From positions 18,256-82,255 of the forward strand of contig NZ_LT828556.1 in the NCBI RefSeq assembly GCF_900170035.1: 64,000 nucleotides of DNA. Reading direction: 5' to 3'. Position numbers and translations under genes: made by a program. The notes below the pieces were generated by a model that searched no databases, was not told the origin of the DNA, and was given only the letters and a program-made list of their open reading frames with translations. The stretch comes from Desulfamplus magnetovallimortis. GTDB taxonomy: Bacteria; Desulfobacterota; Desulfobacteria; Desulfobacterales; Desulfobacteraceae. Position 1 is the first letter of the stretch. Each line of letters begins with the position of its first letter. Of this stretch, positions 1 through 64,000 are shown piece after piece.

Positions 1-126
1 TCTTGTGCAACTTAAAAGATTTTGGTACACAGATTGTGAACTTGTGATTTCACAGTTTTTTTTGAATGTCATCGGAATCTTTTTTTAGCGATATTTTGCA
101 GTTCTTTATTATGAGGAGATTTTAAA

Positions 127-954
127 ATGTTTGAAATTGTCAATCGGGAAGAGATGGCCCAGGGAACCATTGTCCTCAATGAGATTGATGCGCCGCGTAT
201 TGCCCGAAAGGCAAAGCCTGGTCAGTTTGTGATTCTTCAGGCCAATGAAAAAGGCGAAAGGATTCCCCTGACCATGGCAGATGTTGACCCTGAAAAGGGC
301 ACCATCACAATAATATACATGATTGTCGGAAAATCCACCAAGGTTTTTGGCAGTATGCAGGTGGGAGAAAACTATTATGCAGTGATAGGCCCCCTTGGCA
401 AGGCAACCCATATTGAGAAAAGGGGAAAAGTTGTCTGCGTTGGCGGCGGAACAGGTATTGCTGTTCTACATCCCATTACACGGGCACTTAAAGAGGCAGG
501 AAATGAGGTTACAACTATCCTTGGGTCAAGAAATAAGGATCTACTGATTCTTGAGGATAAAATGACCAGTGCCTCCCACCATCTCCATATCTGTACAGAT
601 GACGGCTCAAGGGGTCACCACGGTTTTGTAACTGATGTTTTAAAGGATATTCTTGCAAAGGAAAAGATCGATCTTGTTGTTGCCATAGGCCCTGTTCCCA
701 TGATGAAGTTTGTCTCCATGATTACAAAAGAGAAAGGGGTTGAAACCCTTGTAAGCCTCAACCCCATAATGGTGGATGGTACAGGCATGTGCGGAGGTTG
801 CAGGGTTTCTGTTGGTGGAACAACAAAATTTGCATGTGTGGATGGCCCGGAGTTTGATGGCCATGCCGTGGACTACGATGAGCTGTCAAAACGACTTACA
901 GCCTATCAGGCAGATGAAAAGATAAGTCTTGAAGAGTGTAAGCAGAATATTTAG
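127..954 (+). CDS. nfnA: NfnA-type ferredoxin-NADP+ reductase alpha subunit (sulfide/dihydroorotate dehydrogenase-like FAD/[2Fe-2S] protein)
   Basis: The 275-residue protein has the layout of the ferredoxin:NADP+ oxidoreductase superfamily. An N-terminal beta-barrel flavin domain (about residues 1-95) is followed by a nucleotide-binding domain with a GGGTGIA motif near residue 107. A C-terminal [2Fe-2S] site is formed by C222, C225 and C237 in MCGGCRVSVGG...FACVDGPEFDGH. In known NfnAB complexes this subunit binds FAD and NAD(H) and works with NfnB to couple NADH, NADPH and ferredoxin in the cytoplasm. The partner gene follows 48 bases later on the same strand, so they are almost certainly one operon. 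A GAGGAG ribosome binding site at 112-117 supports the ATG at 127. Length matches the family. A dihydroorotate dehydrogenase electron-transfer subunit would look similar, but the neighbour argues for Nfn. Confidence 0.93.
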   Translation: MFEIVNREEMAQGTIVLNEIDAPRIARKAKPGQFVILQANEKGERIPLTMADVDPEKGTITIIYMIVGKSTKVFGSMQVGENYYAVIGPLGKATHIEKRGKVVCVGGGTGIAVLHPITRALKEAGNEVTTILGSRNKDLLILEDKMTSASHHLHICTDDGSRGHHGFVTDVLKDILAKEKIDLVVAIGPVPMMKFVSMITKEKGVETLVSLNPIMVDGTGMCGGCRVSVGGTTKFACVDGPEFDGHAVDYDELSKRLTAYQADEKISLEECKQNI

Positions 955-1002
955 TTTCCCAAAAAAACATGCTGTCAGGCATTGTGATATATGGAGGAAG
1001 TG

Positions 1003-2415
1003 ATGGTGGAGAAAAAAGCAAAAAAAGAGCAGACCCCGAGGAGCAAAATGCCTGAACAGGCCCCCGAGGTCAGAAATAAAAACTTTCTGGAAGTACCTCT
1101 GGGGCTGACTCCGGAGATGGCAATGACCGAGGCGTCACGATGTCTGCAATGCAAAAAGCCAGCATGTGTGGAAGGATGTCCGGTTTCAGTGGATATTCCA
1201 GGGTTTATTGCAAGAATTGCCGACGGAGATTTTAACGGTGCTGCTGTAAAATTATGGGAGAGAAATGCCCTTCCTGCTGTATGCGGCCGTGTTTGCCCCC
1301 AGGAGATTCAGTGTGAAGGCCTCTGTATTCTTGGTAAAAAAGGGGATTCTGTGGCAATTGGTTATCTTGAACGGTTTGCAGCAGATTTTGCACGGGAAAA
1401 TGGAACTGCCGAGCTGCCCAAAGTTGCTGAAAAAACAGGTAAAAAGGTTGCAGTCATAGGATCAGGGCCTTCAGGGTTGACCGTTGCAGGAGATTTGATC
1501 GTCAAAGGGCATGATGTAACCATTTTTGAAGCATTTCACCAGACAGGGGGGGTTCTTGTCTATGGAATTCCTGAGTTCAGGCTTCCAAAGTCAATTGTTG
1601 CCTCTGAAGTTGCAACCCTGGAAAAACTTGGCGTAAATATTGAAACCAACAGTGTTGTGGGAGCCACAGTCACCATTGACGAGCTTTTTGAGGAAGGCTA
1701 TGATGCGGTCTATGTAGGTGTTGGTGCAGGTCTTCCCCGTTTCATGAATCTTCCTGGAGAAAATTTCATAGGTGTATTTTCAGCAAATGAGTATCTTACC
1801 CGCACCAATCTAATGAAGGCGTATCGTTTTCCTGAGTATGATACTCCGGTTGCAAGGGGTAAAAATGTGGTTGTTCTTGGAGCTGGCAATGTTGCAATGG
1901 ATGCCGCAAGAACTGCCATGCGTCTTGGTGCGGAATCTGTAAAGGTTGTTTACAGGCGGTCAAGGGCTGAGATGCCTGCAAGGGCAGAGGAGCTTCATCA
2001 TGCAGAGGAAGAGGGAATTGAATTTATTCTTCTCACCAACCCCACACGCTTTTTTGGAGATGAGAACGGCAGACTGACTGGCATGGAGTGCCTGAAGATG
2101 GAGCTTGGAGAACCTGATGCTTCAGGAAGAAGGCGCCCTGTTGCAGTGGCTGGCTCTGAATATACAATTGAATGCGATCTTGTTGTTGTCTCTGTGGGAG
2201 CACAACCAAACCCACTTTTGACCAATGCAACCCCTGACATTACACTTAACAGATGGGGCAACATTGAAGCAGACCCTGCCACAGGCAAGACAACCAAAAA
2301 AGGTGTATGGGCAGGCGGGGACATTGTAACAGGCATGGCAACAGTTATCCTTGCTATGGGTGCAGGAAGGGAAGCTGCTGACTCAATACATGACTATCTT
2401 ACTTTGGGATGGTAA
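1003..2415 (+). CDS. nfnB: NfnB / NADPH-dependent glutamate synthase small-subunit-like oxidoreductase
   Basis: This is the GltD/NfnB-type flavoprotein, about 470 residues. The N-terminal domain carries two cysteine clusters for [4Fe-4S] centres: C47, C50, C55, C59 and C94, C98, C104, C108. Two dinucleotide-binding folds follow: VIGSGPSGL at about residue 151 for FAD and VVLGAGNVAMD at about 287 for NADP. No glutamate synthase large subunit lies nearby, and nfnA is directly upstream, so electron bifurcation between NADPH, NADH and ferredoxin is the likely role. An upstream in-frame ATG exists at 991. The GGAGG at 993-997 overlaps that codon and sits five bases before the ATG at 1003, so 1003 is the better start. 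A strong hairpin terminator follows at 2686-2758. Confidence 0.92.
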   Translation: MVEKKAKKEQTPRSKMPEQAPEVRNKNFLEVPLGLTPEMAMTEASRCLQCKKPACVEGCPVSVDIPGFIARIADGDFNGAAVKLWERNALPAVCGRVCPQEIQCEGLCILGKKGDSVAIGYLERFAADFARENGTAELPKVAEKTGKKVAVIGSGPSGLTVAGDLIVKGHDVTIFEAFHQTGGVLVYGIPEFRLPKSIVASEVATLEKLGVNIETNSVVGATVTIDELFEEGYDAVYVGVGAGLPRFMNLPGENFIGVFSANEYLTRTNLMKAYRFPEYDTPVARGKNVVVLGAGNVAMDAARTAMRLGAESVKVVYRRSRAEMPARAEELHHAEEEGIEFILLTNPTRFFGDENGRLTGMECLKMELGEPDASGRRRPVAVAGSEYTIECDLVVVSVGAQPNPLLTNATPDITLNRWGNIEADPATGKTTKKGVWAGGDIVTGMATVILAMGAGREAADSIHDYLTLGW

Positions 2416-2440
2416 GAAACAGCCATGGCTTGGGAAGTTT

Positions 2441-2595
2441 CTTATAACGTACATGGCGGATAGCCGCCACAATCGAAGAGATGAAAGTCGTTTTAAAAAC
2501 AGCCACTTACTGAGACTTTCATATAAACATACATGGCTGATGACCGCCACAATCGAAGGGATGAAAATCCCAAAACTACGGGGACTTTCATATAA
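2441..2595 (+). repeat. Two tandem copies of an ATGAAAGTC-type palindromic interspersed repeat
   Basis: Two units lie head to tail at about 2441-2526 and 2529-2595. Each starts with a small hairpin of the type CATGGCGGATAGCCGCCA, continues with CACAATCGAAG(A/G)GATGAAA, and closes with an inverted GACTTTCATATAA. In unit one the arms ATGAAAGTC (2481-2489) and GACTTTCAT (2514-2522) pair perfectly. A reverse-oriented copy lies at 22331-22417. The open frames through this region are repeat-encoded and are not called as genes. Confidence 0.8.
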
Positions 2596-2685
2596 AAAAA
2601 GAGAGGTTCATGGTAATTAGTTAAAAGTAAATCATTGCAGTTTCAGAGATGCTGTAATATATATAGAAAAAACTGCGATTTTTTT

Positions 2686-2758
2686 GAAAGGGAATTAGAG
2701 CTGCAAAATTATTTTTTGTAAGACTTGCCGTCTGGCTCTATTCCCTTTCTGCTTTTTT
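2686..2758 (+). terminator. Rho-independent terminator after nfnAB
   Basis: A long imperfect stem is formed by 2686-2701 (GAAAGGGAATTAGAGC) and 2735-2749 (GCTCTATTCCCTTTC). A T-rich tail, GCTTTTTTATTTTA, follows on the plus strand. No T tract follows the stem on the minus strand, so it should act only on the nfnAB transcript. Confidence 0.75.
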
Positions 2759-2830
2759 ATTTTATGGGTTACTTGTTTTTAGGGCTCTCTTTATTTCAGG
2801 GCTTCCTCTTTTTTGAGTACATCCTGTTTT

Positions 2831-3022
2831 TCAGGACTCCCTGATATAAACTTTATGATCAACAAGTGACAGAGAGTGGATATACCCCCGGATGAACTTC
2901 TGATCCCCGAAAATACTTACCAGGCGAATTCCCTCCTCTTCAGGTATGACCTGGTCAACAGCCTCCATTATGAGGCGCTCCTCACTGCTTTCTTCTATAA
3001 TGTACGCATTTGCTTCACACAT
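2831..3022 (-). CDS. CooT-family small nickel-binding protein
   Basis: The 63-residue product begins MCEANAYI and ends in a conserved HSLSLVDHKVYI segment. That pattern is typical of the CooT family of small dimeric Ni(II)-binding proteins, in which Cys2 is a metal ligand. CooT was first described as an accessory protein of carbon monoxide dehydrogenase maturation, but many homologues are not next to cooS, and none is visible here. The frame is open further upstream to 3061. The ATG at 3022 is chosen because AAGGAG lies six bases before it and because family members start MCEA. It follows the DUF3842 gene on the same strand with 72 bases between them, probably in one transcript. Confidence 0.85.
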   Translation of the reverse strand: MCEANAYIIEESSEERLIMEAVDQVIPEEEGIRLVSIFGDQKFIRGYIHSLSLVDHKVYIRES

Positions 3023-3094
3023 TTTTTTCTCCTTGTCTGATGGCCATTTAAAAATTACCATCTGAAAATTCCGGTCACAGGTTTTGGAGTTGTC

Positions 3095-3532
3095 TCATTT
3101 AAATGAAACAAATTCCCTGCCATGCCGTTCAATCAGTTCATCAACAAGCTGGGGAAGCGGGGTTGATGCAAGACCTACAATATCCAGTTTCTCCTGGGTC
3201 AGGGGCAGAAGGATTTTACGGGCAGGAGAGAGGGCAATTGCTTCTGCCATCTCCAAAGTCAACTCTCCCATCATGGCATGGGGCATTATAATCCCTATTG
3301 TTCCTATTATAAAATCTGCATTCCTCACTGTCTGGACAATGGCATTTATTCCTGAAGCTCCCCTGTTGGCACGGGCCTTCAACATCTGGGCAGTTGCAAT
3401 GGCATTGGTACCCAGCGCCACTATTTCGACATCTTCCCCAAACCGATCTTTGAGTTTTCTTATAATGGTAGAGCCAATACCGCCACCCTGCCCGTCAATG
3501 ACGCATATAGTTTTTAATGTATGTGTATTCAT
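3095..3532 (-). CDS. DUF3842 family protein
   Basis: The 145-residue protein opens with ICVIDGQGGGIGSTIIRKL, a glycine-rich nucleotide-binding-like loop characteristic of DUF3842. Conserved small-residue motifs follow (ALGTNAIATAQMLKA, GANRGASG-like, GTIGII). The family has no proven function. Its fold suggests a Rossmann-like nucleotide or cofactor binder. It is commonly found beside small metal-related genes in anaerobes, and here it precedes the CooT-like gene. No signal peptide or membrane segment is visible, so it should be cytoplasmic. The 154-residue frame on the opposite strand is a shadow of this gene. Confidence 0.85.
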   Translation of the reverse strand: MNTHTLKTICVIDGQGGGIGSTIIRKLKDRFGEDVEIVALGTNAIATAQMLKARANRGASGINAIVQTVRNADFIIGTIGIIMPHAMMGELTLEMAEAIALSPARKILLPLTQEKLDIVGLASTPLPQLVDELIERHGREFVSFK

Positions 3533-3678
3533 AATGGCTCTTCATTAACTGTAAAGGCCTTATATGTCAAGTTTAACATTGCATGTTGTGTTCATTGGGC
3601 GTGGATGTTATAGAACCATCATGTAAAATTAATTATGTCCGTAAAGATCTCAATTTTGAGTATATGGTTTGTCAATAA

Positions 3679-4407
3679 ATGAAAAGGTTGTCAGGTTTTA
3701 AAACAGCACTAAAGAACATGAGCCGGATTGTCGGGAAAAAGATCCTGAAAATCCTTATTGTTCTTTTTGTTCTTTTTGGCTGTGTAAGCACACTTCAGGT
3801 GGTTCTGGTAAGATATATCAATCCTCCTGTTACCTTTCCCATGGTATGGGAGTGGGTGATTAAAAAAAGTACAGGACGACCATATACTCCTTTTATTTAT
3901 GAGTGGCGTGATTTTGATCAGATATCTTCCCATCTTAAAAAGGCTGTGATGGCAGCGGAAGATCAGCGGTTTCTTTCCCATAACGGATTTGATTTTATTG
4001 AGTTAAGGCGTATCTTTGATGAGTTCATTAAAGAGGGGCGTATCCGTGGTGGAAGTACAATTACAATGCAGGCAGCACGATCAATCTATCTGATACCATG
4101 CAGAAATATTGTCAGAAAAGCATTTGAAGCGTGGTACACAATATTGATGGAGTTTTTCTGGGATAAAAAAAGAATTTTTGAACTCTATCTTAACTGTGTT
4201 GACTGGGGAGATGCAGTTATTGGAGCTGAAGCTGCTTCGCAAAGATACTATGGAGTAAGCTCAGGTAAATTGAACCCTTCTCAGGCTGCAATGATGGCTG
4301 GCATATTGCCGGCACCACATCGTTTATCTCCCAAAAAACCTGACAGTTATCTTCTATCACGGCAGAAGCGTATCCTTAAGGATATGAAATTGATGCCGGA
4401 ATATTAA
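3679..4407 (+). CDS. mtgA: Monofunctional peptidoglycan transglycosylase (GT51)
   Basis: This 242-residue protein has one N-terminal membrane anchor (about residues 18-42) and then a GT51 domain. The AAEDQRF motif holds the catalytic glutamate, about E94. The second conserved block, GGSTITMQ, lies near residue 124, and the LYLNCVDWG and GAEAASQRYYG blocks follow. No transpeptidase domain is present. The enzyme polymerises lipid II into glycan strands at the outer face of the inner membrane. The ribosome binding site before the ATG is poor; a second ATG at 3718 would remove part of the basic N-terminus. A small TTGTAAT/ATTACAA hairpin follows the stop codon but lacks a clear T tract. It appears to be transcribed alone. 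Confidence 0.92.
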   Translation: MKRLSGFKTALKNMSRIVGKKILKILIVLFVLFGCVSTLQVVLVRYINPPVTFPMVWEWVIKKSTGRPYTPFIYEWRDFDQISSHLKKAVMAAEDQRFLSHNGFDFIELRRIFDEFIKEGRIRGGSTITMQAARSIYLIPCRNIVRKAFEAWYTILMEFFWDKKRIFELYLNCVDWGDAVIGAEAASQRYYGVSSGKLNPSQAAMMAGILPAPHRLSPKKPDSYLLSRQKRILKDMKLMPEY

Positions 4408-4530
4408 AATTGTAATAGTGAGATTACAATGGGAAATTAAGAATTGACATTTTACCCAATATTGTGCTTTACGTCAAAAGTTTATAAGCAATCTTATTAC
4501 TTGAAAAAAATTAGTGCTTTGTCATAGATT

Positions 4531-4599
4531 AAACGGGCATGATTGATTACGTATCAATCACCCCCAAATATAAAAATGATAGTTATTTTTACGGTAAAC
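4531..4599 (+). repeat. Interspersed repeat, GTATCAATCA...CACGGTAAA family
   Basis: The unit runs from GGGCATGATTGATTACGTATC through CCCCAAATATAAAAATGATAG to ACGGTAAAC. Close copies lie at 11285-11354, 11713-11771, 39865-39930 and, in tandem, 40897-41023, always between genes. Confidence 0.8.
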
Positions 4600-4686
4600 A
4601 ACGGGGAAATTAATTAATAGTTGCCCTTAGATGTAAAGAGCCGACAATGCATTAATAATAGTTTTAAATAACCTGGGAACGAAATT

Positions 4687-6060
4687 ATGGATTATGATGT
4701 CATTATTGTAGGCGGAGGGCCGGCAGGGCTTTTTTCTGCATTTCATTTGATGGAGCACGGTGACCTTAAGGTTCTGATGATTGAAAAGGGCAAGGCTCCT
4801 CTTGCGAGAAAGTGCCCAAACCACAATCTTCAGAAATGCGTTGGCTGCGAGCCTTGCAATATTCTTTCCGGTATAGGCGGAGCAGGCTTATACTCTGATG
4901 GTAAACTCAATTTTATCCCGCGGCTTGGAAAGACCGATCTTACCCAGTTTATGCCCCTCTCATCAGCTCAGGCTCTGATTGATGAAACTGAAGAGATTTT
5001 TACCCGTTTCGGCATGGATGGCCCCGTATATCCTACAAATATGGATGAGGCAAAGGAGATCCGCAAGGATGCAAAAAGATTTGGAATTGATCTGCTTCTG
5101 ATAAAACAGAAACACCTTGGCAGCGATAATCTGCCCGGATACATTGCCGGCATGGCAGACTATATAAAGTCAAAGGGTATGACCATACAAACATCTGAAG
5201 AGGTGATTGATATCATTGCCGAAAAGGGTAGGGTAAAGGGAGTTGTTACAAATAAAGGGTCGTACTTTGCTCCCAATGTAATTCTTGCTCCCGGCAGGAT
5301 AGGAGCAAACTGGGTGGGGGCACTTGCCCAGAGGCATGGCATTCCTGTTTCCCAGCGCGGTATAGAGGTCGGAGTGAGGGTAGAAGTGCATAATGATATC
5401 ATGGATGATCTATGCAATGTGATATATGATCCCACATTTTTTATACGTACCACAACATACGACGATATTACCCGTACCTTCTGTACAAATCAGGGTGGCT
5501 TCATCTCCCTGGAAAACTACAAGGATTTTGTCTGTGTAAATGGTCATGCCTATGCGGGGCGTAAATCTTCTAATACCAATTTTGCCTTTCTCTCCAAGGT
5601 TGTGCTCACTGAACCTGTTACAGACAATCAGGCTTATGGGGAGTCCATAGGAAGGCTTGCCACCATTATAGGAGGCGGAAAGCCTATTTTACAAAGATTC
5701 GGGGATTTGAAACGGGGAAGGCGCTCCACCTGGAACAGAGTGCAGAAAAGCTACATAGAACCTACAATGACAAATGTTGTTTGCGGTGACATTGCAATGG
5801 CACTGCCAGAGAGGATTTTGTCCAATCTTATTGAGGGGCTTGAAACCCTCAACCTTGTTGTGCCGGGTGTTGCCAATGATGAAACCCTTCTTTATGCTCC
5901 TGAAATCAAGTTTTTCGCAACCCAGATAGAGACGGACAATGATCTGGAAACATCAATTAAAGGGATGTTTGTTGCAGGTGATGGCCCCGGGGTTGCCGGA
6001 AATATTGTCTCTGCCGCTGCAACCGGTCTTATTCCTGCTAAAAAAATTTTGAAAGTCTGA
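4687..6060 (+). CDS. NAD(P)/FAD-dependent oxidoreductase (COG2509-like)
   Basis: The 457-residue protein starts with VIIVGGGPAGLFSAFHLME, a classical FAD-binding dinucleotide fold. A cysteine-rich block follows (CPNHNLQKCVGCEPC), then the GIGGAGLYSDGKLN segment typical of the uncharacterised FAD-dependent dehydrogenase family COG2509. A second FAD-contacting motif near the C-terminus reads MFVAGDGPGVAGNIVSAAATG. Its substrate is unknown. The clustered cysteines near residues 43-58 might hold a metal or form a redox site, which is inference. The start is supported by a modest GGGA upstream. It stands alone between repeat-filled spacers, with no sign of an operon. Confidence 0.85.
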   Translation: MDYDVIIVGGGPAGLFSAFHLMEHGDLKVLMIEKGKAPLARKCPNHNLQKCVGCEPCNILSGIGGAGLYSDGKLNFIPRLGKTDLTQFMPLSSAQALIDETEEIFTRFGMDGPVYPTNMDEAKEIRKDAKRFGIDLLLIKQKHLGSDNLPGYIAGMADYIKSKGMTIQTSEEVIDIIAEKGRVKGVVTNKGSYFAPNVILAPGRIGANWVGALAQRHGIPVSQRGIEVGVRVEVHNDIMDDLCNVIYDPTFFIRTTTYDDITRTFCTNQGGFISLENYKDFVCVNGHAYAGRKSSNTNFAFLSKVVLTEPVTDNQAYGESIGRLATIIGGGKPILQRFGDLKRGRRSTWNRVQKSYIEPTMTNVVCGDIAMALPERILSNLIEGLETLNLVVPGVANDETLLYAPEIKFFATQIETDNDLETSIKGMFVAGDGPGVAGNIVSAAATGLIPAKKILKV

Positions 6061-6167
6061 CGTAAATGGTGGATGTCAGCCACAACGAACATTGAAATGT
6101 AGGGACGGATTCCATATCCGCCCCAAATGGGGCAGAAAATTGATTTTGCCCATACAGTTTCAGATAG
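6061..6167 (+). repeat. 107-bp interspersed palindromic repeat (copy 1)
   Basis: The element begins right after the stop codon of the FAD protein. It contains the hairpin TGGTGGATGTCAGCCAC, then AACATTGAAATGTAGG, GGATTCCATATCCG, GCAGAAAATTGATTTTGCC and CAGTTTCAGATA. A second copy with the same order of blocks lies at 35219-35325. Several nested short palindromes suggest a structured RNA or a small non-autonomous mobile unit. Confidence 0.75.
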
Positions 6168-6264
6168 TAATTGGGTTTAATTAACTTACCCAAGCTCCCC
6201 ATCGTAAGCCTGTAAGAGGTGGCTGGAGGTGAGATGAATGGGCAAGTTATTAAAAATCAATTCC
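6166..6264 (+). repeat. 99-bp near-identical interspersed repeat (copy 1)
   Basis: This block differs from 27979-28077 at only two of 99 positions. It includes AACTTACCCA and an inverted TGGGCAAGTT (one mismatch) enclosing AGAGGTGGCTGGAGGTGAGA. It directly abuts the preceding 107-bp repeat and ends about 40 bases before the next gene. Confidence 0.85.
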
Positions 6265-6305
6265 ATAAAAGCTTATAACAACTCACTCGTTAGAGGGAAT
6301 TAATA

Positions 6306-8174
6306 ATGGATCTTCATACATATTGTCCTGAAAAACTGTTGACACCGGAAAAAGGGGTGAAGAAAATATCCAATGGCAGCCGTGTTTTTATCGGTACAGG
6401 GTGCGGTGAACCACAGCGCCTTATTGAGGCAATGGTGGCAGACCAGACCATTCAGGATATTGTTGTCTATCAGATGCTCTCTTCAACCTTGTCAAAATAT
6501 GTTAATCAAAGGGATTTTCTGAACCGATTTACACTGAAGCTCTTTTTTATAAGTGTTGCCATGCGTCAGGCTGCATTTGAAGGAAAGATTGATTACATTC
6601 CTGTCTATCTCTCCCAGATTCCTGAGCTTTTTAAAAGCCATGAAATAGGTCTTGATGTTGCTCTGATACAGGTAAGCCCTCCTGATCGGTTTGGTTTTTG
6701 CAGCCTTGGTATTTCAGTTGATATAACTCAGTCCGGTATGCAGGCCGCAGATATAGTCATAGCACAGGTTAATCCCCAGATGCCAAGGACATCAGGAGAT
6801 TCCCTTGTTCATGTGGACGAGATAGACTATCTTGTAATGCATGATGAACCCCTTGTTGAAGCTATACCTGATATCAAAAATCAGCAGATCGTGGAGAGAA
6901 TAGGCCACTATATAAACCAGCTTGTGGATGATGGATGCACAATTCAGGTGGGTTTTGGCCATCTTCCTGATTCTGTTGTTCCATATCTTTCCGGCAAAAA
7001 GGATCTTGGCATACATACGCAGGTGATAACAGACGGTCTTCTGCCCCTTTTTGAGAAAAAAGTTGTCACCAACCGTAATAAGTCATATCTGCCTGGCCGG
7101 GTTGTGGCATCCCTCTGCATGGGTTCAAAGAAGCTTTATGATTATGTTGACAATAACCCTATGTTCTATTTCAGATCCTCTGAATTTGTAAATGATCCAA
7201 ATGTTATTGCTAAAAATGACCATTTTATTTCCATAAGCTCCGCACTTGAGGTGGATTTGACAGGGCAGATCTGTACTGATTCACAGGGCTATCTTTTTTA
7301 CAGCGGCATAGGCGATCAGGTTGACTTCATCAGGGGAAGCAGCATGTCAAAGGGTGGCTTTTCCATTATTGTCATTCCTTCCACAGCAGAGGATGGCAGT
7401 GTCTCCCGTATTGTTCCCCATTTAAGTGAAGGCGCAGGTGTTGCAACTACCCGCGGTGATATTGATATTGTGGTAACCGAGTACGGAATTGCAGAGCTTC
7501 GGAGAAAAAGCATATATCAACGGGTAATTGAGCTTGCACAGATTGCACATCCAAAATTTCGCCAGCAGTTGATTGATGAGGCTAAAAAACGGCGATATAT
7601 TTTCCCTGACCAGATGACTCCATCAAGCCAGGATCTTATTTTTCTGGATGACTATCAATATACAATTGCTCTGCCCATGGGCAAGCATATTGATTTCAGG
7701 CCGCTTCTGCCCTCTGACGAGTTTGAATCCAGAAATTTTTTCTACTCCCTTCAAGATGATACCATTTATTACAGATTTTTCAACAAGCGCAAGGTGTTTT
7801 CGCGGGAGATGCTACAGCGACAGTGGGCAAGTGTTGATTACCGCAGGAATATGAGCATCATAGGATGGCGCCAGATCGGCAGAAGAAAACAGATTATTGC
7901 CATTGGTTCATATGCCGAAGCAGATGACAATTCTGCTGAAGTTGCATTTCTGGTAAGGGAGGATATGCACGGACTGGGAATTGGCTCTTATCTGCTTGAG
8001 ATTCTGGAAGGCATTGCCCGAAAAAATGGTTATATCCGATTTGTTGCCACAGTCCTTGCTGAGAACAGGAAGATGATAAGGGTCTTTCAGAAGCGTTATC
8101 CCCATGCAAAGCTTATCCGTGCAGGTGGCGGTGAGGTTGAGGTTGAGATGGATTTTGAACCGTCTGAATCCTGA
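6306..8174 (+). CDS. Acetyl-CoA hydrolase/transferase family protein fused to a GNAT acetyltransferase domain
   Basis: The 622-residue protein has two parts. Residues 1 to about 450 form a class I CoA-transferase/acetyl-CoA hydrolase domain with the diagnostic VVTEYGIAELRRKS segment and GFGHLPDSVVPYL. Residues about 460-620 form a GNAT domain with an acetyl-CoA loop in VREDMHGLGIGSYLLE. Proteins with this exact fusion are known from delta-proteobacteria. The transferase part may move CoA between short-chain acids such as acetate, butyrate or 4-hydroxybutyrate. The GNAT part could acetylate and regulate it or a partner enzyme, but neither activity can be read from the sequence. GAGGG eight bases before the ATG supports the start. 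It is probably a single-gene transcript. Confidence 0.9.
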   Translation: MDLHTYCPEKLLTPEKGVKKISNGSRVFIGTGCGEPQRLIEAMVADQTIQDIVVYQMLSSTLSKYVNQRDFLNRFTLKLFFISVAMRQAAFEGKIDYIPVYLSQIPELFKSHEIGLDVALIQVSPPDRFGFCSLGISVDITQSGMQAADIVIAQVNPQMPRTSGDSLVHVDEIDYLVMHDEPLVEAIPDIKNQQIVERIGHYINQLVDDGCTIQVGFGHLPDSVVPYLSGKKDLGIHTQVITDGLLPLFEKKVVTNRNKSYLPGRVVASLCMGSKKLYDYVDNNPMFYFRSSEFVNDPNVIAKNDHFISISSALEVDLTGQICTDSQGYLFYSGIGDQVDFIRGSSMSKGGFSIIVIPSTAEDGSVSRIVPHLSEGAGVATTRGDIDIVVTEYGIAELRRKSIYQRVIELAQIAHPKFRQQLIDEAKKRRYIFPDQMTPSSQDLIFLDDYQYTIALPMGKHIDFRPLLPSDEFESRNFFYSLQDDTIYYRFFNKRKVFSREMLQRQWASVDYRRNMSIIGWRQIGRRKQIIAIGSYAEADDNSAEVAFLVREDMHGLGIGSYLLEILEGIARKNGYIRFVATVLAENRKMIRVFQKRYPHAKLIRAGGGEVEVEMDFEPSES

Positions 8175-8236
8175 ATCCGGGGCAATGCTTTTGACTTAAG
8201 CTTTTGCGCATCAGCATTCCTTTTTTTCTTTGTGAG

Positions 8237-8448
8237 TTGTCTGAATCAGGATAGTGAATCGTCAAAGCTAAAAATCAAGGTTCGTTTAATTGTAGAGACA
8301 AGGCATGCCTTGTCTCTACGTTGCAGATAACCCTAAAATTAAGTCTTGACAGTGCAATAGACAAGATTAACAGGATATGCTTTGTTTTTCAAAAACGTGA
8401 CTATCATGGGTATCTTTTTTATCCTGGCTATCCTGATTCAGACAATTG
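8237..8448. repeat. TCTGAATCAGGATAG inverted-arm repeat with a nested palindrome
   Basis: Outer arms TTGTCTGAATCAGGATAG (8237-8254) and CTATCCTGATTCAGACAA (8428-8445) are inverted repeats. The same arms flank the elements at 22135-22311, 45179-45354 and 50791-50885. The palindromic element at 8285-8355 sits inside this one. Together they fill the gene-free stretch 8175-8528. Confidence 0.7.
8285..8355 (+). repeat. Palindromic repeat with a perfect 28-bp core (copy 1)
   Basis: The core at 8292-8319 is a perfect palindrome centred on GGCATGCC, with arms GTAGAGACAAGG and CCTTGTCTCTAC. The flank CGTTGCAGATAACCCTAAAA is also conserved. An inverted copy with the same core and flank lies at 24243-24314. 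Confidence 0.85.
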
Positions 8449-8528
8449 CCGAAGGGTCATATCATGGCCGGAAAATTTTTAAGGCAACAGCATTATGCAG
8501 GCCTGACACAACTAAAATTGGGTCGTCA

Positions 8529-8831
8529 TTAAACTGAAAATCCGTAATAGGTGCCATCGGAAAACTCTACATCAATACGCAGCTTACCGCCGGTCGCCTC
8601 GACATAGCGTTTAAGGGAGGAGAGCTTGAGATCACGACCAAACTTTTCCATGCCCGCAACCGTCGGTTGTTTCACACCAAGAGCCAGGGCGATCTCACCC
8701 TGGGTTTTGTTTGCATGTTCCCGCAGATCAGCCAAATGTATGCCCAACAGTATCTTTGCCGCTTTTTCTCGAGCATCGGCAACAACCTCAGGTTTTTCTG
8801 CCGCCAGCATTTGATCAAGAGTTTTTGCCAT
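8529..8831 (-). CDS. HigA-type antitoxin, XRE-family helix-turn-helix
   Basis: The 100-residue protein carries a helix-turn-helix of the XRE family (about residues 41-80) containing TQGEIALALGVKQPTVAGME. A short beta-rich tail follows. It is the second gene of a toxin-first type II toxin-antitoxin pair, the order typical of HigBA. By analogy it neutralises the toxin and represses the shared promoter at 9233-9261. A GTG at 8840 would overlap the toxin gene, but the ATG at 8831 is preceded by AAGGAG at optimal distance, within the last codons of the toxin gene. The two genes are therefore five bases apart and translationally coupled. Confidence 0.88.
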   Translation of the reverse strand: MAKTLDQMLAAEKPEVVADAREKAAKILLGIHLADLREHANKTQGEIALALGVKQPTVAGMEKFGRDLKLSSLKRYVEATGGKLRIDVEFSDGTYYGFSV

Positions 8832-8836
8832 AATCG

Positions 8837-9187
8837 TCACTCCTTTTTCAATTTTTCAAGGTGCGCTGTGAACTCACGATCAGCAATCGGGATCATTACC
8901 ATGTAAAATCGTTTTTCGTTTCCGGTCTTATTGCTGGCGCAAAGCAGAACGCCTCTTCGTTCAGGGTCAAACGCATAGAAGACTCTGATTGGCTCGCCCC
9001 TGCTCTGGATCCGCAGCTCTTTCATGTTGCTGTGACATGATTTTTTCACAGTGTCAGCGTAAGGTCTGGACAACATGGGACCTCTTTCTCGAAGCACTAA
9101 AAGCGATGCCAGCACATTTGCTCTATCAGTGTCACCCAAGGTATCGTACCACTCATCAAAAGTATCTGTCGTTTCGATTACCCACAT
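8837..9187 (-). CDS. HigB-like toxin of the RelE/Gp49 family
   Basis: The product, 116 residues from the ATG at 9187, matches the phage-derived Gp49-like/HigB group. It shows an N-terminal TFDEWYDTL helix, the central MKELRIQSRGEPIRVFYAFDP beta strands and a C-terminal lysine-rich helix (HLEKLKKE). Family members are mRNA interferases that cut ribosome-bound transcripts. The frame is open to an ATG at 9220, but homologues begin close to MWVIETTDTF and AAGG lies upstream of 9187, so the shorter form is preferred. The antitoxin gene follows five bases later on the same strand. The pair lies alone between repeats, consistent with horizontal mobility. Confidence 0.87.
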   Translation of the reverse strand: MWVIETTDTFDEWYDTLGDTDRANVLASLLVLRERGPMLSRPYADTVKKSCHSNMKELRIQSRGEPIRVFYAFDPERRGVLLCASNKTGNEKRFYMVMIPIADREFTAHLEKLKKE

Positions 9188-9232
9188 CACGAACCCACGC
9201 CTTATATTTTTTATCTGCACTATAGCTTAAAT

Positions 9233-9261
9233 ACTATATAGGCTTTAATCTATACAGTCAA
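9233..9261 (-). promoter_or_regulatory. Sigma-70 promoter of the higBA-type operon with probable operator
   Basis: On the minus strand TTGACT (9261-9256) is separated by exactly 17 bases from TATAGT (9238-9233). The -10 region overlaps an imperfect inverted repeat CTATAG...ACTATA (about 9221-9238), a plausible antitoxin binding site for autorepression. Confidence 0.7.
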
Positions 9262-9362
9262 GTAGCTATTTATGACTGGGCCTTCATTGGACAAGTTATT
9301 GAAAGTTATTGAAAATCTATTCCTTAAGGAGTGAGCACATAATAATTATCTCTTTTAAAGAA

Positions 9363-9397
9363 CGGGGACAGATTTGACATCTGTCCCCGCTGTTTTT
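9363..9397. terminator. Perfect hairpin CGGGGACAGAT/ATCTGTCCCCG
   Basis: An 11-bp perfect stem (9363-9373 and 9379-9389) encloses a five-base loop. It is followed by CTGTTTTT on the plus strand. On the minus strand it lies just downstream of the acyl-CoA synthetase gene, where the tail is only TTCTTT. It may serve as that gene's terminator. The GGGGACAGA motif also resembles REP-type palindromes. Confidence 0.55.
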
Positions 9398-9449
9398 CAG
9401 GCCATAAAATCCCTTAACTCAACAGTATGATGTAAGGGACTGCTTGATG

Positions 9450-11219
9450 TTACTCTTTGGATTTTGAACTGAGTTCTGGAAAATCCCAGTAGAAGAATTC
9501 ATTATCCTTGGCTCCTCCCCCTTTATCCTGGCGAGCCACTTCATTCTCCCTCAATTCAATTCTGCGTATTTTGCCACTTATGGTCTTAGGTACTTCTGTG
9601 ACAAATTCAATGATCCTTGGAATCTTGAATTTTGCAAGTATGCTTATGGAGTGCTGGAAAAGCTCAAGTGCAAGCTCTTTTGAAGGGGTGTATCCCTTAT
9701 TAAGGATAACATATGCCTTGACAAGCTGATGGCGTTTTGGGTCAGGTGTTCCAATTACAGCAGCCTCATTTACAGATGCATGTTCCACAAGAGCACTTTC
9801 AACCTCAAAGGGCCCAACCCTGTAATCAGAGGATTTAATAACGTCATCTGCTCTTCCCACAAACCACCAGTATCCGTTTGCGTCCATGGATGCTCTATCA
9901 CCTGTGTAATAGTAGTTACCCACAAAGACACTTGCCATTTTTTCAGGATTGCCAATGTACTCGGTAAAAAGTCCGATTGGTCTCCATTTATCAAGTTTTA
10001 CAACAATGTGGCCTGGCTCGTCAGGAACAGTTATCTCGTTACCTTCATCGTCAACAAGAGCCACATCATACATAAATGATGGATAGCCAAAGGAGCCGCT
10101 TCGCATTTTACCGGCCATCCAGGGTGGGTTGCCTATCATTGCAGTGGATTCTGTCTGGCCATAAAAATCCCTGATCTCTGTACCGGTAAGTTTTTTCCAC
10201 TGGCTTATTACTTCAGGGTTGAGAGGTTCTCCGGCCCCTATTGACTGGCGAAGGGCTGAAAGGTCAAGTACTGACATATCCTGGTTGATGAACATTCTCC
10301 ATGCGGTTGGAGGAGCGCAGAATACACTTACCTTGTGGGTTGCCACAGCTTCCAAGTATAGTGCGCCGTCAAGTACTGTAAAGTTAAAGCCTGTAGCTGT
10401 TGCTCCTACATTAAGGGGAGCAAAAAAGCTGCTCCATGCCCACTTTGCCCATCCAGGTGCGCTCAGGTTGTGATGAACATCATCTGGCCGTATGCCGGTC
10501 ATGACAGATGTTGAAAGATGTCCTATGGGGTATGAGGCTGCTGTGTGTCCAACTTTTTTGGGAAGCCCTGTTGTTCCTGATGTAAAGAAGCAGAAAAGAA
10601 GGTCATCTGACTTTGTCTTTGCAGCATCTGCCTCTTTGGCTTCTTTTTCAAGTGCGCTATAGTTTGTCCACCCTTCTGCTGTTTTATCACCAAGGAGAAT
10701 CTTGATTTTTGGTTTTACTCCTGTGGCGTTTATTGCTTCATCCATAAGGTCTGTGTAGATATCTGCACATATGATTGAATCAGGAGCATATGACTCAAAA
10801 CGGAACTGAAGCTCCCGCATGGTCATTGTTGTTGCTGTGGGTACGGTGACAAGTCCCCCTTTTACACCAGCATAGCTTGCAAACCATGTTTCAGGAACAA
10901 TGGGAACCATCATGTAAAGGTTGTCACCTTTAGCAACTCCAGCGTTTCTGAGGGCATTGAGGCATTGGTTTCCATTGGCCGCAAATTCGCTGTATGTAAA
11001 TTTTCTTACATCCTTGGTGGCAATGTCAGTCCATATCAGTGCGGTGTTATCCCCCCGCTCCTTGACGTGCAACTCCTCGAAAACTTCTTCAGCCCAGTTA
11101 AAGTACTCCGGCAGTTCCATGAAGTTCAGTGTCTCAAAGAATGCTTTGGCAGCAGCTTCCTTTTTCTCATTGTCCTCCATCATGTTAAGTTCCATTACGT
11201 CGCGGTATAACTTTTTCAT
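9450..11219 (-). CDS. AMP-forming acyl-CoA synthetase
   Basis: This ANL-superfamily enzyme of about 589 residues activates a carboxylic acid with ATP and CoA. Visible motifs are the phosphate loop FFTSGTTGLPKKVGHT, the adenine-binding DFYGQTES, the YYTGDRASMDANGYWWFVGRADDVIKS hinge region and the catalytic lysine segment PKTISGKIRR near the C-terminus. The overall sequence resembles the medium-chain (MACS-like) group more than acetyl-CoA synthetase, but the substrate is not certain. Two in-frame ATGs lie at 11225 and 11219. AGGAG is eight bases before 11219 and only two before 11225, so 11219 is chosen. With the acyl-CoA dehydrogenase and TetR gene upstream on the same strand it looks like a fatty-acid oxidation group. 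Confidence 0.9.
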   Translation of the reverse strand: MKKLYRDVMELNMMEDNEKKEAAAKAFFETLNFMELPEYFNWAEEVFEELHVKERGDNTALIWTDIATKDVRKFTYSEFAANGNQCLNALRNAGVAKGDNLYMMVPIVPETWFASYAGVKGGLVTVPTATTMTMRELQFRFESYAPDSIICADIYTDLMDEAINATGVKPKIKILLGDKTAEGWTNYSALEKEAKEADAAKTKSDDLLFCFFTSGTTGLPKKVGHTAASYPIGHLSTSVMTGIRPDDVHHNLSAPGWAKWAWSSFFAPLNVGATATGFNFTVLDGALYLEAVATHKVSVFCAPPTAWRMFINQDMSVLDLSALRQSIGAGEPLNPEVISQWKKLTGTEIRDFYGQTESTAMIGNPPWMAGKMRSGSFGYPSFMYDVALVDDEGNEITVPDEPGHIVVKLDKWRPIGLFTEYIGNPEKMASVFVGNYYYTGDRASMDANGYWWFVGRADDVIKSSDYRVGPFEVESALVEHASVNEAAVIGTPDPKRHQLVKAYVILNKGYTPSKELALELFQHSISILAKFKIPRIIEFVTEVPKTISGKIRRIELRENEVARQDKGGGAKDNEFFYWDFPELSSKSKE

Positions 11220-11284
11220 GGTCATTGCTCCTGTTAAAAGTGGAAATTTAGTTAGATATGTTTTTTGGGTAATCCATTTTCACG

Positions 11285-11354
11285 GTAAACAGGCATGATT
11301 GATTACGTATCAATCATCCCCAAATATAAAAATGATAGTCATTTTCACGGTAAA
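11285..11354 (+). repeat. Interspersed repeat, GTATCAATCA...CACGGTAAA family
   Basis: The sequence runs from GTAAACAGGCATGATTGATTACG through CCCCAAATATAAAAATGATAG to TTTTCACGGTAAAG and closely matches 4531-4599. It lies upstream of the synthetase gene. Confidence 0.8.
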
Positions 11355-11608
11355 GAAAATGGTTTAGATGTACACAGGCGATTCGGGAATACTAATTGAT
11401 GCAGTTTTACATTATACTTTGCATGCAGTGATCTTGCCTAACGAGCGCTCAGTCTAAACTTTCTGCAATGGATATAGATTAATCATGTTCTTTTTGTCAA
11501 AGACTTTTTTTGTAAATTTCTTTTTTTTCATGAAAAAGATACGGTGATTTGAAAATAAGCCGGCCGCGCTATGATTTTTGGGTCTGATAATATGTGACAC
11601 GCAAAACA

Positions 11609-11653
11609 AAAACCCCCTTTGTCTATCCATATCTGATAAACAAAGGGGGTTTT
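11609..11653 (-). terminator. Strong bidirectional-looking terminator after the acyl-CoA dehydrogenase gene
   Basis: Thirteen paired bases (11609-11621 with 11641-11653) bring together AAAACCCCCTTTG and CAAAGGGGGTTTT. On the minus strand the stem is followed by a TTTTTGTTTTG tail, as expected for the dehydrogenase transcript. The A and T runs at both ends could allow function in either direction. Confidence 0.8.
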
Positions 11654-11712
11654 AAAAAAGAAGGAATTGATTTTACATCTGCCTTTTTATCAGCGTCAAG
11701 CTGAAGGTAATC

Positions 11713-11771
11713 GAGCATTATTGTATATCAATTATCCCCAAATATAAAAATGATATTTGTTTTCACGGTAA
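11713..11771 (+). repeat. Diverged copy of the GTATCAATCA...CACGGTAAA repeat
   Basis: The core CCCCAAATATAAAAATGAT and the end TTTTCACGGTAAA are retained, but the first third is diverged. It touches the 3' end of the acyl-CoA dehydrogenase gene. Confidence 0.7.
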
Positions 11772-11775
11772 AAAG

Positions 11776-13587
11776 TTACATTGCAAAGGCATCTTCTGGA
11801 AATTCCATGATTGCTGTGATATTTGACTGTATGGCATCCATTTTGCCAAGGGTTGAAGGCAGCACATATGTGATGAAGTACTGGGCAGTTTTAACCTGAC
11901 CCTGGTAGAAGGCAAGATCCTTTTTCTTTGCTTTTTCGATTTTGGGGGCAGCAACCACAGCTCTCCAAAGCTCAAACCATGCCATGCAGACATCGCCGCA
12001 GATATCAAGGAACGGGTGTGCAGTTGCAAAGGCATCCAGAACCTTTTCAGACATTGCATTCATGCCCATGTGCATTGCAACTTCACCAAGACGGTTGACA
12101 GCCTTTTCAACTTTTGCTGCCATATCTGCAAGTATTTCGATCTCTTTTGCAGCAGCAATTGTGCGGTTCATCTCACCAAGCAGATCCATGAAATGTTTGC
12201 CTTTGTTCATTCCAAGTTTTCTTCCCAGAAGATCCATTGCCTGAATACCGTTGGTTCCTTCATAGATGCTTGTGATCTTGCAGTCACGCAGAAGTCTTTC
12301 CTGTGGATACTCCTGTATATATCCATATCCGCCATATACCTGAATACCCTGTGTGCAGACATCAAAGGATCTGTCTGTGCAGTATGCTTTCAGGATTGGT
12401 GTCATAAGTTCAATAAGACCTTGGTATTTTGCCTTTTTCTTCTCATCCTCTGTGACCTTTGCCTTATCAAAAAGGTATCCCACATAGTAGATAAGTGTTC
12501 TCATGCCATCAACATATGCCTTCATGGAGATGAGCTGGCGCTTTACATCAGGGTGTTTGATAATGGTAACAGATTCAGGATTCTTGTCAAACATCTTCAT
12601 GAGATCAGTACCCTGTACCCTTTGCCTTGCGTAGTTTACGGCATTGATATAGGAAGCTGTGGCAAATCCAAATCCCTGAAGTCCTGTGCCAAGGCGGGCT
12701 TCATTCATCATTACAAACATGGCTTTCATGCCTTTGTTCTCTTCTCCAAGAAGCTCTCCTATGCAGTTTCCTTTAGAGCCAAAGGACAAAGATGCCGTGC
12801 TGTTTCCGTGAAGTCCCATTTTCTCTTCAATACCTGTACACTCAACATCGTTTCTCTCTCCAGGACTTCCATCTTCATTTATTCTATATTTGGGAACCAG
12901 GAAAAGAGATATTCCTTTTGTTCCGGCAGGAGCGCCTTCAATTCTGGCAAGTACAGGGTGAATTATATTTTCGGTCAGGTCGTGATCACCGCCGGAGATG
13001 AATATCTTGTTGCCGGTGATTGAGTATGTGCCGTCTTCGTTTTTCTTTGCAGATGTGGTAAGTGCTCCTACATCAGAGCCAGCTTCAGGCTCTGTGAGAC
13101 ACATGGTTCCTGCCCATTTGCCGGTGTAGAGGTTTTTAAGATATTTTTTCTTCTGCTCTTCGGTTCCAAACTCTTCAACAAGTTTGCCGGCACCATGTGT
13201 AAGACCAGGATACATCAGAAATGAGCAGTTTGCTCCGGTGAACATCTCTGCTGCTGCCATGGAGAGAACCTTGGGCATTCCCTGTCCGCCATATTCAGGA
13301 TCATCACACACAGCCACCCACTCACCTTCACAGAAAAGCTTGTATGCACGACGATATGTTTCAGGAGGAGAGACCTGGCCGTTTTCCAGAACGCATCCAT
13401 TATGGTCACCATCTTCCTGGGTAGGAAGTATCTCCTTGATTGCAAGGTTCCTTGCTTCTGTTACCACCATATCAATGGTTTTTTTATTGAAATCCTCAAA
13501 AGCTTCATGTTTTGAAAGCTCTGCCACATTAAGAACTTCGTGAAGCAAAAAATCCTGATCCCGTCTGTCTGCGATTGATTGAGCCAT
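11776..13587 (-). CDS. Acyl-CoA dehydrogenase with C-terminal extension
   Basis: The 603-residue flavoprotein is longer than the usual 380-400 residues, as in the subgroup with an extra C-terminal helical domain (about residues 470-600). The FAD and substrate motifs include MCLTEPEAGSDVGAL and GNKIFISGGDHD. The catalytic glutamate segment IYEGTNGIQAMDLLGRKL follows YGGYGYIQEYP near residue 430. It would oxidise acyl-CoA to enoyl-CoA in the cytoplasm, passing electrons to ETF. AGGAG eight bases before the ATG supports the start. The TetR gene lies 80 bases upstream on the same strand and the synthetase gene downstream, so a shared role in fatty acid or aromatic acid breakdown is likely. The 335-residue antisense frame is a shadow. 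Confidence 0.92.
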   Translation of the reverse strand: MAQSIADRRDQDFLLHEVLNVAELSKHEAFEDFNKKTIDMVVTEARNLAIKEILPTQEDGDHNGCVLENGQVSPPETYRRAYKLFCEGEWVAVCDDPEYGGQGMPKVLSMAAAEMFTGANCSFLMYPGLTHGAGKLVEEFGTEEQKKKYLKNLYTGKWAGTMCLTEPEAGSDVGALTTSAKKNEDGTYSITGNKIFISGGDHDLTENIIHPVLARIEGAPAGTKGISLFLVPKYRINEDGSPGERNDVECTGIEEKMGLHGNSTASLSFGSKGNCIGELLGEENKGMKAMFVMMNEARLGTGLQGFGFATASYINAVNYARQRVQGTDLMKMFDKNPESVTIIKHPDVKRQLISMKAYVDGMRTLIYYVGYLFDKAKVTEDEKKKAKYQGLIELMTPILKAYCTDRSFDVCTQGIQVYGGYGYIQEYPQERLLRDCKITSIYEGTNGIQAMDLLGRKLGMNKGKHFMDLLGEMNRTIAAAKEIEILADMAAKVEKAVNRLGEVAMHMGMNAMSEKVLDAFATAHPFLDICGDVCMAWFELWRAVVAAPKIEKAKKKDLAFYQGQVKTAQYFITYVLPSTLGKMDAIQSNITAIMEFPEDAFAM

Positions 13588-13667
13588 TTTTCATTCTCCT
13601 GTGATTTTATTAGTTATATTAATCAAAAATACCTGAATAAAAAGTACTATTTAAGATGTGCGGGAGT

Positions 13668-14420
13668 CTATCTTGTTGCAATACCGCTCATCAACATTTC
13701 AAAAATCATATCAAGCCTGTTTTTCAGGGCATCTTCGTGACTGCCTGCTTTATCAATATCGTCTTTGTTTGTGCCGTGGTCTCTGGTTGTATTGTTTGTT
13801 ATATTATTGATGTCTCTGATGTCGCTATTTGCTATGTGATTATCGTCTCTGCTTTCAATGTTTTCCCCTGACTCCTTGTCATTTCCAAATATTGCAGCCC
13901 ATGCAACAGCATGTGTCATTTCTGAAAAAAGCATGGCCATCTCCCTTGCAGGATATGGTTTGAATTCACTCTCTCCGCCCTGCTCAAATATTTTTTGAAA
14001 CAAGGCGATCTCTTTTTCGTGCATACGGTTGACCTTCTCGTTTAACTTCGGAACAACCACAGCATCAATGGTGCTTCTTTCTGAGATATATATACGAATG
14101 AAATCACTGTTTAGTCTGTAAAAAGATGCCTTTGCAAAAAAACACTCCCTTAGCTTTTCTCTTGCTGACAGCTCTTTTCGGGTGCTTATTTCAAAAAAAA
14201 TCTGTCCCAGCCTGTGAACCCTCTCCATTACAAGATCATGGTAAATCTGCTTTTTGCTGGAGAAATACTTGTATATTGTTCCAAGGGGATACTGGGACTC
14301 CTGACTTATCTGTGCCATGGTGGTACCATGGAATCCCTGGGTGGCAAATATGGATAGAGCTGACTTAAGTATCTCTTCGCGTCTTCTCTGGTCATCCCTT
14401 TCCTTGCGTGATATGGTCAT
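13668..14420 (-). CDS. TetR/AcrR family transcriptional regulator
   Basis: The N-terminal 60 residues form a TetR helix-turn-helix: REEILKSALSIFATQGFHGTTMAQISQ and PLGTIYKYFSSKKQIYHDLV. The ligand-binding domain is helical up to about residue 180. Between about residues 183 and 225 lies an odd stretch rich in Asp, Asn, Ile and Thr (SRDDNHIANSDIRDINN...), and then the last helix resumes (LKNRLDMIFEML). That stretch looks like an inserted low-complexity loop. Many TetR proteins beside acyl-CoA genes respond to acyl-CoA. The palindrome at 14449-14464 over its own promoter suggests autoregulation, and the downstream dehydrogenase and synthetase genes are likely targets. Both points are inference. 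Confidence 0.9.
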   Translation of the reverse strand: MTISRKERDDQRRREEILKSALSIFATQGFHGTTMAQISQESQYPLGTIYKYFSSKKQIYHDLVMERVHRLGQIFFEISTRKELSAREKLRECFFAKASFYRLNSDFIRIYISERSTIDAVVVPKLNEKVNRMHEKEIALFQKIFEQGGESEFKPYPAREMAMLFSEMTHAVAWAAIFGNDKESGENIESRDDNHIANSDIRDINNITNNTTRDHGTNKDDIDKAGSHEDALKNRLDMIFEMLMSGIATR

Positions 14421-14448
14421 TATAAAGTCTCCATGATAATTTCAATTT

Positions 14449-14486
14449 TAGAATTGACATTCTAATGAAATGGGGTAAGATGTCAA
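14449..14486 (-). promoter_or_regulatory. Promoter of the tetR-type gene with overlapping palindromic operators
   Basis: On the minus strand TTGACA (14486-14481) is followed after 16 bases by TAGAAT (14464-14459). The -10 box is one arm of the perfect inverted repeat TAGAAT-TGAC-ATTCTA (14449-14464). A second inverted pair, TTGACAT (from 14454) and ATGTCAA (to about 14486), brackets the region. This suits binding by the TetR protein itself and could also affect the divergent dus gene. Confidence 0.65.
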
Positions 14487-14569
14487 GTAATTTTTTAGAA
14501 CCTCAAAAAAAAGAGTGACATGACAGTCAATCGACAACAGAATACAAAGCGGTTTTGAAGGAGGGGAGA

Positions 14570-15583
14570 GTGACCCATGAGATCATACTGGCACCATTGC
14601 AGGGATATACTGATGCGGTTTTCAGGGATATCTATTTTCGCCATTTTGATGGTATAGAGAGTGCGATGGCTCCTTTTATATCAACAATGGGAGAGCATCG
14701 TCTCAATTTATCCCGTTTAAAGGATATTTTGCCGGAAAACAATTCTCACGCCAGGGAGCTTATACCCCAGATACTTGGCAATGTTGCAGGGGACTTTCTT
14801 TTTCTTGCAAAGGAGATTGAAGCCCTTGGATATGATATTGTCAACTGGAACATGGGATGTCCCCACTCCAAGGTGGCAAAAAAAAAGCGGGGTTCCGGAA
14901 TGCTGCCATGGCCGGGCATGGTGGACGAGCTTCTGGCTTCTGTTTTTGAAGAGCTTCCATGCAGATTATCCATAAAACTTCGCCTTGGGCGTCATGACAG
15001 GGAAGAAATTCTGCGTCTTCTGCCTGTTTTTGAAAAATATCCCATTGAAGAGCTGATTGTTCATCCCAGAACAGGAGTTCAGATGTACACAGGAAAAGCT
15101 GATCTTGATTATTTCAGGGTAGTTTCAGACAACACTTCTCATAATCTTGTCTATAACGGAGATATTGTCTCCTTGAGATTTTTTGAGGATGTTGCATGTC
15201 GTTTTTCCTCAATAAAAAGATTCATGATTGGCAGAGGAGTTCTTGCAAATCCCTTTCTCCCTTCAGAGATAAAAGGCAATGTCCGCAAAAAGGAAGATGA
15301 TCTTGATAAAATAAAAATGTTTCATGATGAGCTTTTTGATGCTTATTCACAAAAATTTTATGGTCCGGTGCATGTTACCGGACGAATGAAGGGATTTTGG
15401 GGATATATGGGACCATCTTTTCCGGAGAGCCGCAAGTTCATAAAGAGGATGCTCAAGGCAAAGGGCAGGGAAGATTATCGTTCGGCAGCAGAGCTTTTTT
15501 TTCAACAAAGCCTGTTTTTCTGCCGCCTGAATAGTGTTCTTTCAAGGTTTGATTGTCGGGTAGAAAATGTCTTGAACCTTTGA
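14570..15583 (+). CDS. tRNA-dihydrouridine synthase family protein
   Basis: The protein (about 337 residues) is an FMN-dependent TIM barrel that reduces uridines in the tRNA D-loop. It shows ILAPLQGYTDAVFR at the start, the catalytic-cysteine motif NWNMGCPHSKVAKKKRGSGM, the SIKLRLG strand, IVHPRTGVQMYTGKAD and the phosphate-binding MIGRGVLANPFL. A TTG at 14555 is in frame, but AAGGAGG at 14558-14564 points to the GTG at 14570 as the true start. The last 15 codons and the stop codon are part of an 89-bp interspersed repeat (15535-15623), so the natural C-terminus has been replaced or extended by repeat sequence. It is divergent from the TetR gene. Confidence 0.9.
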   Translation: MTHEIILAPLQGYTDAVFRDIYFRHFDGIESAMAPFISTMGEHRLNLSRLKDILPENNSHARELIPQILGNVAGDFLFLAKEIEALGYDIVNWNMGCPHSKVAKKKRGSGMLPWPGMVDELLASVFEELPCRLSIKLRLGRHDREEILRLLPVFEKYPIEELIVHPRTGVQMYTGKADLDYFRVVSDNTSHNLVYNGDIVSLRFFEDVACRFSSIKRFMIGRGVLANPFLPSEIKGNVRKKEDDLDKIKMFHDELFDAYSQKFYGPVHVTGRMKGFWGYMGPSFPESRKFIKRMLKAKGREDYRSAAELFFQQSLFFCRLNSVLSRFDCRVENVLNL

Positions 15584-15623
15584 AAAGCCTTAAAAGTCAC
15601 CCGACAGTTTAAACTTGAAGAAG
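15535..15623 (+). repeat. 89-bp palindromic interspersed repeat overlapping the dus 3' end (copy 1)
   Basis: It begins TGTTCTTTCAAGGTTTGATT and ends CAGTTTAAACTTGAAGAAG. The outer arms TTCAAGGTTT...TCGGGT and ACCCGA...AAACTTGAA are inverted. Copies lie at 21354-21442 (same orientation) and 28084-28172 (reverse), each about 89 bp and nearly identical. The first 49 bases are translated as the dus C-terminus. Confidence 0.88.
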
Positions 15624-15670
15624 CAATAGCTTTTTTTCAAACCTGAAATCTCAAAGTTGACATTTTGTCT

Positions 15671-15732
15671 ATCCTTCTGTTTCAGACACTGTTGACAAGG
15701 CTTACAAGATCATAGGTGTCGATTTTGAAAAT
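15671..15732 (+). repeat. Solo right end of the TCTGAATCAGGATAG repeat
   Basis: The stretch TTCAGACACTGTTGACAAGG, CTTACAAGATCATAGG and TGTCGATTTTGA matches the right end of the element at 45179-45354. It lies in the 193-base spacer before the next gene. Confidence 0.7.
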
Positions 15733-15776
15733 AAACATTATCAGTAAATAATAAACATTAAAGGAGATTAATACAG

Positions 15777-17792
15777 ATGGAACCTCTGTTTCAGCCAATT
15801 CATATCAACAAACTTGTTGTCAAAAACCGTATTTTCATGCCTGCCATGCATCTTGGAATGGCGGAAAATTTTAATGTCACAGACCAGATAATTGATTTTT
15901 ATGCTGAAAGAGCCAAAGGAGGGGCCGGCATGATATCTGTGGGATATGCCACAGTTGATGAACTTTCCGGCAACACCCTAAATATTGGTGCTCACATTGA
16001 TGATCACATTCCTGGATTAAGTCGTCTTGCATCTGCCATAAAGGAAAACGGAGCTGCTTCGTGTGTGCAGATCAACCATGCGGGGCGTTATAACATGTCC
16101 TTTTTCCTCAATGGCGAAAAACCGGTTGCTCCCTCTCCCATTGCATCAAACCTTACCCGCGAAGTTCCAAGGGAGCTTGATATTGATGGAATAAAAAACA
16201 TTATCCAGCGGTTTGCAGATGCTGCCGTAAGGGTAAAAAAAGCTGGCTTTGACGCTGTTGAGATCCTTAGTGGAACAGGTTATCTCATAAGCGAATTTCT
16301 CTCTCCTCTTACCAATAAAAGAGAAGATGAGTATGGTGGAACCTTTGAAAACCGCATAAGGTTTGGCATTGAGGTTATGCAGGCAATAAGGGCTGCTGTC
16401 GGTTATGACTACCCTGTAATTGTAAGGATGAATGGAAATGATTTCATGCCAGATGGTCAGGGGAGAAAGGAGCTTAAAGGTTACGCAAAAGCCCTTGTTG
16501 AACAGGCAGGGGTGGATGCCTTATGCATCAATGTAGGGTGGCATGAAGCAAGGATTCCCCAGATAACATCCTCTGTGCCAAGGGGAGCATTTGCATATCT
16601 TTCCAGGGGAATCAGGGAGGTTGTTGATGTTCCTGTTATTGCAAGTCACAGAATAAATGATCCTGAAGTTGCAAGGCAGCTTATAGGAGATAGTATGTGC
16701 GATATGGTTGCAATGGGCAGAAGTCTTATTGCAGATCCTTTTTTGCCTGTAAAGGCAAAGGAGGGACGGGAGAAGGAAATCATCCACTGCATTGCCTGTG
16801 CCCAGGGCTGCTTTGATAATCTCTTCAAGCTCAAACATGTTGAGTGCCTCTGCAATCCAAGGGCAGGCCATGAAAATAGTCGCAAAATTGTTGAAATATC
16901 TGATGACAATGCATCTAAAAAAGTTATGGTCATAGGTGGTGGAGCAGGTGGTATGAGTGCTGCAACAGCAGTTGCAGACAGGGGATATAACGTCTCACTA
17001 TATGAAAAAGGCAACTGCCTTGGTGGCCAGCTTTTTCTTGCAGCAGCTCCTCCCGGAAGAGGGGAGTTTGCTGAATTTGCAAGAAATCTTGCAACACAGA
17101 CAGAGATCAGAAATGACAGAATTAAAATCCATCTGAACAGCAATGTGGATAGAGCTTTGATTGAGCGGGAAAATCCTGATCATATTATTCTTGCAACCGG
17201 AGCATCACCCATGACACCTCCCATACCAGGAATTGAGATGAGCCATGTTGTTCAAGCGTGGGATGTGCTTATGAACAGGGTTTATACAGGAGACAGGGTG
17301 GTTGTTGTTGGCGGTGGTGCAGTGGGGGTTGAGACAGCTCTTTTTCTTGCAGAAAAAGGAACCCTTTCTGGTGAAGCCCTTAAATTTTTGCTGGTAAACA
17401 GGGCAGAGGATAAACATCTTTTGTATGAGATGGCCACAAAAGGGACAAAGAAGATCACCATTGTGGAGATGCTTGACAAGGTTGGAAAAGAGTTTGGCAA
17501 GAGCACAAGATGGGGTATGCTTCAGGATCTTGGACGTTTTGGCATTGAATCAAGGGTTGGAAGCCGAGCCCTTGAGATCAACAGCGAAGGTATCCGCATA
17601 CAATCTGAAAACGGCGTTGAGACAATTCTTGCCGATACTGTTGTTATTGCCACAGGTTCAAAATCTGAAAACAATCTTGTAGATGATATCAAGGATTTGA
17701 ACATTCCCTTTGATGTTATAGGGGATGCCAAAAACATTGGTATGGCCTTTGATGCTGTTCATCAGGGCTATCTTGCTGCAATGGCGTTGTGA
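15777..17792 (+). CDS. Old-yellow-enzyme family NADH:flavin oxidoreductase (2,4-dienoyl-CoA reductase / 2-enoate reductase-like)
   Basis: The 671-residue protein has the three-part layout of FadH-type iron-sulfur flavoproteins. Residues 1-330 form an FMN-binding TIM barrel (QINHAGRYN, GDSMCDMVAMGRSLIADP). Cysteines C338, C341, C345 and C357 bind a [4Fe-4S] cluster. The C-terminal half holds two dinucleotide folds (VMVIGGGAGGMSAA for FAD and VVVVGGGAVGVETALFL for NAD(P)H). It probably reduces an enoate or enoyl-CoA double bond with NAD(P)H in the cytoplasm. Closeness to acyl-CoA genes makes 2,4-dienoyl-CoA reduction plausible, but other substrates are possible. AAGGAG lies before the ATG. It forms its own transcription unit, with repeats on both sides. 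Confidence 0.9.
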   Translation: MEPLFQPIHINKLVVKNRIFMPAMHLGMAENFNVTDQIIDFYAERAKGGAGMISVGYATVDELSGNTLNIGAHIDDHIPGLSRLASAIKENGAASCVQINHAGRYNMSFFLNGEKPVAPSPIASNLTREVPRELDIDGIKNIIQRFADAAVRVKKAGFDAVEILSGTGYLISEFLSPLTNKREDEYGGTFENRIRFGIEVMQAIRAAVGYDYPVIVRMNGNDFMPDGQGRKELKGYAKALVEQAGVDALCINVGWHEARIPQITSSVPRGAFAYLSRGIREVVDVPVIASHRINDPEVARQLIGDSMCDMVAMGRSLIADPFLPVKAKEGREKEIIHCIACAQGCFDNLFKLKHVECLCNPRAGHENSRKIVEISDDNASKKVMVIGGGAGGMSAATAVADRGYNVSLYEKGNCLGGQLFLAAAPPGRGEFAEFARNLATQTEIRNDRIKIHLNSNVDRALIERENPDHIILATGASPMTPPIPGIEMSHVVQAWDVLMNRVYTGDRVVVVGGGAVGVETALFLAEKGTLSGEALKFLLVNRAEDKHLLYEMATKGTKKITIVEMLDKVGKEFGKSTRWGMLQDLGRFGIESRVGSRALEINSEGIRIQSENGVETILADTVVIATGSKSENNLVDDIKDLNIPFDVIGDAKNIGMAFDAVHQGYLAAMAL

Positions 17793-17807
17793 TAATCCAG
17801 CATTTTC

Positions 17808-17916
17808 ATTTGTCGGTTTACACTTTTTTTGAACCATGATTTTCATGATTAAGGGATTATCTTGATTTTTAATCGTGTTAATCCTTTAATCATGGTTCAG
17901 AATTTTTCGAAAAAGG
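17808..17916 (+). repeat. Hairpin interspersed repeat with GAACCATGATT arms (copy 1)
   Basis: GAACCATGATT...GATTAAGGGATTA pairs with TTAATCCTTTAATCATGGTTC across a short AT-rich loop, giving a long imperfect hairpin. It starts TTTGTCGGTTTACACTTTT. A near-identical copy lies at 47333-47448. Short tips of the same element (TTTGCCGGTTTATACTTT and similar) occur at 17967, 34228, 37600 and, inverted, near 37757 and 61941. Confidence 0.85.
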
Positions 17917-18050
17917 AATATATTGACGACAGACTAATAATACATTAACAATAAACAATATCCTTCATTTGCCGGTTTATACTTTCAGGAACAACATTCC
18001 CGTTTTTGGGGAATATTACTACTCTTGAGAATCTTACAGAGAGGGAGAGC

Positions 18051-20912
18051 ATGACTGAAAAAAATAAAACCATGATCCTCACAGTTTGCCCCAGTTGCCA
18101 GAAAAAATACAAGGTTCTCGCTGCCCTTATTGGTAAAAAACTCACCTGCAAGTCATGTTCAGATGTTTTTGAAATAAAATCAAGAAAAAGCTCTCCCCAG
18201 ATTCCTGATATCTGCAGGGTTGCAATGTTTGAGAAAATGGTAACAAAGGAGCAGGTAGAATATGCAATGTGCTCCTTTCAACTGCTTGGCAAGGCTGGTT
18301 CATCAATTTCTTTTGATGATTTTTTTGTTATGTGTGGCCTTGTTTCCGATGAACAGATGGGAATCTTGAATGAGAGGATTGAATCACTGAAAGTTCGCCA
18401 GCTTGATAACCGTTTTTGTACCATTGCCATAAAAAATCGATTTATTACACAGGAAGAAGCGGATGATGCCCTTGAAAAACAGGCAAGACAGTTCAAGGAT
18501 CACCAGACAATGGAACTTATCGGAGATATACTCGTCAATGACGGTGCAATGACCCAGGAACAGCAGGAGAGGGTACTTGCAAGTCAAAAACGCATGTCCG
18601 CTGTTTTTGTTTCACAGGACGAATCCCAAGACGAATCCCGAGATGAATCCCAAGACGAATCCCAGGATGAATCACCAGATTCAGCTCCGGCAGTAGATTG
18701 TGAAGGAAACACCAATTTTGACTCATCATGTTATCCTGAGCCATCATCTCCATCAAATCCACCATCTTCTCCTGAGCCATCATCTCCACCAAAGCCGCCA
18801 TCTTCTCCTGAGTCATCATCTCCATCAAAGCCGCCATCTTCACCTGAGTCATCATCTCCATCCAAGCCGCCATCTTCACCTGAGTCATCATCTCCATCCA
18901 AGCCGCCATCTTCACCTGAGCCATCACCTCCATCCAAGCCGCCATCTTCACCTGAGCCATCACCTCCATCCAAGCCGCCATCTTCACCTGAGTCATCATC
19001 TCCATCCAAGCCACCATCTGCTCCAGTTCCACCATCTCCTTCTGAGCCACCATTTTCTTCAGCATCCAAAGAGAATAAGGATTGTGACAAATCAAGGTTT
19101 GACAACACCGGAGATAGCGGGAAAATATTGCCAGCATTCAGGATTCAGGTTGCAGGTGACGGGTTAAAAGCTCTACTCCAGATTAACAGGATTACAGATA
19201 AGATAGTTACGCTTGATATGGTAAGGTCTGAAATGAATGCTGCTAAAATTGCGTATGGAGTGGTTGATGATGGTGTTATTGAATTGTTTTTACGAAAAGT
19301 ATCAAAAAAAATACTGTTAAATAAAAGAGCCGCATTAAATAGTGAGCATCCAAAGGATAATGGTGCTTCCAAAAATGACGATGCAGGGATAAAAAAAGAG
19401 GAAGATCCATTTTTTGAACTTGTAATAGCAAGGGGCCTTCCTGCTAAATCCGGAAAAGATGCTGTTGTAGATTATTTTTTTGATACAGATTATCTGAAAA
19501 TTGGCGCAAAAAAGAAGGATGGCAGTATTGATTTCATGGACAGGGGGGAGATACCTTTTGTGTCAGCAGGAGATTTGCTTGCGGAAAAAACACCTGTTGA
19601 GTGGCCAACCCAGGGGGTGGATGTCCATGGATTGCCCATTGAAGCCCAGGCCGTTTCGGATATTCCTATAAGATGCGGTAAGGGCGCTGCATTTTCCGAG
19701 GATAAACTTAAGGTTGTGGCAAAGGCAGCAGGAGAACCAAGAGTTACCTACGATGGTATGATTTCGGTTCTGATGGAGCACAAAATTGCAGGTAATATCG
19801 GCTTGAAGACCGGTCATGTTGACTTTGAGGGCAATATAATCGTAAGTGATACAGTTAGAAGCGGTTTTCGTGTTAAGTGTGCTACATTGAAAGCTGCAAC
19901 CATTGAGTCCGCTGATATTGAAACCACAGGAGATGTTCTTGTAACAGGAGGTATAACAGGGGCAACTATTCGTTCCCAGGGGCGTGTTGTAGCAAAATAT
20001 ATCATAAAATCAGATATCTCTGCATATGGTGATGTTGTTGCTGAAAAGGAGATTCTTGACTCTACCATCCAGACCAGTGGTTCTTGTATCACAAAAAACG
20101 GAAGCATGATATCTTCTGAAATTGCATCCAAACAGGGTATTGAATCAAGAGAAATTGGTACTGAAACATCTTCACCATGCATTTTGCGTGTTGGAGGAGA
20201 TGATCATCTTGAGAAGGAACTGGCATCTATAAGGGATGAGACAGAGGCATGCAGGGAACGCATGGAAGAGAGTGTAAAAAATGCCAATCAGTTAAAAAAA
20301 GAGAATCGTGAGCTGGCCGAGAAAATTGTTGCCTTTGCCCATGTTCAGGACAGAGGACAGCTTGAAATATCTGAACTTAAACGAAAGCTTGATCTCTTGG
20401 CATTTTCAGGGCAGACAGCTAAGGGAAAAGAGAGTCTTGATAAACGTAACATATTAAATTCAATGGATGCTGTTTCTGAAAATATGAAATCTGCTGAGAA
20501 TGTAGAAGCTGATAATGCCAAGCATGGAAGTGCAGAGTCCCAGATTGTTTATGAAATTCAAAAATTAAATGAAAAAATCCAAAAAGCCAGTCATGATCTG
20601 GAAATATTGTTTAAAAGAGAAGAAGCAATTCAGGAAGAGCTTGAAGCTGCCGATAGAAGTTATAATGATGCTAAAGAGAACATTGAGGTTTTGAAATACA
20701 AAAAAAAGATGATCTTAAAAACATTCAGAAAAAATAAAGGTGCTGCAATTATCAAAGCTCGAAAGGCAATATTGCCCGGAACCGTAATAACAGGGAATCA
20801 TACCAGAAAGGTTGTGGAGAGCAGACTTGGAGGCGTTGTTCTTAAGGAGACAAGGCTCCCCCAAAAGGATGGAGAGCCTGAGGAGTGGGAGTTCTCTGTG
20901 CATAAAAAATGA
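18051..20912 (+). CDS. FapA (DUF342) family protein with N-terminal zinc finger and proline-rich repeat linker
   Basis: The protein, about 953 residues, starts with an MJ0042-type zinc finger (CPSCQKKY...CKSC). A helical region follows, then an acidic DES(Q/R) repeat and a long PSSPESSSPSKP tandem repeat (about residues 228-337). The conserved FapA/DUF342 core runs from about residue 455 to 720, including GVDVHGLPI, GNIGLKTGHVDFEGNIIVSD and GDVLVTGGITGATI. These suggest a stacked beta-helix like that of bactofilin or polymer-forming proteins. The C-terminus is a coiled coil (about 720-880) with a short beta tail. FapA proteins are linked to flagellar placement or assembly. A GGGAGA site supports the ATG at 18051; an earlier start at 18006 is possible. 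A riboswitch-led flagellar-type gene follows downstream. Confidence 0.85.
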   Translation: MTEKNKTMILTVCPSCQKKYKVLAALIGKKLTCKSCSDVFEIKSRKSSPQIPDICRVAMFEKMVTKEQVEYAMCSFQLLGKAGSSISFDDFFVMCGLVSDEQMGILNERIESLKVRQLDNRFCTIAIKNRFITQEEADDALEKQARQFKDHQTMELIGDILVNDGAMTQEQQERVLASQKRMSAVFVSQDESQDESRDESQDESQDESPDSAPAVDCEGNTNFDSSCYPEPSSPSNPPSSPEPSSPPKPPSSPESSSPSKPPSSPESSSPSKPPSSPESSSPSKPPSSPEPSPPSKPPSSPEPSPPSKPPSSPESSSPSKPPSAPVPPSPSEPPFSSASKENKDCDKSRFDNTGDSGKILPAFRIQVAGDGLKALLQINRITDKIVTLDMVRSEMNAAKIAYGVVDDGVIELFLRKVSKKILLNKRAALNSEHPKDNGASKNDDAGIKKEEDPFFELVIARGLPAKSGKDAVVDYFFDTDYLKIGAKKKDGSIDFMDRGEIPFVSAGDLLAEKTPVEWPTQGVDVHGLPIEAQAVSDIPIRCGKGAAFSEDKLKVVAKAAGEPRVTYDGMISVLMEHKIAGNIGLKTGHVDFEGNIIVSDTVRSGFRVKCATLKAATIESADIETTGDVLVTGGITGATIRSQGRVVAKYIIKSDISAYGDVVAEKEILDSTIQTSGSCITKNGSMISSEIASKQGIESREIGTETSSPCILRVGGDDHLEKELASIRDETEACRERMEESVKNANQLKKENRELAEKIVAFAHVQDRGQLEISELKRKLDLLAFSGQTAKGKESLDKRNILNSMDAVSENMKSAENVEADNAKHGSAESQIVYEIQKLNEKIQKASHDLEILFKREEAIQEELEAADRSYNDAKENIEVLKYKKKMILKTFRKNKGAAIIKARKAILPGTVITGNHTRKVVESRLGGVVLKETRLPQKDGEPEEWEFSVHKK
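18616..19060 (+). repeat. In-frame tandem repeats inside the FapA-like gene
   Basis: Two minisatellites lie in tandem. At 18616-18670 a 12-bp unit (GACGAATCCCAA) repeats about four times and encodes DESQ. At 18733-19060 a 36-bp unit encoding PSSPESSSPSKP repeats about nine times. All units are multiples of three, so copy-number change keeps the frame. Confidence 0.9.
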
Positions 20913-21150
20913 TATATTTTAGACAAGATTGGCAAGGGTTGAAAATATTACTGTGACTATAGTATTCCAGATAATTAAATTGGCAAGCACAATGTAGGGG
21001 CAACCCCATGTGGTTACCCTTCAAGGTTAAGATTAAGAAATATTTTTCTGGAAGCCTATACTTTGAGTATTTAGGTTGACATAATTATTTATTACCATTA
21101 AATTTACAAAAGGCGGCATCATTCATATCAAGCTAAACTATATCAAGCTA

Positions 21151-21216
21151 AACTGGACATGGCTGAGATGCAGTCATCTCCAAGGATGGAAATTTCTATC
21201 CCTTTCCACGGTAAAT
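21151..21216 (+). repeat. Interspersed repeat, ACATGGCTG...CACGGTAAA family
   Basis: The block begins TGGACATGGCTGAGATGCAG and ends CCTTTCCACGGTAAATGA. Related copies lie at 24331-24418, 37791-37855 and 38871-38935. A short direct repeat TATCAAGCTAAACT precedes it. The stretch 20913-21150 shows nothing else I can name. Confidence 0.65.
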
Positions 21217-21219
21217 GAA

Positions 21220-21315
21220 ACAGATGCCATAAAGGCAAACTCTTCGAAAGGAGAGGACGCAAAGCTTCCGGCCTGACCCATATATGTAAGTAGCGATACA
21301 AGTTAGAATGTTATA
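21220..21315 (+). promoter_or_regulatory. Cyclic-di-GMP-I (GEMM-I) riboswitch aptamer
   Basis: The core at 21234-21278 matches the GEMM-I consensus closely. AGGCAAACTC leads into a hairpin with the GAAA tetraloop (CTCTTCGAAAGGAGAG), then the invariant GACGCAAAGC, CTTCCGGCC and TGACC. The second hairpin carries the tetraloop-receptor-like GTAAGTAGCGATAC (about 21286-21299). This class senses cyclic di-GMP. The next gene on the same strand, 284 bases downstream, encodes a flagellar rod-like protein, a typical target. A possible expression-platform hairpin lies at 21480-21532. Confidence 0.88.
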
Positions 21316-21353
21316 TTTTTTTAAGTTTTAACTAATTGTTTCTTTGTATCTAC

Positions 21354-21442
21354 TGTTCTTTCAAAGTTTGATTGTCGGATAGAAAATGCCTTGAACCTTT
21401 GAAAGGTCTTAAAAGTCACCCGACAGTTTAAACTTGAAGAAG
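21354..21442 (+). repeat. 89-bp palindromic interspersed repeat (copy 2)
   Basis: Same orientation as 15535-15623, beginning TGTTCTTTCAAAGTTTGATT and ending AAACTTGAAGAAG. It lies between the riboswitch aptamer and the gene it should control, so it would be part of the leader RNA. Confidence 0.88.
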
Positions 21443-21479
21443 AACTACTTACATATGAATATGAAAAGGTAGCGGGGTT

Positions 21480-21532
21480 GCTGATAAAAAATATTTGAGA
21501 GTGACTTTTTTCGTCTTGATTTATCAGCTTTT
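21480..21532 (+). terminator. Possible leader terminator between riboswitch and rod-like gene
   Basis: GCTGATAAA (21480-21488) pairs perfectly with TTTATCAGC (21520-21528), followed by TTTTAAAC. The enclosed loop is long (31 bases) and the T tract short, so the assignment is tentative. Its place in the leader makes it a candidate expression platform. Confidence 0.4.
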
Positions 21533-21583
21533 AAACATTAATTGGCTTTTTAATTGCCACAAGACAGCTAAAGGGAGGGTGTT

Positions 21584-21928
21584 ATGGTATCTTCAATAAA
21601 TAACAGTGCCCAGGCTATCCAGGCCTTTGGTACAGGTATGGCTGTCACTGCAAACAATGTTGCCAATGTGGAATCAGATGATTTTAAAAGCAGCAGGGCA
21701 GTGATGAATGAAGGCGATAATGGCAGTGTCAGGGTTACTTTGAGCCAGGACGCATCTCAGGGACCTCTTGTTACAGGTAGTGATGGCATGACAAAGGAGC
21801 TTTCCAACACCGATCTTGCCAAAGAATTTACCGGAATGATTAATTTTCAGTCCGGTTATGATGCAAATATCAAGGCTGTTCAGGCAGCGGATGACATGAA
21901 AGGCACAGTGATAAATATGATTGCCTGA
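21584..21928 (+). CDS. Short flagellar basal-body rod-like protein (FlgC/FlgB-type)
   Basis: The 114-residue protein joins a rod-protein N-terminal signature (SAQAIQAFGTGMAVTANNVANVESDDFKSS, comparable to the NNIAN...TPGFK motif) to a C-terminal rod/hook helix (DLAKEFTGMINFQSGYDANIKAVQAADDM). FlgC is normally about 140 residues, so the middle is shortened. Rod proteins are exported by the flagellar type III apparatus and build the drive shaft through the periplasm. No other flagellar structural genes surround it, though a FapA-like gene lies upstream. GGGAGGGTG before the ATG supports the start. The leader contains a cyclic-di-GMP riboswitch, so expression is probably tied to the motile/sessile decision. 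The exact role of such a mini-rod protein is unknown. Confidence 0.82.
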   Translation: MVSSINNSAQAIQAFGTGMAVTANNVANVESDDFKSSRAVMNEGDNGSVRVTLSQDASQGPLVTGSDGMTKELSNTDLAKEFTGMINFQSGYDANIKAVQAADDMKGTVINMIA

Positions 21929-22050
21929 GATTGTGGCGGTCATCAGCCATGTACGTTATTAAAAATCAATACCAAGGGGTATATTGGAGACTTTGCAGCT
22001 TGCTGCTTTTTCCTGACCTGTTTTTCTAACACACTGAAATCAAGATTATA

Positions 22051-22102
22051 AAAGGGTAATTTGATGGCTCTTTAACGAGCTGTTAAATTACCCCTTTTTT
22101 TT
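22051..22102 (+). terminator. Terminator after the rod-like gene
   Basis: AAAGGGTAATTT (22051-22062) pairs with AAATTACCCCTTT (from 22085). An inner GGCTC/GAGCT stem extends the hairpin, and eight T residues follow on the plus strand. Confidence 0.8.
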
Positions 22103-22134
22103 GGGTGAGGAGCTCATGCTTCATTGCCGGATTT

Positions 22135-22311
22135 ACTCAAAGTCGTGATCCATGATCTTGTAAGCCTTGTCAACACTGTCTGAATAAGGATTCCCAAGAT
22201 TAACAAAGATAAGTCAGGATTATCTATCCTGAACATCCTATCCATTATGGTTATCCTGATTCAGACAAATGCAATAACTTCTGAAAAAGCAATAAGATGT
22301 CGATTTTGAGG
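22135..22311 (-). repeat. TCTGAATCAGGATAG composite repeat, reverse copy
   Basis: The segment is a reverse-oriented relative of 45179-45354. It contains ATGATCTTGTAAGCCTTGTC, ATCCTGATTCAGACAA and GATGTCGATTTTGAG, and its left terminal repeat is degenerate (ACTCAAAGTCG). One frame would encode the peptide seen at the C-terminus of the GT-C-like protein. Confidence 0.78.
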
Positions 22312-22330
22312 ATTTAGCTCTTCTTCGTAT

Positions 22331-22417
22331 TTTATATGAAAGTCTCGGTAACATCCTGTTTTTAAAACGACTTTCATCTCTTCGATTGTGGCGAGAATCG
22401 CCATGTTGGTTATATAA
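22331..22417 (-). repeat. ATGAAAGTC-type palindromic repeat, reverse copy
   Basis: Its reverse complement contains CGCCACAATCGAAGAGATGA, AAGTCGTTTTAAAAACAG and GAGACTTTCATATAAA. It matches the first unit at 2441-2526. Confidence 0.78.
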
Positions 22418-22465
22418 AACTTCCGGCATATTTCATATCCCTATAAAATACTTTACATGTTTTTT

Positions 22466-22502
22466 AGAGAATGGTGTCAGCTACAAGAGAGAATGGTGTC
22501 AG
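22466..22502 (+). repeat. 15-bp direct repeat AGAGAATGGTGTCAG
   Basis: Two exact copies (22466-22480 and 22488-22502) are 22 bases apart centre to centre, two helical turns, upstream of the BCCT promoter. Such spacing would suit binding by a regulator, but none is identified. Confidence 0.5.
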
Positions 22503-22617
22503 GGAAAACCACTTATGACACTTGAGTTCTTTTTAAATAAAAAATAAAAAATGACCACTTGGAATAATGAAAATAGAAAAAAACATTGGATAATTATTGA
22601 TAATCATCAAAAATGCC

Positions 22618-22646
22618 TTGACAATTTGATGCCTTTGCATTAATAA
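22618..22646 (+). promoter_or_regulatory. Candidate sigma-70 promoter of the BCCT transporter gene
   Basis: A perfect TTGACA (22618-22623) is followed after 17 bases by a weak TAATAA. The spacing is ideal but the -10 match is only partial. The gene starts about 80 bases downstream. Confidence 0.45.
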
Positions 22647-22727
22647 GCGCACAGGGGTGTTACTGTTTAGAGAAACTTTCCTGCGCCAGGGAAACAACCG
22701 TTAATTCCAAATTTTCAGGAGTATCAA

Positions 22728-24242
22728 ATGAAGGAAAATGCAAGTTCCATTGATAAGGGAGTAACCATTGCTTCCGTTCTCTGTTGTGCCGTTTTTATCG
22801 TGGCCACATTGATTTCACCAGATGCTGTCAAAGGGCTGTTTGACAAACTTTTTAAATTTTTTATCGACAACTTCGGGTGGTCATATCTGCTGGTTGTGGC
22901 ATCTTTTGTGGTGTTCTGTTTTGGTATTGCATTCAGCAAATTTGGCTCTGTAAAGCTGGGAAAAGACGAGGATGAGCCTGAGTTCTCTCTTCCTGCATGG
23001 TTTTCAATGTTATTTGCTGCCGGTATGGGCATAGGTCTTGTGTTCTGGGGGGTTGCCGAGCCTGTTTACCACTTTGCAGGTCCTCCTTTTGCTGAAGCTA
23101 AAACAGCACAGGCAGGAGCTGATGCCATGAGAACAACCTTTTTCCACTGGGGTCTTCATCCGTGGGCATGTTATGCTGTTGTTGCCATGCTGCTTGCATA
23201 CTCTCATTTTCGTAAGGGAAATCCATGTCAGTTGAGTTGGATACTTGAGCCCCTTATCGGGAAGGAAAGAGTGAAGGGACTAATGGGAAGATCCATTGAT
23301 ACACTGGCTATTGTTGTAACGCTTTTTGGAGTTGCAACATCCCTCGGGCTTGGTGCAATGCAGGTTTGTACAGGATTGAGCAAGCTTTTTGGCATACCTA
23401 ATACAGTGACTGTTTCCATTTTAGTTATTGTTGTGGTGACGGTTCTGTATATTATTTCTGCGGTAAGTGGTGTTGACAAAGGGATAAAGCTTTTAAGTAA
23501 TACCAACATGATTATGGCTTTTGGCCTTCTGGTTCTCATGCTGTTTAACGGCCCGACAGTTTATATATTGAAGTTCCTGATCGAATCCCTTGGAAATTAT
23601 GCCCAGAACATTATCTGGCTAAGTTTTTTCATGGATACAACAGGCGGAGTTGCCAAGCATGCAGGTTATGAGTGGATAGGTGCCTGGACTGTATTTTACT
23701 GGGCATGGTGGCTGACATGGGCTCCTTTTGTTGGCGCATTTATCGCCAGAATTTCCAAAGGACGCACCATAAAAGAATTTGTCATGGGAGCACTTCTTGC
23801 ACCAACACTTTTGTGTGCTATATGGTTCAGTATCATGGGAGGAACAGCTATCCATATGGAGCTTGCCGATCCGTCAGTGGGTATTGCCGATGCAACATTC
23901 AAAGATGTTACAACTGCTATTTTTGTGATGTTTGACCATTTTCCAATGGGTTTCTTTCTCTCTCTCATGTCAATGATAATTGTTTGTATCTTTTTTATCA
24001 CATCTGCTGATTCTGCGACCTATGTTGTTGGTGTTATGAGTTCCGGCGGTGATCTCAATCCTAAAAACAGCCTTAAAATATTCTGGGGCCTTCTGTGCAG
24101 CACAATTGCAGCCATGCTTCTTCTCACCGGAGGTTTGAAAGCCATCCAGACAGTCTCTTTTGTGGTGTCATTTCCTTTCATGATTCTTATGGTGTTCATG
24201 ATTGTTGCTTTTCTACGCTCTCTGGCTTCAGAAAGGGTGTAG
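22728..24242 (+). CDS. BCCT family betaine/carnitine/choline transporter
   Basis: The 504-residue integral membrane protein has about 12 hydrophobic segments and the BCCT signatures AGMGIGLVFWGVAEPVYHF (near residue 105) and WTVFYWAWWLTWAPFVGAFIARIS (near residue 325). The GRTIKEFV loop follows the latter. The family imports quaternary ammonium compounds such as glycine betaine, usually with sodium or protons, and often for osmoprotection. Here it could also supply a methylated amine for metabolism. The C-terminus is short, without the long osmosensing tail of BetP. CAGGAG before the ATG is a good ribosome site. It appears monocistronic, ending in a repeat and then a strong terminator at 24437-24493. 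Confidence 0.93.
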   Translation: MKENASSIDKGVTIASVLCCAVFIVATLISPDAVKGLFDKLFKFFIDNFGWSYLLVVASFVVFCFGIAFSKFGSVKLGKDEDEPEFSLPAWFSMLFAAGMGIGLVFWGVAEPVYHFAGPPFAEAKTAQAGADAMRTTFFHWGLHPWACYAVVAMLLAYSHFRKGNPCQLSWILEPLIGKERVKGLMGRSIDTLAIVVTLFGVATSLGLGAMQVCTGLSKLFGIPNTVTVSILVIVVVTVLYIISAVSGVDKGIKLLSNTNMIMAFGLLVLMLFNGPTVYILKFLIESLGNYAQNIIWLSFFMDTTGGVAKHAGYEWIGAWTVFYWAWWLTWAPFVGAFIARISKGRTIKEFVMGALLAPTLLCAIWFSIMGGTAIHMELADPSVGIADATFKDVTTAIFVMFDHFPMGFFLSLMSMIIVCIFFITSADSATYVVGVMSSGGDLNPKNSLKIFWGLLCSTIAAMLLLTGGLKAIQTVSFVVSFPFMILMVFMIVAFLRSLASERV

Positions 24243-24314
24243 TGCACTGTCAACACTTAATTTTAGGGTTATCTGCAACGTAGAGACAAGGCATGCCTTG
24301 TCTCTACAATTAAC
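24243..24314 (-). repeat. Palindromic repeat with a perfect 28-bp core (copy 2, inverted)
   Basis: The first base follows the BCCT stop codon directly. The palindromic core at 24280-24307 is identical to that at 8292-8319, and the AGGGTTATCTGCAACG flank is the reverse complement of copy 1. Confidence 0.85.
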
Positions 24315-24330
24315 CGACCCCTAAAAGCAA

Positions 24331-24418
24331 GTAATGTATCTATTTCCACGGTAAATGGACATGGCTGTGATTTCGCCACCCCCGAACATTGAAACAATGT
24401 ATCCATGTTCACGGTAAA
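24331..24418 (+). repeat. Interspersed repeat, ACATGGCTG...CACGGTAAA family (unit plus extra end)
   Basis: The end motif ATGTATCTATTTCCACGGTAAA occurs at 24334-24355. A full unit follows: GGACATGGCTGTGATTTCGCC, ACCCCCGAACATTGAAA and CCATGTTCACGGTAAA. Confidence 0.72.
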
Positions 24419-24436
24419 AAAAACTATTGTGTATTA

Positions 24437-24493
24437 AACGTTCCCTCTTCTGTGCCTGAACATCAGGCGCCGGTCAGGGAACGTTTTTTTTTG
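24437..24493 (+). terminator. Strong rho-independent terminator before the GTPase cassette
   Basis: AACGTTCCCT (24437-24446) pairs with AGGGAACGTT (24476-24485), enclosing an inner GCCTGA/TCAGGC hairpin, and a run of T residues follows. It separates the BCCT gene from the downstream cassette. Confidence 0.88.
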
Positions 24494-24641
24494 CTTTTTT
24501 CTCTCCTGATGTTTTCAGGCTACTTTGAATCTCAATCTTTGCTTTACAAATCATCTTCTACTTGATAACGTTCCTTTCATTTATTAACACTTATTTGAGT
24601 AACTCAAGAGTCGTAACGATAAGACAGAGAGGTTATAACAT

Positions 24642-26027
24642 ATGGGGTTATTTGGCTTTTTATCCCGAAAAACACCTGAAAGCTTTGAAAAAAAAGGGGA
24701 TTCTTTTTTTGACAAAGGGGCATTTGGTTATGCTAAAATTGAGTACGAAAAGGCAAGGGAGTATCATCTTGAAAAACCATCGGAAGATGTCTCATTTGGG
24801 GAACGTATTGCATTTAAAATTATTGATACATCTGAAAGACTTGCCATTACCCATAAGGAAAAAGCCCTTGAGTATATTGAACTTGGCTGTTTCAATGATG
24901 CCCGTGATTTGCTCTCCCTTGCCCTTGAGCTTGTTCATAATCCAGACCTGAAAGCAGAGATTCTCCACCTTGGTGAAGTTTTAAGTGAGTGTGAAAAAAC
25001 AGGTTTATTGCCAGGAGATTCCGGTAGTTTGCAAGGGAATTCTGGTAATTTGCCAGGGGGTTCTGGTAGTTTGCCACGTGGGGACGGTAGTTTGTCTGGA
25101 GGTTCCGGTAATTTGCCAGGGGACTCCTTTAATCAAGCTGAGATCACCTCAAAGGAGTTTACTGAAGATAGTCAGGGCAATATGTATGATGGTTTAGAGG
25201 CAGAACCCAATGAACTTCAAGAGACCTTTTTTGCTTTGTGCAGCACCCTTGATGAGACAAGGCAGATAGCCTACGCAGATTATGGTCAGGATTTTGTTTC
25301 AGGATTTGTACTCCTCAATGAAGGAGAGTTTGAAGAGGCTTTGGATTACCTTTTAAGGGCGCTTGAGAAAAACAGCCATCGTAAAACCCATATTCCCCTT
25401 GAGATTGCAGTTTGTTATCTCAATATGGGAGAATATTCAAGAAGCAAGGTATATGGAGAAATTTATCTTGGTGATTTTCCAGGGTCGGAAAGCGGATGGC
25501 ATCTAATGTGTGAATCTTTCTGGTCTGCAAGAGAGTATGAAGGAGCGCATGAGTTTCTTGATCGCCTTATGTCAGATGGTGATTATGAGGGAGCAGTTGC
25601 CCTTGCATTGATGAAAGGTGAGACTTTTTTTCTGGAAGGCAAATTTACGGATGCTGCTGAATTTTATCAGAAAATCATCGAAAATGAACCTGTTGGAGAT
25701 GCTAAAGAACCACTTTTTCGTTCCCTTGCGCGAACCTTTCATGCTCTGGGGGAATATGAAAAGGCAAAAGATATTTATGCTGCTCTTATGAATTCATGCG
25801 GCAGTTGCGGCAGAATGCCCGATTTTGCGACAAGATTTGGATTTGCAGAGGCCTCTTTTGCCCTTGGGGTTCGCACAACCCAACTTCTGGAGATTTTCCT
25901 GAAACTTGCCCAGGAAGACCCGGATAAAAGGAGTCTTTATTACAGAAGAGCAGCCGATATCTATGACGCCCAGGGGCATGAAGATGAGTCCAGAAGATTT
26001 ATGGAAATGGCTCAATCCCTTGAGTAA
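24642..26027 (+). CDS. Tetratricopeptide-repeat protein, first gene of the GTPase cassette
   Basis: The 461-residue protein has no signal peptide or membrane segment. Degenerate TPR helices cover residues 10-125 and again about 190-455 (for example DFVSGFVLLNEGEFEEALDYLL, AAEFYQKII, RSLARTFHALGEYEKAKDIYAAL). Between the halves lies a Gly/Ser/Leu-rich tandem repeat of a seven-residue unit (GSLPGGS-like). TPR proteins are usually scaffolds for protein complexes, and as lead gene it may assemble the GTPase complex encoded downstream. GAGAGG before the ATG supports the start. The next gene begins about 50 bases later on the same strand. No enzymatic motif is visible. Confidence 0.8.
   Translation: MGLFGFLSRKTPESFEKKGDSFFDKGAFGYAKIEYEKAREYHLEKPSEDVSFGERIAFKIIDTSERLAITHKEKALEYIELGCFNDARDLLSLALELVHNPDLKAEILHLGEVLSECEKTGLLPGDSGSLQGNSGNLPGGSGSLPRGDGSLSGGSGNLPGDSFNQAEITSKEFTEDSQGNMYDGLEAEPNELQETFFALCSTLDETRQIAYADYGQDFVSGFVLLNEGEFEEALDYLLRALEKNSHRKTHIPLEIAVCYLNMGEYSRSKVYGEIYLGDFPGSESGWHLMCESFWSAREYEGAHEFLDRLMSDGDYEGAVALALMKGETFFLEGKFTDAAEFYQKIIENEPVGDAKEPLFRSLARTFHALGEYEKAKDIYAALMNSCGSCGRMPDFATRFGFAEASFALGVRTTQLLEIFLKLAQEDPDKRSLYYRRAADIYDAQGHEDESRRFMEMAQSLE
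25002..25128 (+). repeat. In-frame 21-bp tandem repeat in the TPR gene
   Basis: About six units resembling GGTAGTTTGCCAGGGGGTTC encode a Gly-Ser/Asn-Leu-Pro-Gly-rich linker between the two TPR blocks. Units differ by several bases, so the array is diverged. Confidence 0.85.
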
Positions 26028-26075
26028 TTCAAGCGTGGTAAGTTCTAACTACTGTTCTTTCAAGGTGTGATGAAT

Positions 26076-27980
26076 ATGAGTAAACGCAATAGAATGAAAA
26101 ATGTCTGGAAAGTCGTGGTTCCAGAAGAGACCTCCACTGAACCATATATGATTAAAACATCTCCTGTTGTGCTTGGATGTTCAAGTCAATGTGATATTGT
26201 GATCAATAATCCATCTGTTGCTGAATCCCATGTGCAGTTTGTTTTGATAAATGATGGAAAGTTTCTTGAGATCTACAATCTTGCAGGAGAAGGGAGCGGC
26301 GGCGTAAGCCGAACCTTTCTCAACGGTGAGCCTGTTGATCGAAGCAGGCTCAAGGCTGACAAGGACAAGTTTTTTACCCTCAAGGCAGGAGAGGTTCATC
26401 TGAGGATTATGTATGGTGCCTCTGGAAGCGCATCTTCATCAGCTAAAAAGATGGCTCCAAGGGGCCGTGAAATTTTCTGGTTTTATAACCATGATGGAGT
26501 GCAGTATGGTCCTGTGAACAGAGAAGCACTTGGAAAAGCAGTTTGTGATGGGACTCTTCTGCCCATTGATGATGTGTGGCATTCAGGGATAGAGAAGCGC
26601 ATCAAGGCATTTGAAGTTCCTGATCTTTTTGATCCCAAAATGGATGCAGATGATGAAACCACCCGCCTCTGTCCATACTGCTGGCATAAATATCCAATTG
26701 ATGAATTGCTCTATATTGCCCGTCATCCTGATTTAACAGGTGATCCTGTTCTTGGCAGTGAAGAGCAGAGCCGTTTTCTACCAAGGGATTTCATGCCGGT
26801 AAGAAGAGTTGTTGATATGCGGGGCGAAATCTGTACAGATGTGGCATGTCCGCGTTGCCATCTCAGAATACCTGTACCTTTTCTTGATACAGTCCCACTT
26901 TTTCTCTCAATTATAGGAACTCCTGGATCAGGTAAATCATATTATCTTGCAAGTTCTACATGGATGTTGCGAAAGATGTTGCCCCGATATTTTGGGTTGA
27001 CTTTTGAAGATGTCGATAATGTAACTAATCAGTGGTTGAATGCTTATGAGGAGGCACTTTTTTTTCCTGTTGACGATGTGGATTACCATGCAATTGAAAA
27101 GACCCAGATTGAGGCATCCGAGCTTTCAAGGCAGGTTAAGATAAATGATATTACAATGCTGCTTCCACAGCCTGCGATATTTACTCTTTTATCAAGAAAC
27201 AGCAGAGTGACATCTGGAAGTAACAGCAAAGTAATGTCTGGGAATAGCAGCAAAGTGATGTCTGGAAACAGCAGTACAGTAACATCTGGAAACACTTCAA
27301 TACCGTGGAACAATTCCGGAGGGGAAAAAAGTGAGCCTGATGAACCTTTTTCCCGCAGGACACTTGCTGTGTATGACAATGCAGGGGAGCATTTCCAGAC
27401 TGGTCAGGACGTTATTCAGAGACCGGGAACACTTCATATGCTCCATGCACATGGATTTCTTTTTCTTTTTGATCCAACATCAGATCCAAGGTTTACAGGA
27501 CGGATCAATGAAAATGTAAGGGATAAGATTGTCAGAACAAACTTCCAGCAGCAGAAGATTCTTATTGAAACAATTGACAGAATCAGAAAATATACTGGAC
27601 TAACTGTAATGGAGCGTTTTGAAAAGCCCATTGTCGTAGGTCTTTCAAAGGTGGATCTTCTTTCAGACTATTTTTCTTCAAAGGGAGTTAAACTTAAAGG
27701 TACCCCGTTGAAGTGGCTGAAAAAAGGCGAGTCCGCAGCTCTTGACATTGAAAAGGTAAGGGCATTCTCACTTCATATACGCGCTCTTTTCCAGGATTTA
27801 GCTCCTGAATATGTCAATACTGTTGAATCCTTTGCCCAGGAAGTCATATATCTTCCAGTAAGCGCCATTGGACATCAGCCGGATAACAGAGGCGTTGCAA
27901 TAAAAAATGTCAATCCTATTTGGGTTGAGGTACCATTTCTTTACATACTTTCTCAGCTTGGGCATATTCAGGCTGCTTAG
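26076..27980 (+). CDS. FHA-GYF-zinc ribbon-GTPase protein (double-GTPase-2 / TRAFAC-type)
   Basis: The protein, about 634 residues, has four parts. Residues 10-115 form an FHA-like fold (VVLGCSSQCDIVINNPSVAESHVQF). Residues about 131-185 form a GYF_2 domain (WFYNHDGVQYGPV...). A zinc ribbon is built from C199/C202 and C258/C261. The rest is a P-loop GTPase with GTPGSGKS at 281-288, DNAG beginning at D434 and SKVD at 524-527. The GTPase part looks like the DO-GTPase2/TRAFAC family known from predicted conflict systems. FHA domains bind phosphothreonine, so assembly may be phosphorylation-controlled. AAGGTG favours ATG 26076; GTG 26067 and ATG 26070 are alternatives. A 24-bp in-frame repeat at 27197-27299 lies inside the GTPase domain. 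The stop codon touches a 99-bp repeat. Confidence 0.85.
   Translation: MSKRNRMKNVWKVVVPEETSTEPYMIKTSPVVLGCSSQCDIVINNPSVAESHVQFVLINDGKFLEIYNLAGEGSGGVSRTFLNGEPVDRSRLKADKDKFFTLKAGEVHLRIMYGASGSASSSAKKMAPRGREIFWFYNHDGVQYGPVNREALGKAVCDGTLLPIDDVWHSGIEKRIKAFEVPDLFDPKMDADDETTRLCPYCWHKYPIDELLYIARHPDLTGDPVLGSEEQSRFLPRDFMPVRRVVDMRGEICTDVACPRCHLRIPVPFLDTVPLFLSIIGTPGSGKSYYLASSTWMLRKMLPRYFGLTFEDVDNVTNQWLNAYEEALFFPVDDVDYHAIEKTQIEASELSRQVKINDITMLLPQPAIFTLLSRNSRVTSGSNSKVMSGNSSKVMSGNSSTVTSGNTSIPWNNSGGEKSEPDEPFSRRTLAVYDNAGEHFQTGQDVIQRPGTLHMLHAHGFLFLFDPTSDPRFTGRINENVRDKIVRTNFQQQKILIETIDRIRKYTGLTVMERFEKPIVVGLSKVDLLSDYFSSKGVKLKGTPLKWLKKGESAALDIEKVRAFSLHIRALFQDLAPEYVNTVESFAQEVIYLPVSAIGHQPDNRGVAIKNVNPIWVEVPFLYILSQLGHIQAA
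27197..27299 (+). repeat. In-frame 24-bp tandem repeat in the GTPase gene
   Basis: About four units encode an eight-residue motif of the type NSSKVMSG. It is inserted between the helix after the P-loop and the DNAG motif, most likely as an exposed loop. Confidence 0.85.
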
Positions 27981-28077
27981 TAATTGGGTTTAATTAACTT
28001 AACCAAGCTCCCCATCGTAAGTCTGTAAGAGGTGGCTGGAGGTGAGATGAATGGGCAAGTTATTAAAAATCAATTCC
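27979..28077 (+). repeat. 99-bp near-identical interspersed repeat (copy 2)
   Basis: It differs from 6166-6264 at two positions. Its first two bases are the last two of the preceding TAG stop codon. It lies within the cassette, between the GTPase and GAP1-like genes. Confidence 0.87.
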
Positions 28078-28083
28078 TTAGTG

Positions 28084-28172
28084 CTTCTTCAAGTTTAAAC
28101 TGTCGGGTGACTTTTAAGTCTTTTCAAAGGTTCAAGGCATTTTCTACCCGACAATCAAACCTTGAAAGAACA
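28084..28172 (-). repeat. 89-bp palindromic interspersed repeat (copy 3, reverse)
   Basis: The reverse complement starts TGTTCTTTCAAGGTTTGATT and ends AAACTTGAAGAAG, as in 15535-15623. It follows the 99-bp repeat by six bases, so the 250-base gap is almost filled by two different mobile-type repeats. Confidence 0.88.
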
Positions 28173-28231
28173 TTAGATTATTATTCTCAAAATCGTTGGA
28201 CTTGAACTGTATTTAATGATGAGGAGATTCC

Positions 28232-31186
28232 GTGATCTATGAACTTATATATACATCGTATCCCAGGGGACTTAAAGCAGGTACTTCAGGTTTTTCACCT
28301 GTTGCCTATACAGAGGGAATGCCCCGAAAGTATATAGCCCTATGCGAATCCCTTAGTGGTTATAACTATTTTTATCCTGTTGACCACGGGCTTTATGCTC
28401 TTAATCCTGTTGCCTACAGTCACTATCGCTTCAATATTGAAGGCAGGGATATTTCGGTTTTATCAAGGATATCTCCGGCAGGCAGGGATTACAGTGGCCG
28501 TGAAAACAAGATAGCACATCACTTTGTTCTGGAGCAGGACGATATTGCAAAAATTCCGGCAGGCCCTGCATCGGTAATGATTTCCGGCACTCTTTTCAGA
28601 CATGAATGGGATGACGAGCCATCTCTTCTTGCAGGATATATGGATTTGAAATCCAAAATGATAACAGGAATAGAGAGCCTGCGGCCTGCCTGGAAGAGCT
28701 GGCGCTTCTTTTTTGGCAATAGTGTCGGAGATGAGATGCTGAACCGATTTGCATCTTCTGCTTTTAATGTAGCTAATATGCAGACTCCCTCATTTATAAG
28801 GTTTAATGTTGGCAATGCCCCAATGATTCGTTTTGCAGATGGCAGGGTAGAGCATTCATCTCTTCCCCTTATTGCCGAATCCATGGAGATTTTGGGAGCT
28901 GAAAAGAGATGGGAAGTAACTTTCAATACATATTTTAATACAAAACCCATGGATTCTGGCTGCATATGGAGATGCTGTGTAAAAGAGTCCAAGGGATGCA
29001 GATCATTGGCAAAATATCCATCTGCTTCTCTTTTTGACATACCGGAAAAACAGAATGTCAAAGATTTATGGGAGAATACAGACCCTTTCTGGAAAAGGCA
29101 TGATGCCTTGCAGACAGATGCTTACGGGAAGGAAAAAGATGCTGGTATCAAAAATGAGTCAGGTGTTAATCGTGGGGCATCAGTAAGTGGGATTGATACT
29201 CCTTACAGTTCCGACTCTTTTGGGAGACCTGAAAGTTCGGCTTCCTTTGATAGACCTGAAAATGCAGGGGCTTTTGAGAAATCTGACGGAGTAAATATTC
29301 TTGATTCTAATGCTGCTTCTGCTTCTGATTATAATATATCGTCTTCATCTTCATCTTTTAATGACCCTGAAGGAATTTCATCTTCAAATGTGCTATCTTC
29401 AAAACAGGACTTTCAATCCGGCAATGGCACCGAAAAAGAGATCAAAAGGGGATTTGGTGCAGGCATTCCCTCAATTTTGATGGCTTTTATTGCAGGGGTT
29501 TTGTTTGTTGTTTTTGTTTTATATCTATCCGGTGCATTGAATATAGGCTTGGGTGATAAAAATCAAGAGCAGCCTGTAGCTTCTGATGTCAAATCATTAC
29601 CGGAAAACCCTGAATCTGCAAATCTGGTAGAACAAACTGATAAGTCAGAAAAAAACGGGAATAACTCTTCCGTTGATTCCGATAATAATTCTTCAGTTTA
29701 TTCCGGAGAATCTTCTGCCCAAAATACAAACCAGGTTCATTCGGGTAATATGGCTGAAGAAAATTCTGAAAATTCTAAAAAAAATGTCAATATTTCTGAA
29801 GAAAAACATGAAGAAAGCAAAGCTGTACCGGCTTCCCTGAATACCTACCTTCATTTTTATCCTTCAAAAGAATCTTTTTCAACAATTAATACAGAACCTT
29901 CACTTAAGAAAATTGAATGCCGAATGATGGCATCTGACGGGAAAACATTTTCAGCCTATTTTGAAGAACCTTTTATAAGTGATTCAAAGAAATGGAAAAT
30001 AAAACATTATGACACCAATGAGCCTCTTGGTGATGTTTCCAAAAAATCGGCTGAAAAGATATATGTTGATGCACCAAAAGATTTTTCTGCCATTTACCTG
30101 AAAACCCCAGATGGAAAATCGTCAGATCTTATGTGGATATCACCTGTTGCAGTTTCAAATATGCAAATAGCTGACATGGTTGTTGAAAATGGGTGGGAGA
30201 TTAAATCTGAAAAAGGTTTTATGGAGCTTCTTCCTGTTTTTCTCTATTATTTAGCACAAAATAATTTAGAACAGCAACTTACAGCTACACTTGCATTGAG
30301 TATAAAGGATGACAGCAAAAAAAACATTGAGCTTCCAATGAGTTGCTCTGTGAATAAGCAGCTTAACGCAGATGGCCTTCCCTTTATTATTGATCTCGGG
30401 CTTTTTCATGAGCTTGAATCTGTCAGAAATGAAATAAAGGATGCCATATATCGGGAGATTGCTTATATAGAGAAGTTTGTCAGAGATGCTGAGCCGTTTC
30501 TGAAAAAGGCAAATTCCGACAACAGCAGAAAAGACCCTGCCATTGAAAAGAAAGATGTTGCAGGTGTTGATTCCGTTCAGAATCAATCTGCTGATACTTC
30601 TGATAAATCTGGTAATATGGCTGGAGAGCAAGAGGTGGGCGGCAATGTAGATGGTGGCAATGAAAAAGAGTTTGAGTTGCTAATAAACATTACAAAGTCC
30701 CTTAACAATAAAATGGACTCCTTAAAAAAGAAGATATCATCATTGCCATTACTTGCTGTTATTAAGGATTTTTCTGAAATAGTTGAGTTATCGAAAAAGA
30801 TGCCTGAAGAAAATGCTGAGTATGACAAAGGGGTTAATAGGATGCTGGCTTTTTTCTCAAAGCCTTATGAACAGCAGAAGTTTTCAGATTTTTTAACTCT
30901 GCTTAAAAATATTGATTCTTTTATCTCAACAGGAACACCGGCACCATCATCTTTTGATCCCGAGACTCTTATACCGTTTCAGAATGTGAATATTGGATAT
31001 ATTCATGAAGAGGTTTTCGGTAGTGATTCTCATAAAGATATATCTGAGGGAGAACCATCAGGGAATCAATCAGATGACAGAGACAAGGATATAGAAAACG
31101 GCACTTCAGATAGAAGCAGTAAAAAAACGGTCAAGCCTATATTGCATTGGGAAAATAAATATCCTCTTTCTGTGCAGCATTTTTGA
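28232..31186 (+). CDS. GTPase-associated protein 1 (GAP1)-like N-domain with a single membrane span and large extracytoplasmic part
   Basis: The 984-residue protein begins IYELIYTSYPRGLKAGTSGF and continues CESLSGYNYFYPVDHG and HHFVLEQDD. These features resemble the N-terminal domain of GTPase-associated protein 1, found beside double-GTPase genes. This domain covers about residues 1-285. A Ser/Asn-rich linker leads to one membrane helix at about 412-434. Another Ser/Asn/Glu-rich linker follows, then a C-terminal region (about 540-984) with no family I recognise, partly helical (about 715-870). Topology is probably N-terminus in the cytoplasm and C-terminus outside. The GTG start at 28232 has GAGGAG six bases upstream. 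It would link the cytoplasmic GTPase to the envelope; this is inference. Confidence 0.75.
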   Translation: MIYELIYTSYPRGLKAGTSGFSPVAYTEGMPRKYIALCESLSGYNYFYPVDHGLYALNPVAYSHYRFNIEGRDISVLSRISPAGRDYSGRENKIAHHFVLEQDDIAKIPAGPASVMISGTLFRHEWDDEPSLLAGYMDLKSKMITGIESLRPAWKSWRFFFGNSVGDEMLNRFASSAFNVANMQTPSFIRFNVGNAPMIRFADGRVEHSSLPLIAESMEILGAEKRWEVTFNTYFNTKPMDSGCIWRCCVKESKGCRSLAKYPSASLFDIPEKQNVKDLWENTDPFWKRHDALQTDAYGKEKDAGIKNESGVNRGASVSGIDTPYSSDSFGRPESSASFDRPENAGAFEKSDGVNILDSNAASASDYNISSSSSSFNDPEGISSSNVLSSKQDFQSGNGTEKEIKRGFGAGIPSILMAFIAGVLFVVFVLYLSGALNIGLGDKNQEQPVASDVKSLPENPESANLVEQTDKSEKNGNNSSVDSDNNSSVYSGESSAQNTNQVHSGNMAEENSENSKKNVNISEEKHEESKAVPASLNTYLHFYPSKESFSTINTEPSLKKIECRMMASDGKTFSAYFEEPFISDSKKWKIKHYDTNEPLGDVSKKSAEKIYVDAPKDFSAIYLKTPDGKSSDLMWISPVAVSNMQIADMVVENGWEIKSEKGFMELLPVFLYYLAQNNLEQQLTATLALSIKDDSKKNIELPMSCSVNKQLNADGLPFIIDLGLFHELESVRNEIKDAIYREIAYIEKFVRDAEPFLKKANSDNSRKDPAIEKKDVAGVDSVQNQSADTSDKSGNMAGEQEVGGNVDGGNEKEFELLINITKSLNNKMDSLKKKISSLPLLAVIKDFSEIVELSKKMPEENAEYDKGVNRMLAFFSKPYEQQKFSDFLTLLKNIDSFISTGTPAPSSFDPETLIPFQNVNIGYIHEEVFGSDSHKDISEGEPSGNQSDDRDKDIENGTSDRSSKKTVKPILHWENKYPLSVQHF

Positions 31187-31258
31187 TAACCATGATCAGG
31201 CCAGAAATTATATTCCAGTTAAACATCAGAGTATGGAGGTCAAAAAGATAGCATCTCT

Positions 31259-34207
31259 ATGAAAATGACAGATATATTCCAGACTGTTCAAAAGATACTT
31301 GATGGCGGAGGCCACATTGAAACACATGATCCTGTAGTGATGGCAAATATCTATTCAGGGCAGTGCCTTACCCTGAATGATCGCCTGCGGGACTCTATAG
31401 AGCTTATTGAAAGAGGAATGATGGCCGAAGCTGTAGAGATTGCACAGCAGGAGCCGCCTTTGATATCTTTGTGCGAGGAGATGGCAAGACTGGAATCATC
31501 AGGGTGGCCTGATCTTTGCCGTGAAAGGGGCTGGCAGATACCTGTTCCTTTAAATCGGGATGCCATGGAGAGGGTAAAAAAATGTCTTGTAACAGAACGT
31601 GCAATTGCCCCCCTTATTCAATCCCTTAGAAGAGCCAATAATCTTGGTAATGCAGGTCAGTGTGCCGCTATACTTAGAGAAATTGTAAGGATTGATTCTG
31701 AAAACGTACGCTGGAAAGATCAGCTCTCCTCTTTTGAAAACCATCGCCTTCAGCAGCTTCCAAAGGAACTTGAGCGTTTAAAAAAAGAGAAAAACCTCAA
31801 TGATATGGCAAAGCTGATTGTTGAGCTTAAGCAGCCATGGAGTATTCCTGTTGATGAAAGATTTATTGCCGAAGCTGAATCTTTTATGGTCCATGCACTT
31901 GAGGAGGAGCAGTACAACAGGGCAGTGGCCACCATAAAACAGATTGCATCTGCCCATGAGGCCGAAGATATTGATGCCCTTGGAGAAGCTGTGACAGCAT
32001 TTCAGCATCTTGAAAAAAGCCGATATTTCAGGCCGGATGATTCTTTCAAGAATATTTATGAAAGGGCAATGACATGGTACAGGCAGAAGGTCGGAGAGTT
32101 CAATGACAGGAAGGCATTTGAAGAGACTCTATTGCAGATAAACCGTCAGCTCAGCACTGACAATGCTGAGGGACTTAACGAACTTTGGAGATCTCTTAAT
32201 GACCTTGCAAGACGCACAGGACAATCCCTGCCTGAGGAACTTCAGAAAAATATTCAAAGAGTCATAGGTGAGGCTGACAGGGCAAGGCGTAGGGAGCAGT
32301 TGAGGAGGCGAAACAGAAATTTACTTTTAATGGCTTTTGCATTGATCTGTGTTGTTTCAGTTGTGGCGTTTTATTATATTAGAACAATTAAGGCAGATAT
32401 TGCTTCTGAACTTGATCACGCCTTTAATTCAAAGGATCTTGCAGGCTTTACATCTGTAATTGACAAAATGGAGAACTCCTGGGGTTTAATTTTCAATGAA
32501 AGTTATATCCAAAAGGAGAGGGATAGAGCAGATGAACTTGAAAGTATTCTTGAACAGAAAAAAATGGATACAGTTGCGCTTATAGAGCAGCTTGAAAGGA
32601 TTCAGTCACTTGGATTTCTGGAATCTTCTGAAACCATTGAAGAGTTGCTTCAGAAAGTTCATGATAATGAAAGTTTCATTGGGCTTGCTGAAAAAAGTCG
32701 CCTTGCAGTTATTGAGCATCGCTGGAACGAGAAAAAGGGTTTGATAAAAGCTTCTGAGGAGAAGCAGCTTGCAGACCTGTTGCAGCAGATTGAAGATGCT
32801 CTGCTTGATCCCTTTGGAGGGCTTGAAGATGAAGATGATGCTGATGATGCCATAGCCGGCCGATTGCAGAATATTGAAAAGCTTTTTGCAGATGCAAATG
32901 ACCTTGATTTGAATTTAATGTCTTTATCCATGAAAGATCGCCTTTCAGATGCAGCCAGTCGTTTTAACAGCCTGAAATCAAATCTGGAAGGAAGAAAATC
33001 CCAGATTGCTGCAATTAACAGTGCCAAAAGCCTTAATGATTATTTAAGAGCTTTAAAAACTTTTTCAACGGCATTTCCAAACGATCCTCTTACCCCGATT
33101 ATTGAAAAGATAAATCAAAATTCCAAACTCTATGTTGATTTTATTACAGATCCTGTTATTTATGACCCTGACAATCTTTTCTGGGCAGCGCTTTCTGAAG
33201 AGGCAAATACACTTAAAAACAATCTCAGGCTCCATAAGGACAAGGTTGTGGAAGACCTGAAAAAAATGGAGCTTACCCCCCGTTTTGTGGATCTTTGGGA
33301 GTGCAGTGTTGAAAGACCAAACAGGAAGCCGGAAACGTGGTATTTTAAAGGAGAGCCTGCAAAGGAGTATATTGACAGTATTTTATCCTATGAAGGCGTT
33401 GCATATGTGTTGTCAAGTGATGATACAGAGCCTGATTTCAAGTCAAACCATGTGATTCCGGCCCATGTCCGTAAACTTGAGAAGATGTACCACTGTACTG
33501 TTATTCAGAATATGATTGACCAGATTATCTATGAGCCTGGAATAGAGAGCATACTTGGAGAAATGCAGAAATTATACGAAGAGGATATATCCTCGTTGTT
33601 AAAAATTTATATTATGGATTTTATGTTAAAAGAGTTTATGCTTTTGACAGGAGGTGAAAATGCCCGTGCTTTCCAGGGGATGGCAGATGATATAAAGGAT
33701 TTTATAGATAATTCAAAGGTTAACTGGCTCTGTTCCGCAAACAGGAAACACAAGATTGAGAGCAAGAAGGCAGAGAGTATTCTCAAGAGATATTTTAAGG
33801 GAGAGGAGATAGTGACAACATCTCTTGCCCGTTTGAATATCCATAAGATTGCCATGAAGCGCTTGCCAAGATGGGTTGGATACGTTGATCTGGAGTTTCC
33901 GGACAAACTGAATATTAATAACGGAATGTCACCAAATGAGCTGTGGGTCGCAAGAATGGGCAACGAGAATACTCCAGTTGTCTTTTTAACAATGGAAAGA
34001 CAATCAAAAGAGAGTGTCAATTTTACAGAACACGGAGCATACCTGCCAGGAGAGCCTCTTTTTGAACCATATGACAGCAACAGAACAAGGGATGTTCTTG
34101 CTTCAAGAGTTGAGAACATTGATATCAGAAAAGCTGACTTGTCTAAAAGTGATTTCTGGCCATCTGCCTGGCCTGTAAATGTTAGGAGTGTAAGTACTTC
34201 AAAGTGA
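31259..34207 (+). CDS. Large membrane-anchored helical protein of the GTPase cassette (unknown)
   Basis: I do not recognise a named family. The 982-residue protein has a helical cytoplasmic half (residues 1-350) with repeat-like helices such as LIQSLRRANNLGNAGQCAAILREIV. A strongly basic stretch (RARRREQLRRRNRN) precedes a single membrane helix at about 354-375. A long, mostly helical extracytoplasmic half is acidic and coiled-coil-like to about residue 620, then more globular. Topology parallels the GAP1-like protein encoded just upstream. Together they may form a trans-envelope frame around the channel protein encoded next. A GGAGG lies 19 bases before the ATG, and a nine-codon frame starting at 31232 ends in ATGA overlap with this start, hinting at coupling. 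Confidence 0.75.
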   Translation: MKMTDIFQTVQKILDGGGHIETHDPVVMANIYSGQCLTLNDRLRDSIELIERGMMAEAVEIAQQEPPLISLCEEMARLESSGWPDLCRERGWQIPVPLNRDAMERVKKCLVTERAIAPLIQSLRRANNLGNAGQCAAILREIVRIDSENVRWKDQLSSFENHRLQQLPKELERLKKEKNLNDMAKLIVELKQPWSIPVDERFIAEAESFMVHALEEEQYNRAVATIKQIASAHEAEDIDALGEAVTAFQHLEKSRYFRPDDSFKNIYERAMTWYRQKVGEFNDRKAFEETLLQINRQLSTDNAEGLNELWRSLNDLARRTGQSLPEELQKNIQRVIGEADRARRREQLRRRNRNLLLMAFALICVVSVVAFYYIRTIKADIASELDHAFNSKDLAGFTSVIDKMENSWGLIFNESYIQKERDRADELESILEQKKMDTVALIEQLERIQSLGFLESSETIEELLQKVHDNESFIGLAEKSRLAVIEHRWNEKKGLIKASEEKQLADLLQQIEDALLDPFGGLEDEDDADDAIAGRLQNIEKLFADANDLDLNLMSLSMKDRLSDAASRFNSLKSNLEGRKSQIAAINSAKSLNDYLRALKTFSTAFPNDPLTPIIEKINQNSKLYVDFITDPVIYDPDNLFWAALSEEANTLKNNLRLHKDKVVEDLKKMELTPRFVDLWECSVERPNRKPETWYFKGEPAKEYIDSILSYEGVAYVLSSDDTEPDFKSNHVIPAHVRKLEKMYHCTVIQNMIDQIIYEPGIESILGEMQKLYEEDISSLLKIYIMDFMLKEFMLLTGGENARAFQGMADDIKDFIDNSKVNWLCSANRKHKIESKKAESILKRYFKGEEIVTTSLARLNIHKIAMKRLPRWVGYVDLEFPDKLNINNGMSPNELWVARMGNENTPVVFLTMERQSKESVNFTEHGAYLPGEPLFEPYDSNRTRDVLASRVENIDIRKADLSKSDFWPSAWPVNVRSVSTSK

Positions 34208-34317
34208 TTCATCTGTTTTTTTGCATGTTTCATTTATTGGTTTATACTTTTTTGAACTATGTAAAATTCCCTGTTTCTGATGGGTTTTGTATCTTGTATA
34301 GGGGTGTTAATATAAAA

Positions 34318-35184
34318 ATGCAAAATAATGGATTTGTAAAGGTTTTACAGTGGGAAAAAAGTGACATTGAAGAAAAATTTGGTGTCAGTGGCGGAAAATA
34401 TACAGATGTTAATATAGGAGTTACACTGTTTCTTGGTATAGCTTTTACAGCTTTTTTTTATGGTCTTATTTTTGCTTTGAACGAATTTATTGATATTCAG
34501 GCATTTCCGGTTTTTGACATGTTTTTTAACAGGGGATTTACACCATATGCAATTGCATTTTTTTCATGCTGGTCTCTCTCCATTCTTTTTATCAAGTGGC
34601 GAAAGCTAAAGTTGCAGAAAGAAGCACTGACCCTTATGGTTGTCCCCCAGACAGCAGCATTTGAGCTTACCCAGGAGACAGCCAGAGATATTTTGTCCCG
34701 TATGTACGGCCTTGTGGATGACCCTGGACACTTTGTACTGCTCAATCGCATTGAAAGGGCACTTGCCAATCTTCGTAATATTGGCATGATTTCAGATGTC
34801 TCTGAGGTTCTTCGTGCCCAGGCCCAAAATGATGAAGATCACATGGAGTCAAGTTACGGTATTGTAAGAGGATTCTTATGGGCAATCCCTGTACTTGGTT
34901 TCATCGGTACAGTATTAGGGCTTTCCCGGGCCATAGGAAGCTTTGGCACTGTTCTTATTCAGAGTGATGGGCTTGATAATCTCAAAGCCTCTCTTCAGGA
35001 GATCACTTCAGGGCTGTCTGTTGCATTTGACACAACTCTTCTTGCACTTGTGTTTGCTCTTTCCATTCAGTTGATAATGGTTGGCCTTAAAAAAAAGGAG
35101 GAGAGTTTTCTTGATGAGTGCAATGATTATTGTCACGCAAATATTATTAGTAAACTTAGGCTTTCCCAAGATATATTACCTTGA
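34318..35184 (+). CDS. MotA/TolQ/ExbB proton-channel family protein
   Basis: The protein (about 288 residues) has four membrane segments: NIGVTLFLGIAFTAFFYGLI, YAIAFFSCWSLSILFI, IVRGFLWAIPVLGFIGTVLG and FDTTLLALVFALSIQLIMVG. The pair IPVLGFIGTVLGLSRAIGSF and LSVAFDTTLLAL is the hallmark of the MotA/TolQ/ExbB superfamily, whose members form pentamers that use ion flow to drive a two-helix partner. ZorA of the Zorya defence system is a relative. The frame is open back to a GTG at 34204 overlapping the previous gene. That extension covers repeat-like sequence (TTATTGGTTTATACTTTT), so ATG 34318 is preferred. ExbD-like partners are encoded at 38996 and 39940, beyond an inserted block. Confidence 0.87.
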   Translation: MQNNGFVKVLQWEKSDIEEKFGVSGGKYTDVNIGVTLFLGIAFTAFFYGLIFALNEFIDIQAFPVFDMFFNRGFTPYAIAFFSCWSLSILFIKWRKLKLQKEALTLMVVPQTAAFELTQETARDILSRMYGLVDDPGHFVLLNRIERALANLRNIGMISDVSEVLRAQAQNDEDHMESSYGIVRGFLWAIPVLGFIGTVLGLSRAIGSFGTVLIQSDGLDNLKASLQEITSGLSVAFDTTLLALVFALSIQLIMVGLKKKEESFLDECNDYCHANIISKLRLSQDILP

Positions 35185-35218
35185 AGTTCACTAAAATCAG
35201 AAATAAGAATCTAATAAA

Positions 35219-35325
35219 CGTACATGGCGGTTACCCGCCACAAAGAACATTGAAATGTAGGAGCGGATGCCATATCCGCACCAAATATGGCAGAAAATTG
35301 ATTCTGCCACTACAGTTTCAAATAA
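35219..35325 (+). repeat. 107-bp interspersed palindromic repeat (copy 2)
   Basis: Same block order as 6061-6167: CATGGCGGTTACCCGCCA, AACATTGAAATGTAGG, GGATGCCATATCCG, GCAGAAAATTGATTCTGCC and CAGTTTCAAATA. It marks the left border of the AT-rich block that splits the cassette. Confidence 0.75.
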
Positions 35326-35330
35326 AGATA

Positions 35331-36452
35331 TTAATCTGGAAAACTATACCATGCAGAAAAAACTCCAGCGCTTATACCTCTCTCTGTGCTTTCCTGCCCA
35401 CGACATGAAACAGGAATTGTAAGCATTTTATCACTTTCGAGATCGCAATTTTTGCCTTTTGTCAATAAAGTTGCACATCTGCCGTATTTATACCCAATAT
35501 AGTAACAATCAAATAATGGAGCTTCTCGTTGGGATTTGGGTTCGTTATGTTTATAAAGCGGTGGTTGGGTATTGATCAATTTGTTAGCATCAATTGTATG
35601 GTAAGCTTTTGTTATATTTCTTACTGTTTTTGATTCTTCTGAAGTGGTTACTAATTGACCTACCAGGTTTTTATTTCGGTTCCCGAATCTCTCATCACTT
35701 TGATCCATTGAAACTTCTGTATAAATATTCACATAATTATCAATATCAGTGACGTTGAAAAATTTCAGATTGTCAATATCCTTTTTTTTACCTTCAAGTC
35801 TATAATTTATTATTTGTGATTTAAACTGATTCTCCCATTTTTTTTGATCTAATGTGATGCTTCTCGTCTTTTCCCATTCTGAAACAGTAACCTTTTTTGC
35901 AAAATAGTCTATAGCGTATTTTTGGTTATCTTCTGCATTAACAAACATTCTATTAATAGTGATATTGACCAGCGTAGATTTTGGTAGATCTGTATTGATT
36001 GAAATGCTAATAGTTGAATTATTATTGTCTAACTCAGCATGTATTTCAAATTTGTCACATCTAACTCTTCCAAATTTTATATCTTCTTCAAGTATTTCTT
36101 TTCTAATATTATCAATTTCATATTCTTTGATTGATAATTCTGTCAAAAAAACGTTTGTTTCTTTTCTTAATTCAATATTTTCTTTAGTAATTTTGTCATG
36201 TTCACTATTTTTAAAATACACTTCTTGCTTCAATTTAATTAATTCATTTTTTAAGTCAAAATGAATTTTTTTTAATAGTGATATTTTATTTTTAAGTTTC
36301 AGTTTTTCTATTTCACGTGTTTTAAAGTCATTCCATTCTAATCTTTCAGGACTGCTTAGATCTGATAGTATATTATGTATATTTTCATCTGCAAAAGGCT
36401 CACAAAGAAATAAAAAAGTGATTACACTTATTAAAAATATTATTTTTGTCAT
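35331..36452 (-). CDS. Exported protein with N-terminal coiled coil, unknown function
   Basis: I do not recognise a family. From the ATG at 36452 the 373-residue product has a signal peptide (IIFLISVITFLFLCEPFADE). A charged coiled coil (about residues 40-125; LKLKNKISLLKKIHFDLKNE and onward) and a beta-rich C-terminal part with several cysteines follow. The frame starts at 36473, but GAGG nine bases before 36452 and the signal peptide favour the shorter form. Base composition is clearly more AT-rich than the flanking cassette, and the strand is opposite. The start overlaps the end of the upstream coiled-coil frame by four bases, so the two are translationally coupled. It appears to be cargo of an inserted segment. 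Confidence 0.7.
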   Translation of the reverse strand: MTKIIFLISVITFLFLCEPFADENIHNILSDLSSPERLEWNDFKTREIEKLKLKNKISLLKKIHFDLKNELIKLKQEVYFKNSEHDKITKENIELRKETNVFLTELSIKEYEIDNIRKEILEEDIKFGRVRCDKFEIHAELDNNNSTISISINTDLPKSTLVNITINRMFVNAEDNQKYAIDYFAKKVTVSEWEKTRSITLDQKKWENQFKSQIINYRLEGKKKDIDNLKFFNVTDIDNYVNIYTEVSMDQSDERFGNRNKNLVGQLVTTSEESKTVRNITKAYHTIDANKLINTQPPLYKHNEPKSQREAPLFDCYYIGYKYGRCATLLTKGKNCDLESDKMLTIPVSCRGQESTERGISAGVFSAWYSFPD

Positions 36453-36652
36453 TTCAATGAACCTCTTCTGCATTCTTGAAGTCTTTTTTCTTCAACCAAT
36501 AAGGCATCTTGTTTCTTTTTTAAAGAAGTCATTTTTTCTGATAATTCGGTTTTTAATAACATTTCTTTTTTAAGTATTTCGGATATTTCTTTGTCTTTAG
36601 TCTCTATGACTTTTTTCTCTTCTTCTAATTTATTTATCTCATCCAACAACAT
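36449..36652 (-). CDS. Coiled-coil open frame, probably the 3' part of the upstream gene reached by frameshift
   Basis: The 67-residue frame encodes only charged heptad-like sequence (INKLEEEKKVIETKDKEIS...). No convincing ribosome site precedes its ATG. Upstream, the same frame stays open to about 36730 and overlaps the end of the 36682-37440 gene. There the peptide would read KLEKYFREIAEQEVSNEID, continuing the coiled coil of that gene. A run of seven A residues on the coding strand (36718-36712) lies in the overlap. The likely reading is one protein made by -1 frameshifting, or one gene broken by a homopolymer indel. It overlaps the next gene's start by four bases. Confidence 0.5.
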   Translation of the reverse strand: MLLDEINKLEEEKKVIETKDKEISEILKKEMLLKTELSEKMTSLKKKQDALLVEEKRLQECRRGSLK

Positions 36653-36681
36653 ATCAATTTCATTTGAAACTTCTTGCTCAG

Positions 36682-37440
36682 CTATTTCTCGAAAATATTT
36701 TTCAAGTTTTGTTTTTTTATTCTTTTTTTCTCAAGTTCTGCTTGTCTTATTTTTTCTTTCCTTTCTTTTTCTTTTCTGAGCCTTTCTTTTTCTTTTTGGG
36801 CTTCAATATCTTCTTGCTCAAGCCGTTTTGCCAACTCCTCGATACTCACATTATTTTTTTTCATATCATATGAAATTGACAAAGCATTCAGGTAATCATC
36901 ATTAATTTCCTGTAAATTCTTATCTACTGTATAAAAATCAAGATTTTTTTTTGAATAAATTGTGATGCCGTTATTATTATCTTTAATAATTGCGTTTAAT
37001 GCTCGCTTTATGCTGTAAATAGATAAAATTGGTTCCAATAACCTTTCAGCTTCTTTTATTTTTTTTTGTATAACAATGTAGGTTTTGAGCTGTTGTATTG
37101 TTTTATTTTGCCCTGATTTTGTTGGCTCTAATTCTTTAATTAATTTTGAAATAGTAAAACCGTATCTATCCATATCATAAGCAATTGAATATTTATTAAT
37201 AAACTTCATAGGCATTTCATGTAACCCACGATCAGCAAAAGCAAATTTTCCATCATAAACTATAGTATAGTTCATGGTGTATTTGCCTATGATGCTTTCT
37301 AATACTACAGCTTTTCCGTATTTTTCAATTAAATACGGAAGGTACATCAGGAATTCTTTATCTAAACGCACGGCTCCATATAAAAAGAAAGGGACGATGA
37401 ATGATAAAAGTAGAGTAACTAAAATAGCTTTTTTGAACAT
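36682..37440 (-). CDS. Exported protein with C-terminal coiled coil, possibly frameshifted
   Basis: The 252-residue product has a signal peptide (FKKAILVTLLLSFIVPFFLYGA). A central region holds two similar halves, each with a '(I/L)SIAYDM.(R/K).(G/N).(T/S)I..L' segment (SIAYDMDRYGFTISKLIKEL and SISYDMKKNNVSIEELAKRL), an internal duplication. The C-terminus is an Arg/Lys/Glu coiled coil (EKERLRKEKERKEKIRQ). The family is unknown. The frame ends at 36682 just after slippery A runs; shifting -1 joins it to the 36449-36652 frame and adds about 90 residues. It is AT-rich relative to neighbours. The promoter region to its right is filled by repeats. Confidence 0.65.
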   Translation of the reverse strand: MFKKAILVTLLLSFIVPFFLYGAVRLDKEFLMYLPYLIEKYGKAVVLESIIGKYTMNYTIVYDGKFAFADRGLHEMPMKFINKYSIAYDMDRYGFTISKLIKELEPTKSGQNKTIQQLKTYIVIQKKIKEAERLLEPILSIYSIKRALNAIIKDNNNGITIYSKKNLDFYTVDKNLQEINDDYLNALSISYDMKKNNVSIEELAKRLEQEDIEAQKEKERLRKEKERKEKIRQAELEKKRIKKQNLKNIFEK

Positions 37441-37790
37441 AGTAGAATTCCAATAATGTGAAACTTTTCAATTATTATGCAATGTGCATCATGAGTATTA
37501 TAGAAAAAGGATTGTGCCTTTATGGTAAAATTACATTCAAAGGTATTTATTACTTTCTAAAGTGCATTGTCAAGAAATATCCCCAAAAGGGGATTTTTCA
37601 TTTGCCAGTTTACACTCTCGGAGCTAATATATCAATTTATTGGGCTTCACCCTGCATCATTAATGAATTCAAGATGTAAAAAAGGCATCCTTCATATGAC
37701 CCCAAAAGTGCTTTACTCTTTTTGATGAGATATTACCGCTAATGAGAGTTGTCTCTCAGTAAAGTGTAAACCTGGAAATGAATCATGCCT

Positions 37791-37855
37791 AAACGATCAT
37801 GGCTGGAAGTCAGCCACCCTCGAATATTAGGAAATTTGTCTCTATTTCCATGGAA
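37791..37855 (+). repeat. Interspersed repeat, ATCATGGCTGG...CCATGG family
   Basis: GATCATGGCTGGAAGTCAGCC is a hairpin head; the end TCTCTATTTCCATGGAAA corresponds to the CACGGTAAA end of relatives. Tips of the GGTTTACACTTT repeat lie at 37600 and, inverted, at 37757. The whole gap 37441-37928 holds only such repeats. Confidence 0.65.
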
Positions 37856-37928
37856 AAAAATATAAATATATTGATTAATCGGAATTGATCATTAATCATG
37901 CCAAAACATTCATCAAAAGGATTACTCA

Positions 37929-38861
37929 ATGCCTGACTATCCTGATTATGATTCACCCTGGAAAGATATTATTGAACGATTTTTTTCACAATTTACTCAA
38001 TTCTTTTTCCCGTCGATTTATGGTGGAATTGACTGGAATCAGGAATATACTTTTCTGGACAAGGAGTTTCAGGAGCTTGTCAGAGATTCTGAACTGGGAA
38101 GACGTCTTGCTGATAAACTGGTAAGGGTTCATACACTTAACGGTAATCAGATGATGGTACTCATTCATGTAGAGGTACAGGGAAACTACGAGTTGGACTT
38201 TGCTGAAAGGATGTATGTCTATAATTATAGAATTTACGATAAGTACCGTTATCCCGTGGTCAGTGTTGCACTTCTGGCAGACGATAGTCATACCTGGAGG
38301 CCTTCCTGTTTTACCTCAGAATGCTGGGGGTTCAGGCTTGACATGGTTTTTCCCATGATTAAACTTTTAGATTATGATGATATGGTCATGCTTGAAAAAA
38401 ATCCTAATCCTTTTGCTGTTGTGGTAATGGCCTACCTAAAGACCCGCCAGACACGTCATGATAGTCATGAACGACACCAATGGAAATGGTATATAACTCT
38501 TGAGTTATATAAACGGGGCTATGAAAAACAGTATGTGATTCATCTGTTCCTTTTTATAGACTGGATTATGATTCTTCCTGATGAACTTAAAAAGAGTTTT
38601 TCGGAGAAATTACTTTCATATGAGGAGGGTAGAAAAATGAGATATGTCAGTAGCGTTGAAGAGTATTGTATGGAAAAGGGAATGTTGAAAGATGCACGTG
38701 AAATGGTTGCAGAAGTCCTTTCTACAAAATTTTCAGCAGTACCAGATCACATCATGCAAAGAATTTCCGCAATTGAAGATCGTCACTATTTAAAACAGTT
38801 GCTTAAAAAAGCAGTTCTAAGTCCGTCAATTGAGCAATTTGAATTGGAATTTCAAGGATAA
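37929..38861 (+). CDS. Rpn family recombination-promoting nuclease / putative transposase (PD-(D/E)XK)
   Basis: The 310-residue protein matches the Rpn (PDDEXK transposase-like) group. An N-terminal FFFPSIYGGIDW and a FLDKEFQEL helix are followed by the nuclease core MVLIHVEVQGNYELDFAERM, with E82-x-Q84 as the modified catalytic motif, then YNYRIYDKY and VALLAD. The C-terminal part (about 220-310) is helical and variable, as in relatives. Rpn proteins cut DNA and promote RecA-independent recombination, and many spread as multi-copy genes. AAGGA before the ATG supports the start. It stands between two copies of the same repeat family (37791 and 38871), inside a gene cassette it interrupts, consistent with recent arrival. 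Confidence 0.85.
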   Translation: MPDYPDYDSPWKDIIERFFSQFTQFFFPSIYGGIDWNQEYTFLDKEFQELVRDSELGRRLADKLVRVHTLNGNQMMVLIHVEVQGNYELDFAERMYVYNYRIYDKYRYPVVSVALLADDSHTWRPSCFTSECWGFRLDMVFPMIKLLDYDDMVMLEKNPNPFAVVVMAYLKTRQTRHDSHERHQWKWYITLELYKRGYEKQYVIHLFLFIDWIMILPDELKKSFSEKLLSYEEGRKMRYVSSVEEYCMEKGMLKDAREMVAEVLSTKFSAVPDHIMQRISAIEDRHYLKQLLKKAVLSPSIEQFELEFQG

Positions 38862-38870
38862 CCACAGTAA

Positions 38871-38935
38871 CCTGTCATGGCCGGAGTCCGGCCACCCCCG
38901 ATCATAGAAATAATGTATCTATTTCCACGGTAAAT
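38871..38935 (+). repeat. Interspersed repeat, GTCATGGCCGG...CACGGTAAA family
   Basis: The head GTCATGGCCGGAGTCCGGCC folds into a hairpin and the end is ATGTATCTATTTCCACGGTA. With 37791-37855 it brackets the Rpn gene in direct orientation. Confidence 0.72.
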
Positions 38936-38995
38936 AAATTGAACCTGCAAAATCAGTCAGATTGAGCTGACAAAACGGGCAATAGAGAGAAAATC

Positions 38996-39844
38996 ATGCC
39001 AAGCAGAAGAGAACGGGCATCAGTATCAATATCACTTTTTTCATTTCAGGATATTATCACATGTCTGTCCGGCATAATGATTCTCCTTGTTTTGTTGATA
39101 TCACTGGATCTTGTAAACATTAAGTTTTCAGATACAAATTCCCGCAAATCGTCTTTTCCGGACTCTCCTTCTTCTGAAGATACTATTCCTTCTTATCCGG
39201 AAAATCACGATAATAACTCGCCAGCAGTAGCTACTCTTCAAAGTATGGCCATCCAAATTATTGAAAAGATGGAAAAGGGTATTATGCCGGATTCTGTGGA
39301 TATGGCAAGGCTTATTGTTGAGATGGAATATGCTGAAAGCTCCATCTTGGCACAGAAAGAAGTTGTGCAAAAAGATCTGTTACAACTAAATCAGGATGCA
39401 AAGGACGCTGAAAAAACAAGACAGGATCTTGAAAAAAAGGAAAATTTTCTTAAGCAGACCATTGCAGAATTACAAAGTACTCTTGATAATCTCTCCAAGG
39501 ATAATATCCTTACCCTGATACCTGAAAAAGGTGAAAGTGAGAAACCCCTTATGGTGGAATGTTCCGGAGAGAAGATAAGGCGTGCAGGTTTTGGCAGAAA
39601 TTCTTTGCCTGAATCATTTCCTGCAACCCAAAGTGGAATAGAGAGTTTTCTTGAATCACTTTCAATGTTAAAAAAGTCTGATCAATATCTGTTGCTCATG
39701 ATTAAACCATCGGCATCTGACTATGCCATGGAGCTTGTGGATGAAATTAGAAAAAAAAATTTTGATGTGGGATACGATGTTATGATGGAGGATCAGAGAC
39801 TATCTTTTCAAACTCTTCCAGACAGTCAGAAAACTTTGCCATGA
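38996..39844 (+). CDS. ExbD/TolR-topology membrane protein 1 of the GTPase cassette
   Basis: The 282-residue protein has a short cytoplasmic N-terminus, one membrane helix at about residues 20-41 (ITCLSGIMILLVLLISLDLV), a Ser/Pro-rich linker, a coiled coil (about 105-165) and a C-terminal globular domain (about 180-275). Within that domain VECSGEKIRRAGFG and YLLLMIKPSASDYAMELVDE recall the ExbD/TolR periplasmic fold. The aspartate in SFQDIITC at the start of the helix could serve in ion coupling, as in MotB/ExbD; this is inference. It follows the MotA/ExbB-like gene in cassette order once the inserted block is removed. No peptidoglycan-binding OmpA domain is visible, unlike ZorB. Confidence 0.75.
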   Translation: MPSRRERASVSISLFSFQDIITCLSGIMILLVLLISLDLVNIKFSDTNSRKSSFPDSPSSEDTIPSYPENHDNNSPAVATLQSMAIQIIEKMEKGIMPDSVDMARLIVEMEYAESSILAQKEVVQKDLLQLNQDAKDAEKTRQDLEKKENFLKQTIAELQSTLDNLSKDNILTLIPEKGESEKPLMVECSGEKIRRAGFGRNSLPESFPATQSGIESFLESLSMLKKSDQYLLLMIKPSASDYAMELVDEIRKKNFDVGYDVMMEDQRLSFQTLPDSQKTLP

Positions 39845-39864
39845 TAAGACTTTGGTCGAACAGT

Positions 39865-39930
39865 CTAAACACCCATGATTGCGTATCAATTACTCCTAAG
39901 TATAAAAATGATAGCCATTTTAATGGTAAA
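39865..39930 (+). repeat. Interspersed repeat, GTATCAATTA...TGGTAAA family
   Basis: Contains CATGATTGCGTATCAATTAC, TATAAAAATGATAGCC and AATGGTAAAG. It fills the gap between the two ExbD-like genes and supplies bases just upstream of the second start codon. Confidence 0.75.
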
Positions 39931-39939
39931 GGTGCCTGA

Positions 39940-40794
39940 ATGATGAAAAGCCGTAGAGATACACAGCTTGACAGTTTTGAACTGCTTCTTGATACCATGT
40001 GTAATACATTTGGCGGCATTGTATTCATTGCGCTTCTGATTGTAATTTTATCCCAGGCTGTTGATGCAACCCATCCTGATAATACTGAAGAGCAACAGCC
40101 TTCTCCTGCGGCATCTTCTTTTGAGACTTCCCTGGCCAGTCGTGTTGCTCTTTTGCCTGAAAGTGAGAGAAAAAACAGATTAATTCCTATCATTGATAAT
40201 ATGGAGACGTTGCAGCAATCCATGGGATTAAATGCAAAACAGATCAATATTTCAAATGCCCTTGGTGAAGAGAGGAAACGTATTAAAGCCATTAAGTCAA
40301 AGGTTGATACCCTTGAAAAGGAGATGGATTCCATAAATAGGGAAATTGACTCCCTTGAAAATCAGAAGAAGAGAATGGTAAGGCTCCCTCGTCTTCACGC
40401 AGTCAATAAGCTGCCTGTGTTTGTTATTGTAAAATCGGGAAAGTTTTACCCCATTACTGATATTTCTACCCCTTTTAGAGGTAGCCGTGGTTATGATCTT
40501 TCGCATGTTCGTATGACAGAAAAGCTTTTTGCCACAATTGTTGAGCCAATACCCTCAATGGGTCAGCACATTGAAGATGGAAGTGATAAAAGAGGTTTGC
40601 TCAGGGCGGCTCTTACAAATCTTGAACCCAAGAGTGAATTTATCTCCTTTGCTGTCTATCCTGACTCTTATGGTGAGTTTCATCAGATTAAATCTCTTTT
40701 TATAAAACATGGATTTGAGTATAACTGGCTGCCTATCAATGATAAACTCTCCATTGTAAAAAGAGGAAGCGGAGAGAGCCATCACGCCCAGTAG
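39940..40794 (+). CDS. ExbD/TolR-topology membrane protein 2 of the GTPase cassette
   Basis: The 284-residue protein begins with a short cytoplasmic segment (QLDSFELLLDTMCNTFGG). One membrane helix at about residues 22-42 (NTFGGIVFIALLIVILSQAV), a coiled coil at about 65-145 and a C-terminal domain (LPVFVIVKSGKFYPITDI...FAVYPDSYGEFHQIKSLF) follow. Its design parallels the preceding gene product, so the pair may form a heteromeric stator partner for the MotA/ExbB-like channel. Acidic residues D11 and D18 precede the helix. The start could be the first or second ATG (39940 or 39943). I know similar unnamed proteins beside ExbB-like genes in other bacteria but cannot assign a function. Confidence 0.75.
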   Translation: MMKSRRDTQLDSFELLLDTMCNTFGGIVFIALLIVILSQAVDATHPDNTEEQQPSPAASSFETSLASRVALLPESERKNRLIPIIDNMETLQQSMGLNAKQINISNALGEERKRIKAIKSKVDTLEKEMDSINREIDSLENQKKRMVRLPRLHAVNKLPVFVIVKSGKFYPITDISTPFRGSRGYDLSHVRMTEKLFATIVEPIPSMGQHIEDGSDKRGLLRAALTNLEPKSEFISFAVYPDSYGEFHQIKSLFIKHGFEYNWLPINDKLSIVKRGSGESHHAQ

Positions 40795-40896
40795 CACAAT
40801 AATACACACATTAATAATCTTTCAGCCCAATATTTTCTTGCAAAAAAGCCTTACTGTCATTAGATTATGCCCTGCATTTTATGATGTCTGTTTTAT

Positions 40897-41023
40897 CTAA
40901 ACACTCATGATTGCGTATTAATCATCCCTAAATATAAAAATGATAGCCTTTTTCATGCTAAACGGGCATGATTGCGTATCAATCACCCCCAAATATAAAA
41001 ATAATAGCTATTTTCATGCTAAA
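40897..41023 (+). repeat. Two tandem copies of the GTATCAATCA repeat
   Basis: Units at 40897-40961 and 40959-41023 share CATGATTGCGTAT(T/C)AATCA, (C/T)AAATATAAAAAT(G/A)ATAG and TTTTCATGCTAAA. The end motif here is CATGCTAAA rather than CACGGTAAA in both units, showing local duplication after divergence. No CRISPR-like spacer pattern is present. Confidence 0.82.
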
Positions 41024-41035
41024 TAAAGGAGCAAT

Positions 41036-41332
41036 ATGATATTGAAAGATGAAAACAAATCTCCCGCTTTTATGAAGGGCCTTGCCTCTGCTGCAAAAGC
41101 TGCCGGAGAGATGAAGAAAAAAGCAACGGCTGAACAAGATCCCCTTACATCTTCAAAAGAGCATCTGATGGCTACACTGGAGATTCGTTTTGGTGGTGAG
41201 GTTCCGGAGGAAACTGCCGGTTACATTAGGACTCTTGATTCACAGGATAAAGTCAAGGCGCTGTTCCAGGGACTTTTGAAGTGTGACACAATGGATGATT
41301 TCACTGCCTTGACCAAGGCTTCTGCCTGTTAA
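41036..41332 (+). CDS. Small protein of unknown function, possible last gene of the GTPase cassette
   Basis: The 98-residue protein has no signal peptide, membrane helix or known motif. The N-terminal part is Ala/Lys-rich and probably helical (FMKGLASAAKAAGEMKKKA). The C-terminal part includes LEIRFGGEVPEETAGYIRTL and DDFTALTKASAC. AAGGAG four bases before the ATG is one of the best ribosome sites in the region, supporting real expression. It lies between the second ExbD-like gene and the glycosyltransferase gene, which starts 22 bases later. It could therefore belong to either cluster. Confidence 0.65.
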   Translation: MILKDENKSPAFMKGLASAAKAAGEMKKKATAEQDPLTSSKEHLMATLEIRFGGEVPEETAGYIRTLDSQDKVKALFQGLLKCDTMDDFTALTKASAC

Positions 41333-41354
41333 TTGCTGAGAAAGCGCTTTCAAG

Positions 41355-42344
41355 ATGGATTTGCTGATTTTGATTGTCACCTTTAATGGTGCTGCTACCC
41401 TGCACAAAAATTTGACACACCTCCTTGGTATGCAATGGCTTGAGCGTGTTTTTTTCATGGTCATTGATAATGCATCCAGTGATAATAGTGCTGATATTGC
41501 TCATCTGTGTCTCAAAGATAATAGCTGTAATATAAGCCTTAAAAATGGTGATAACTTAAGTTTTTCAAGCGGTGACGCTATCTGTGTGGGAAATCAAACT
41601 CTTCTTCTTCAATTTCCTGAGAACAGAGGTGTTGCTGCTGCCTATAACAGAGGTATCCTTGAGGCCAGTGTCAGGGGTATTCAATGGATGATGATTCTGG
41701 ATCAGGATACAGAAATAAGCGGCGATGTTGTGTCAGGTTTAATGGCAGCAGCAGAAAGACTTAACCATAAGGGATACCGTGTGGCAGGAGTTGCTCCGGT
41801 GTCAGTAAATGGTTTTTTTCCTGAACATATCTATCATCCATATGTTTTGGGAAACAGAGGTCTAAGAATGGTCAACCTGTTTGATTATCATGAATCAGTT
41901 GTTCTTATTGACTCCACGATTACATCGGGAACACTTTATAATATCAAGGCATTACAGGATATTAATGGATTTAATGATGCCTATTTCATTGATTTTGTTG
42001 ATCATGAATGTCATATAAGGCTTAAAAAAAGGGGTTGGCAGATCTGGTGTGACCGTAACAGTGAAATTGTCCACTACATAGGGAATCTTCAGAAAAAAAT
42101 CCCCAACGGGATCTGGGTGGAGCATTCCCCCTTTCGATATTTTTTCATGGTTAGAAATATGCTTGAAGCACATTTCAGACTCTTTGGCTTAAAAGGTGGT
42201 CTATCCTTTATTAAAATGATGCTTGGCCACATGTTGCTTGTTTTAAAATACGCTGAACAACCCTTTAAGATAATGGCTAATAGTGCAAAGGGAGTTTTTG
42301 CTTTTCTGCGGGAAAAGGCAAATGCGGGAAAAGGCAAATATTGA
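41355..42344 (+). CDS. Glycosyltransferase family 2 (rhamnosyltransferase-like)
   Basis: The 329-residue GT-A enzyme opens with LLILIVTFNGAATLHKNL and carries the metal-binding DxD as MILDQDTEIS (about residues 114-123). A conserved FVDHECHIRLKKRGW block near 215 precedes a C-terminal amphipathic segment, as in O-antigen and rhamnan transferases. It uses a nucleotide sugar to extend a surface glycan at the cytoplasmic face of the membrane. The last residues REKANAGKGKY come from a 15-bp tandem duplication at about 42309-42341. It opens the surface-glycan region and has the same direction as the next three genes. Confidence 0.88.
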   Translation: MDLLILIVTFNGAATLHKNLTHLLGMQWLERVFFMVIDNASSDNSADIAHLCLKDNSCNISLKNGDNLSFSSGDAICVGNQTLLLQFPENRGVAAAYNRGILEASVRGIQWMMILDQDTEISGDVVSGLMAAAERLNHKGYRVAGVAPVSVNGFFPEHIYHPYVLGNRGLRMVNLFDYHESVVLIDSTITSGTLYNIKALQDINGFNDAYFIDFVDHECHIRLKKRGWQIWCDRNSEIVHYIGNLQKKIPNGIWVEHSPFRYFFMVRNMLEAHFRLFGLKGGLSFIKMMLGHMLLVLKYAEQPFKIMANSAKGVFAFLREKANAGKGKY

Positions 42345-42473
42345 ACATGGACGATAAACAGAAGAAGATATAGTATTCCAGATAAGTAAATTGAGAATGT
42401 AAAAGTCTAACTATCTGTTATCTATACTAATTTATTTGAGCAAAAAATAAAATATTTTTCTGGAAAGTTATAG

Positions 42474-43388
42474 ATGTCTTTAATACGCATTAACAGACTT
42501 ATACAATCCATTGACTACAGCTTTGTCGTTCCTTTGACAGCTTCTCTTCCTATTCCGGTTGGTCGCAAAATTGCCATTATGCGGGGGATAGTGTGTGCTA
42601 TTCTTGATTATGACTGGCGCTCCAATGCCCTTAATTTCCGTTATGTCCGTTCAAGGGTCATGGAGAACATGAGGAACTTGTCATCCCGCAAACCACTTTG
42701 GGGAACATTGAAGCGTTTTGTCAATAATTCCATTGAAGAGTGGCAGTCATGTCTTTTCAGACATCCTGACAAGATGGTTAAGATTGCGGGACAGTGTCAT
42801 ATCGAACATCTTGATGATTATAAGCGCCATGCCAGAGAAAAACGGGGGATAGTTCTTGTATCTGCCCATTTTGACAGTTTCTGCATGGGAATGGTTCTTA
42901 TTGGCATGAAGGGACTGAAGGTTCATTGCATTAACACTTCAGGTCTTGAAAACCCTCTTATTGACCCTGCCATTCGATCATATTTCAAAATCAAATACAG
43001 TTACATGGAATCTCTGATGAACGGCAAAATGCCCTATCATGAAGATGGTATGGAGATTTTTTATGAGAAGCTCAACAATGGTGAAATGGTTGTTCTTATG
43101 GGAGATATTCCAGGAAGCCGATCTTCTGTTTTCATCGACTTTCTTGGGAAAAAATTCAGGCTTCCTTTGGGAGCATGGCATATGGCCAGAAAAACCAACA
43201 GCCTTCTTGGGGCCTATATGACCTTTGGATTTCCTGGAGGAAAGTATCATACCATATCCATTCCACCCTATGAACCTGATCCCCATGACCCTGTCAAATC
43301 CCTGATGCCCATATATTCTTTTATGGAAAAGTTGATTAAAGCCCATCCGGAAAAGTGGGTTGCATCTGATCTGTTGCAGGGCTATTGA
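42474..43388 (+). CDS. LpxL/HtrB-like lysophospholipid acyltransferase
   Basis: The 304-residue protein matches the LABLP acyltransferase group. The catalytic HxxxxD-type motif is seen as SAHFDSFCMG (about residues 124-133). GDIPGSRSSVFIDFLGKKF and the C-terminal HPEKWVASDLLQGY, comparable to the family's PEQWxW block, follow. Such enzymes add acyl chains to lipid A or other lipids at the inner membrane, or occasionally to glycans. A hydrophobic segment near the N-terminus (FVVPLTASLPIPV) may touch the membrane. GGAAAG before the ATG supports the start. It lies among glycosyltransferases, so it may act on lipid A or a capsule lipid; the substrate is not known. Confidence 0.82.
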   Translation: MSLIRINRLIQSIDYSFVVPLTASLPIPVGRKIAIMRGIVCAILDYDWRSNALNFRYVRSRVMENMRNLSSRKPLWGTLKRFVNNSIEEWQSCLFRHPDKMVKIAGQCHIEHLDDYKRHAREKRGIVLVSAHFDSFCMGMVLIGMKGLKVHCINTSGLENPLIDPAIRSYFKIKYSYMESLMNGKMPYHEDGMEIFYEKLNNGEMVVLMGDIPGSRSSVFIDFLGKKFRLPLGAWHMARKTNSLLGAYMTFGFPGGKYHTISIPPYEPDPHDPVKSLMPIYSFMEKLIKAHPEKWVASDLLQGY

Positions 43389-43389
43389 T

Positions 43390-45252
43390 GTGAATGCCGG
43401 GCTTTATGAAATGCTTTGTTCTCGGAACTTTTTATGGGCTGCAGCCTGCTTTATTATCGTATTTGTCTCCTTCGTTCTTGTATGGCCATGTAGGGTTGTT
43501 CCACTGGTTGAAGGATATGATTCTGGATTATACTTAAGGCTTGCTGAATCCATTATCAATGGAGAGTGGCTTGGTGCATACGACTATTTGACTTTGATTC
43601 GTCCTCCGGTTTATCCTCTTTTCATTGCCTTGAATTATTACCTGCATTTGCCCCTTGATCTTTTTCAGTATTCTTTGTATTTGGCCGGAGCTCTGTTAAT
43701 GGTTGCAGCGTTGAGGCAAAACAGCCTTCCACGTTCATGGACACTCATTGTTTTTGCCTTGACCATGTTGCATCCTGTGGCCCTGCTTCCTGTTAATTAT
43801 GTTGCTACCGAAGCGGTTTATTGCCCAATGACAACAGCCATTGCCGCGGCCTGTATCGGGATTTACGGATCATTTCCATTTCATTTCTGGCGTTTTTTTG
43901 TCTGGTCAATAATATTGTCGTCTGTTTTGGCTTTATTTTTTTTTACAAGGCCGGAGGGCGTGTGGATTTTGCCAGCTCTTGGTTTCATTTTTTTTTGTAT
44001 TATTTTTCTAACATTTTTAAAAAAAGAGATGTTTTCCGTGGTAGATAATATTGATGATGTTCATCATACCACTGGTGAAAAATTTGTAAGTTTATCAGTG
44101 ATAAAGGCTATTTTATATATTCTTCTACTTATTTTTCTTTGTATTTGCATGTGGAAAGGGTTGGATTATTCAATACGCTCAAAAAATAAAGAAGTTTATG
44201 GAGTAAAGATTGTTACCGAATTAACTGATCCAGGATTTGTCTCAGCATTTAAACATCTGACGCGAATAATGCCCGATTCACGTTGCCCCTATGTACCAGT
44301 GACCAGAAAAGCCATGGAGATGGCATCAAAAATGAGCAGTAGTTTTAATCTGATTTATCCCGGACTTGCCTGGCAGTTTAACGGCAAAGGCTGGTCATCT
44401 CTTGGTTGTAACTATATGAATATCTGCGATGAACTGGCCGGTGGATGGGCTGTATGGGCAATACGTGATGCAGCATTCAGAGAAGGCCTGATGAATGACG
44501 CTGTTTCAAGCCGCAAATTTTTTGATTCTATGGCTCAAGAGCTTTCAATCGCATGCAATAGTGGTAATTTTTCATGTAGCAGTAATATGACAGGAAACAT
44601 AATTGCTCCACCCTTGATGTTATCTGACTTGCCACGATTTTTTAAATCCACTGTTAAAATCATTCAAATGTTTGTCACTTTTGGAAATTTTGCGGATGAA
44701 AAATCCCCACCTTTAATATCGTTTCCACAGGAATCAGTGGAGAGATACAGTCGTATAACAGGGTCCCATTGGCCTGGGTGGTGTTACTTCGGAGGGCCAT
44801 ATTCACATACTATGGTGATGATATATAAGTGGTTTCAGATTGCAGGCTGTTTTGTCGTTATTATTGCATTGATTGTTGTTTCTTATATTTTGTTTCATTA
44901 TCTCTTCAACATATTCATAAAAAGTAATAGCGTGGCTGGCGAAACCACTTCAAATAAAATAAACAGCAATATTTCTTCCTTTGTATATTTGATTTGCTTT
45001 ACGGGAATTTTGGTTATAAGCAGGGTATTGCTTGTGACTTACATTGATGCCATGAGTTTCCATGCACAGTTAAGATACCTGGTTCCGGTCTATCCGGTTT
45101 TTATTGCATGGATAACTCTTTCAGGATTTCTATGCATTACTCTATTGGAAAGGTGTTTAAGGGTAAGTCCATATATAAACTCAAAATCGACAGCTTATTG
45201 CTTTTTTAGAAGTTATTGCAGTTGTCTGAACCAGGATAACCAGGATGGATAG
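43390..45252 (+). CDS. Polytopic GT-C-like membrane glycosyltransferase or related protein
   Basis: The protein (about 620 residues) has roughly ten membrane helices. The first loop reads VVPLVEGYDSGLYLRLAES, with an acidic pair resembling the catalytic loop of GT-C lipid-linked sugar transferases, followed by RPPVYPLFIAL. This suggests use of a polyprenyl-phosphate sugar at the outer face of the membrane. A large extracytoplasmic loop holds residues about 270-490. The frame opens at 43360 inside the previous gene; GTG 43390 or ATG 43411 are likelier starts. The last 25 codons (from about 45178) are encoded by an interspersed repeat and read SKSTAYCFFRSYCSCLNQ. The original C-terminus is therefore altered. 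Confidence 0.75.
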   Translation: MNAGLYEMLCSRNFLWAAACFIIVFVSFVLVWPCRVVPLVEGYDSGLYLRLAESIINGEWLGAYDYLTLIRPPVYPLFIALNYYLHLPLDLFQYSLYLAGALLMVAALRQNSLPRSWTLIVFALTMLHPVALLPVNYVATEAVYCPMTTAIAAACIGIYGSFPFHFWRFFVWSIILSSVLALFFFTRPEGVWILPALGFIFFCIIFLTFLKKEMFSVVDNIDDVHHTTGEKFVSLSVIKAILYILLLIFLCICMWKGLDYSIRSKNKEVYGVKIVTELTDPGFVSAFKHLTRIMPDSRCPYVPVTRKAMEMASKMSSSFNLIYPGLAWQFNGKGWSSLGCNYMNICDELAGGWAVWAIRDAAFREGLMNDAVSSRKFFDSMAQELSIACNSGNFSCSSNMTGNIIAPPLMLSDLPRFFKSTVKIIQMFVTFGNFADEKSPPLISFPQESVERYSRITGSHWPGWCYFGGPYSHTMVMIYKWFQIAGCFVVIIALIVVSYILFHYLFNIFIKSNSVAGETTSNKINSNISSFVYLICFTGILVISRVLLVTYIDAMSFHAQLRYLVPVYPVFIAWITLSGFLCITLLERCLRVSPYINSKSTAYCFFRSYCSCLNQDNQDG

Positions 45253-45354
45253 GATGCTCAGGATAGATAATCCTGCCTTATCCTGTTAATCTTGGGAATC
45301 CTGATTCAGACAATGTTGACAAGGCTTACAAGATCATAGGTGTCGATTTTGAGT
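45179..45354 (+). repeat. 176-bp composite repeat with 14-bp perfect terminal inverted repeats
   Basis: ACTCAAAATCGACA (45179-45192) and TGTCGATTTTGAGT (45341-45354) are exact inverted repeats. Inside are TTGTCTGAACCAGGATA and ATCCTGATTCAGACAA arms and GTTGACAAGGCTTACAAGATC. It has the form of a non-autonomous miniature element and overlaps the end of the GT-C-like gene. Relatives: 22135-22311, 8237-8448, 50791-50885, 15671-15732. Confidence 0.85.
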
Positions 45355-45413
45355 ATAAATGGAACCAATGCTCTCTGTAGGTTATGAGATAATCCTTTTT
45401 GGCCAGGGTAAGT

Positions 45414-47282
45414 ATGGAACCAATGATAAAAACATCTTTGCATGATGGCCAAATATCACAAAAAGAAGGTCATTCTTCAGTTGAAGCTCACCTTTCGGCA
45501 ATGATTTCCGACCTCCCTTTTATTTACAGGCGATGTATGTTTCCGATAAAATGCCGCGTTTCGTTTTTATTTGCTGTGATGCTCATTTTGATGGCTTTTA
45601 TATATGCCGTTGTTATTCCGCCATTTGAAGCCCCTGATGAGCCTTTTCATTTTTTAAGGGCATTTGGTATTACAGAGGGAGAGTGGATTCTCGAGAGCCA
45701 TCAAAAAAAAGTTGTGGTTTTTGTCCATGAAAGAATGTTTCGTCATCCTGAGTTTGCAGAGTTTGTGGGAGATTCACTTTTAAAAGATGTGGAAAAGGTT
45801 CCCAATATTGCCCTTAATACTGCGTTATATTCGCCTGTTCCATATTTTTTTCATGCTGTTGCCTTAAAATGTGGAGCAATTATTCTATCTTTTCTTTCTT
45901 TTTTCTCGCCTGCTCTCAAAAATGCCCTTTTTGGCGGGGATGGAAATACTTTTTTATATTATTATATTCTATTCTATTTATCCAGGTTGACATCCATTGG
46001 GCTGTATGCCGCTATTGTCCTGTGGATTGCAGGCTCTTCATCTTCTCTTAAATGGCCATTTCTCTGGCTTTTAGCTACTCCCATGGTAATTGCACAATCG
46101 GCAAGCATAAATATTGATGTGGTGATATATGGTGCATCGCTTTATATACTGCTTAAACCCTTTGAAGATATTCAAACTATTAAAGAATTTGTTTTTATGG
46201 TTTTGGCAGCTTTTTTTCTGATGTTGAGTAAACCGGTCTATCTACCATTGATTGGACTTTCTCTATTATTTTACATTTTATCTTGCTATGGAAATGCAGA
46301 AAAAATTTCTATGGAAATGAAAACTTCATTGAAAAAAATAGATGATTCAAGAGAAAGAATGGATGATGATTCGTCAGAAAAAATTGAGTATTCGTCAGAA
46401 AAAATTGAGTATTTGTCAGAAAAAATAGAGTGTTTGTCAGAAAAAACAAATACTCCACCAGAGAAGGCCTATGGTTCATCAGTAAAAAAAGATGTTTTAA
46501 TTTATGAAAACTTTCATATTAATAAGAAGTTTTTTATATTTTTGTTGATTGGATATACAATTGCTTTTCTTGGCTCTGTGTGGTGGAATTACATCATCAA
46601 ATATAAAGGGATACTTAAGCAGTATGTTGACTTTGCATCAATGACAACACAATTGCTTGTCAATCCTGATCAGCAGATTCTTAATGTACTTGCCTCACCG
46701 TATCGTTTTATGGAGGTTGTGTTAGACACCTTTGCCATTCATGGAAAAACACTTTATCATCAATTCGTAGGGGTTTTCGGGTGGCTTGAAATACCTGTTC
46801 CATTTTACGTGGTAATTGCATGGACTCTATTGACGATTATTTCTTTATCCCTGCTTCGCTCTTCGATTTTAATCTCATTTTCATCTGTTTTTTCCCGGGT
46901 TCACAAAACCCGGTCAACTTCAAAGTCCAATTCACTGGTTACTTCATCCAAGGCTACTCTTATACGTCACATTTCCTTAAAAAAAATGCACATAATTGCA
47001 GGTATTGCCTCTATTGCTGCTATTATGGGAGCTTTGCTTCTTCTCCTTTTAAGTGCATATATGGTATGGATGCCTGTGGATTCTGAAGTAATAATGCTTC
47101 AAGGCCGTTATTTCCATGTGTTGGCTGCATGTTTTATTGTAGCGCTGGCTTTTTTAAAACCTTGTATAATGGATATTGACAACAAAAATATTATTTTGAA
47201 AATCAAATACTTGCTTTTTGCAGGTGCATTGTTTTGCAATGCATTATCCTTTCGAGCCTTGTATCTCTATTATTATGTTTGA
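45414..47282 (+). CDS. DUF2142 family polytopic membrane protein
   Basis: The protein (about 622 residues) has around eleven membrane helices. The first periplasmic loop carries PPFEAPDEPFHFLRAFGI, the signature of DUF2142. These proteins are GT-C-like and are often found in surface polysaccharide loci; their exact sugar donor is unknown. Between helices (about residues 310-355) is a charged cytoplasmic loop containing a seven-residue tandem repeat (SSEKIEY). A TTG at 45399 opens the frame, but AGGG five bases before ATG 45414 favours the latter. It follows the GT-C-like gene after a repeat and is transcribed in the same direction. Confidence 0.82.
   Translation: MEPMIKTSLHDGQISQKEGHSSVEAHLSAMISDLPFIYRRCMFPIKCRVSFLFAVMLILMAFIYAVVIPPFEAPDEPFHFLRAFGITEGEWILESHQKKVVVFVHERMFRHPEFAEFVGDSLLKDVEKVPNIALNTALYSPVPYFFHAVALKCGAIILSFLSFFSPALKNALFGGDGNTFLYYYILFYLSRLTSIGLYAAIVLWIAGSSSSLKWPFLWLLATPMVIAQSASINIDVVIYGASLYILLKPFEDIQTIKEFVFMVLAAFFLMLSKPVYLPLIGLSLLFYILSCYGNAEKISMEMKTSLKKIDDSRERMDDDSSEKIEYSSEKIEYLSEKIECLSEKTNTPPEKAYGSSVKKDVLIYENFHINKKFFIFLLIGYTIAFLGSVWWNYIIKYKGILKQYVDFASMTTQLLVNPDQQILNVLASPYRFMEVVLDTFAIHGKTLYHQFVGVFGWLEIPVPFYVVIAWTLLTIISLSLLRSSILISFSSVFSRVHKTRSTSKSNSLVTSSKATLIRHISLKKMHIIAGIASIAAIMGALLLLLLSAYMVWMPVDSEVIMLQGRYFHVLAACFIVALAFLKPCIMDIDNKNIILKIKYLLFAGALFCNALSFRALYLYYYV
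46371..46446 (+). repeat. In-frame 21-bp tandem repeat in the DUF2142 gene
   Basis: Between three and four units of TCGTCAGAAAAAATTGAGTA encode SSEKIEY-like heptads in a cytoplasmic loop. The first units are nearly identical, so expansion may be recent. Confidence 0.88.
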
Positions 47283-47332
47283 TATGGATATCAGTGTCAG
47301 GGAGGTTTGTGATCGTATAGAACGGCATCTTT

Positions 47333-47448
47333 CATTTGTCGGTTTACACTTTTTTTTGAACCATGATTTTCATGATTAAGGGATTACCTTGATTTTTAAT
47401 CGTGTTAATCCTTTAATCATGGTTCAGAATTTTTTAAAAAGTGTAAAC
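47333..47448 (+). repeat. Hairpin interspersed repeat with GAACCATGATT arms (copy 2)
   Basis: Nearly identical to 17808-17916, with the complete right end preserved. GGTTTACACTTTTTTTTGAA on the left is matched by an inverted AAAAAGTGTAAACT on the right, defining terminal inverted repeats. Confidence 0.88.
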
Positions 47449-47511
47449 TAATTTTGAGTAGATATGTAATGATGTCTATAGAACTTGAATAAGATGATAT
47501 ACAGGAAGATT

Positions 47512-48318
47512 ATGGAACATAATAATGAAGTATTGGATACAATAGAGGATTTTGGAAAACAGTGGCAGGAATATACTGAAAATACTGGTTTTTATGGCTC
47601 TCTTTCTGCTTTGGAGAGTCTTATTGAGCCACTGTTAAATATTTCTGACATTAGTAACAGTAAAATTGCTGATGTTGGCGCAGGAACTGGTAGATATGCG
47701 TTAATGTTTCATCAGGCAGGAGCTGATAAAATTGTTGCTCTTGAGCCTTCCGACGCATTTTCTGTGCTGCAAAAAAACACAGAAGAAATAAACTCCATTG
47801 AGTGCTTTAAAAAAAGAGCTGATGAGATACCTTATGCAGGGTTTGACTATGTTTTCTGTATAGGAGTGCTTCAGTTTATTCCTGACCCTGCTCCTGCCCT
47901 TGTTGCCATGGGACGAGCATTGAACAACAGAGGAAGGATTTTTTTATGGGTGTATGGTCAGGAGAATAACAGGCTGTATCTATCCTTTGTTCTTCCCTTG
48001 AGAAAAATTACCACCCGTCTTCCACATGCTGCCTTAAAAGCACTTACTTTAACACTTCTGCCAATTGCGGAAATCTATGCCCTTGCTGGTCGATTTTTAA
48101 AACTGCCTCTTTCAGAATATCTTTCAAAATATTTTTTGAAAGTTGATCGTTATACCAGAAGAGTGATTATACATGATCAGTTAAACCCTTCTTATGTAAG
48201 ATATTATGGAAAAAATGAGTTAAAGGCTCTTCTTGAAAAATGTGGTTTTGAAGATATCAGGATGCATCACAGAATGGGATATAGCTGGAGTGTTACTGCA
48301 AGGTATGCTGGAAATTGA
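47512..48318 (+). CDS. Class I SAM-dependent methyltransferase
   Basis: The protein (about 268 residues) has a class I methyltransferase fold with motif I IADVGAGTGRYALMF, an acidic IVALEPSD at the end of strand two, and DYVFCIGVLQFIPDPAPAL as motifs IV/V. The C-terminal half has a helical insertion (about 150-220) of hydrophobic residues, perhaps for membrane contact. The substrate could be a sugar, a lipid or a small molecule. The frame opens at a TTG (47485), with ATGs at 47494 and 47512. AGGAAG precedes 47512 at good distance, so that start is used. It closes the plus-strand half of the glycan region; genes beyond it run the other way. Confidence 0.83.
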   Translation: MEHNNEVLDTIEDFGKQWQEYTENTGFYGSLSALESLIEPLLNISDISNSKIADVGAGTGRYALMFHQAGADKIVALEPSDAFSVLQKNTEEINSIECFKKRADEIPYAGFDYVFCIGVLQFIPDPAPALVAMGRALNNRGRIFLWVYGQENNRLYLSFVLPLRKITTRLPHAALKALTLTLLPIAEIYALAGRFLKLPLSEYLSKYFLKVDRYTRRVIIHDQLNPSYVRYYGKNELKALLEKCGFEDIRMHHRMGYSWSVTARYAGN

Positions 48319-48448
48319 TAATCTCTTTTTTAACGTAAATGGTGGATACCTGAGACAATAGAAGTTTTGGAAGTCTTTTTTAAAAATTATATCTTATTCG
48401 AATTTTTGTATAAGTACTTGTTGTGAATAATAAGTTAATCTTCAATTT

Positions 48449-50746
48449 TTATTTTTGAGAATGAATAATTGAATTAAGAGTTTCAGTGATAATAGGAGAT
48501 ACTGAATTAATTGAAAAACACTCATATGTTTTTTTTATTCCGGCTTTGGATATTGAGTCCCAAAGTTTTTCAGAGTTATACAGTTCACAAATAGATTTGC
48601 ATAATTCCGTAGGGGAATCTGCAATAGACACATTTATTATATTACTTAAACCCATTCCTTCAGCAGCGATGGTTGTACAAATAACTGGTACTCCGTGGCT
48701 CATACTGGATACAATTTTTCCTTTTATACCAGCTCCATATCTCAAGGGAGCAACAGAGAGTTTTACCTTCTCAAACAGAGAGTGGAGTTCAGGGACATAT
48801 CCTTTAATCACAATATCTTCAGAAGCTAATCTCTTTATGCTGTCTGGCATGTCTGATCCGGCAATTATAAATTTGCAGCCCGGTAGTTTTGCTTTAACTA
48901 AAGGCCATACATTGTGTGTAAAATATATGACAGCATCTACATTAGGAGGATGGGAAAATCCACCTAAAAAGCAGATATCTTTTCTGTTTTTAAATGAATG
49001 AATTGTACCCGGAATATCCCTGATGATGGGAATGACAGCAAGTTTGGCTGTTGGACAGTGCTTTTTGACAATTTTTGCTTCATTTTCGCTTATAAGAATA
49101 GTTAAATCTGACTTTTTGACAACTGCAAGTTCACTTTCTTTTAATTTGTCAATGTGTATTTGATTGTAATTCGAAATATTTAATTCCATTTCTCTGGAAT
49201 GCCTTATAAAATGCAGATCAACAGTATTAAAAACAATTTTTGCCTGTGGCGCATATTTTTTTACATCGTCAATGAGGGGGGCGGCAACTGTTACACGAGA
49301 AAGAATTACCAAATCAAATTGGGAACCATACTGTTTTAAATATTGAGTTGTTTTTTTTATGAATGGCTGATACCAGCATTCAATTCCAAGCCTTTGAAGG
49401 TTTTCTGTATATTGGCCTGCATGATTCTGGTTTTTGAGTGGAAGAAATGTAATACCCCAGTTATCTTCACAGGCCGTTTTCATAAAATTAAACGCATCAA
49501 GTGAGCCGGAATCTTTGTCTGGTGTTGGTGTACGTTCGTCAATCCATAGAAGGGTTTTATTTTTATAGGGTTTCCATACAGACAATTGGGACGGTTTTGT
49601 TTTATCTATTTTAGCGAGTTCTTGATGCCAGCGATTTTTAAATATGGGTTTGTTGATTAGTTGATACTTTTTTATGTTCTCTTTTAAACTAATGCCACAG
49701 CTAATCCCTTCGAAATGTACAATTTTTGAGAAGGGTGTATAGATTGTTTTGTAACCCATATCTCTTACACGAAAAGCAAGATCTGTGTCCTCATAGTAGG
49801 CTGGTTTGTAGCGTTCATCAAAGCCTCCAATTCTATTCCAAAGTTGTTTGGGAATAGCTATTGAGCAGCCTGAACAGTAGTCAGTTTCCCTGACAAAATT
49901 GAAACGGCAGTGAATCGGATTGCCATTCCGACCGTAGTTTAATATTGACCCATCTTTAAATACAAAGCCACCTGCTTCCTGCAGTGAACCATCTGGAAAA
50001 AGCAACATAGTGCCTACAAGTCCAACATTTTTATGGCTTTTAAAAGGAATCAGAATTTCTTGTAGCCATTGAGATCCAGGGGCTGCGTCATTGTTAAGGA
50101 AAACAAGGTATTTACCATTTGAATGTTTGCTTGCCTTATTACAGCTTAAAAGAAAGCCTTTGTTTTTTTTGTTGCTCAAATTTTTAATGCCTTTAATCAG
50201 GCTAAGAATCTCTTTTGTTTCATCAGAAGAATTGTCATCAATAATCAAAATTTCAAATGTAAATGTTGTGTTTTGGTTGTGAATAGCCTTAAGGCAGTTC
50301 AATGTATATCTGATATTGTTAAAAACCGGAATAATTATAGTTGCGTCAGGTTTGTGGTGGCAACTGTAAGATAGTTTCGTTGCCTCTTCATAAAGATTTC
50401 CTGGTGCTGTGATAAAATTTGTTAATTGTTTAATCTCATCATCAACAATCGGAGATTCCGCAGGCAAAGGTAAACGAGATTCTGCTTTACCATACAAAAT
50501 ATAGTGAAGCAGAGGATTCATGCCGGAATGTTTTACATCCTGATTTTGTTCCAGGTAGAATGCTGTATTAAATAAAAGGCTGGGATTCCTTCCTTCTGAC
50601 GCGCCATATTTAATGTAATGTTTCAGAGGATCAACTCTTGCAGCCGCGACATCAGAATATGTATTGAGGTAGTATGACTCGCTGAATAGGCTACTTTTTT
50701 TTAATAGAGTATATACTTTTTCTTGATACGTGTAATGTTGAATCAA
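48449..50746 (-). CDS. Two-domain glycosyltransferase (GT2 plus GT4) with N-terminal HYxxxGxxEGR repeats
   Basis: The 765-residue protein has three parts. Residues 20-95 hold two copies of the motif PLKHYIKYGASEGRNP / PLLHYILYGKAESR, common at the N-terminus of large surface-glycan glycosyltransferases. Residues about 130-370 form a GT2 domain (DATIIIPVFNNIRYTLNCL, FLNNDAAPG as the DxD-like site, YYEDTDLAFRVRDMGY). Residues about 400-760 form a GT-B domain of the GT4 kind (VAPLRYGAGIKGKIVSSMSHGVP). Two different linkages could thus be made by one protein. The only start seen is a TTG at 50746 with no good ribosome site, so the true start or an upstream lesion is uncertain. Confidence 0.85.
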   Translation of the reverse strand: MIQHYTYQEKVYTLLKKSSLFSESYYLNTYSDVAAARVDPLKHYIKYGASEGRNPSLLFNTAFYLEQNQDVKHSGMNPLLHYILYGKAESRLPLPAESPIVDDEIKQLTNFITAPGNLYEEATKLSYSCHHKPDATIIIPVFNNIRYTLNCLKAIHNQNTTFTFEILIIDDNSSDETKEILSLIKGIKNLSNKKNKGFLLSCNKASKHSNGKYLVFLNNDAAPGSQWLQEILIPFKSHKNVGLVGTMLLFPDGSLQEAGGFVFKDGSILNYGRNGNPIHCRFNFVRETDYCSGCSIAIPKQLWNRIGGFDERYKPAYYEDTDLAFRVRDMGYKTIYTPFSKIVHFEGISCGISLKENIKKYQLINKPIFKNRWHQELAKIDKTKPSQLSVWKPYKNKTLLWIDERTPTPDKDSGSLDAFNFMKTACEDNWGITFLPLKNQNHAGQYTENLQRLGIECWYQPFIKKTTQYLKQYGSQFDLVILSRVTVAAPLIDDVKKYAPQAKIVFNTVDLHFIRHSREMELNISNYNQIHIDKLKESELAVVKKSDLTILISENEAKIVKKHCPTAKLAVIPIIRDIPGTIHSFKNRKDICFLGGFSHPPNVDAVIYFTHNVWPLVKAKLPGCKFIIAGSDMPDSIKRLASEDIVIKGYVPELHSLFEKVKLSVAPLRYGAGIKGKIVSSMSHGVPVICTTIAAEGMGLSNIINVSIADSPTELCKSICELYNSEKLWDSISKAGIKKTYECFSINSVSPIITETLNSIIHSQK

Positions 50747-50790
50747 TTAAATAATCCGGGCGTTTATTTCTACTTTGTTATCTTCTTAAA

Positions 50791-50885
50791 TTGTCTGAAT
50801 CAGGATAGTCAGGATTCACAGGATAAAAGGTAATTATGCAAAATCTTGTTAATCCTGAACATCCTGGGCATCCTGATTCAGACAC
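50791..50885. repeat. TCTGAATCAGGATAG inverted-arm repeat
   Basis: TGTCTGAATCAGGAT (50792-50806) and ATCCTGATTCAGACA (50870-50884) are exact 15-bp inverted repeats around an internal segment with AATCTTGTTAATCCTGAACA. It fills the gap between two minus-strand genes. Confidence 0.82.
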
Positions 50886-50922
50886 TAAAAATAGGAAGCT
50901 AAGATAAGCTAACAAATTAGAA

Positions 50923-52188
50923 TTATTGTATGATATTTTTTATTTTGATAGCGCGTATGATAAATTCGCTTGTTCTAAGGGATCGCTCATTGCCAAAACC
51001 GCTTCCTGCCATAGTTCGAATGAAGGTTTCTGCTTTTAAAGTTGGGGGAAGTGTTCTCCTTGTCAAAACATCAATTTTGAAACCGTTTGCTCCAAGTGTA
51101 TCACAGATGGATGGTTCTGTGAACCATCTAAGGTGGCTTATGCAGTTTAGTCCAGATGGTAGATACTGGTGATTACCTTGAGCAAGTTCCATGACTATAG
51201 ACCAATGACCAGCATTGGGAATGCTTAATACCAGATATCCATCTGGTTTAAGTATTGTGTTAAAATGTTTTAATACTTTCCATGGATTTACAAGATGTTC
51301 CAGAAGTTCACCGCAATTTATGAGGTCAAATTTTGTCTTGAAAGATACGGTTTCAATATTACCGACATGAATATCATCATAATATTTACGTGCGTATGCA
51401 GCCATTTCGGGATTTTTTTCTACTCCGGCAAGGTAAATATCAGGACGTACTTTTTTGAGCCTTTTTCCATACATGCCCATGGCACATCCTACATCAAGAA
51501 CCTCTTTTGTTTTTTGAGGAATTAATTGAATCAGTTCTTTTCTGTCATTAAAATGATAGTAATCTCCAAACCGGTGAATCAGTGCATTTTTTTCAATAAA
51601 GAAGGGTATGGTGTGTGAAATTTCCTGTTTAAGTTTTCTATTGTTAGATTTTATGGTTGACAAAGTTTTCTTAAAAAAAAGGCCATTATATAATATGCAT
51701 GATGGATCCAGTGAATGGGTTGCTATCATTAATTCCGATTTTTTTTCAGCCATAATGTCTGCTGTTTCAAGATAGGACTCTATATTGAAATATGTCCAGG
51801 GAAGATCTGCTTTCTGGAATTGATTGAGAGATGTGTTGAATACAGGACCACAAGCAGATTGTCTGTTTTCCATACTGTTGATCATTTTTGAAATTGCTTT
51901 GGGAGCAAGTATGATTTCAGGATCGCCTATGTAAAGTATTTTGGTTTCAGGGGAGATTCCGGTGAACATTTCCAGGGGAAAGTTTTCTTCAGAGTATTCT
52001 ATCCATTTGGTGTCTGGGAATGAGTGCAAACACAATTTATAACTTGTTTCACGGCAAAATTGATAAGAAAATTGACTTTCTTCAATTTCAGGAGCAGTTT
52101 TTTGAGGCCATAGAATTATTAATGATAGGTTTTGTAATTTGATGTCTTGAAAAGAAGAATTTGTTATTGCGTAAAAATATTCAGTCAC
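50923..52188 (-). CDS. Methyltransferase with N-terminal glycan-enzyme-like domain
   Basis: The 421-residue product has an N-terminal half (1-200) of unknown fold that resembles a glycosyltransferase-like scaffold (ETKILYIGDPEIILAPKAIS). The C-terminal half is a class I SAM methyltransferase with motif I VLDVGCAMGMYGKRL at about 240, acidic AGVEKNPEMA, DLINCGELLEHLVNPWKVL and LKPDGYLVLSIPNAG. Such enzymes often cap or decorate surface sugars. The GTG at 52188 is preceded by AAGG eight bases upstream. It lies downstream of the exported chimera gene and upstream of the two-domain glycosyltransferase, all on the minus strand. Confidence 0.82.
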   Translation of the reverse strand: MTEYFYAITNSSFQDIKLQNLSLIILWPQKTAPEIEESQFSYQFCRETSYKLCLHSFPDTKWIEYSEENFPLEMFTGISPETKILYIGDPEIILAPKAISKMINSMENRQSACGPVFNTSLNQFQKADLPWTYFNIESYLETADIMAEKKSELMIATHSLDPSCILYNGLFFKKTLSTIKSNNRKLKQEISHTIPFFIEKNALIHRFGDYYHFNDRKELIQLIPQKTKEVLDVGCAMGMYGKRLKKVRPDIYLAGVEKNPEMAAYARKYYDDIHVGNIETVSFKTKFDLINCGELLEHLVNPWKVLKHFNTILKPDGYLVLSIPNAGHWSIVMELAQGNHQYLPSGLNCISHLRWFTEPSICDTLGANGFKIDVLTRRTLPPTLKAETFIRTMAGSGFGNERSLRTSEFIIRAIKIKNIIQ

Positions 52189-52213
52189 ATGAGTTACCTT
52201 AAAGGTGTTAATG

Positions 52214-52246
52214 GGCAGGTATCCATTTTTTTCAAGGATACCTGCC
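52214..52246. terminator. Perfect 11-bp hairpin GGCAGGTATCC/GGATACCTGCC
   Basis: The stem pairs 52214-52224 with 52236-52246 around an 11-base loop. On the plus strand a TTTTTT run follows seven bases later; on the minus strand no T tract follows. It sits 26 bases upstream of the methyltransferase start, so it could act as an attenuator or be a decayed repeat. Confidence 0.45.
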
Positions 52247-52299
52247 TGGTAGTTTTTTATGAAATTTTCTGTTTTTATGAAGACTTAGTTTTTGTTGCT

Positions 52300-52344
52300 G
52301 AGCCTGTTATAGCGCCATGTGTGCTATAACAGGCTCATTTTTTT
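52300..52344 (+). terminator. Perfect 14-bp hairpin with T tract
   Basis: GAGCCTGTTATAGC (52300-52313) pairs exactly with GCTATAACAGGCTC (52323-52336), then ATTTTTTTT. The T tract favours the plus strand, although both flanking genes are on the minus strand. It lies just past the stop of the exported chimera gene. Confidence 0.6.
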
Positions 52345-52348
52345 TAGG

Positions 52349-55300
52349 CTACTGGTCAATTGGATTTAAAACAAGTCGGAATCCAGTGTTCAGAAATTTA
52401 AGTCCAATGGCATTATCGTATCGATATGCAGAGCGGCAGTATTTTGGGCTACTGTCCCAGCCCCCACCCCTGATTACATGAAATGAACCAGAAGAGGGGC
52501 CTTCCGGGTCAATAGCCGAGGTTATAGAATAGTTGCCGTACCAGTCTTGACACCACTCCCAAACGTTTCCGTGCATGTCATACAATCCCCAAGCATTGGA
52601 TTCTTTCCGGGCAACAGGCTGTGATGTGCTGTAATGCTCCATAAGTGTCATTGAGGGCAGACCTCCAGTATTTCCGCAATACCATCCAATGGTATCCAGA
52701 TTTGCGTCGTTTAAACAATTGTTTTGAGAGTTGATTATAGTACCATTGGTAAATGCAGTTGTTGAGCCAGCACGCGCTGAATATTCCCATTGTGCTTCTG
52801 TCGGTAAAGAATAGGCACCTTCACCAAGCGCATTCAAAGTGGTGATGAACTCTTGTGCCTGATCCCAAGAAACACGTTCAACAGGGCAATCGGAACCACA
52901 ATTGTTTATAAATGGTGGATTGTAACCCATCACAGATTGCCATTGACCTACTGTTATTTCTGTTGTTTGTATATAGAAAAATTCTGTAAGTGTGACGGAA
53001 TGTTGCGTTTCATTTGTTTCTCTTCCGGGCTCATTTGTTGGTGATCCCATCTGGAACGTTCCGGGTTGTATGAGAATGAAATTCATACCAAGTTTGTTGG
53101 TGAATGTATCTTCAGGTGGTTCGGCAGTCAGGTCAATTGCTGATGGGGTTGTACGAATCACTTGCCAGCCGAGCATTACCTGGTCATAAGCAATGCGTAA
53201 GACCAGGGTACTGTCACTAAATTCAATGGTTTGCTCAGTGCGGGTTGCTGGCATTTTAAGGTAAGTGCCGTCATTTCCTTCAAAAATCACAGTAGCCCCC
53301 GAGCGGGATACTGTGAAAGCAGTTGAGTCAGCTCCGAAGGTAATTCTATTGTTGCCAGGGAAATTTAATAATTGAGCTTCTGCTCCACTTTCAAGGGAAA
53401 TATGGTTGCTGCCGGAAGTTCCGTATACTTTAATAGATTGTCCTTGTGTGATGGTAGTATCTGGGGATGTATTGGTTAAAACAATGTCTGAGCTTATTTC
53501 ACAAGCATCACCAATACCATTGGCATCAGAGTCTAATTGGTCTTGATTTGGTGTGTTAGGGCAGTTATCAATATCGTCACAGACAGTGTCAGCATCAATA
53601 TCAATACACTTTTCACAGGCATTTCCAATGCCATTATTGTTAGAGTCTGATTGATCTGTGTTTGGAGTAAGAAGACAGTTGTCCACCTCATCACATATAG
53701 TATCATTGTCAGAATCAGAGCAAGGAACTATTTCAACTAACGCTTGGTCTGTATTAGTCCCACCATTGTTATCTGTAATTTTTAATATAACGACCCCTGA
53801 ATATGGGGCTGTCCATGTATGGGAAATTGTGTCATTGGAAGTAGAGTCATCAAATCTGCCATCATTATTCCAATCCCACTCGTACAAAACAATATTCCCG
53901 TCAAAATCAAATGAGTTACTTGCATCAAAGATAATTGGGTCATTTATAATACCGAAGTAAGTATCTCTATTGTCTGCAATTGGAAGTAAGTTTTCGGGGG
54001 CAGATAGAGTAATTGTGGATGATTTTGAATTGTTATTTGAGTTTGAATCTTCAGTGATTGAGATATTAACTGTTAATGTGTAATCACCCTCTTTTAAAGT
54101 GGTAGTGTTCCAGTCTTGGAACAAAATTGTTTGAGTACCAGAAATAGTTGGGAAAAGGGTATCTTTGTATGAATAGTTGTCAGGTCCATTGATAATTAAT
54201 GTCGCGTCTGGAAATTCTATATAATTGTTTGCAGCGGTTATTTGAGATGATATTGAAATATTTTTTCCTGATATGTAGATTTGACCTGTAGAGGGGGTAA
54301 TTTTATCAACAGCAATGTCATGTGGCTCTTCAGCAGCAACGACAGTGAATTGAATCTTTTGAGCATAATAAACATACGTTTCAGTATTACTATCATATAT
54401 TTTAAATTTCAAGAAACATGTATAGTTTTTTGGTGTTGTATTTGTAGGTAATTTTGCATATATTTCATAGTTGTCGTCATTAATTTTACGATCATCCCAG
54501 TCCCAGTTTTTTACTGTGTCGCCATCTTTGTATTGTTCTACCACTTTTACATTTTTTGGATTTTTGTTTATGTTGAAAATAACTTCATCTCCTGGTCTAA
54601 CTTTGGTTTTTTGAGGGCTGACCGAAAAAGGGACATTGTTTGAATATGATAAAACATTGAAATAAGCGACATCCGCCCCTTGCTGTTCAAATTCCGGAAT
54701 GCATGAATCAAAAAGAAACAGGAACCGACCGCTATCTTTTTCTACAATGTCTCCGGGTTTTAACAAGTAGTTTGAACCATCAATTATGAACTGTGCACTA
54801 CAGTTTGAAGTGGAGTCTGCCACAGTTACAACTTCTATATCATGCCCATGATAATCCTGTACTACTGGTATTGAATCTTTTGATTGAGCTCCATTGGAAT
54901 AATTATAAGTTGTGGCAGAACCGATATTTTCACCAACATAAAATCTTAATGATGCATAATTATCCGATCCATCTTCATCTTTGTCTGTATTGATAAATAC
55001 GGAAGCTGACCATTGCCCTTCCTGAGCATTACTACTCAGAGTAAAGTTTTTTGATTCTGTATCAAAGAAGTTTGGTGAGATTGTGCCATAATTGTTATTG
55101 ATAGATGAGTCATAAGGTGTTCCACTATTAGGCGGGTAAACATACCAGTTCACATTTAGATTTTGTTCTTCATTCCCTTTGTTTTCAAAATTTGCATTTA
55201 AGGAGAAGGTGTCACCTGGGGCAATACCAGAAGAAGCATCGGTGGTAAAAGATGTTATTGATAGATTATAGCCTTCTTCAGGGTTGACAGCCGTTATTTT

Positions 55301-56791
55301 TTTTCTTGCCGTTGTTAAACAATCATCTTCTGATTGATAAAGAACGACTATGTCGTATGTACCCGGTTCAGAGACAGGGTAAGAGACCGTATCAAATTCT
55401 AAGGTATAACTACCATTTGAGTCTGTGGTGTCCCTTAGTTCATACCCTGTTAAGTGCCCTGAAATAGCAGCATTACTGATTCCAACTCCATTTGAGTCTT
55501 TTAAATCTCCTGTTATAGAAAATGGTGAATTGATATTAATTGTAGATGGTTCGGAATTAATAGTTATGATAGGTGAATTTTCAATAATAACAGGAATTTT
55601 AACATCCGTTGAATTTCCATCATCATCTGTTGCAGCAATGACAAGGTTTCCACTTTCTTTACAAACGTCTGGCTTTATTTCGATATCCCAGATTACAGTT
55701 GCTTCAGCGCTTGTTTGTATGTCGTCATCGTCAAATTCTATTGCAGCCCCACCAACCATCTGGTTAAGATCATTATAATAGAACTGGAAAGATTTAATAC
55801 CATGGTCATCTTTTGAAAATGCTTCGATTTCAACACCATCATTCAGCACAATTCCATTGCTAAAGTCCTCCTCAGTGACCTTTTTTCCATCAATAGTAAT
55901 AATGGGTATAGTCGGTTTTAAATAGCCTTCAATAGAATCAATCAATGAGCTGATTAGTATTCCTCTTGATGTATTATCCGTTGAGGCAGCATGAAGTAAG
56001 GCGACAACATTATCAGCCTTAAAAATTGGAGAACCTGATGCTCCGCCTTGTGAATGAGCTGAAAAAATAACTGCTGTGTTATTAAATACGCTGATATCAG
56101 TTACGTAGCCTTGATCTGTTTGCATTACATTATCATTGTTATCAATTTCGCAAATCGCTGGAACACCTGCCCAATGAAGAGTATCCCCAATATCAACATT
56201 TGCTGATCGACTCAATGATAAATAACCAAAAGAATCAAGTTCCAATAGATCCTTTGGATTAATTATTTGCAATAGTGCATAGTCTCTCGAGTGGGTTGAT
56301 TCATTGCAATGTGTATTAATGCATTCGGTAAATTTTTCGAAAGTTTCAAACTCATTAGGTTCACCGCATTCGCAATTGTCTAAATAGGTATAATTAGGAT
56401 CACCTAACGCTATGACTTTAAATTGGACATAGGCATCTCCATAGTTTTCCACATAAGTATGGTTGCCTTCTTCACAATACGATATATCATCGCAATTTAC
56501 TGTTTTATGGGTATAATTTAAAGTGATTATTTCACCAATCTCTGGTTTCCACAAATCCCCTGTTCCCGGCATATCTATTGCGTCAATTACATGTTGGTTT
56601 GTTAATAAGTGGCCATTTGGAGATATAAAAAAACCAGTCCCATTATCTTCGGTGCCACCAAATATCCTAAAGATTGGTTTGTCATTAAATGTGTGGTTGA
56701 TGCAGGTGATATTTTGCATTGCGGCTTTGAGATGCGAAAATTGAAAAACAATAATAATGAATAGAAAAGGTATATATTTTTTTTTATTCAT
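52349..56791 (-). CDS. Giant exported protein: trypsin-like protease, Ig/CARDB-type regions, PKD, thrombospondin-3 repeats and FGE-sulfatase domain
   Basis: The 1480-residue protein starts with a signal peptide (YIPFLFIIIVFQFSHLKA). Residues about 40-300 form a trypsin-like serine protease with H67 (LLTNQHVID), D170 (SRDYALLQI) and S252 (GGASGSP). It carries many cysteines suited to disulfides. Next come beta-sandwich regions (300-900, Ig-like and CARDB-like) and a PKD domain (FDASNSFDFDGNIVLYEWDW). Two thrombospondin type-3 calcium-binding repeats (DSDNDTICDEVDNC...) follow. Residues about 1225-1478 form an FGE/SUMF1-like domain (LPTEAQWEYSARAG, MHGNVWEW, NTGFRLV). The FGE catalytic cysteine pair is not evident. 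AAGGAG supports the ATG. It is probably secreted or surface-bound. Confidence 0.87.
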   Translation of the reverse strand: MNKKKYIPFLFIIIVFQFSHLKAAMQNITCINHTFNDKPIFRIFGGTEDNGTGFFISPNGHLLTNQHVIDAIDMPGTGDLWKPEIGEIITLNYTHKTVNCDDISYCEEGNHTYVENYGDAYVQFKVIALGDPNYTYLDNCECGEPNEFETFEKFTECINTHCNESTHSRDYALLQIINPKDLLELDSFGYLSLSRSANVDIGDTLHWAGVPAICEIDNNDNVMQTDQGYVTDISVFNNTAVIFSAHSQGGASGSPIFKADNVVALLHAASTDNTSRGILISSLIDSIEGYLKPTIPIITIDGKKVTEEDFSNGIVLNDGVEIEAFSKDDHGIKSFQFYYNDLNQMVGGAAIEFDDDDIQTSAEATVIWDIEIKPDVCKESGNLVIAATDDDGNSTDVKIPVIIENSPIITINSEPSTININSPFSITGDLKDSNGVGISNAAISGHLTGYELRDTTDSNGSYTLEFDTVSYPVSEPGTYDIVVLYQSEDDCLTTARKKITAVNPEEGYNLSITSFTTDASSGIAPGDTFSLNANFENKGNEEQNLNVNWYVYPPNSGTPYDSSINNNYGTISPNFFDTESKNFTLSSNAQEGQWSASVFINTDKDEDGSDNYASLRFYVGENIGSATTYNYSNGAQSKDSIPVVQDYHGHDIEVVTVADSTSNCSAQFIIDGSNYLLKPGDIVEKDSGRFLFLFDSCIPEFEQQGADVAYFNVLSYSNNVPFSVSPQKTKVRPGDEVIFNINKNPKNVKVVEQYKDGDTVKNWDWDDRKINDDNYEIYAKLPTNTTPKNYTCFLKFKIYDSNTETYVYYAQKIQFTVVAAEEPHDIAVDKITPSTGQIYISGKNISISSQITAANNYIEFPDATLIINGPDNYSYKDTLFPTISGTQTILFQDWNTTTLKEGDYTLTVNISITEDSNSNNNSKSSTITLSAPENLLPIADNRDTYFGIINDPIIFDASNSFDFDGNIVLYEWDWNNDGRFDDSTSNDTISHTWTAPYSGVVILKITDNNGGTNTDQALVEIVPCSDSDNDTICDEVDNCLLTPNTDQSDSNNNGIGNACEKCIDIDADTVCDDIDNCPNTPNQDQLDSDANGIGDACEISSDIVLTNTSPDTTITQGQSIKVYGTSGSNHISLESGAEAQLLNFPGNNRITFGADSTAFTVSRSGATVIFEGNDGTYLKMPATRTEQTIEFSDSTLVLRIAYDQVMLGWQVIRTTPSAIDLTAEPPEDTFTNKLGMNFILIQPGTFQMGSPTNEPGRETNETQHSVTLTEFFYIQTTEITVGQWQSVMGYNPPFINNCGSDCPVERVSWDQAQEFITTLNALGEGAYSLPTEAQWEYSARAGSTTAFTNGTIINSQNNCLNDANLDTIGWYCGNTGGLPSMTLMEHYSTSQPVARKESNAWGLYDMHGNVWEWCQDWYGNYSITSAIDPEGPSSGSFHVIRGGGWDSSPKYCRSAYRYDNAIGLKFLNTGFRLVLNPIDQ

Positions 56792-56851
56792 AACTCAAAT
56801 ACTCCTTGTTGGGCTTTAGTCGTTTCTGGATTTTGGCAATCTCTCTATTTC

Positions 56852-59800
56852 TCAATCATCCACATTCAAATAAATCAAAGGCGAATCAAGATTCTCCCAC
56901 CTTATAAAAAGACGTTCTTCTTTAATGACATGTGACCATTTCTTCTTCATGTAGGCCGTTTCCCACGCTTTTGGTCGTGATGACTTTCCCCTTGTACTCA
57001 TGTGGTAATGCTGTGCAGTAACATCGGAAGCCATCATAATCCTCCAGTTTTTTGACCGTGCCGATAGGCAAAAATCTACATCATTGTAATTTTCCGGCAA
57101 ATCTTCATTAAAGCCATTTAAGTCATCAAAGGTTTTTTTGCGTACTAGCATGCAGGCACCAGTCACCGCTGACACATTTCTGGGGGCTGACATTACATTT
57201 AAGCCTCCTGTTTGACGAATTTCATCTGCAATCCATTCAGGGCTGAGACAGATTCCGTTATGCTGTATGCCACCTTCCGGAAAAATCAAAAAAGCACCCA
57301 CGATACCAATTTCCTTAAAATTAAGGTAATAGGTCATTTTTTCGATGCTGTCATTGCCGGATAGAACAACATCATCGTTCATGAACAGATAAGCATCTGC
57401 ATCGCTTCTTGCTGCAGCCAGGTTGTTCAGAGAAGACCAGTTGAAAGGGCGATTATCGTTAATAATGGAAATATTATTTGAACAATACTTTTTACATAAC
57501 TCTTGCAGGTCTTCGTGTAGAGAACCGTTGTTGACTAAAGTGATTGTTTTATTCAAATAGCTATCTTCATCAAGGGCGTTCAAGCATTTTTCAAGGCAGG
57601 TAAGATTGTCTTTTGTTGGTATTATAATATTTAGTGAAGTATCCCTATTTCCATTTGAGGATACTAAAAAACCCGGACCTTTTGGGTTGAACTCAATATT
57701 TAATGGGGATTTTTGCCTTTCATTGGCTGCGTTTTTTTTACATATAAGGTCGGAATGAAACTTGTTGAGCAGTTGGAACCATTTTTCTTTTACCCATGGT
57801 TTGGCATCGACCCGATATGCAAGGGAATTTTGAGAACTTCTCCATCCGTATAAAGGACGTTTGATATGAACCACATCGTTATCTTCCAGGATTGAAGTAA
57901 GACGCAGATAGAGATCCCAATCTTGGGTTCCATCCATTTCTGGGCGGAATCCGCCGATAGTCTCCCAAAGCTTTCGGTCAATAACAGCAAGGTGGTTGAT
58001 ATAGTTCCAGTAATAAAGTGTTTCGGGTGACCAGTCTGGCTTATGATGATTAATTCGAGGGGTACCTTTTAGATCAATTGTCTGGGAATCCGTATAGAGG
58101 AATTTGTAGGGTTTCTGATTCCTTGCCAATGCAGCTTCCAGCAAGGCTTCAGGGTGCAGCCAGTCATCGTGATCCATGAGGACATAATATTCTCCGGAAC
58201 CCATAGTTGCTGCAAGATTGAATGCCTGTGAAATACCACTGTGGGTATTCAGGCGTTTGAAGTAAACCTGTTTTCCTGTTTGTGTATCTGCACAAAAAGT
58301 GTGGATGGTGTCGGAGATTTTCGTTGATGATGATGCATCATCAACAATGCACAGTTCCCAGTTAGGGTAAACCTGATTCTTTATTGATGTAAGTGCTGAA
58401 TGAAATGCTTCTAAAGGTGGGTTATGAACTGCCATTATTATTGAAAATTTTGGATGTAATCCCATGGCTTTAATTACTAAGCCAGATATTATTTCATCTG
58501 GTGATTCAGCTACAATAGCAGTTTTTTGTGCAATATCCGATAATCTGATTTTCATTCTTTCAAAGTCAGCCATTGATTTTGAAAGTTGCAATTTGTCTTG
58601 TTCAGCACGTTTCAACAGATTTTTGTGTTCAGCAATTTCACTGTTTTTTTCATTTAATGCTCTGTTTGATTCAGTGAGTTTGTTGTTTAGGTTTTCTTGC
58701 CTGCAACTGTTCTCTTCATTGTAGCTGGAAAATAGATCTTTCAGAAATGCCAGGTTTTCTGGCTTCATCATTGACAGGATTCTTTTCTGTATTTCCGAAG
58801 TATTTTTGGTGTATCCTTTTTTTTCATGAAGAGATGCTAATGTATCGTTAAATGTACAATATTCGGCAGTCACCGATTCTGTAAAGATGAAGTTAAAGCC
58901 CGAAAGTTCCGCTTCAGCCAAAAAAAGCCAGTCTTCGTATGAGTCAATGTCTTCAGCAAAATAATGTGTTCTGAAGACCTGGGAGCGGATCATCAGGCTG
59001 TTTAATGGTATGTAGTTTTCAAGGAGAAGGCGCCCTGGTTTATAATGCTCCTCAAAGCAGGATTCCTCATGTGAACGGTTTAGCTTATCGCCTTTTAATC
59101 TATATTGAACAACTCTGCATCCGCTATATGCAATATCCTTATTTCGTTCAGCATGGAGTGTTGACATAAGTTGTTCAATATGGTCGGGTTCCCACAGATC
59201 ATCCTCATCAAGAAATGAAATATAGTCTCCTCTGCTGTTTTTTATGCCTGTATTGAGATTTTTGCCTCTGTAACCATTTTGCCCATTAATGATCTTTAAG
59301 TCCAGAAGGTTCATTTCAGAAGGAAGTACAGGAGATTCTTCTCCAAACCAGACAACAATAACCTCAACTTGGTCATATGTCTGGTCTAACACAGTTGAGA
59401 GAGCACGCTTTAAAAAGAATGACCGTGAAGATCTCAATATGACAGATACAAGAGGGCGTTGTTCAAAAAAGTTTTCCTGGCTACCTGACCATGGGAATAG
59501 TAAATAGCCTTCTCCATAGGAGCATCCTGCACAGCTTCCCCTTAAAGCAGCAAGAGATTCAATGGTTCTTGCATGGTAACTTCGCCCTAATTGGGATTGA
59601 TGGCATAGAACAGCTTTCTGTTTTTTGTGAAAGACTTCGGAGATATTTTCAACATAGTTAATCTGTGAAGGCACAATGCATTCATAAAAACGAAGCTCGA
59701 TCTCTTTTTCGATATTTCCTTCAAGTGCCTTAATACATCCACGAGTTACATTTCTATGGTCGTCGTTGGGGTCAGTGGGGGAGGGCAAAAGTAGAATATC

Positions 59801-60136
59801 AGGGGAGAACTCGTTAAAAATAGATTTGTACTCTTCAAGTATTTGTCCGCTTAGAGGTATTGAACCGTATGAGTAATTCCAGATATCTATTGCGTTTTTG
59901 TTTAGGCCGAGTTCAGACAGAGCATTTTGTGCTTCTATAAGACGTCTGTTGGTTAAATCGTTTATGTTGTAGGATTGCTCTTTTTTTGTGACGTAAATAA
60001 TTTTAATGTTCCATGAGTTGCTGGCTGCTAATGCCAGAAAACCACCGGCACCTGTTATTTCATCATCAAAATGCGGAGAGAAAAGCAGAATCCTTGGTAT
60101 TCTCTTCTCATGGAGCAAATGATTTTTATTTGCCAT
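56852..60136 (-). CDS. PIG-L deacetylase fused to three GT2 glycosyltransferase domains
   Basis: The protein (about 1094 residues) is a four-domain fusion. Residues 10-205 form a PIG-L/LmbE deacetylase with the zinc motif SPHFDDE and the later DDHRNVTRG. Residues about 228-420 form a first GT2 domain (LVSVILRSSRSFFLKRAL, FLDEDDLWEPDH). A coiled coil spans about 455-530. A second GT2 begins at about 570 (FSIIMAVHNPPLEAFHSAL, LMDHDDWLHPEA) and a third at about 835 (LNIIIPTKDNLTCLEKCL, LFMNDDVVLSGND). It could deacetylate an N-acetyl sugar and add further sugars to the same chain in the cytoplasm; the combined role is inference. The frame opens with TTG 60145, but ATG 60136 is likelier. Confidence 0.88.
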   Translation of the reverse strand: MANKNHLLHEKRIPRILLFSPHFDDEITGAGGFLALAASNSWNIKIIYVTKKEQSYNINDLTNRRLIEAQNALSELGLNKNAIDIWNYSYGSIPLSGQILEEYKSIFNEFSPDILLLPSPTDPNDDHRNVTRGCIKALEGNIEKEIELRFYECIVPSQINYVENISEVFHKKQKAVLCHQSQLGRSYHARTIESLAALRGSCAGCSYGEGYLLFPWSGSQENFFEQRPLVSVILRSSRSFFLKRALSTVLDQTYDQVEVIVVWFGEESPVLPSEMNLLDLKIINGQNGYRGKNLNTGIKNSRGDYISFLDEDDLWEPDHIEQLMSTLHAERNKDIAYSGCRVVQYRLKGDKLNRSHEESCFEEHYKPGRLLLENYIPLNSLMIRSQVFRTHYFAEDIDSYEDWLFLAEAELSGFNFIFTESVTAEYCTFNDTLASLHEKKGYTKNTSEIQKRILSMMKPENLAFLKDLFSSYNEENSCRQENLNNKLTESNRALNEKNSEIAEHKNLLKRAEQDKLQLSKSMADFERMKIRLSDIAQKTAIVAESPDEIISGLVIKAMGLHPKFSIIMAVHNPPLEAFHSALTSIKNQVYPNWELCIVDDASSSTKISDTIHTFCADTQTGKQVYFKRLNTHSGISQAFNLAATMGSGEYYVLMDHDDWLHPEALLEAALARNQKPYKFLYTDSQTIDLKGTPRINHHKPDWSPETLYYWNYINHLAVIDRKLWETIGGFRPEMDGTQDWDLYLRLTSILEDNDVVHIKRPLYGWRSSQNSLAYRVDAKPWVKEKWFQLLNKFHSDLICKKNAANERQKSPLNIEFNPKGPGFLVSSNGNRDTSLNIIIPTKDNLTCLEKCLNALDEDSYLNKTITLVNNGSLHEDLQELCKKYCSNNISIINDNRPFNWSSLNNLAAARSDADAYLFMNDDVVLSGNDSIEKMTYYLNFKEIGIVGAFLIFPEGGIQHNGICLSPEWIADEIRQTGGLNVMSAPRNVSAVTGACMLVRKKTFDDLNGFNEDLPENYNDVDFCLSARSKNWRIMMASDVTAQHYHMSTRGKSSRPKAWETAYMKKKWSHVIKEERLFIRWENLDSPLIYLNVDD

Positions 60137-60141
60137 AAGTT

Positions 60142-60726
60142 TCAACAGCTTTCTGTGTAGTTTAGTGCTTTTTTGATTGATTGCCAGAACGGAAGGTCAA
60201 TATCTTCAGGGAAGATGGCATAACGATAAATGTCAAGGCGGCTTGAGTCAGACAAAAGTAACTCTTTTTTAAGTATTGCTTCGGGAGTCCATTGATGATT
60301 TTCCAGTTTTTTTAAAAAATCATGGTTGTTCCTGGCAACATAAAAAATCAACTTTTCCAGGCCAAGATCATTAAAAGCGTGCGTTACAGCACACCATAGT
60401 GCTTCAATACCCTGGCGGCCAGCAGGTTTCTTGTTTATCCATAGAGCAAGTTCTGCTTTTTTATTTATATAATCAATATCTTGAATGCTAACTATTCCTG
60501 TGGGTTTTTCCTTTTTTCTGTCAAGAATAAGATATTCAATCTGTATGGGTGGATTTACTTGGAGGTGGGCATTAATGTAATCCGATAATGCCTTTATATC
60601 TGGAAAAAGACTCTTAAGAAATGGCTTGTAAAAACTGAATGATGTGTTCTCATACCATTCCATTATTATATAAGCATCCTCTGGTTTGAGTTGCCTGATG
60701 GAAAGGTATTTGCCATTTAAGATCAT
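60142..60726 (-). CDS. GNAT family N-acetyltransferase
   Basis: The 194-residue protein has the GNAT layout seen in RimJ-like and sugar N-acetyltransferases: LSIRQLKPEDAYIIMEW at the start, GIVSIQDIDYINKKAELALW as strands four and five, and the acetyl-CoA loop KKPAGRQGIEALWCAV. YVARNNHDFLKKLENHQW follows. It likely acetylates an amino group of a sugar precursor for the surface glycan, opposite in chemistry to the PIG-L domain encoded just downstream. AAGGA lies six bases before the ATG. The next gene starts within six bases of its stop, so the two are co-transcribed. Confidence 0.87.
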   Translation of the reverse strand: MILNGKYLSIRQLKPEDAYIIMEWYENTSFSFYKPFLKSLFPDIKALSDYINAHLQVNPPIQIEYLILDRKKEKPTGIVSIQDIDYINKKAELALWINKKPAGRQGIEALWCAVTHAFNDLGLEKLIFYVARNNHDFLKKLENHQWTPEAILKKELLLSDSSRLDIYRYAIFPEDIDLPFWQSIKKALNYTESC

Positions 60727-60744
60727 TTTGTTTCCTTGCCATCA

Positions 60745-61461
60745 TCAGCAATACGGGCCGCTACAGCAGTTTTTTTCTTCAATTGAAATGGTATCCACTT
60801 CAGACGATCTGCAGTATTCCCATTGACCAATCTGACCATCCGGAAAAGTAATTAATTGCAGATAAAACTGATCACCAATAAATGAATTAAGGTCAGACAA
60901 TGCAAATTCTATTTTTATTGGGTTTTGAGTTTGAGATGAGTTAACACTAATTGGCGGAATTGACGCAGAACCACTATATGGAATTGTTGCCTGGCTCATT
61001 TTGTAATATGCTACTATTTCAAAGTTTTCAATTCCAAGACCTAGCTGTCCGTTTGTTTCCGACAAGGCTGCTGGGTCATTATTGCTATCGGAAATACATA
61101 GGAAAACATGATCCGCAGGTTTTACGCCTGTGACTATCACTGATAGACTGTCAGGAGTTCCAAAAGTGCAATTTGTTCCTGGCATATTTATAATGGCACT
61201 GTTTGTTGCGCTTGGACCATAAGCCCCTGCATCATCTTCCGAACAGTTATTTACTTCAATGGCTTCTCCTGGCAGTTCGTGTAAATTAAGATTAGTTGTA
61301 AACAGGTTGGAAAGGCATGGAGAGGATGTAACATATTGGTTACTTACAGAGTCATTTTTTAAAGTGTCCAAGCTCGAAGCGTATGTTGTTGGTTGATACA
61401 CCACAGTACCAAGTGCAAGCTTTCCTGTGATAAGGCAGGTTGCAAATCTTTTTTTTGACAT
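60745..61461 (-). CDS. Exported protein with cysteine-rich C-terminus, unknown function
   Basis: From the ATG at 61461 the 238-residue product has a basic N-terminus and hydrophobic signal segment (FATCLITGKLALGTVVY). It continues as a beta-rich domain without a family I recognise (SLSVIVTGVKPADHVFLCIS, PIKIEFALSDLNSF). It ends in the unusual NCCSGPYC. Pairs of cysteines suggest disulfides in the periplasm or outside the cell. The frame is open to 61476, but GAGG seven bases before 61461 supports the shorter form. It lies 18 bases upstream of the GNAT gene, in the minus-strand glycan group. Confidence 0.7.
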   Translation of the reverse strand: MSKKRFATCLITGKLALGTVVYQPTTYASSLDTLKNDSVSNQYVTSSPCLSNLFTTNLNLHELPGEAIEVNNCSEDDAGAYGPSATNSAIINMPGTNCTFGTPDSLSVIVTGVKPADHVFLCISDSNNDPAALSETNGQLGLGIENFEIVAYYKMSQATIPYSGSASIPPISVNSSQTQNPIKIEFALSDLNSFIGDQFYLQLITFPDGQIGQWEYCRSSEVDTISIEEKNCCSGPYC

Positions 61462-61994
61462 GTAGTAACCTCGCAAATCAGTTTTCGGAGGACAGCATTT
61501 TTTTCAAAAGCTTTCGTCCAAAGTAAGTTCATATTATTAGAGATTTCCATTATATCTCGTGCAAAAGCAATAGTTTATGGGAAGGCCCTCCTGAAGGGCG
61601 CTACGTTTTCTTAAGTCGTAATAATGATAATTTTGTTGAGTGCAGGGTGTGAAATTTGTTTTAACTAAGCCTTCAAGACCCAAGATGATGACCCCACCAA
61701 CCAAAAAAAATGTGAAAGTTGTTTTGATTGTAACTTGGTAGTATAGTAGTATAGGAATTTCCATTTTTATCCTGCAAAAGCAGTTTGGTTATGGAAAAGC
61801 CCGCCCGAAGGGCACTAAGTTCATCTTCATATCAGATAGTATTTTTTATATCAATAAAAAAAGGTGGGTGTATTTTGGCATGTTTTGTATGCTATTTTAC
61901 ATTTTTTGGTCGATCTGCCCTAAAAATGGTGATCTGCTTCATGAAAGTGTAAACCGGAAACCGAAACATGCCGATATCTATATTTTTTGTATTA
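61462..61994. other. Gene-free 530-base spacer with a degenerate duplication
   Basis: No convincing coding frame is seen. Two similar blocks share TGCAAAAGCA, a TATGG-rich centre and an inverted GCCC...GGGC hairpin: about 61557-61606 with AAGGCCCTCCTGAAGGGCGC, and about 61773-61822 with AAGCCCGCCCGAAGGGCAC. An inverted tip of the GGTTTACACTTT repeat lies near 61941. Confidence 0.55.
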
Positions 61995-63242
61995 TTATCT
62001 TAAAAGATCATTTCGTATGAATATCCTTAATATTCTTAATGTTATATAGCCTGCAGTAGCTGTCAAAAATGAAGTTGCACACAGCAGGAAAAAAAACGAT
62101 TTAATATGTTGTGCAACCAAGCAGTTGGCAGGCATGATTAGATAGAAATGTATGCAGTAAAGCCCAAGGGAATGCTTTGCCATAAAACGGATGATGCTTC
62201 CAGTAAGGGTATCAAATTTTACGGGAAGGAATATGGCCGTTAACATGATCGCTGTTGATGAAAAAATAAGGGATACTCTCGCATATGCCGGAATCCCATA
62301 ACCCTGGTGTATGAAAATAATGTCTGATGTAAAGTATCTCCATTCCATCATGGAAAACAAACAACATATTACAGTCAGTAAAAGTATGCTGTTCGTTATG
62401 TGTTCAAAAAGAATTTTGTATTCTTTTACTGTTTTGCCACTTGTTTTATGTTTGAATGGATTGTTTGTAATGGGTATGTCAGTAATAGGAAAATGTCTTT
62501 TTTTATCGGGACGGGGCAAAAATTTTGTGATTAAAAGAGACACAAAGGAATATGGTAAAAAATTAAGAGGATTCCAGTAGGCTGTTAATGAGGGGAGCTT
62601 ATACGAAATAGCCAGAAACGGCAGTACAGCGATTATCAATGTTGATATTGCAAACATGATAATAAGCCATTTAATGGACAGATTTCTAGCGCAGTATGTA
62701 ATTATTTGAGTTATGGAGAGGGATAAAAAAAAATAATATGGACTGCCACCTGCGGACACAATCAGAATAATTGCATTATAAACTGTTGCCGGCATCTTCA
62801 TAACATGGGAAAATCCCATGAAATGCCCCATATAGACAGTGAATACAGAAAACCAGAAAGTAAATAAAAGAAAATGTCTTCTGATGCGTTTTTTCAGGTG
62901 AAAAAAAGAGTCAGAATCCTGATTCAAGTCTTTGCTATTCTCATTAATAAAGTTATTTGCAAAAAGATAGTTCGACATAAGTATAAAGACAGGAACAGCC
63001 GTTAAAAGCACTTGAAAGCTTATGAAATCCAGAAAGGTATAGCTTGGATCAGAGCATCTCTCTTTAATGAAAATATCAGAAGGTGGAAGGGTTCCACTCT
63101 GGATATTCCACAAAATTACATGCCATATCACTACAAATATGGACATAATTGCCCGTAAAAAGACGATACCTTCAATAACCGGCTTTGAGGATAAGGCAGG
63201 GTCAGTGGTTTTAAGATAATTGGTTTTCAGGGGAGCGGCCAT
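61995..63242 (-). CDS. Acyltransferase-3 family membrane protein (glycan O-acyltransferase)
   Basis: The 415-residue protein has about ten membrane helices and matches the acyltransferase-3 family. It starts GIVFLRAIMSIFVVIWHVIL, with the conserved arginine and histidine thought to act in acyl transfer. The C-terminus includes HSLGLYCIHFYLIMPANCL. Members O-acetylate O-antigens, capsules and exopolysaccharides at the inner membrane. The gene overlaps the 3' end of the preceding methyltransferase gene by 32 bases, so the two are translationally coupled. The ribosome site before ATG 63242 is weak, as expected for coupled genes. Confidence 0.87.
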   Translation of the reverse strand: MAAPLKTNYLKTTDPALSSKPVIEGIVFLRAIMSIFVVIWHVILWNIQSGTLPPSDIFIKERCSDPSYTFLDFISFQVLLTAVPVFILMSNYLFANNFINENSKDLNQDSDSFFHLKKRIRRHFLLFTFWFSVFTVYMGHFMGFSHVMKMPATVYNAIILIVSAGGSPYYFFLSLSITQIITYCARNLSIKWLIIMFAISTLIIAVLPFLAISYKLPSLTAYWNPLNFLPYSFVSLLITKFLPRPDKKRHFPITDIPITNNPFKHKTSGKTVKEYKILFEHITNSILLLTVICCLFSMMEWRYFTSDIIFIHQGYGIPAYARVSLIFSSTAIMLTAIFLPVKFDTLTGSIIRFMAKHSLGLYCIHFYLIMPANCLVAQHIKSFFFLLCATSFLTATAGYITLRILRIFIRNDLLR

Positions 63243-63987
63243 AGGCGATAATATTTGATGGGATGCCCATCAAAAAATGGTAATTTATATGAAGATCACT
63301 GTTGTCAGGAAATAAGGTTCTAAGCTTTTGTGGTGTAATCAGATTGAGATTTTCTGTTTCTGACCAGAATGAGTTGCCTGTTCGACTTAAAATTGTTTGG
63401 TGATATCTTCTTGGGAGCCAGTGTATTAAAGGGAGAAATGTGTGAAATTCAACAGGAAACATTCGGTTGGGCGTTGTAATGAAAAATTGTTTTGATATTC
63501 TGAGAATTTCTTTGATAAATTTTTTCTGGCAAACATCGTCTCCCACATGTTCCAGGACTGCGGAGCAGAAAAGGAAATCAAAGGCATTGTCCCTGAATGG
63601 CAGAGCATCTCCTGGTGTCCTAACAAACCTTATCATTGGAAAGATTTTTGTTATGTTTGAGGCATTCTCAATGCTTGTTGTCACAAGTCTTTCAGGATAT
63701 GGATAGAGCTTTTCAAAAAAATTTGAATCTTTAAGGGTGGTATCAGGTGTTATTCCCACATCAACAACAAGATCAAGGGGGGATGGTTTCATTGTTTTCA
63801 TGAACATTTTGAACATGTTTTGGCGGGATTGAAGTACGATTCTTGATGTAAAACCTCGCAATGGATGGGAAAGTGAAAAATAATCAACGGCATTGTAGCT
63901 TTCCGCATCGGGTATTTCAATATCGGGGTTTTTGTTAGCACCTGATATACTGTAATCTGTTGTATTATAGAATTGATCTGATCCCAT
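63211..63987 (-). CDS. SAM-dependent methyltransferase (type 11-like)
   Basis: The 258-residue protein has a class I methyltransferase core, but motif I is degenerate (LVVDVGITPDTTLKD in place of a glycine-rich loop). The later motifs are clear: GDALPFRDNAFDFLFCSAVLEHV at about residues 125-148 and FFITTPNRMFPVEFHTFLPL. The last feature is common in methyltransferases of polysaccharide loci. The altered motif I may change cofactor binding. The ATG at 63987 lies 13 bases from the window edge, so an earlier start cannot be excluded. It overlaps the acyltransferase gene that follows. Confidence 0.82.
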   Translation of the reverse strand: MGSDQFYNTTDYSISGANKNPDIEIPDAESYNAVDYFSLSHPLRGFTSRIVLQSRQNMFKMFMKTMKPSPLDLVVDVGITPDTTLKDSNFFEKLYPYPERLVTTSIENASNITKIFPMIRFVRTPGDALPFRDNAFDFLFCSAVLEHVGDDVCQKKFIKEILRISKQFFITTPNRMFPVEFHTFLPLIHWLPRRYHQTILSRTGNSFWSETENLNLITPQKLRTLFPDNSDLHINYHFLMGIPSNIIAYGRSPENQLS

Positions 63988-64000
63988 AATTTATTTTTTT

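Follow-up and report, generated by a model that had tools for sequence, protein, structure and literature searches.

The analysed DNA (hereafter the window) is a 64,000-nucleotide stretch of the Desulfamplus magnetovallimortis genome, a 6.68-Mb draft in 108 contigs, in which a c-di-GMP-I (GEMM-I) riboswitch leader precedes a single small gene. The encoded 114-amino-acid protein matches Flg_bbr_C at its C-terminus (PF06429, 1.6e-11) and is FlgG-like at its N-terminus (2e-7 against PDB sequences) with little in between, so that it is a minimal, isolated protein of rod/hook type; the original prediction of a lone rod-like gene at this place was correct. Homologs of about equal length occur across much of the bacterial family, and c-di-GMP control would fit a possible role in motility. 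The gene upstream (18006-20912) encodes a 968-amino-acid FapA-domain protein with a weak zinc-ribbon match and a PPSSPEPS-type repeat tract.

Several repeats lie around the leader, whose own features are listed in Table 1. A dispersed repeat of ~78 bp lies upstream of the riboswitch (20957-21035; about 40 copies, 82-97%), two head-to-tail copies of the 15-nt unit ATATCAAGCTAAACT lie upstream of the aptamer (21125-21154) and another dispersed repeat of ~91 bp lies downstream of the gene (22195-22285; at least 40 copies in the genome, mostly 92-97% identical); counting the repeat inside the leader, three repeat families flank or have invaded the rod-like gene with its leader. The three other c-di-GMP-I aptamers of the genome are of normal length and precede short exported-looking proteins with PEP-CTERM-like C-termini (IPVPAAxWLFGSGLxGLxGxRRK), in one case (L003, as opposed to L001 and L002) with another open reading frame between the aptamer and the gene for the PEP-CTERM-like protein.

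Table 1. Features of the leader, the controlled gene and the orthologous aptamers (window positions unless a locus is named).
Feature	Position	Strand	Evidence
Interrupted c-di-GMP-I aptamer, full extent	21225..21486	+	RF03167 end-to-end match; orthologs L036, L040
5′ core: GGCAAAC, P2 hairpin with GAAA loop (21240-21255), GACGCAAAGC	21234..21265	+	Rfam alignments; P2 pairing
P3 5′ strand AGCTTCCGGCC	21263..21273	+	10/10 pairs with 21468-21479
Lineage-specific P3 extension, 5′ strand ATATGTAAGTAG	21282..21293	+	12-bp perfect inverted repeat with 21445-21456; base-pair probabilities
Hairpin A inside P3 (GATACAA.../...TTTGTATC), older than the repeat	21294..21352	+	Fold; P3 long and AT-rich in orthologs as well
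Left target-site duplication CTAC (5 bp if CTACT)	21350..21353	+	Direct reading, alignment of copies
91-bp MITE, TG...CA ends in consensus, here TG...AA	21354..21444	+	96% to family consensus
Right target-site duplication CTAC (5 bp if CTACT)	21445..21448	+	Direct reading, alignment of copies
P3 extension, 3′ strand CTACTTACATAT	21445..21456	+	12-bp perfect inverted repeat with 21282-21293
True P3 3′ strand GGTAGCGGGGTT and junction GCT	21468..21482	+	Sole site with 10/10 pairs and AG bulge; near-identical in orthologs
Intrinsic-terminator-like platform, arms GCTGATAAA (21480-21488) and TTTATCAGC (21520-21528), then TTTT	21480..21532	+	Arms and T run conserved in both orthologs
Controlled gene, 114-aa lone flagellar rod/hook-like protein	21584..21928	+	PF06429 (Flg_bbr_C), FlgG-like N-terminus
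Orthologous aptamers, loop insert about 65 nt	L036:840-988, L040:1130-1278		RF01051 69.1 and 67.2 bits

A c-di-GMP-I aptamer with a distant 3′ half

The riboswitch is a real one of the c-di-GMP-I type. A Rfam scan of the whole window returned a single match, to c-di-GMP-I (RF01051, 21224-21303, forward strand), and its 43.7 bits exceed the gathering score of 35, so that the covariance search named as a check of the original prediction came out above threshold, though with a misaligned 3′ half: the 5′ half of the match is excellent and the 3′ half contains many non-standard pairs. A permissive Rfam scan restricted to 21200-21560 aligned the clan-sister model RF03167 (c-di-GMP-I-GGC) end to end (model 1-80) over 21225-21486, at 47.6 bits (E = 2.5e-10), with a 188-nt loop insert and one mismatched pair in P1. 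Because this score lies below the 59-bit gathering score of RF03167 itself, we assign the aptamer to the c-di-GMP-I clan and not to the GGC subclass. The true aptamer spans these 262 nt and the standard match ends on a false 3′ half; an aptamer three times the length expected by the model led the routine scan to a 3′ half that looks plausible but is wrong.

The displaced strand was located by pairing. With the ten P3 pairs and the AG bulge taken from the Rfam structure, a 12-nt partner for 21263-21273 was sought on both strands (127,976 positions), and only GGTAGCGGGGTT at 21468 gave all ten pairs and the bulge; the proximal 3′ half of the Rfam match gave five of ten in the same scan and was rejected. 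A minimum-free-energy fold of the leader, made before the idea of a relocated 3′ half was tested, yields essentially the same P3, whose strands pair with each other with a summed probability of 22.2 (nested pairs only). Preservation of the receptor hairpin within the proximal aptamer was therefore not confirmed, its real 3′ strand lying at 21468-21479.

The motifs on which the aptamer was first recognized (GGCAAAC, the GAAA loop, GACGCAAAGC and CCGGCC) are all present. Alignment with Vc2 equates G20 with G21234, C44 with C21258, A47 with A21261, the bulged G83 with G21472 and C92 with C21481, such that the ligand contacts G20, A47 and C92 and the interhelical C44-G83, with roles as given in PMC4744006 and PMC3764141, are found in the window by alignment. 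Both conserved helices are fully paired (P2 in six of six pairs, P3 in ten of ten), and compensatory differences from the orthologs keep P2 paired. The G at the G20 position presumably indicates c-di-GMP rather than c-GAMP as the ligand. The GAAA tetraloop is retained, and the tetraloop receptor, which had been called well preserved, is in fact the part that has drifted (CCUGA/UAUGAAAAGG in the window versus CCUAA/UAUGG in both orthologs); P1 is weak, with two of three modelled pairs formed in the RF03167 alignment and a C-U mismatch. Since the receptor is degenerate and P1 weak, ligand affinity may be reduced; Cd1 binds without detectable P1 (PMC9262584). We consider a functioning aptamer more likely than a dead one.

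P3 of GEMM-I appears to be a permissive place for inserts, because other aptamers of the same bacterial family carry long P3 extensions, with spans of up to about 180-190 nt among those listed. Like the window, six such aptamers (L147-L150 and the orthologous L036 and L040) combine an intact core with P3 extensions of 60-110 nt, but the 262-nt span of the window is greater than any listed among them. The inserts of L147, L148, L149 and L150 are long and structured, and some share a GGGAUGA...GGGC-like motif; one of these four aptamers (in G019) is truncated by RF01051 (32.5 bits) and recovered in full by RF03167 (51.1 bits), which repeats the detection problem of the window.

The repeat and the leaders that lack it

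As originally predicted, the leader of a GEMM-I riboswitch has been invaded by a dispersed palindromic repeat, which measures 91 bp (21354-21444) rather than 89 bp and is, by its structure, a MITE. It is short and non-coding, and near-identical copies are dispersed through the genome: at least 40 full copies were scored at 83-100% identity, and ~95 right ends (≤2 mismatches) were found in the genome versus none for a reversed control pattern. It has terminal inverted repeats (TGTTCTTTCAAG.../...CTTGAAGAAGCA) together with target-site duplications, exact duplications of 4-5 bp flanking 24 of the 36 unique copies with flanks versus 2.7 expected with right flanks shuffled. In the window the duplication, if read as CTACT, covers 21350-21354 and 21445-21449. 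Seventeen of the 30 fetched right-end loci were examined, and 15 have a left end at 90-91 bp; the other two have none within 1.6 kb, and no longer element, such as an autonomous parent transposon with the same ends, was found at these 17 loci. The RNA of the MITE pairs with itself (summed probability 58.1, versus at most 0.4 with any other region; nested pairs only).

The MITE lies inside P3 and not, as had been proposed, between the aptamer and the terminator, which itself overlaps the 3′ end of the aptamer. Within the P3 extension the MITE interrupts the 3′ strand, between TTTGTATC and TACTTACATAT, and the flanks of the insertion read as a single long interrupted hairpin (ATATGTAAGTAG-CG-ATACAA / TTTGTAT-CTACTTACATAT).

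Seven genomes of the genus, that of the window included, have orthologs of the 114-amino-acid gene. Two congeners (G005 and G009) have a c-di-GMP-I aptamer immediately before the same gene; in the loci fetched from four others (G004, G006, G007 and G008) no aptamer core was found upstream of it. The genomes of both congeners hold more than 30 divergent copies of the MITE each, and the MITE is absent from their riboswitch sites. Both orthologs have GGTAGCGGGGCTGCTGATAAA running straight into the terminator (GCTGATAAA...TTTATCAGCTTTT), and the window has GGTAGCGGGGTTGCTGATAAA followed by the same arms. By arithmetic, the 262 nt less the 91-bp MITE and a single duplication of 4-5 bp come to about 167 nt, compared with 149 in the orthologs. 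We consider it highly probable, as part of the best explanation given below, that the elongation of P3 dates from the ancestor and that the MITE was inserted later.

Terminator, switch logic and alternative readings

The terminator-like stem anticipated at 21480-21528 exists, as a hairpin of -11.9 kcal/mol followed by a short T run (TTTT); the standard terminator scan did not list it, the loop and T-run limits of that scan excluding such a stem. The terminator starts at the equivalents of G91 and C92 and so overlaps the 3′ end of the aptamer, and C21481 is the second base of its 5′ arm, with an equivalent in both orthologs. Because C21481, the expected partner of the ligand, lies within this arm, ligand binding and termination should be mutually exclusive, and c-di-GMP should therefore allow read-through. 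The leader would then be an ON switch, high c-di-GMP leading to transcription into the rod-like gene, by analogy with the pilM GEMM-I riboswitch, an ON switch whose terminator sequesters the ligand-pairing C75 (PMC9262584). The folding energies of the terminator and aptamer states lie 6.0 kcal/mol apart in the window, compared with 5.1 and 6.4 kcal/mol in the orthologs. These values contain no ligand, Mg2+ or tertiary terms, and by this crude measure the MITE leaves the balance of the switch unshifted. The distance from completion of the aptamer to the terminator is likewise unchanged by the MITE, and only the time before completion grows, the MITE presumably delaying it by about 95 nt of additional transcription.

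The explanation that we regard as very likely is a c-di-GMP-I riboswitch with ON logic and an ancestrally long P3 into whose 3′ strand a MITE was later inserted, leaving pocket and platform untouched. The receptor hairpin P3 would have been elongated first, in the ancestor, and the 91-bp MITE would then have entered the 3′ strand of this elongation. In the RNA, the MITE would form a separate hairpin beside the older one, both of them branching from a P3 that has become a 12-bp stem. Around these hairpins the aptamer halves would still pair, with the ligand pocket and the platform untouched. The 5′ arm of the terminator begins with G21480-C21481, and with C21481 expected to pair with c-di-GMP, the bound ligand would exclude termination, so that the rod-like gene would be read through. 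Ligand binding would thus be retained on this explanation, and we find it moderately probable that the leader is a working riboswitch carrying a transposable element inside its aptamer.

In the original prediction a complete aptamer occupied 21224-21303, and the repeat lay between it and the terminator and may have altered or replaced the expression platform. The whole-window Rfam scan does report exactly this interval above the gathering score, but only five of ten P3 pairs form there, the end-to-end match to 21486 scores higher, and in the orthologs the 3′ strand adjoins the terminator directly. The strand and the terminator are contiguous in the window just as in these repeat-free leaders, which rules out a repeat between aptamer and platform or a replaced platform, and we consider a complete proximal aptamer very improbable. 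It is less probable still that the locus is an assembly chimera in which a multi-copy repeat joined two unrelated contig ends: with about 95 repeat ends in a draft of 108 contigs such an error is conceivable, but the flanks are two halves of one aptamer, their target duplications match, they are complementary over a 12-bp stem and they align to one continuous leader in the orthologs, and 91 bp is shorter than an ordinary read.

More weight is due to decay, in which the MITE and the drift of the receptor would have abolished or weakened ligand control and left the leader constitutively terminated or leaky. The degenerate tetraloop receptor and the C-U mismatch in P1 are consistent with this, as is the fact that the insertion is one among many dispersed MITE copies; however, P2 and P3 are fully paired, all the named ligand contacts are present, the terminator is intact and the differences of P2 from the orthologs are paired changes, and we consider decay unlikely. 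Co-option of the MITE for regulation, either through pairing of AAAAGUCAC (21411-21419) with GUGACUUUU (21501-21509) in the terminator loop or through the delay in closing the aptamer caused by the added stretch of about 95 nt, seems improbable. The nine-base complementarity (AAAAGTCAC in the MITE, GTGACTTTT in the terminator loop) is perfect, but a match of this length is near chance level in AT-rich sequence, the pairing would involve the loop so that the stem need not open, and base pairs between MITE and terminator sum to a probability of 0.0 (nested pairs only, pseudoknots being outside the calculation). The complementarity is probably due to chance, and antitermination by pairing of the MITE with the terminator was set aside as unsupported by the pairing probabilities.

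Known systems and meaning of the insertion

The window shares with c-di-GMP-I/GEMM-I riboswitches (RF01051, RF03167) the core, the ligand contacts, the P2 and P3 pairing and the GAAA loop, and differs from them in the 188-nt insert with a mobile element in P3, in the degenerate receptor and in a standard match that is misaligned in its 3′ half. The c-GAMP-responsive pilM ON switch of Geobacter metallireducens resembles it in that the terminator sequesters the ligand-pairing cytosine, making aptamer and terminator mutually exclusive, but the available part of PMC9262584 describes no insertion in pilM. In the pneumococcus, a BOX element lies between two T-box riboswitches upstream of trp (PMC3049150); there, as in the window, a small palindromic mobile repeat sits in a riboswitch leader whose parts fold separately, but BOX lies between two riboswitches, whereas the repeat described here lies within one aptamer and splits a conserved helix. 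This was the nearest case found. Searches of an open-access library, some of them aimed at other questions, brought up no published example of an aptamer that contains a mobile element, which is weak evidence of absence, subscription papers being outside their scope.

In this leader a mobile element has inserted naturally into the aptamer of a known riboswitch class. The case amounts to a natural experiment on RNA modularity, in which a mobile hairpin has entered a structured sensor and the target duplication and the repeat-free orthologs record the state before, and it makes testable where a riboswitch accepts foreign RNA. Other interrupted riboswitches may be misannotated, given a wrong 3′ half by a routine Rfam scan; if the riboswitch does work, nested aptamers would be truncated or missed by standard covariance scans, and P3 of GEMM-I would be a permissive site at which mobile elements rebuild a regulatory RNA without breaking it.
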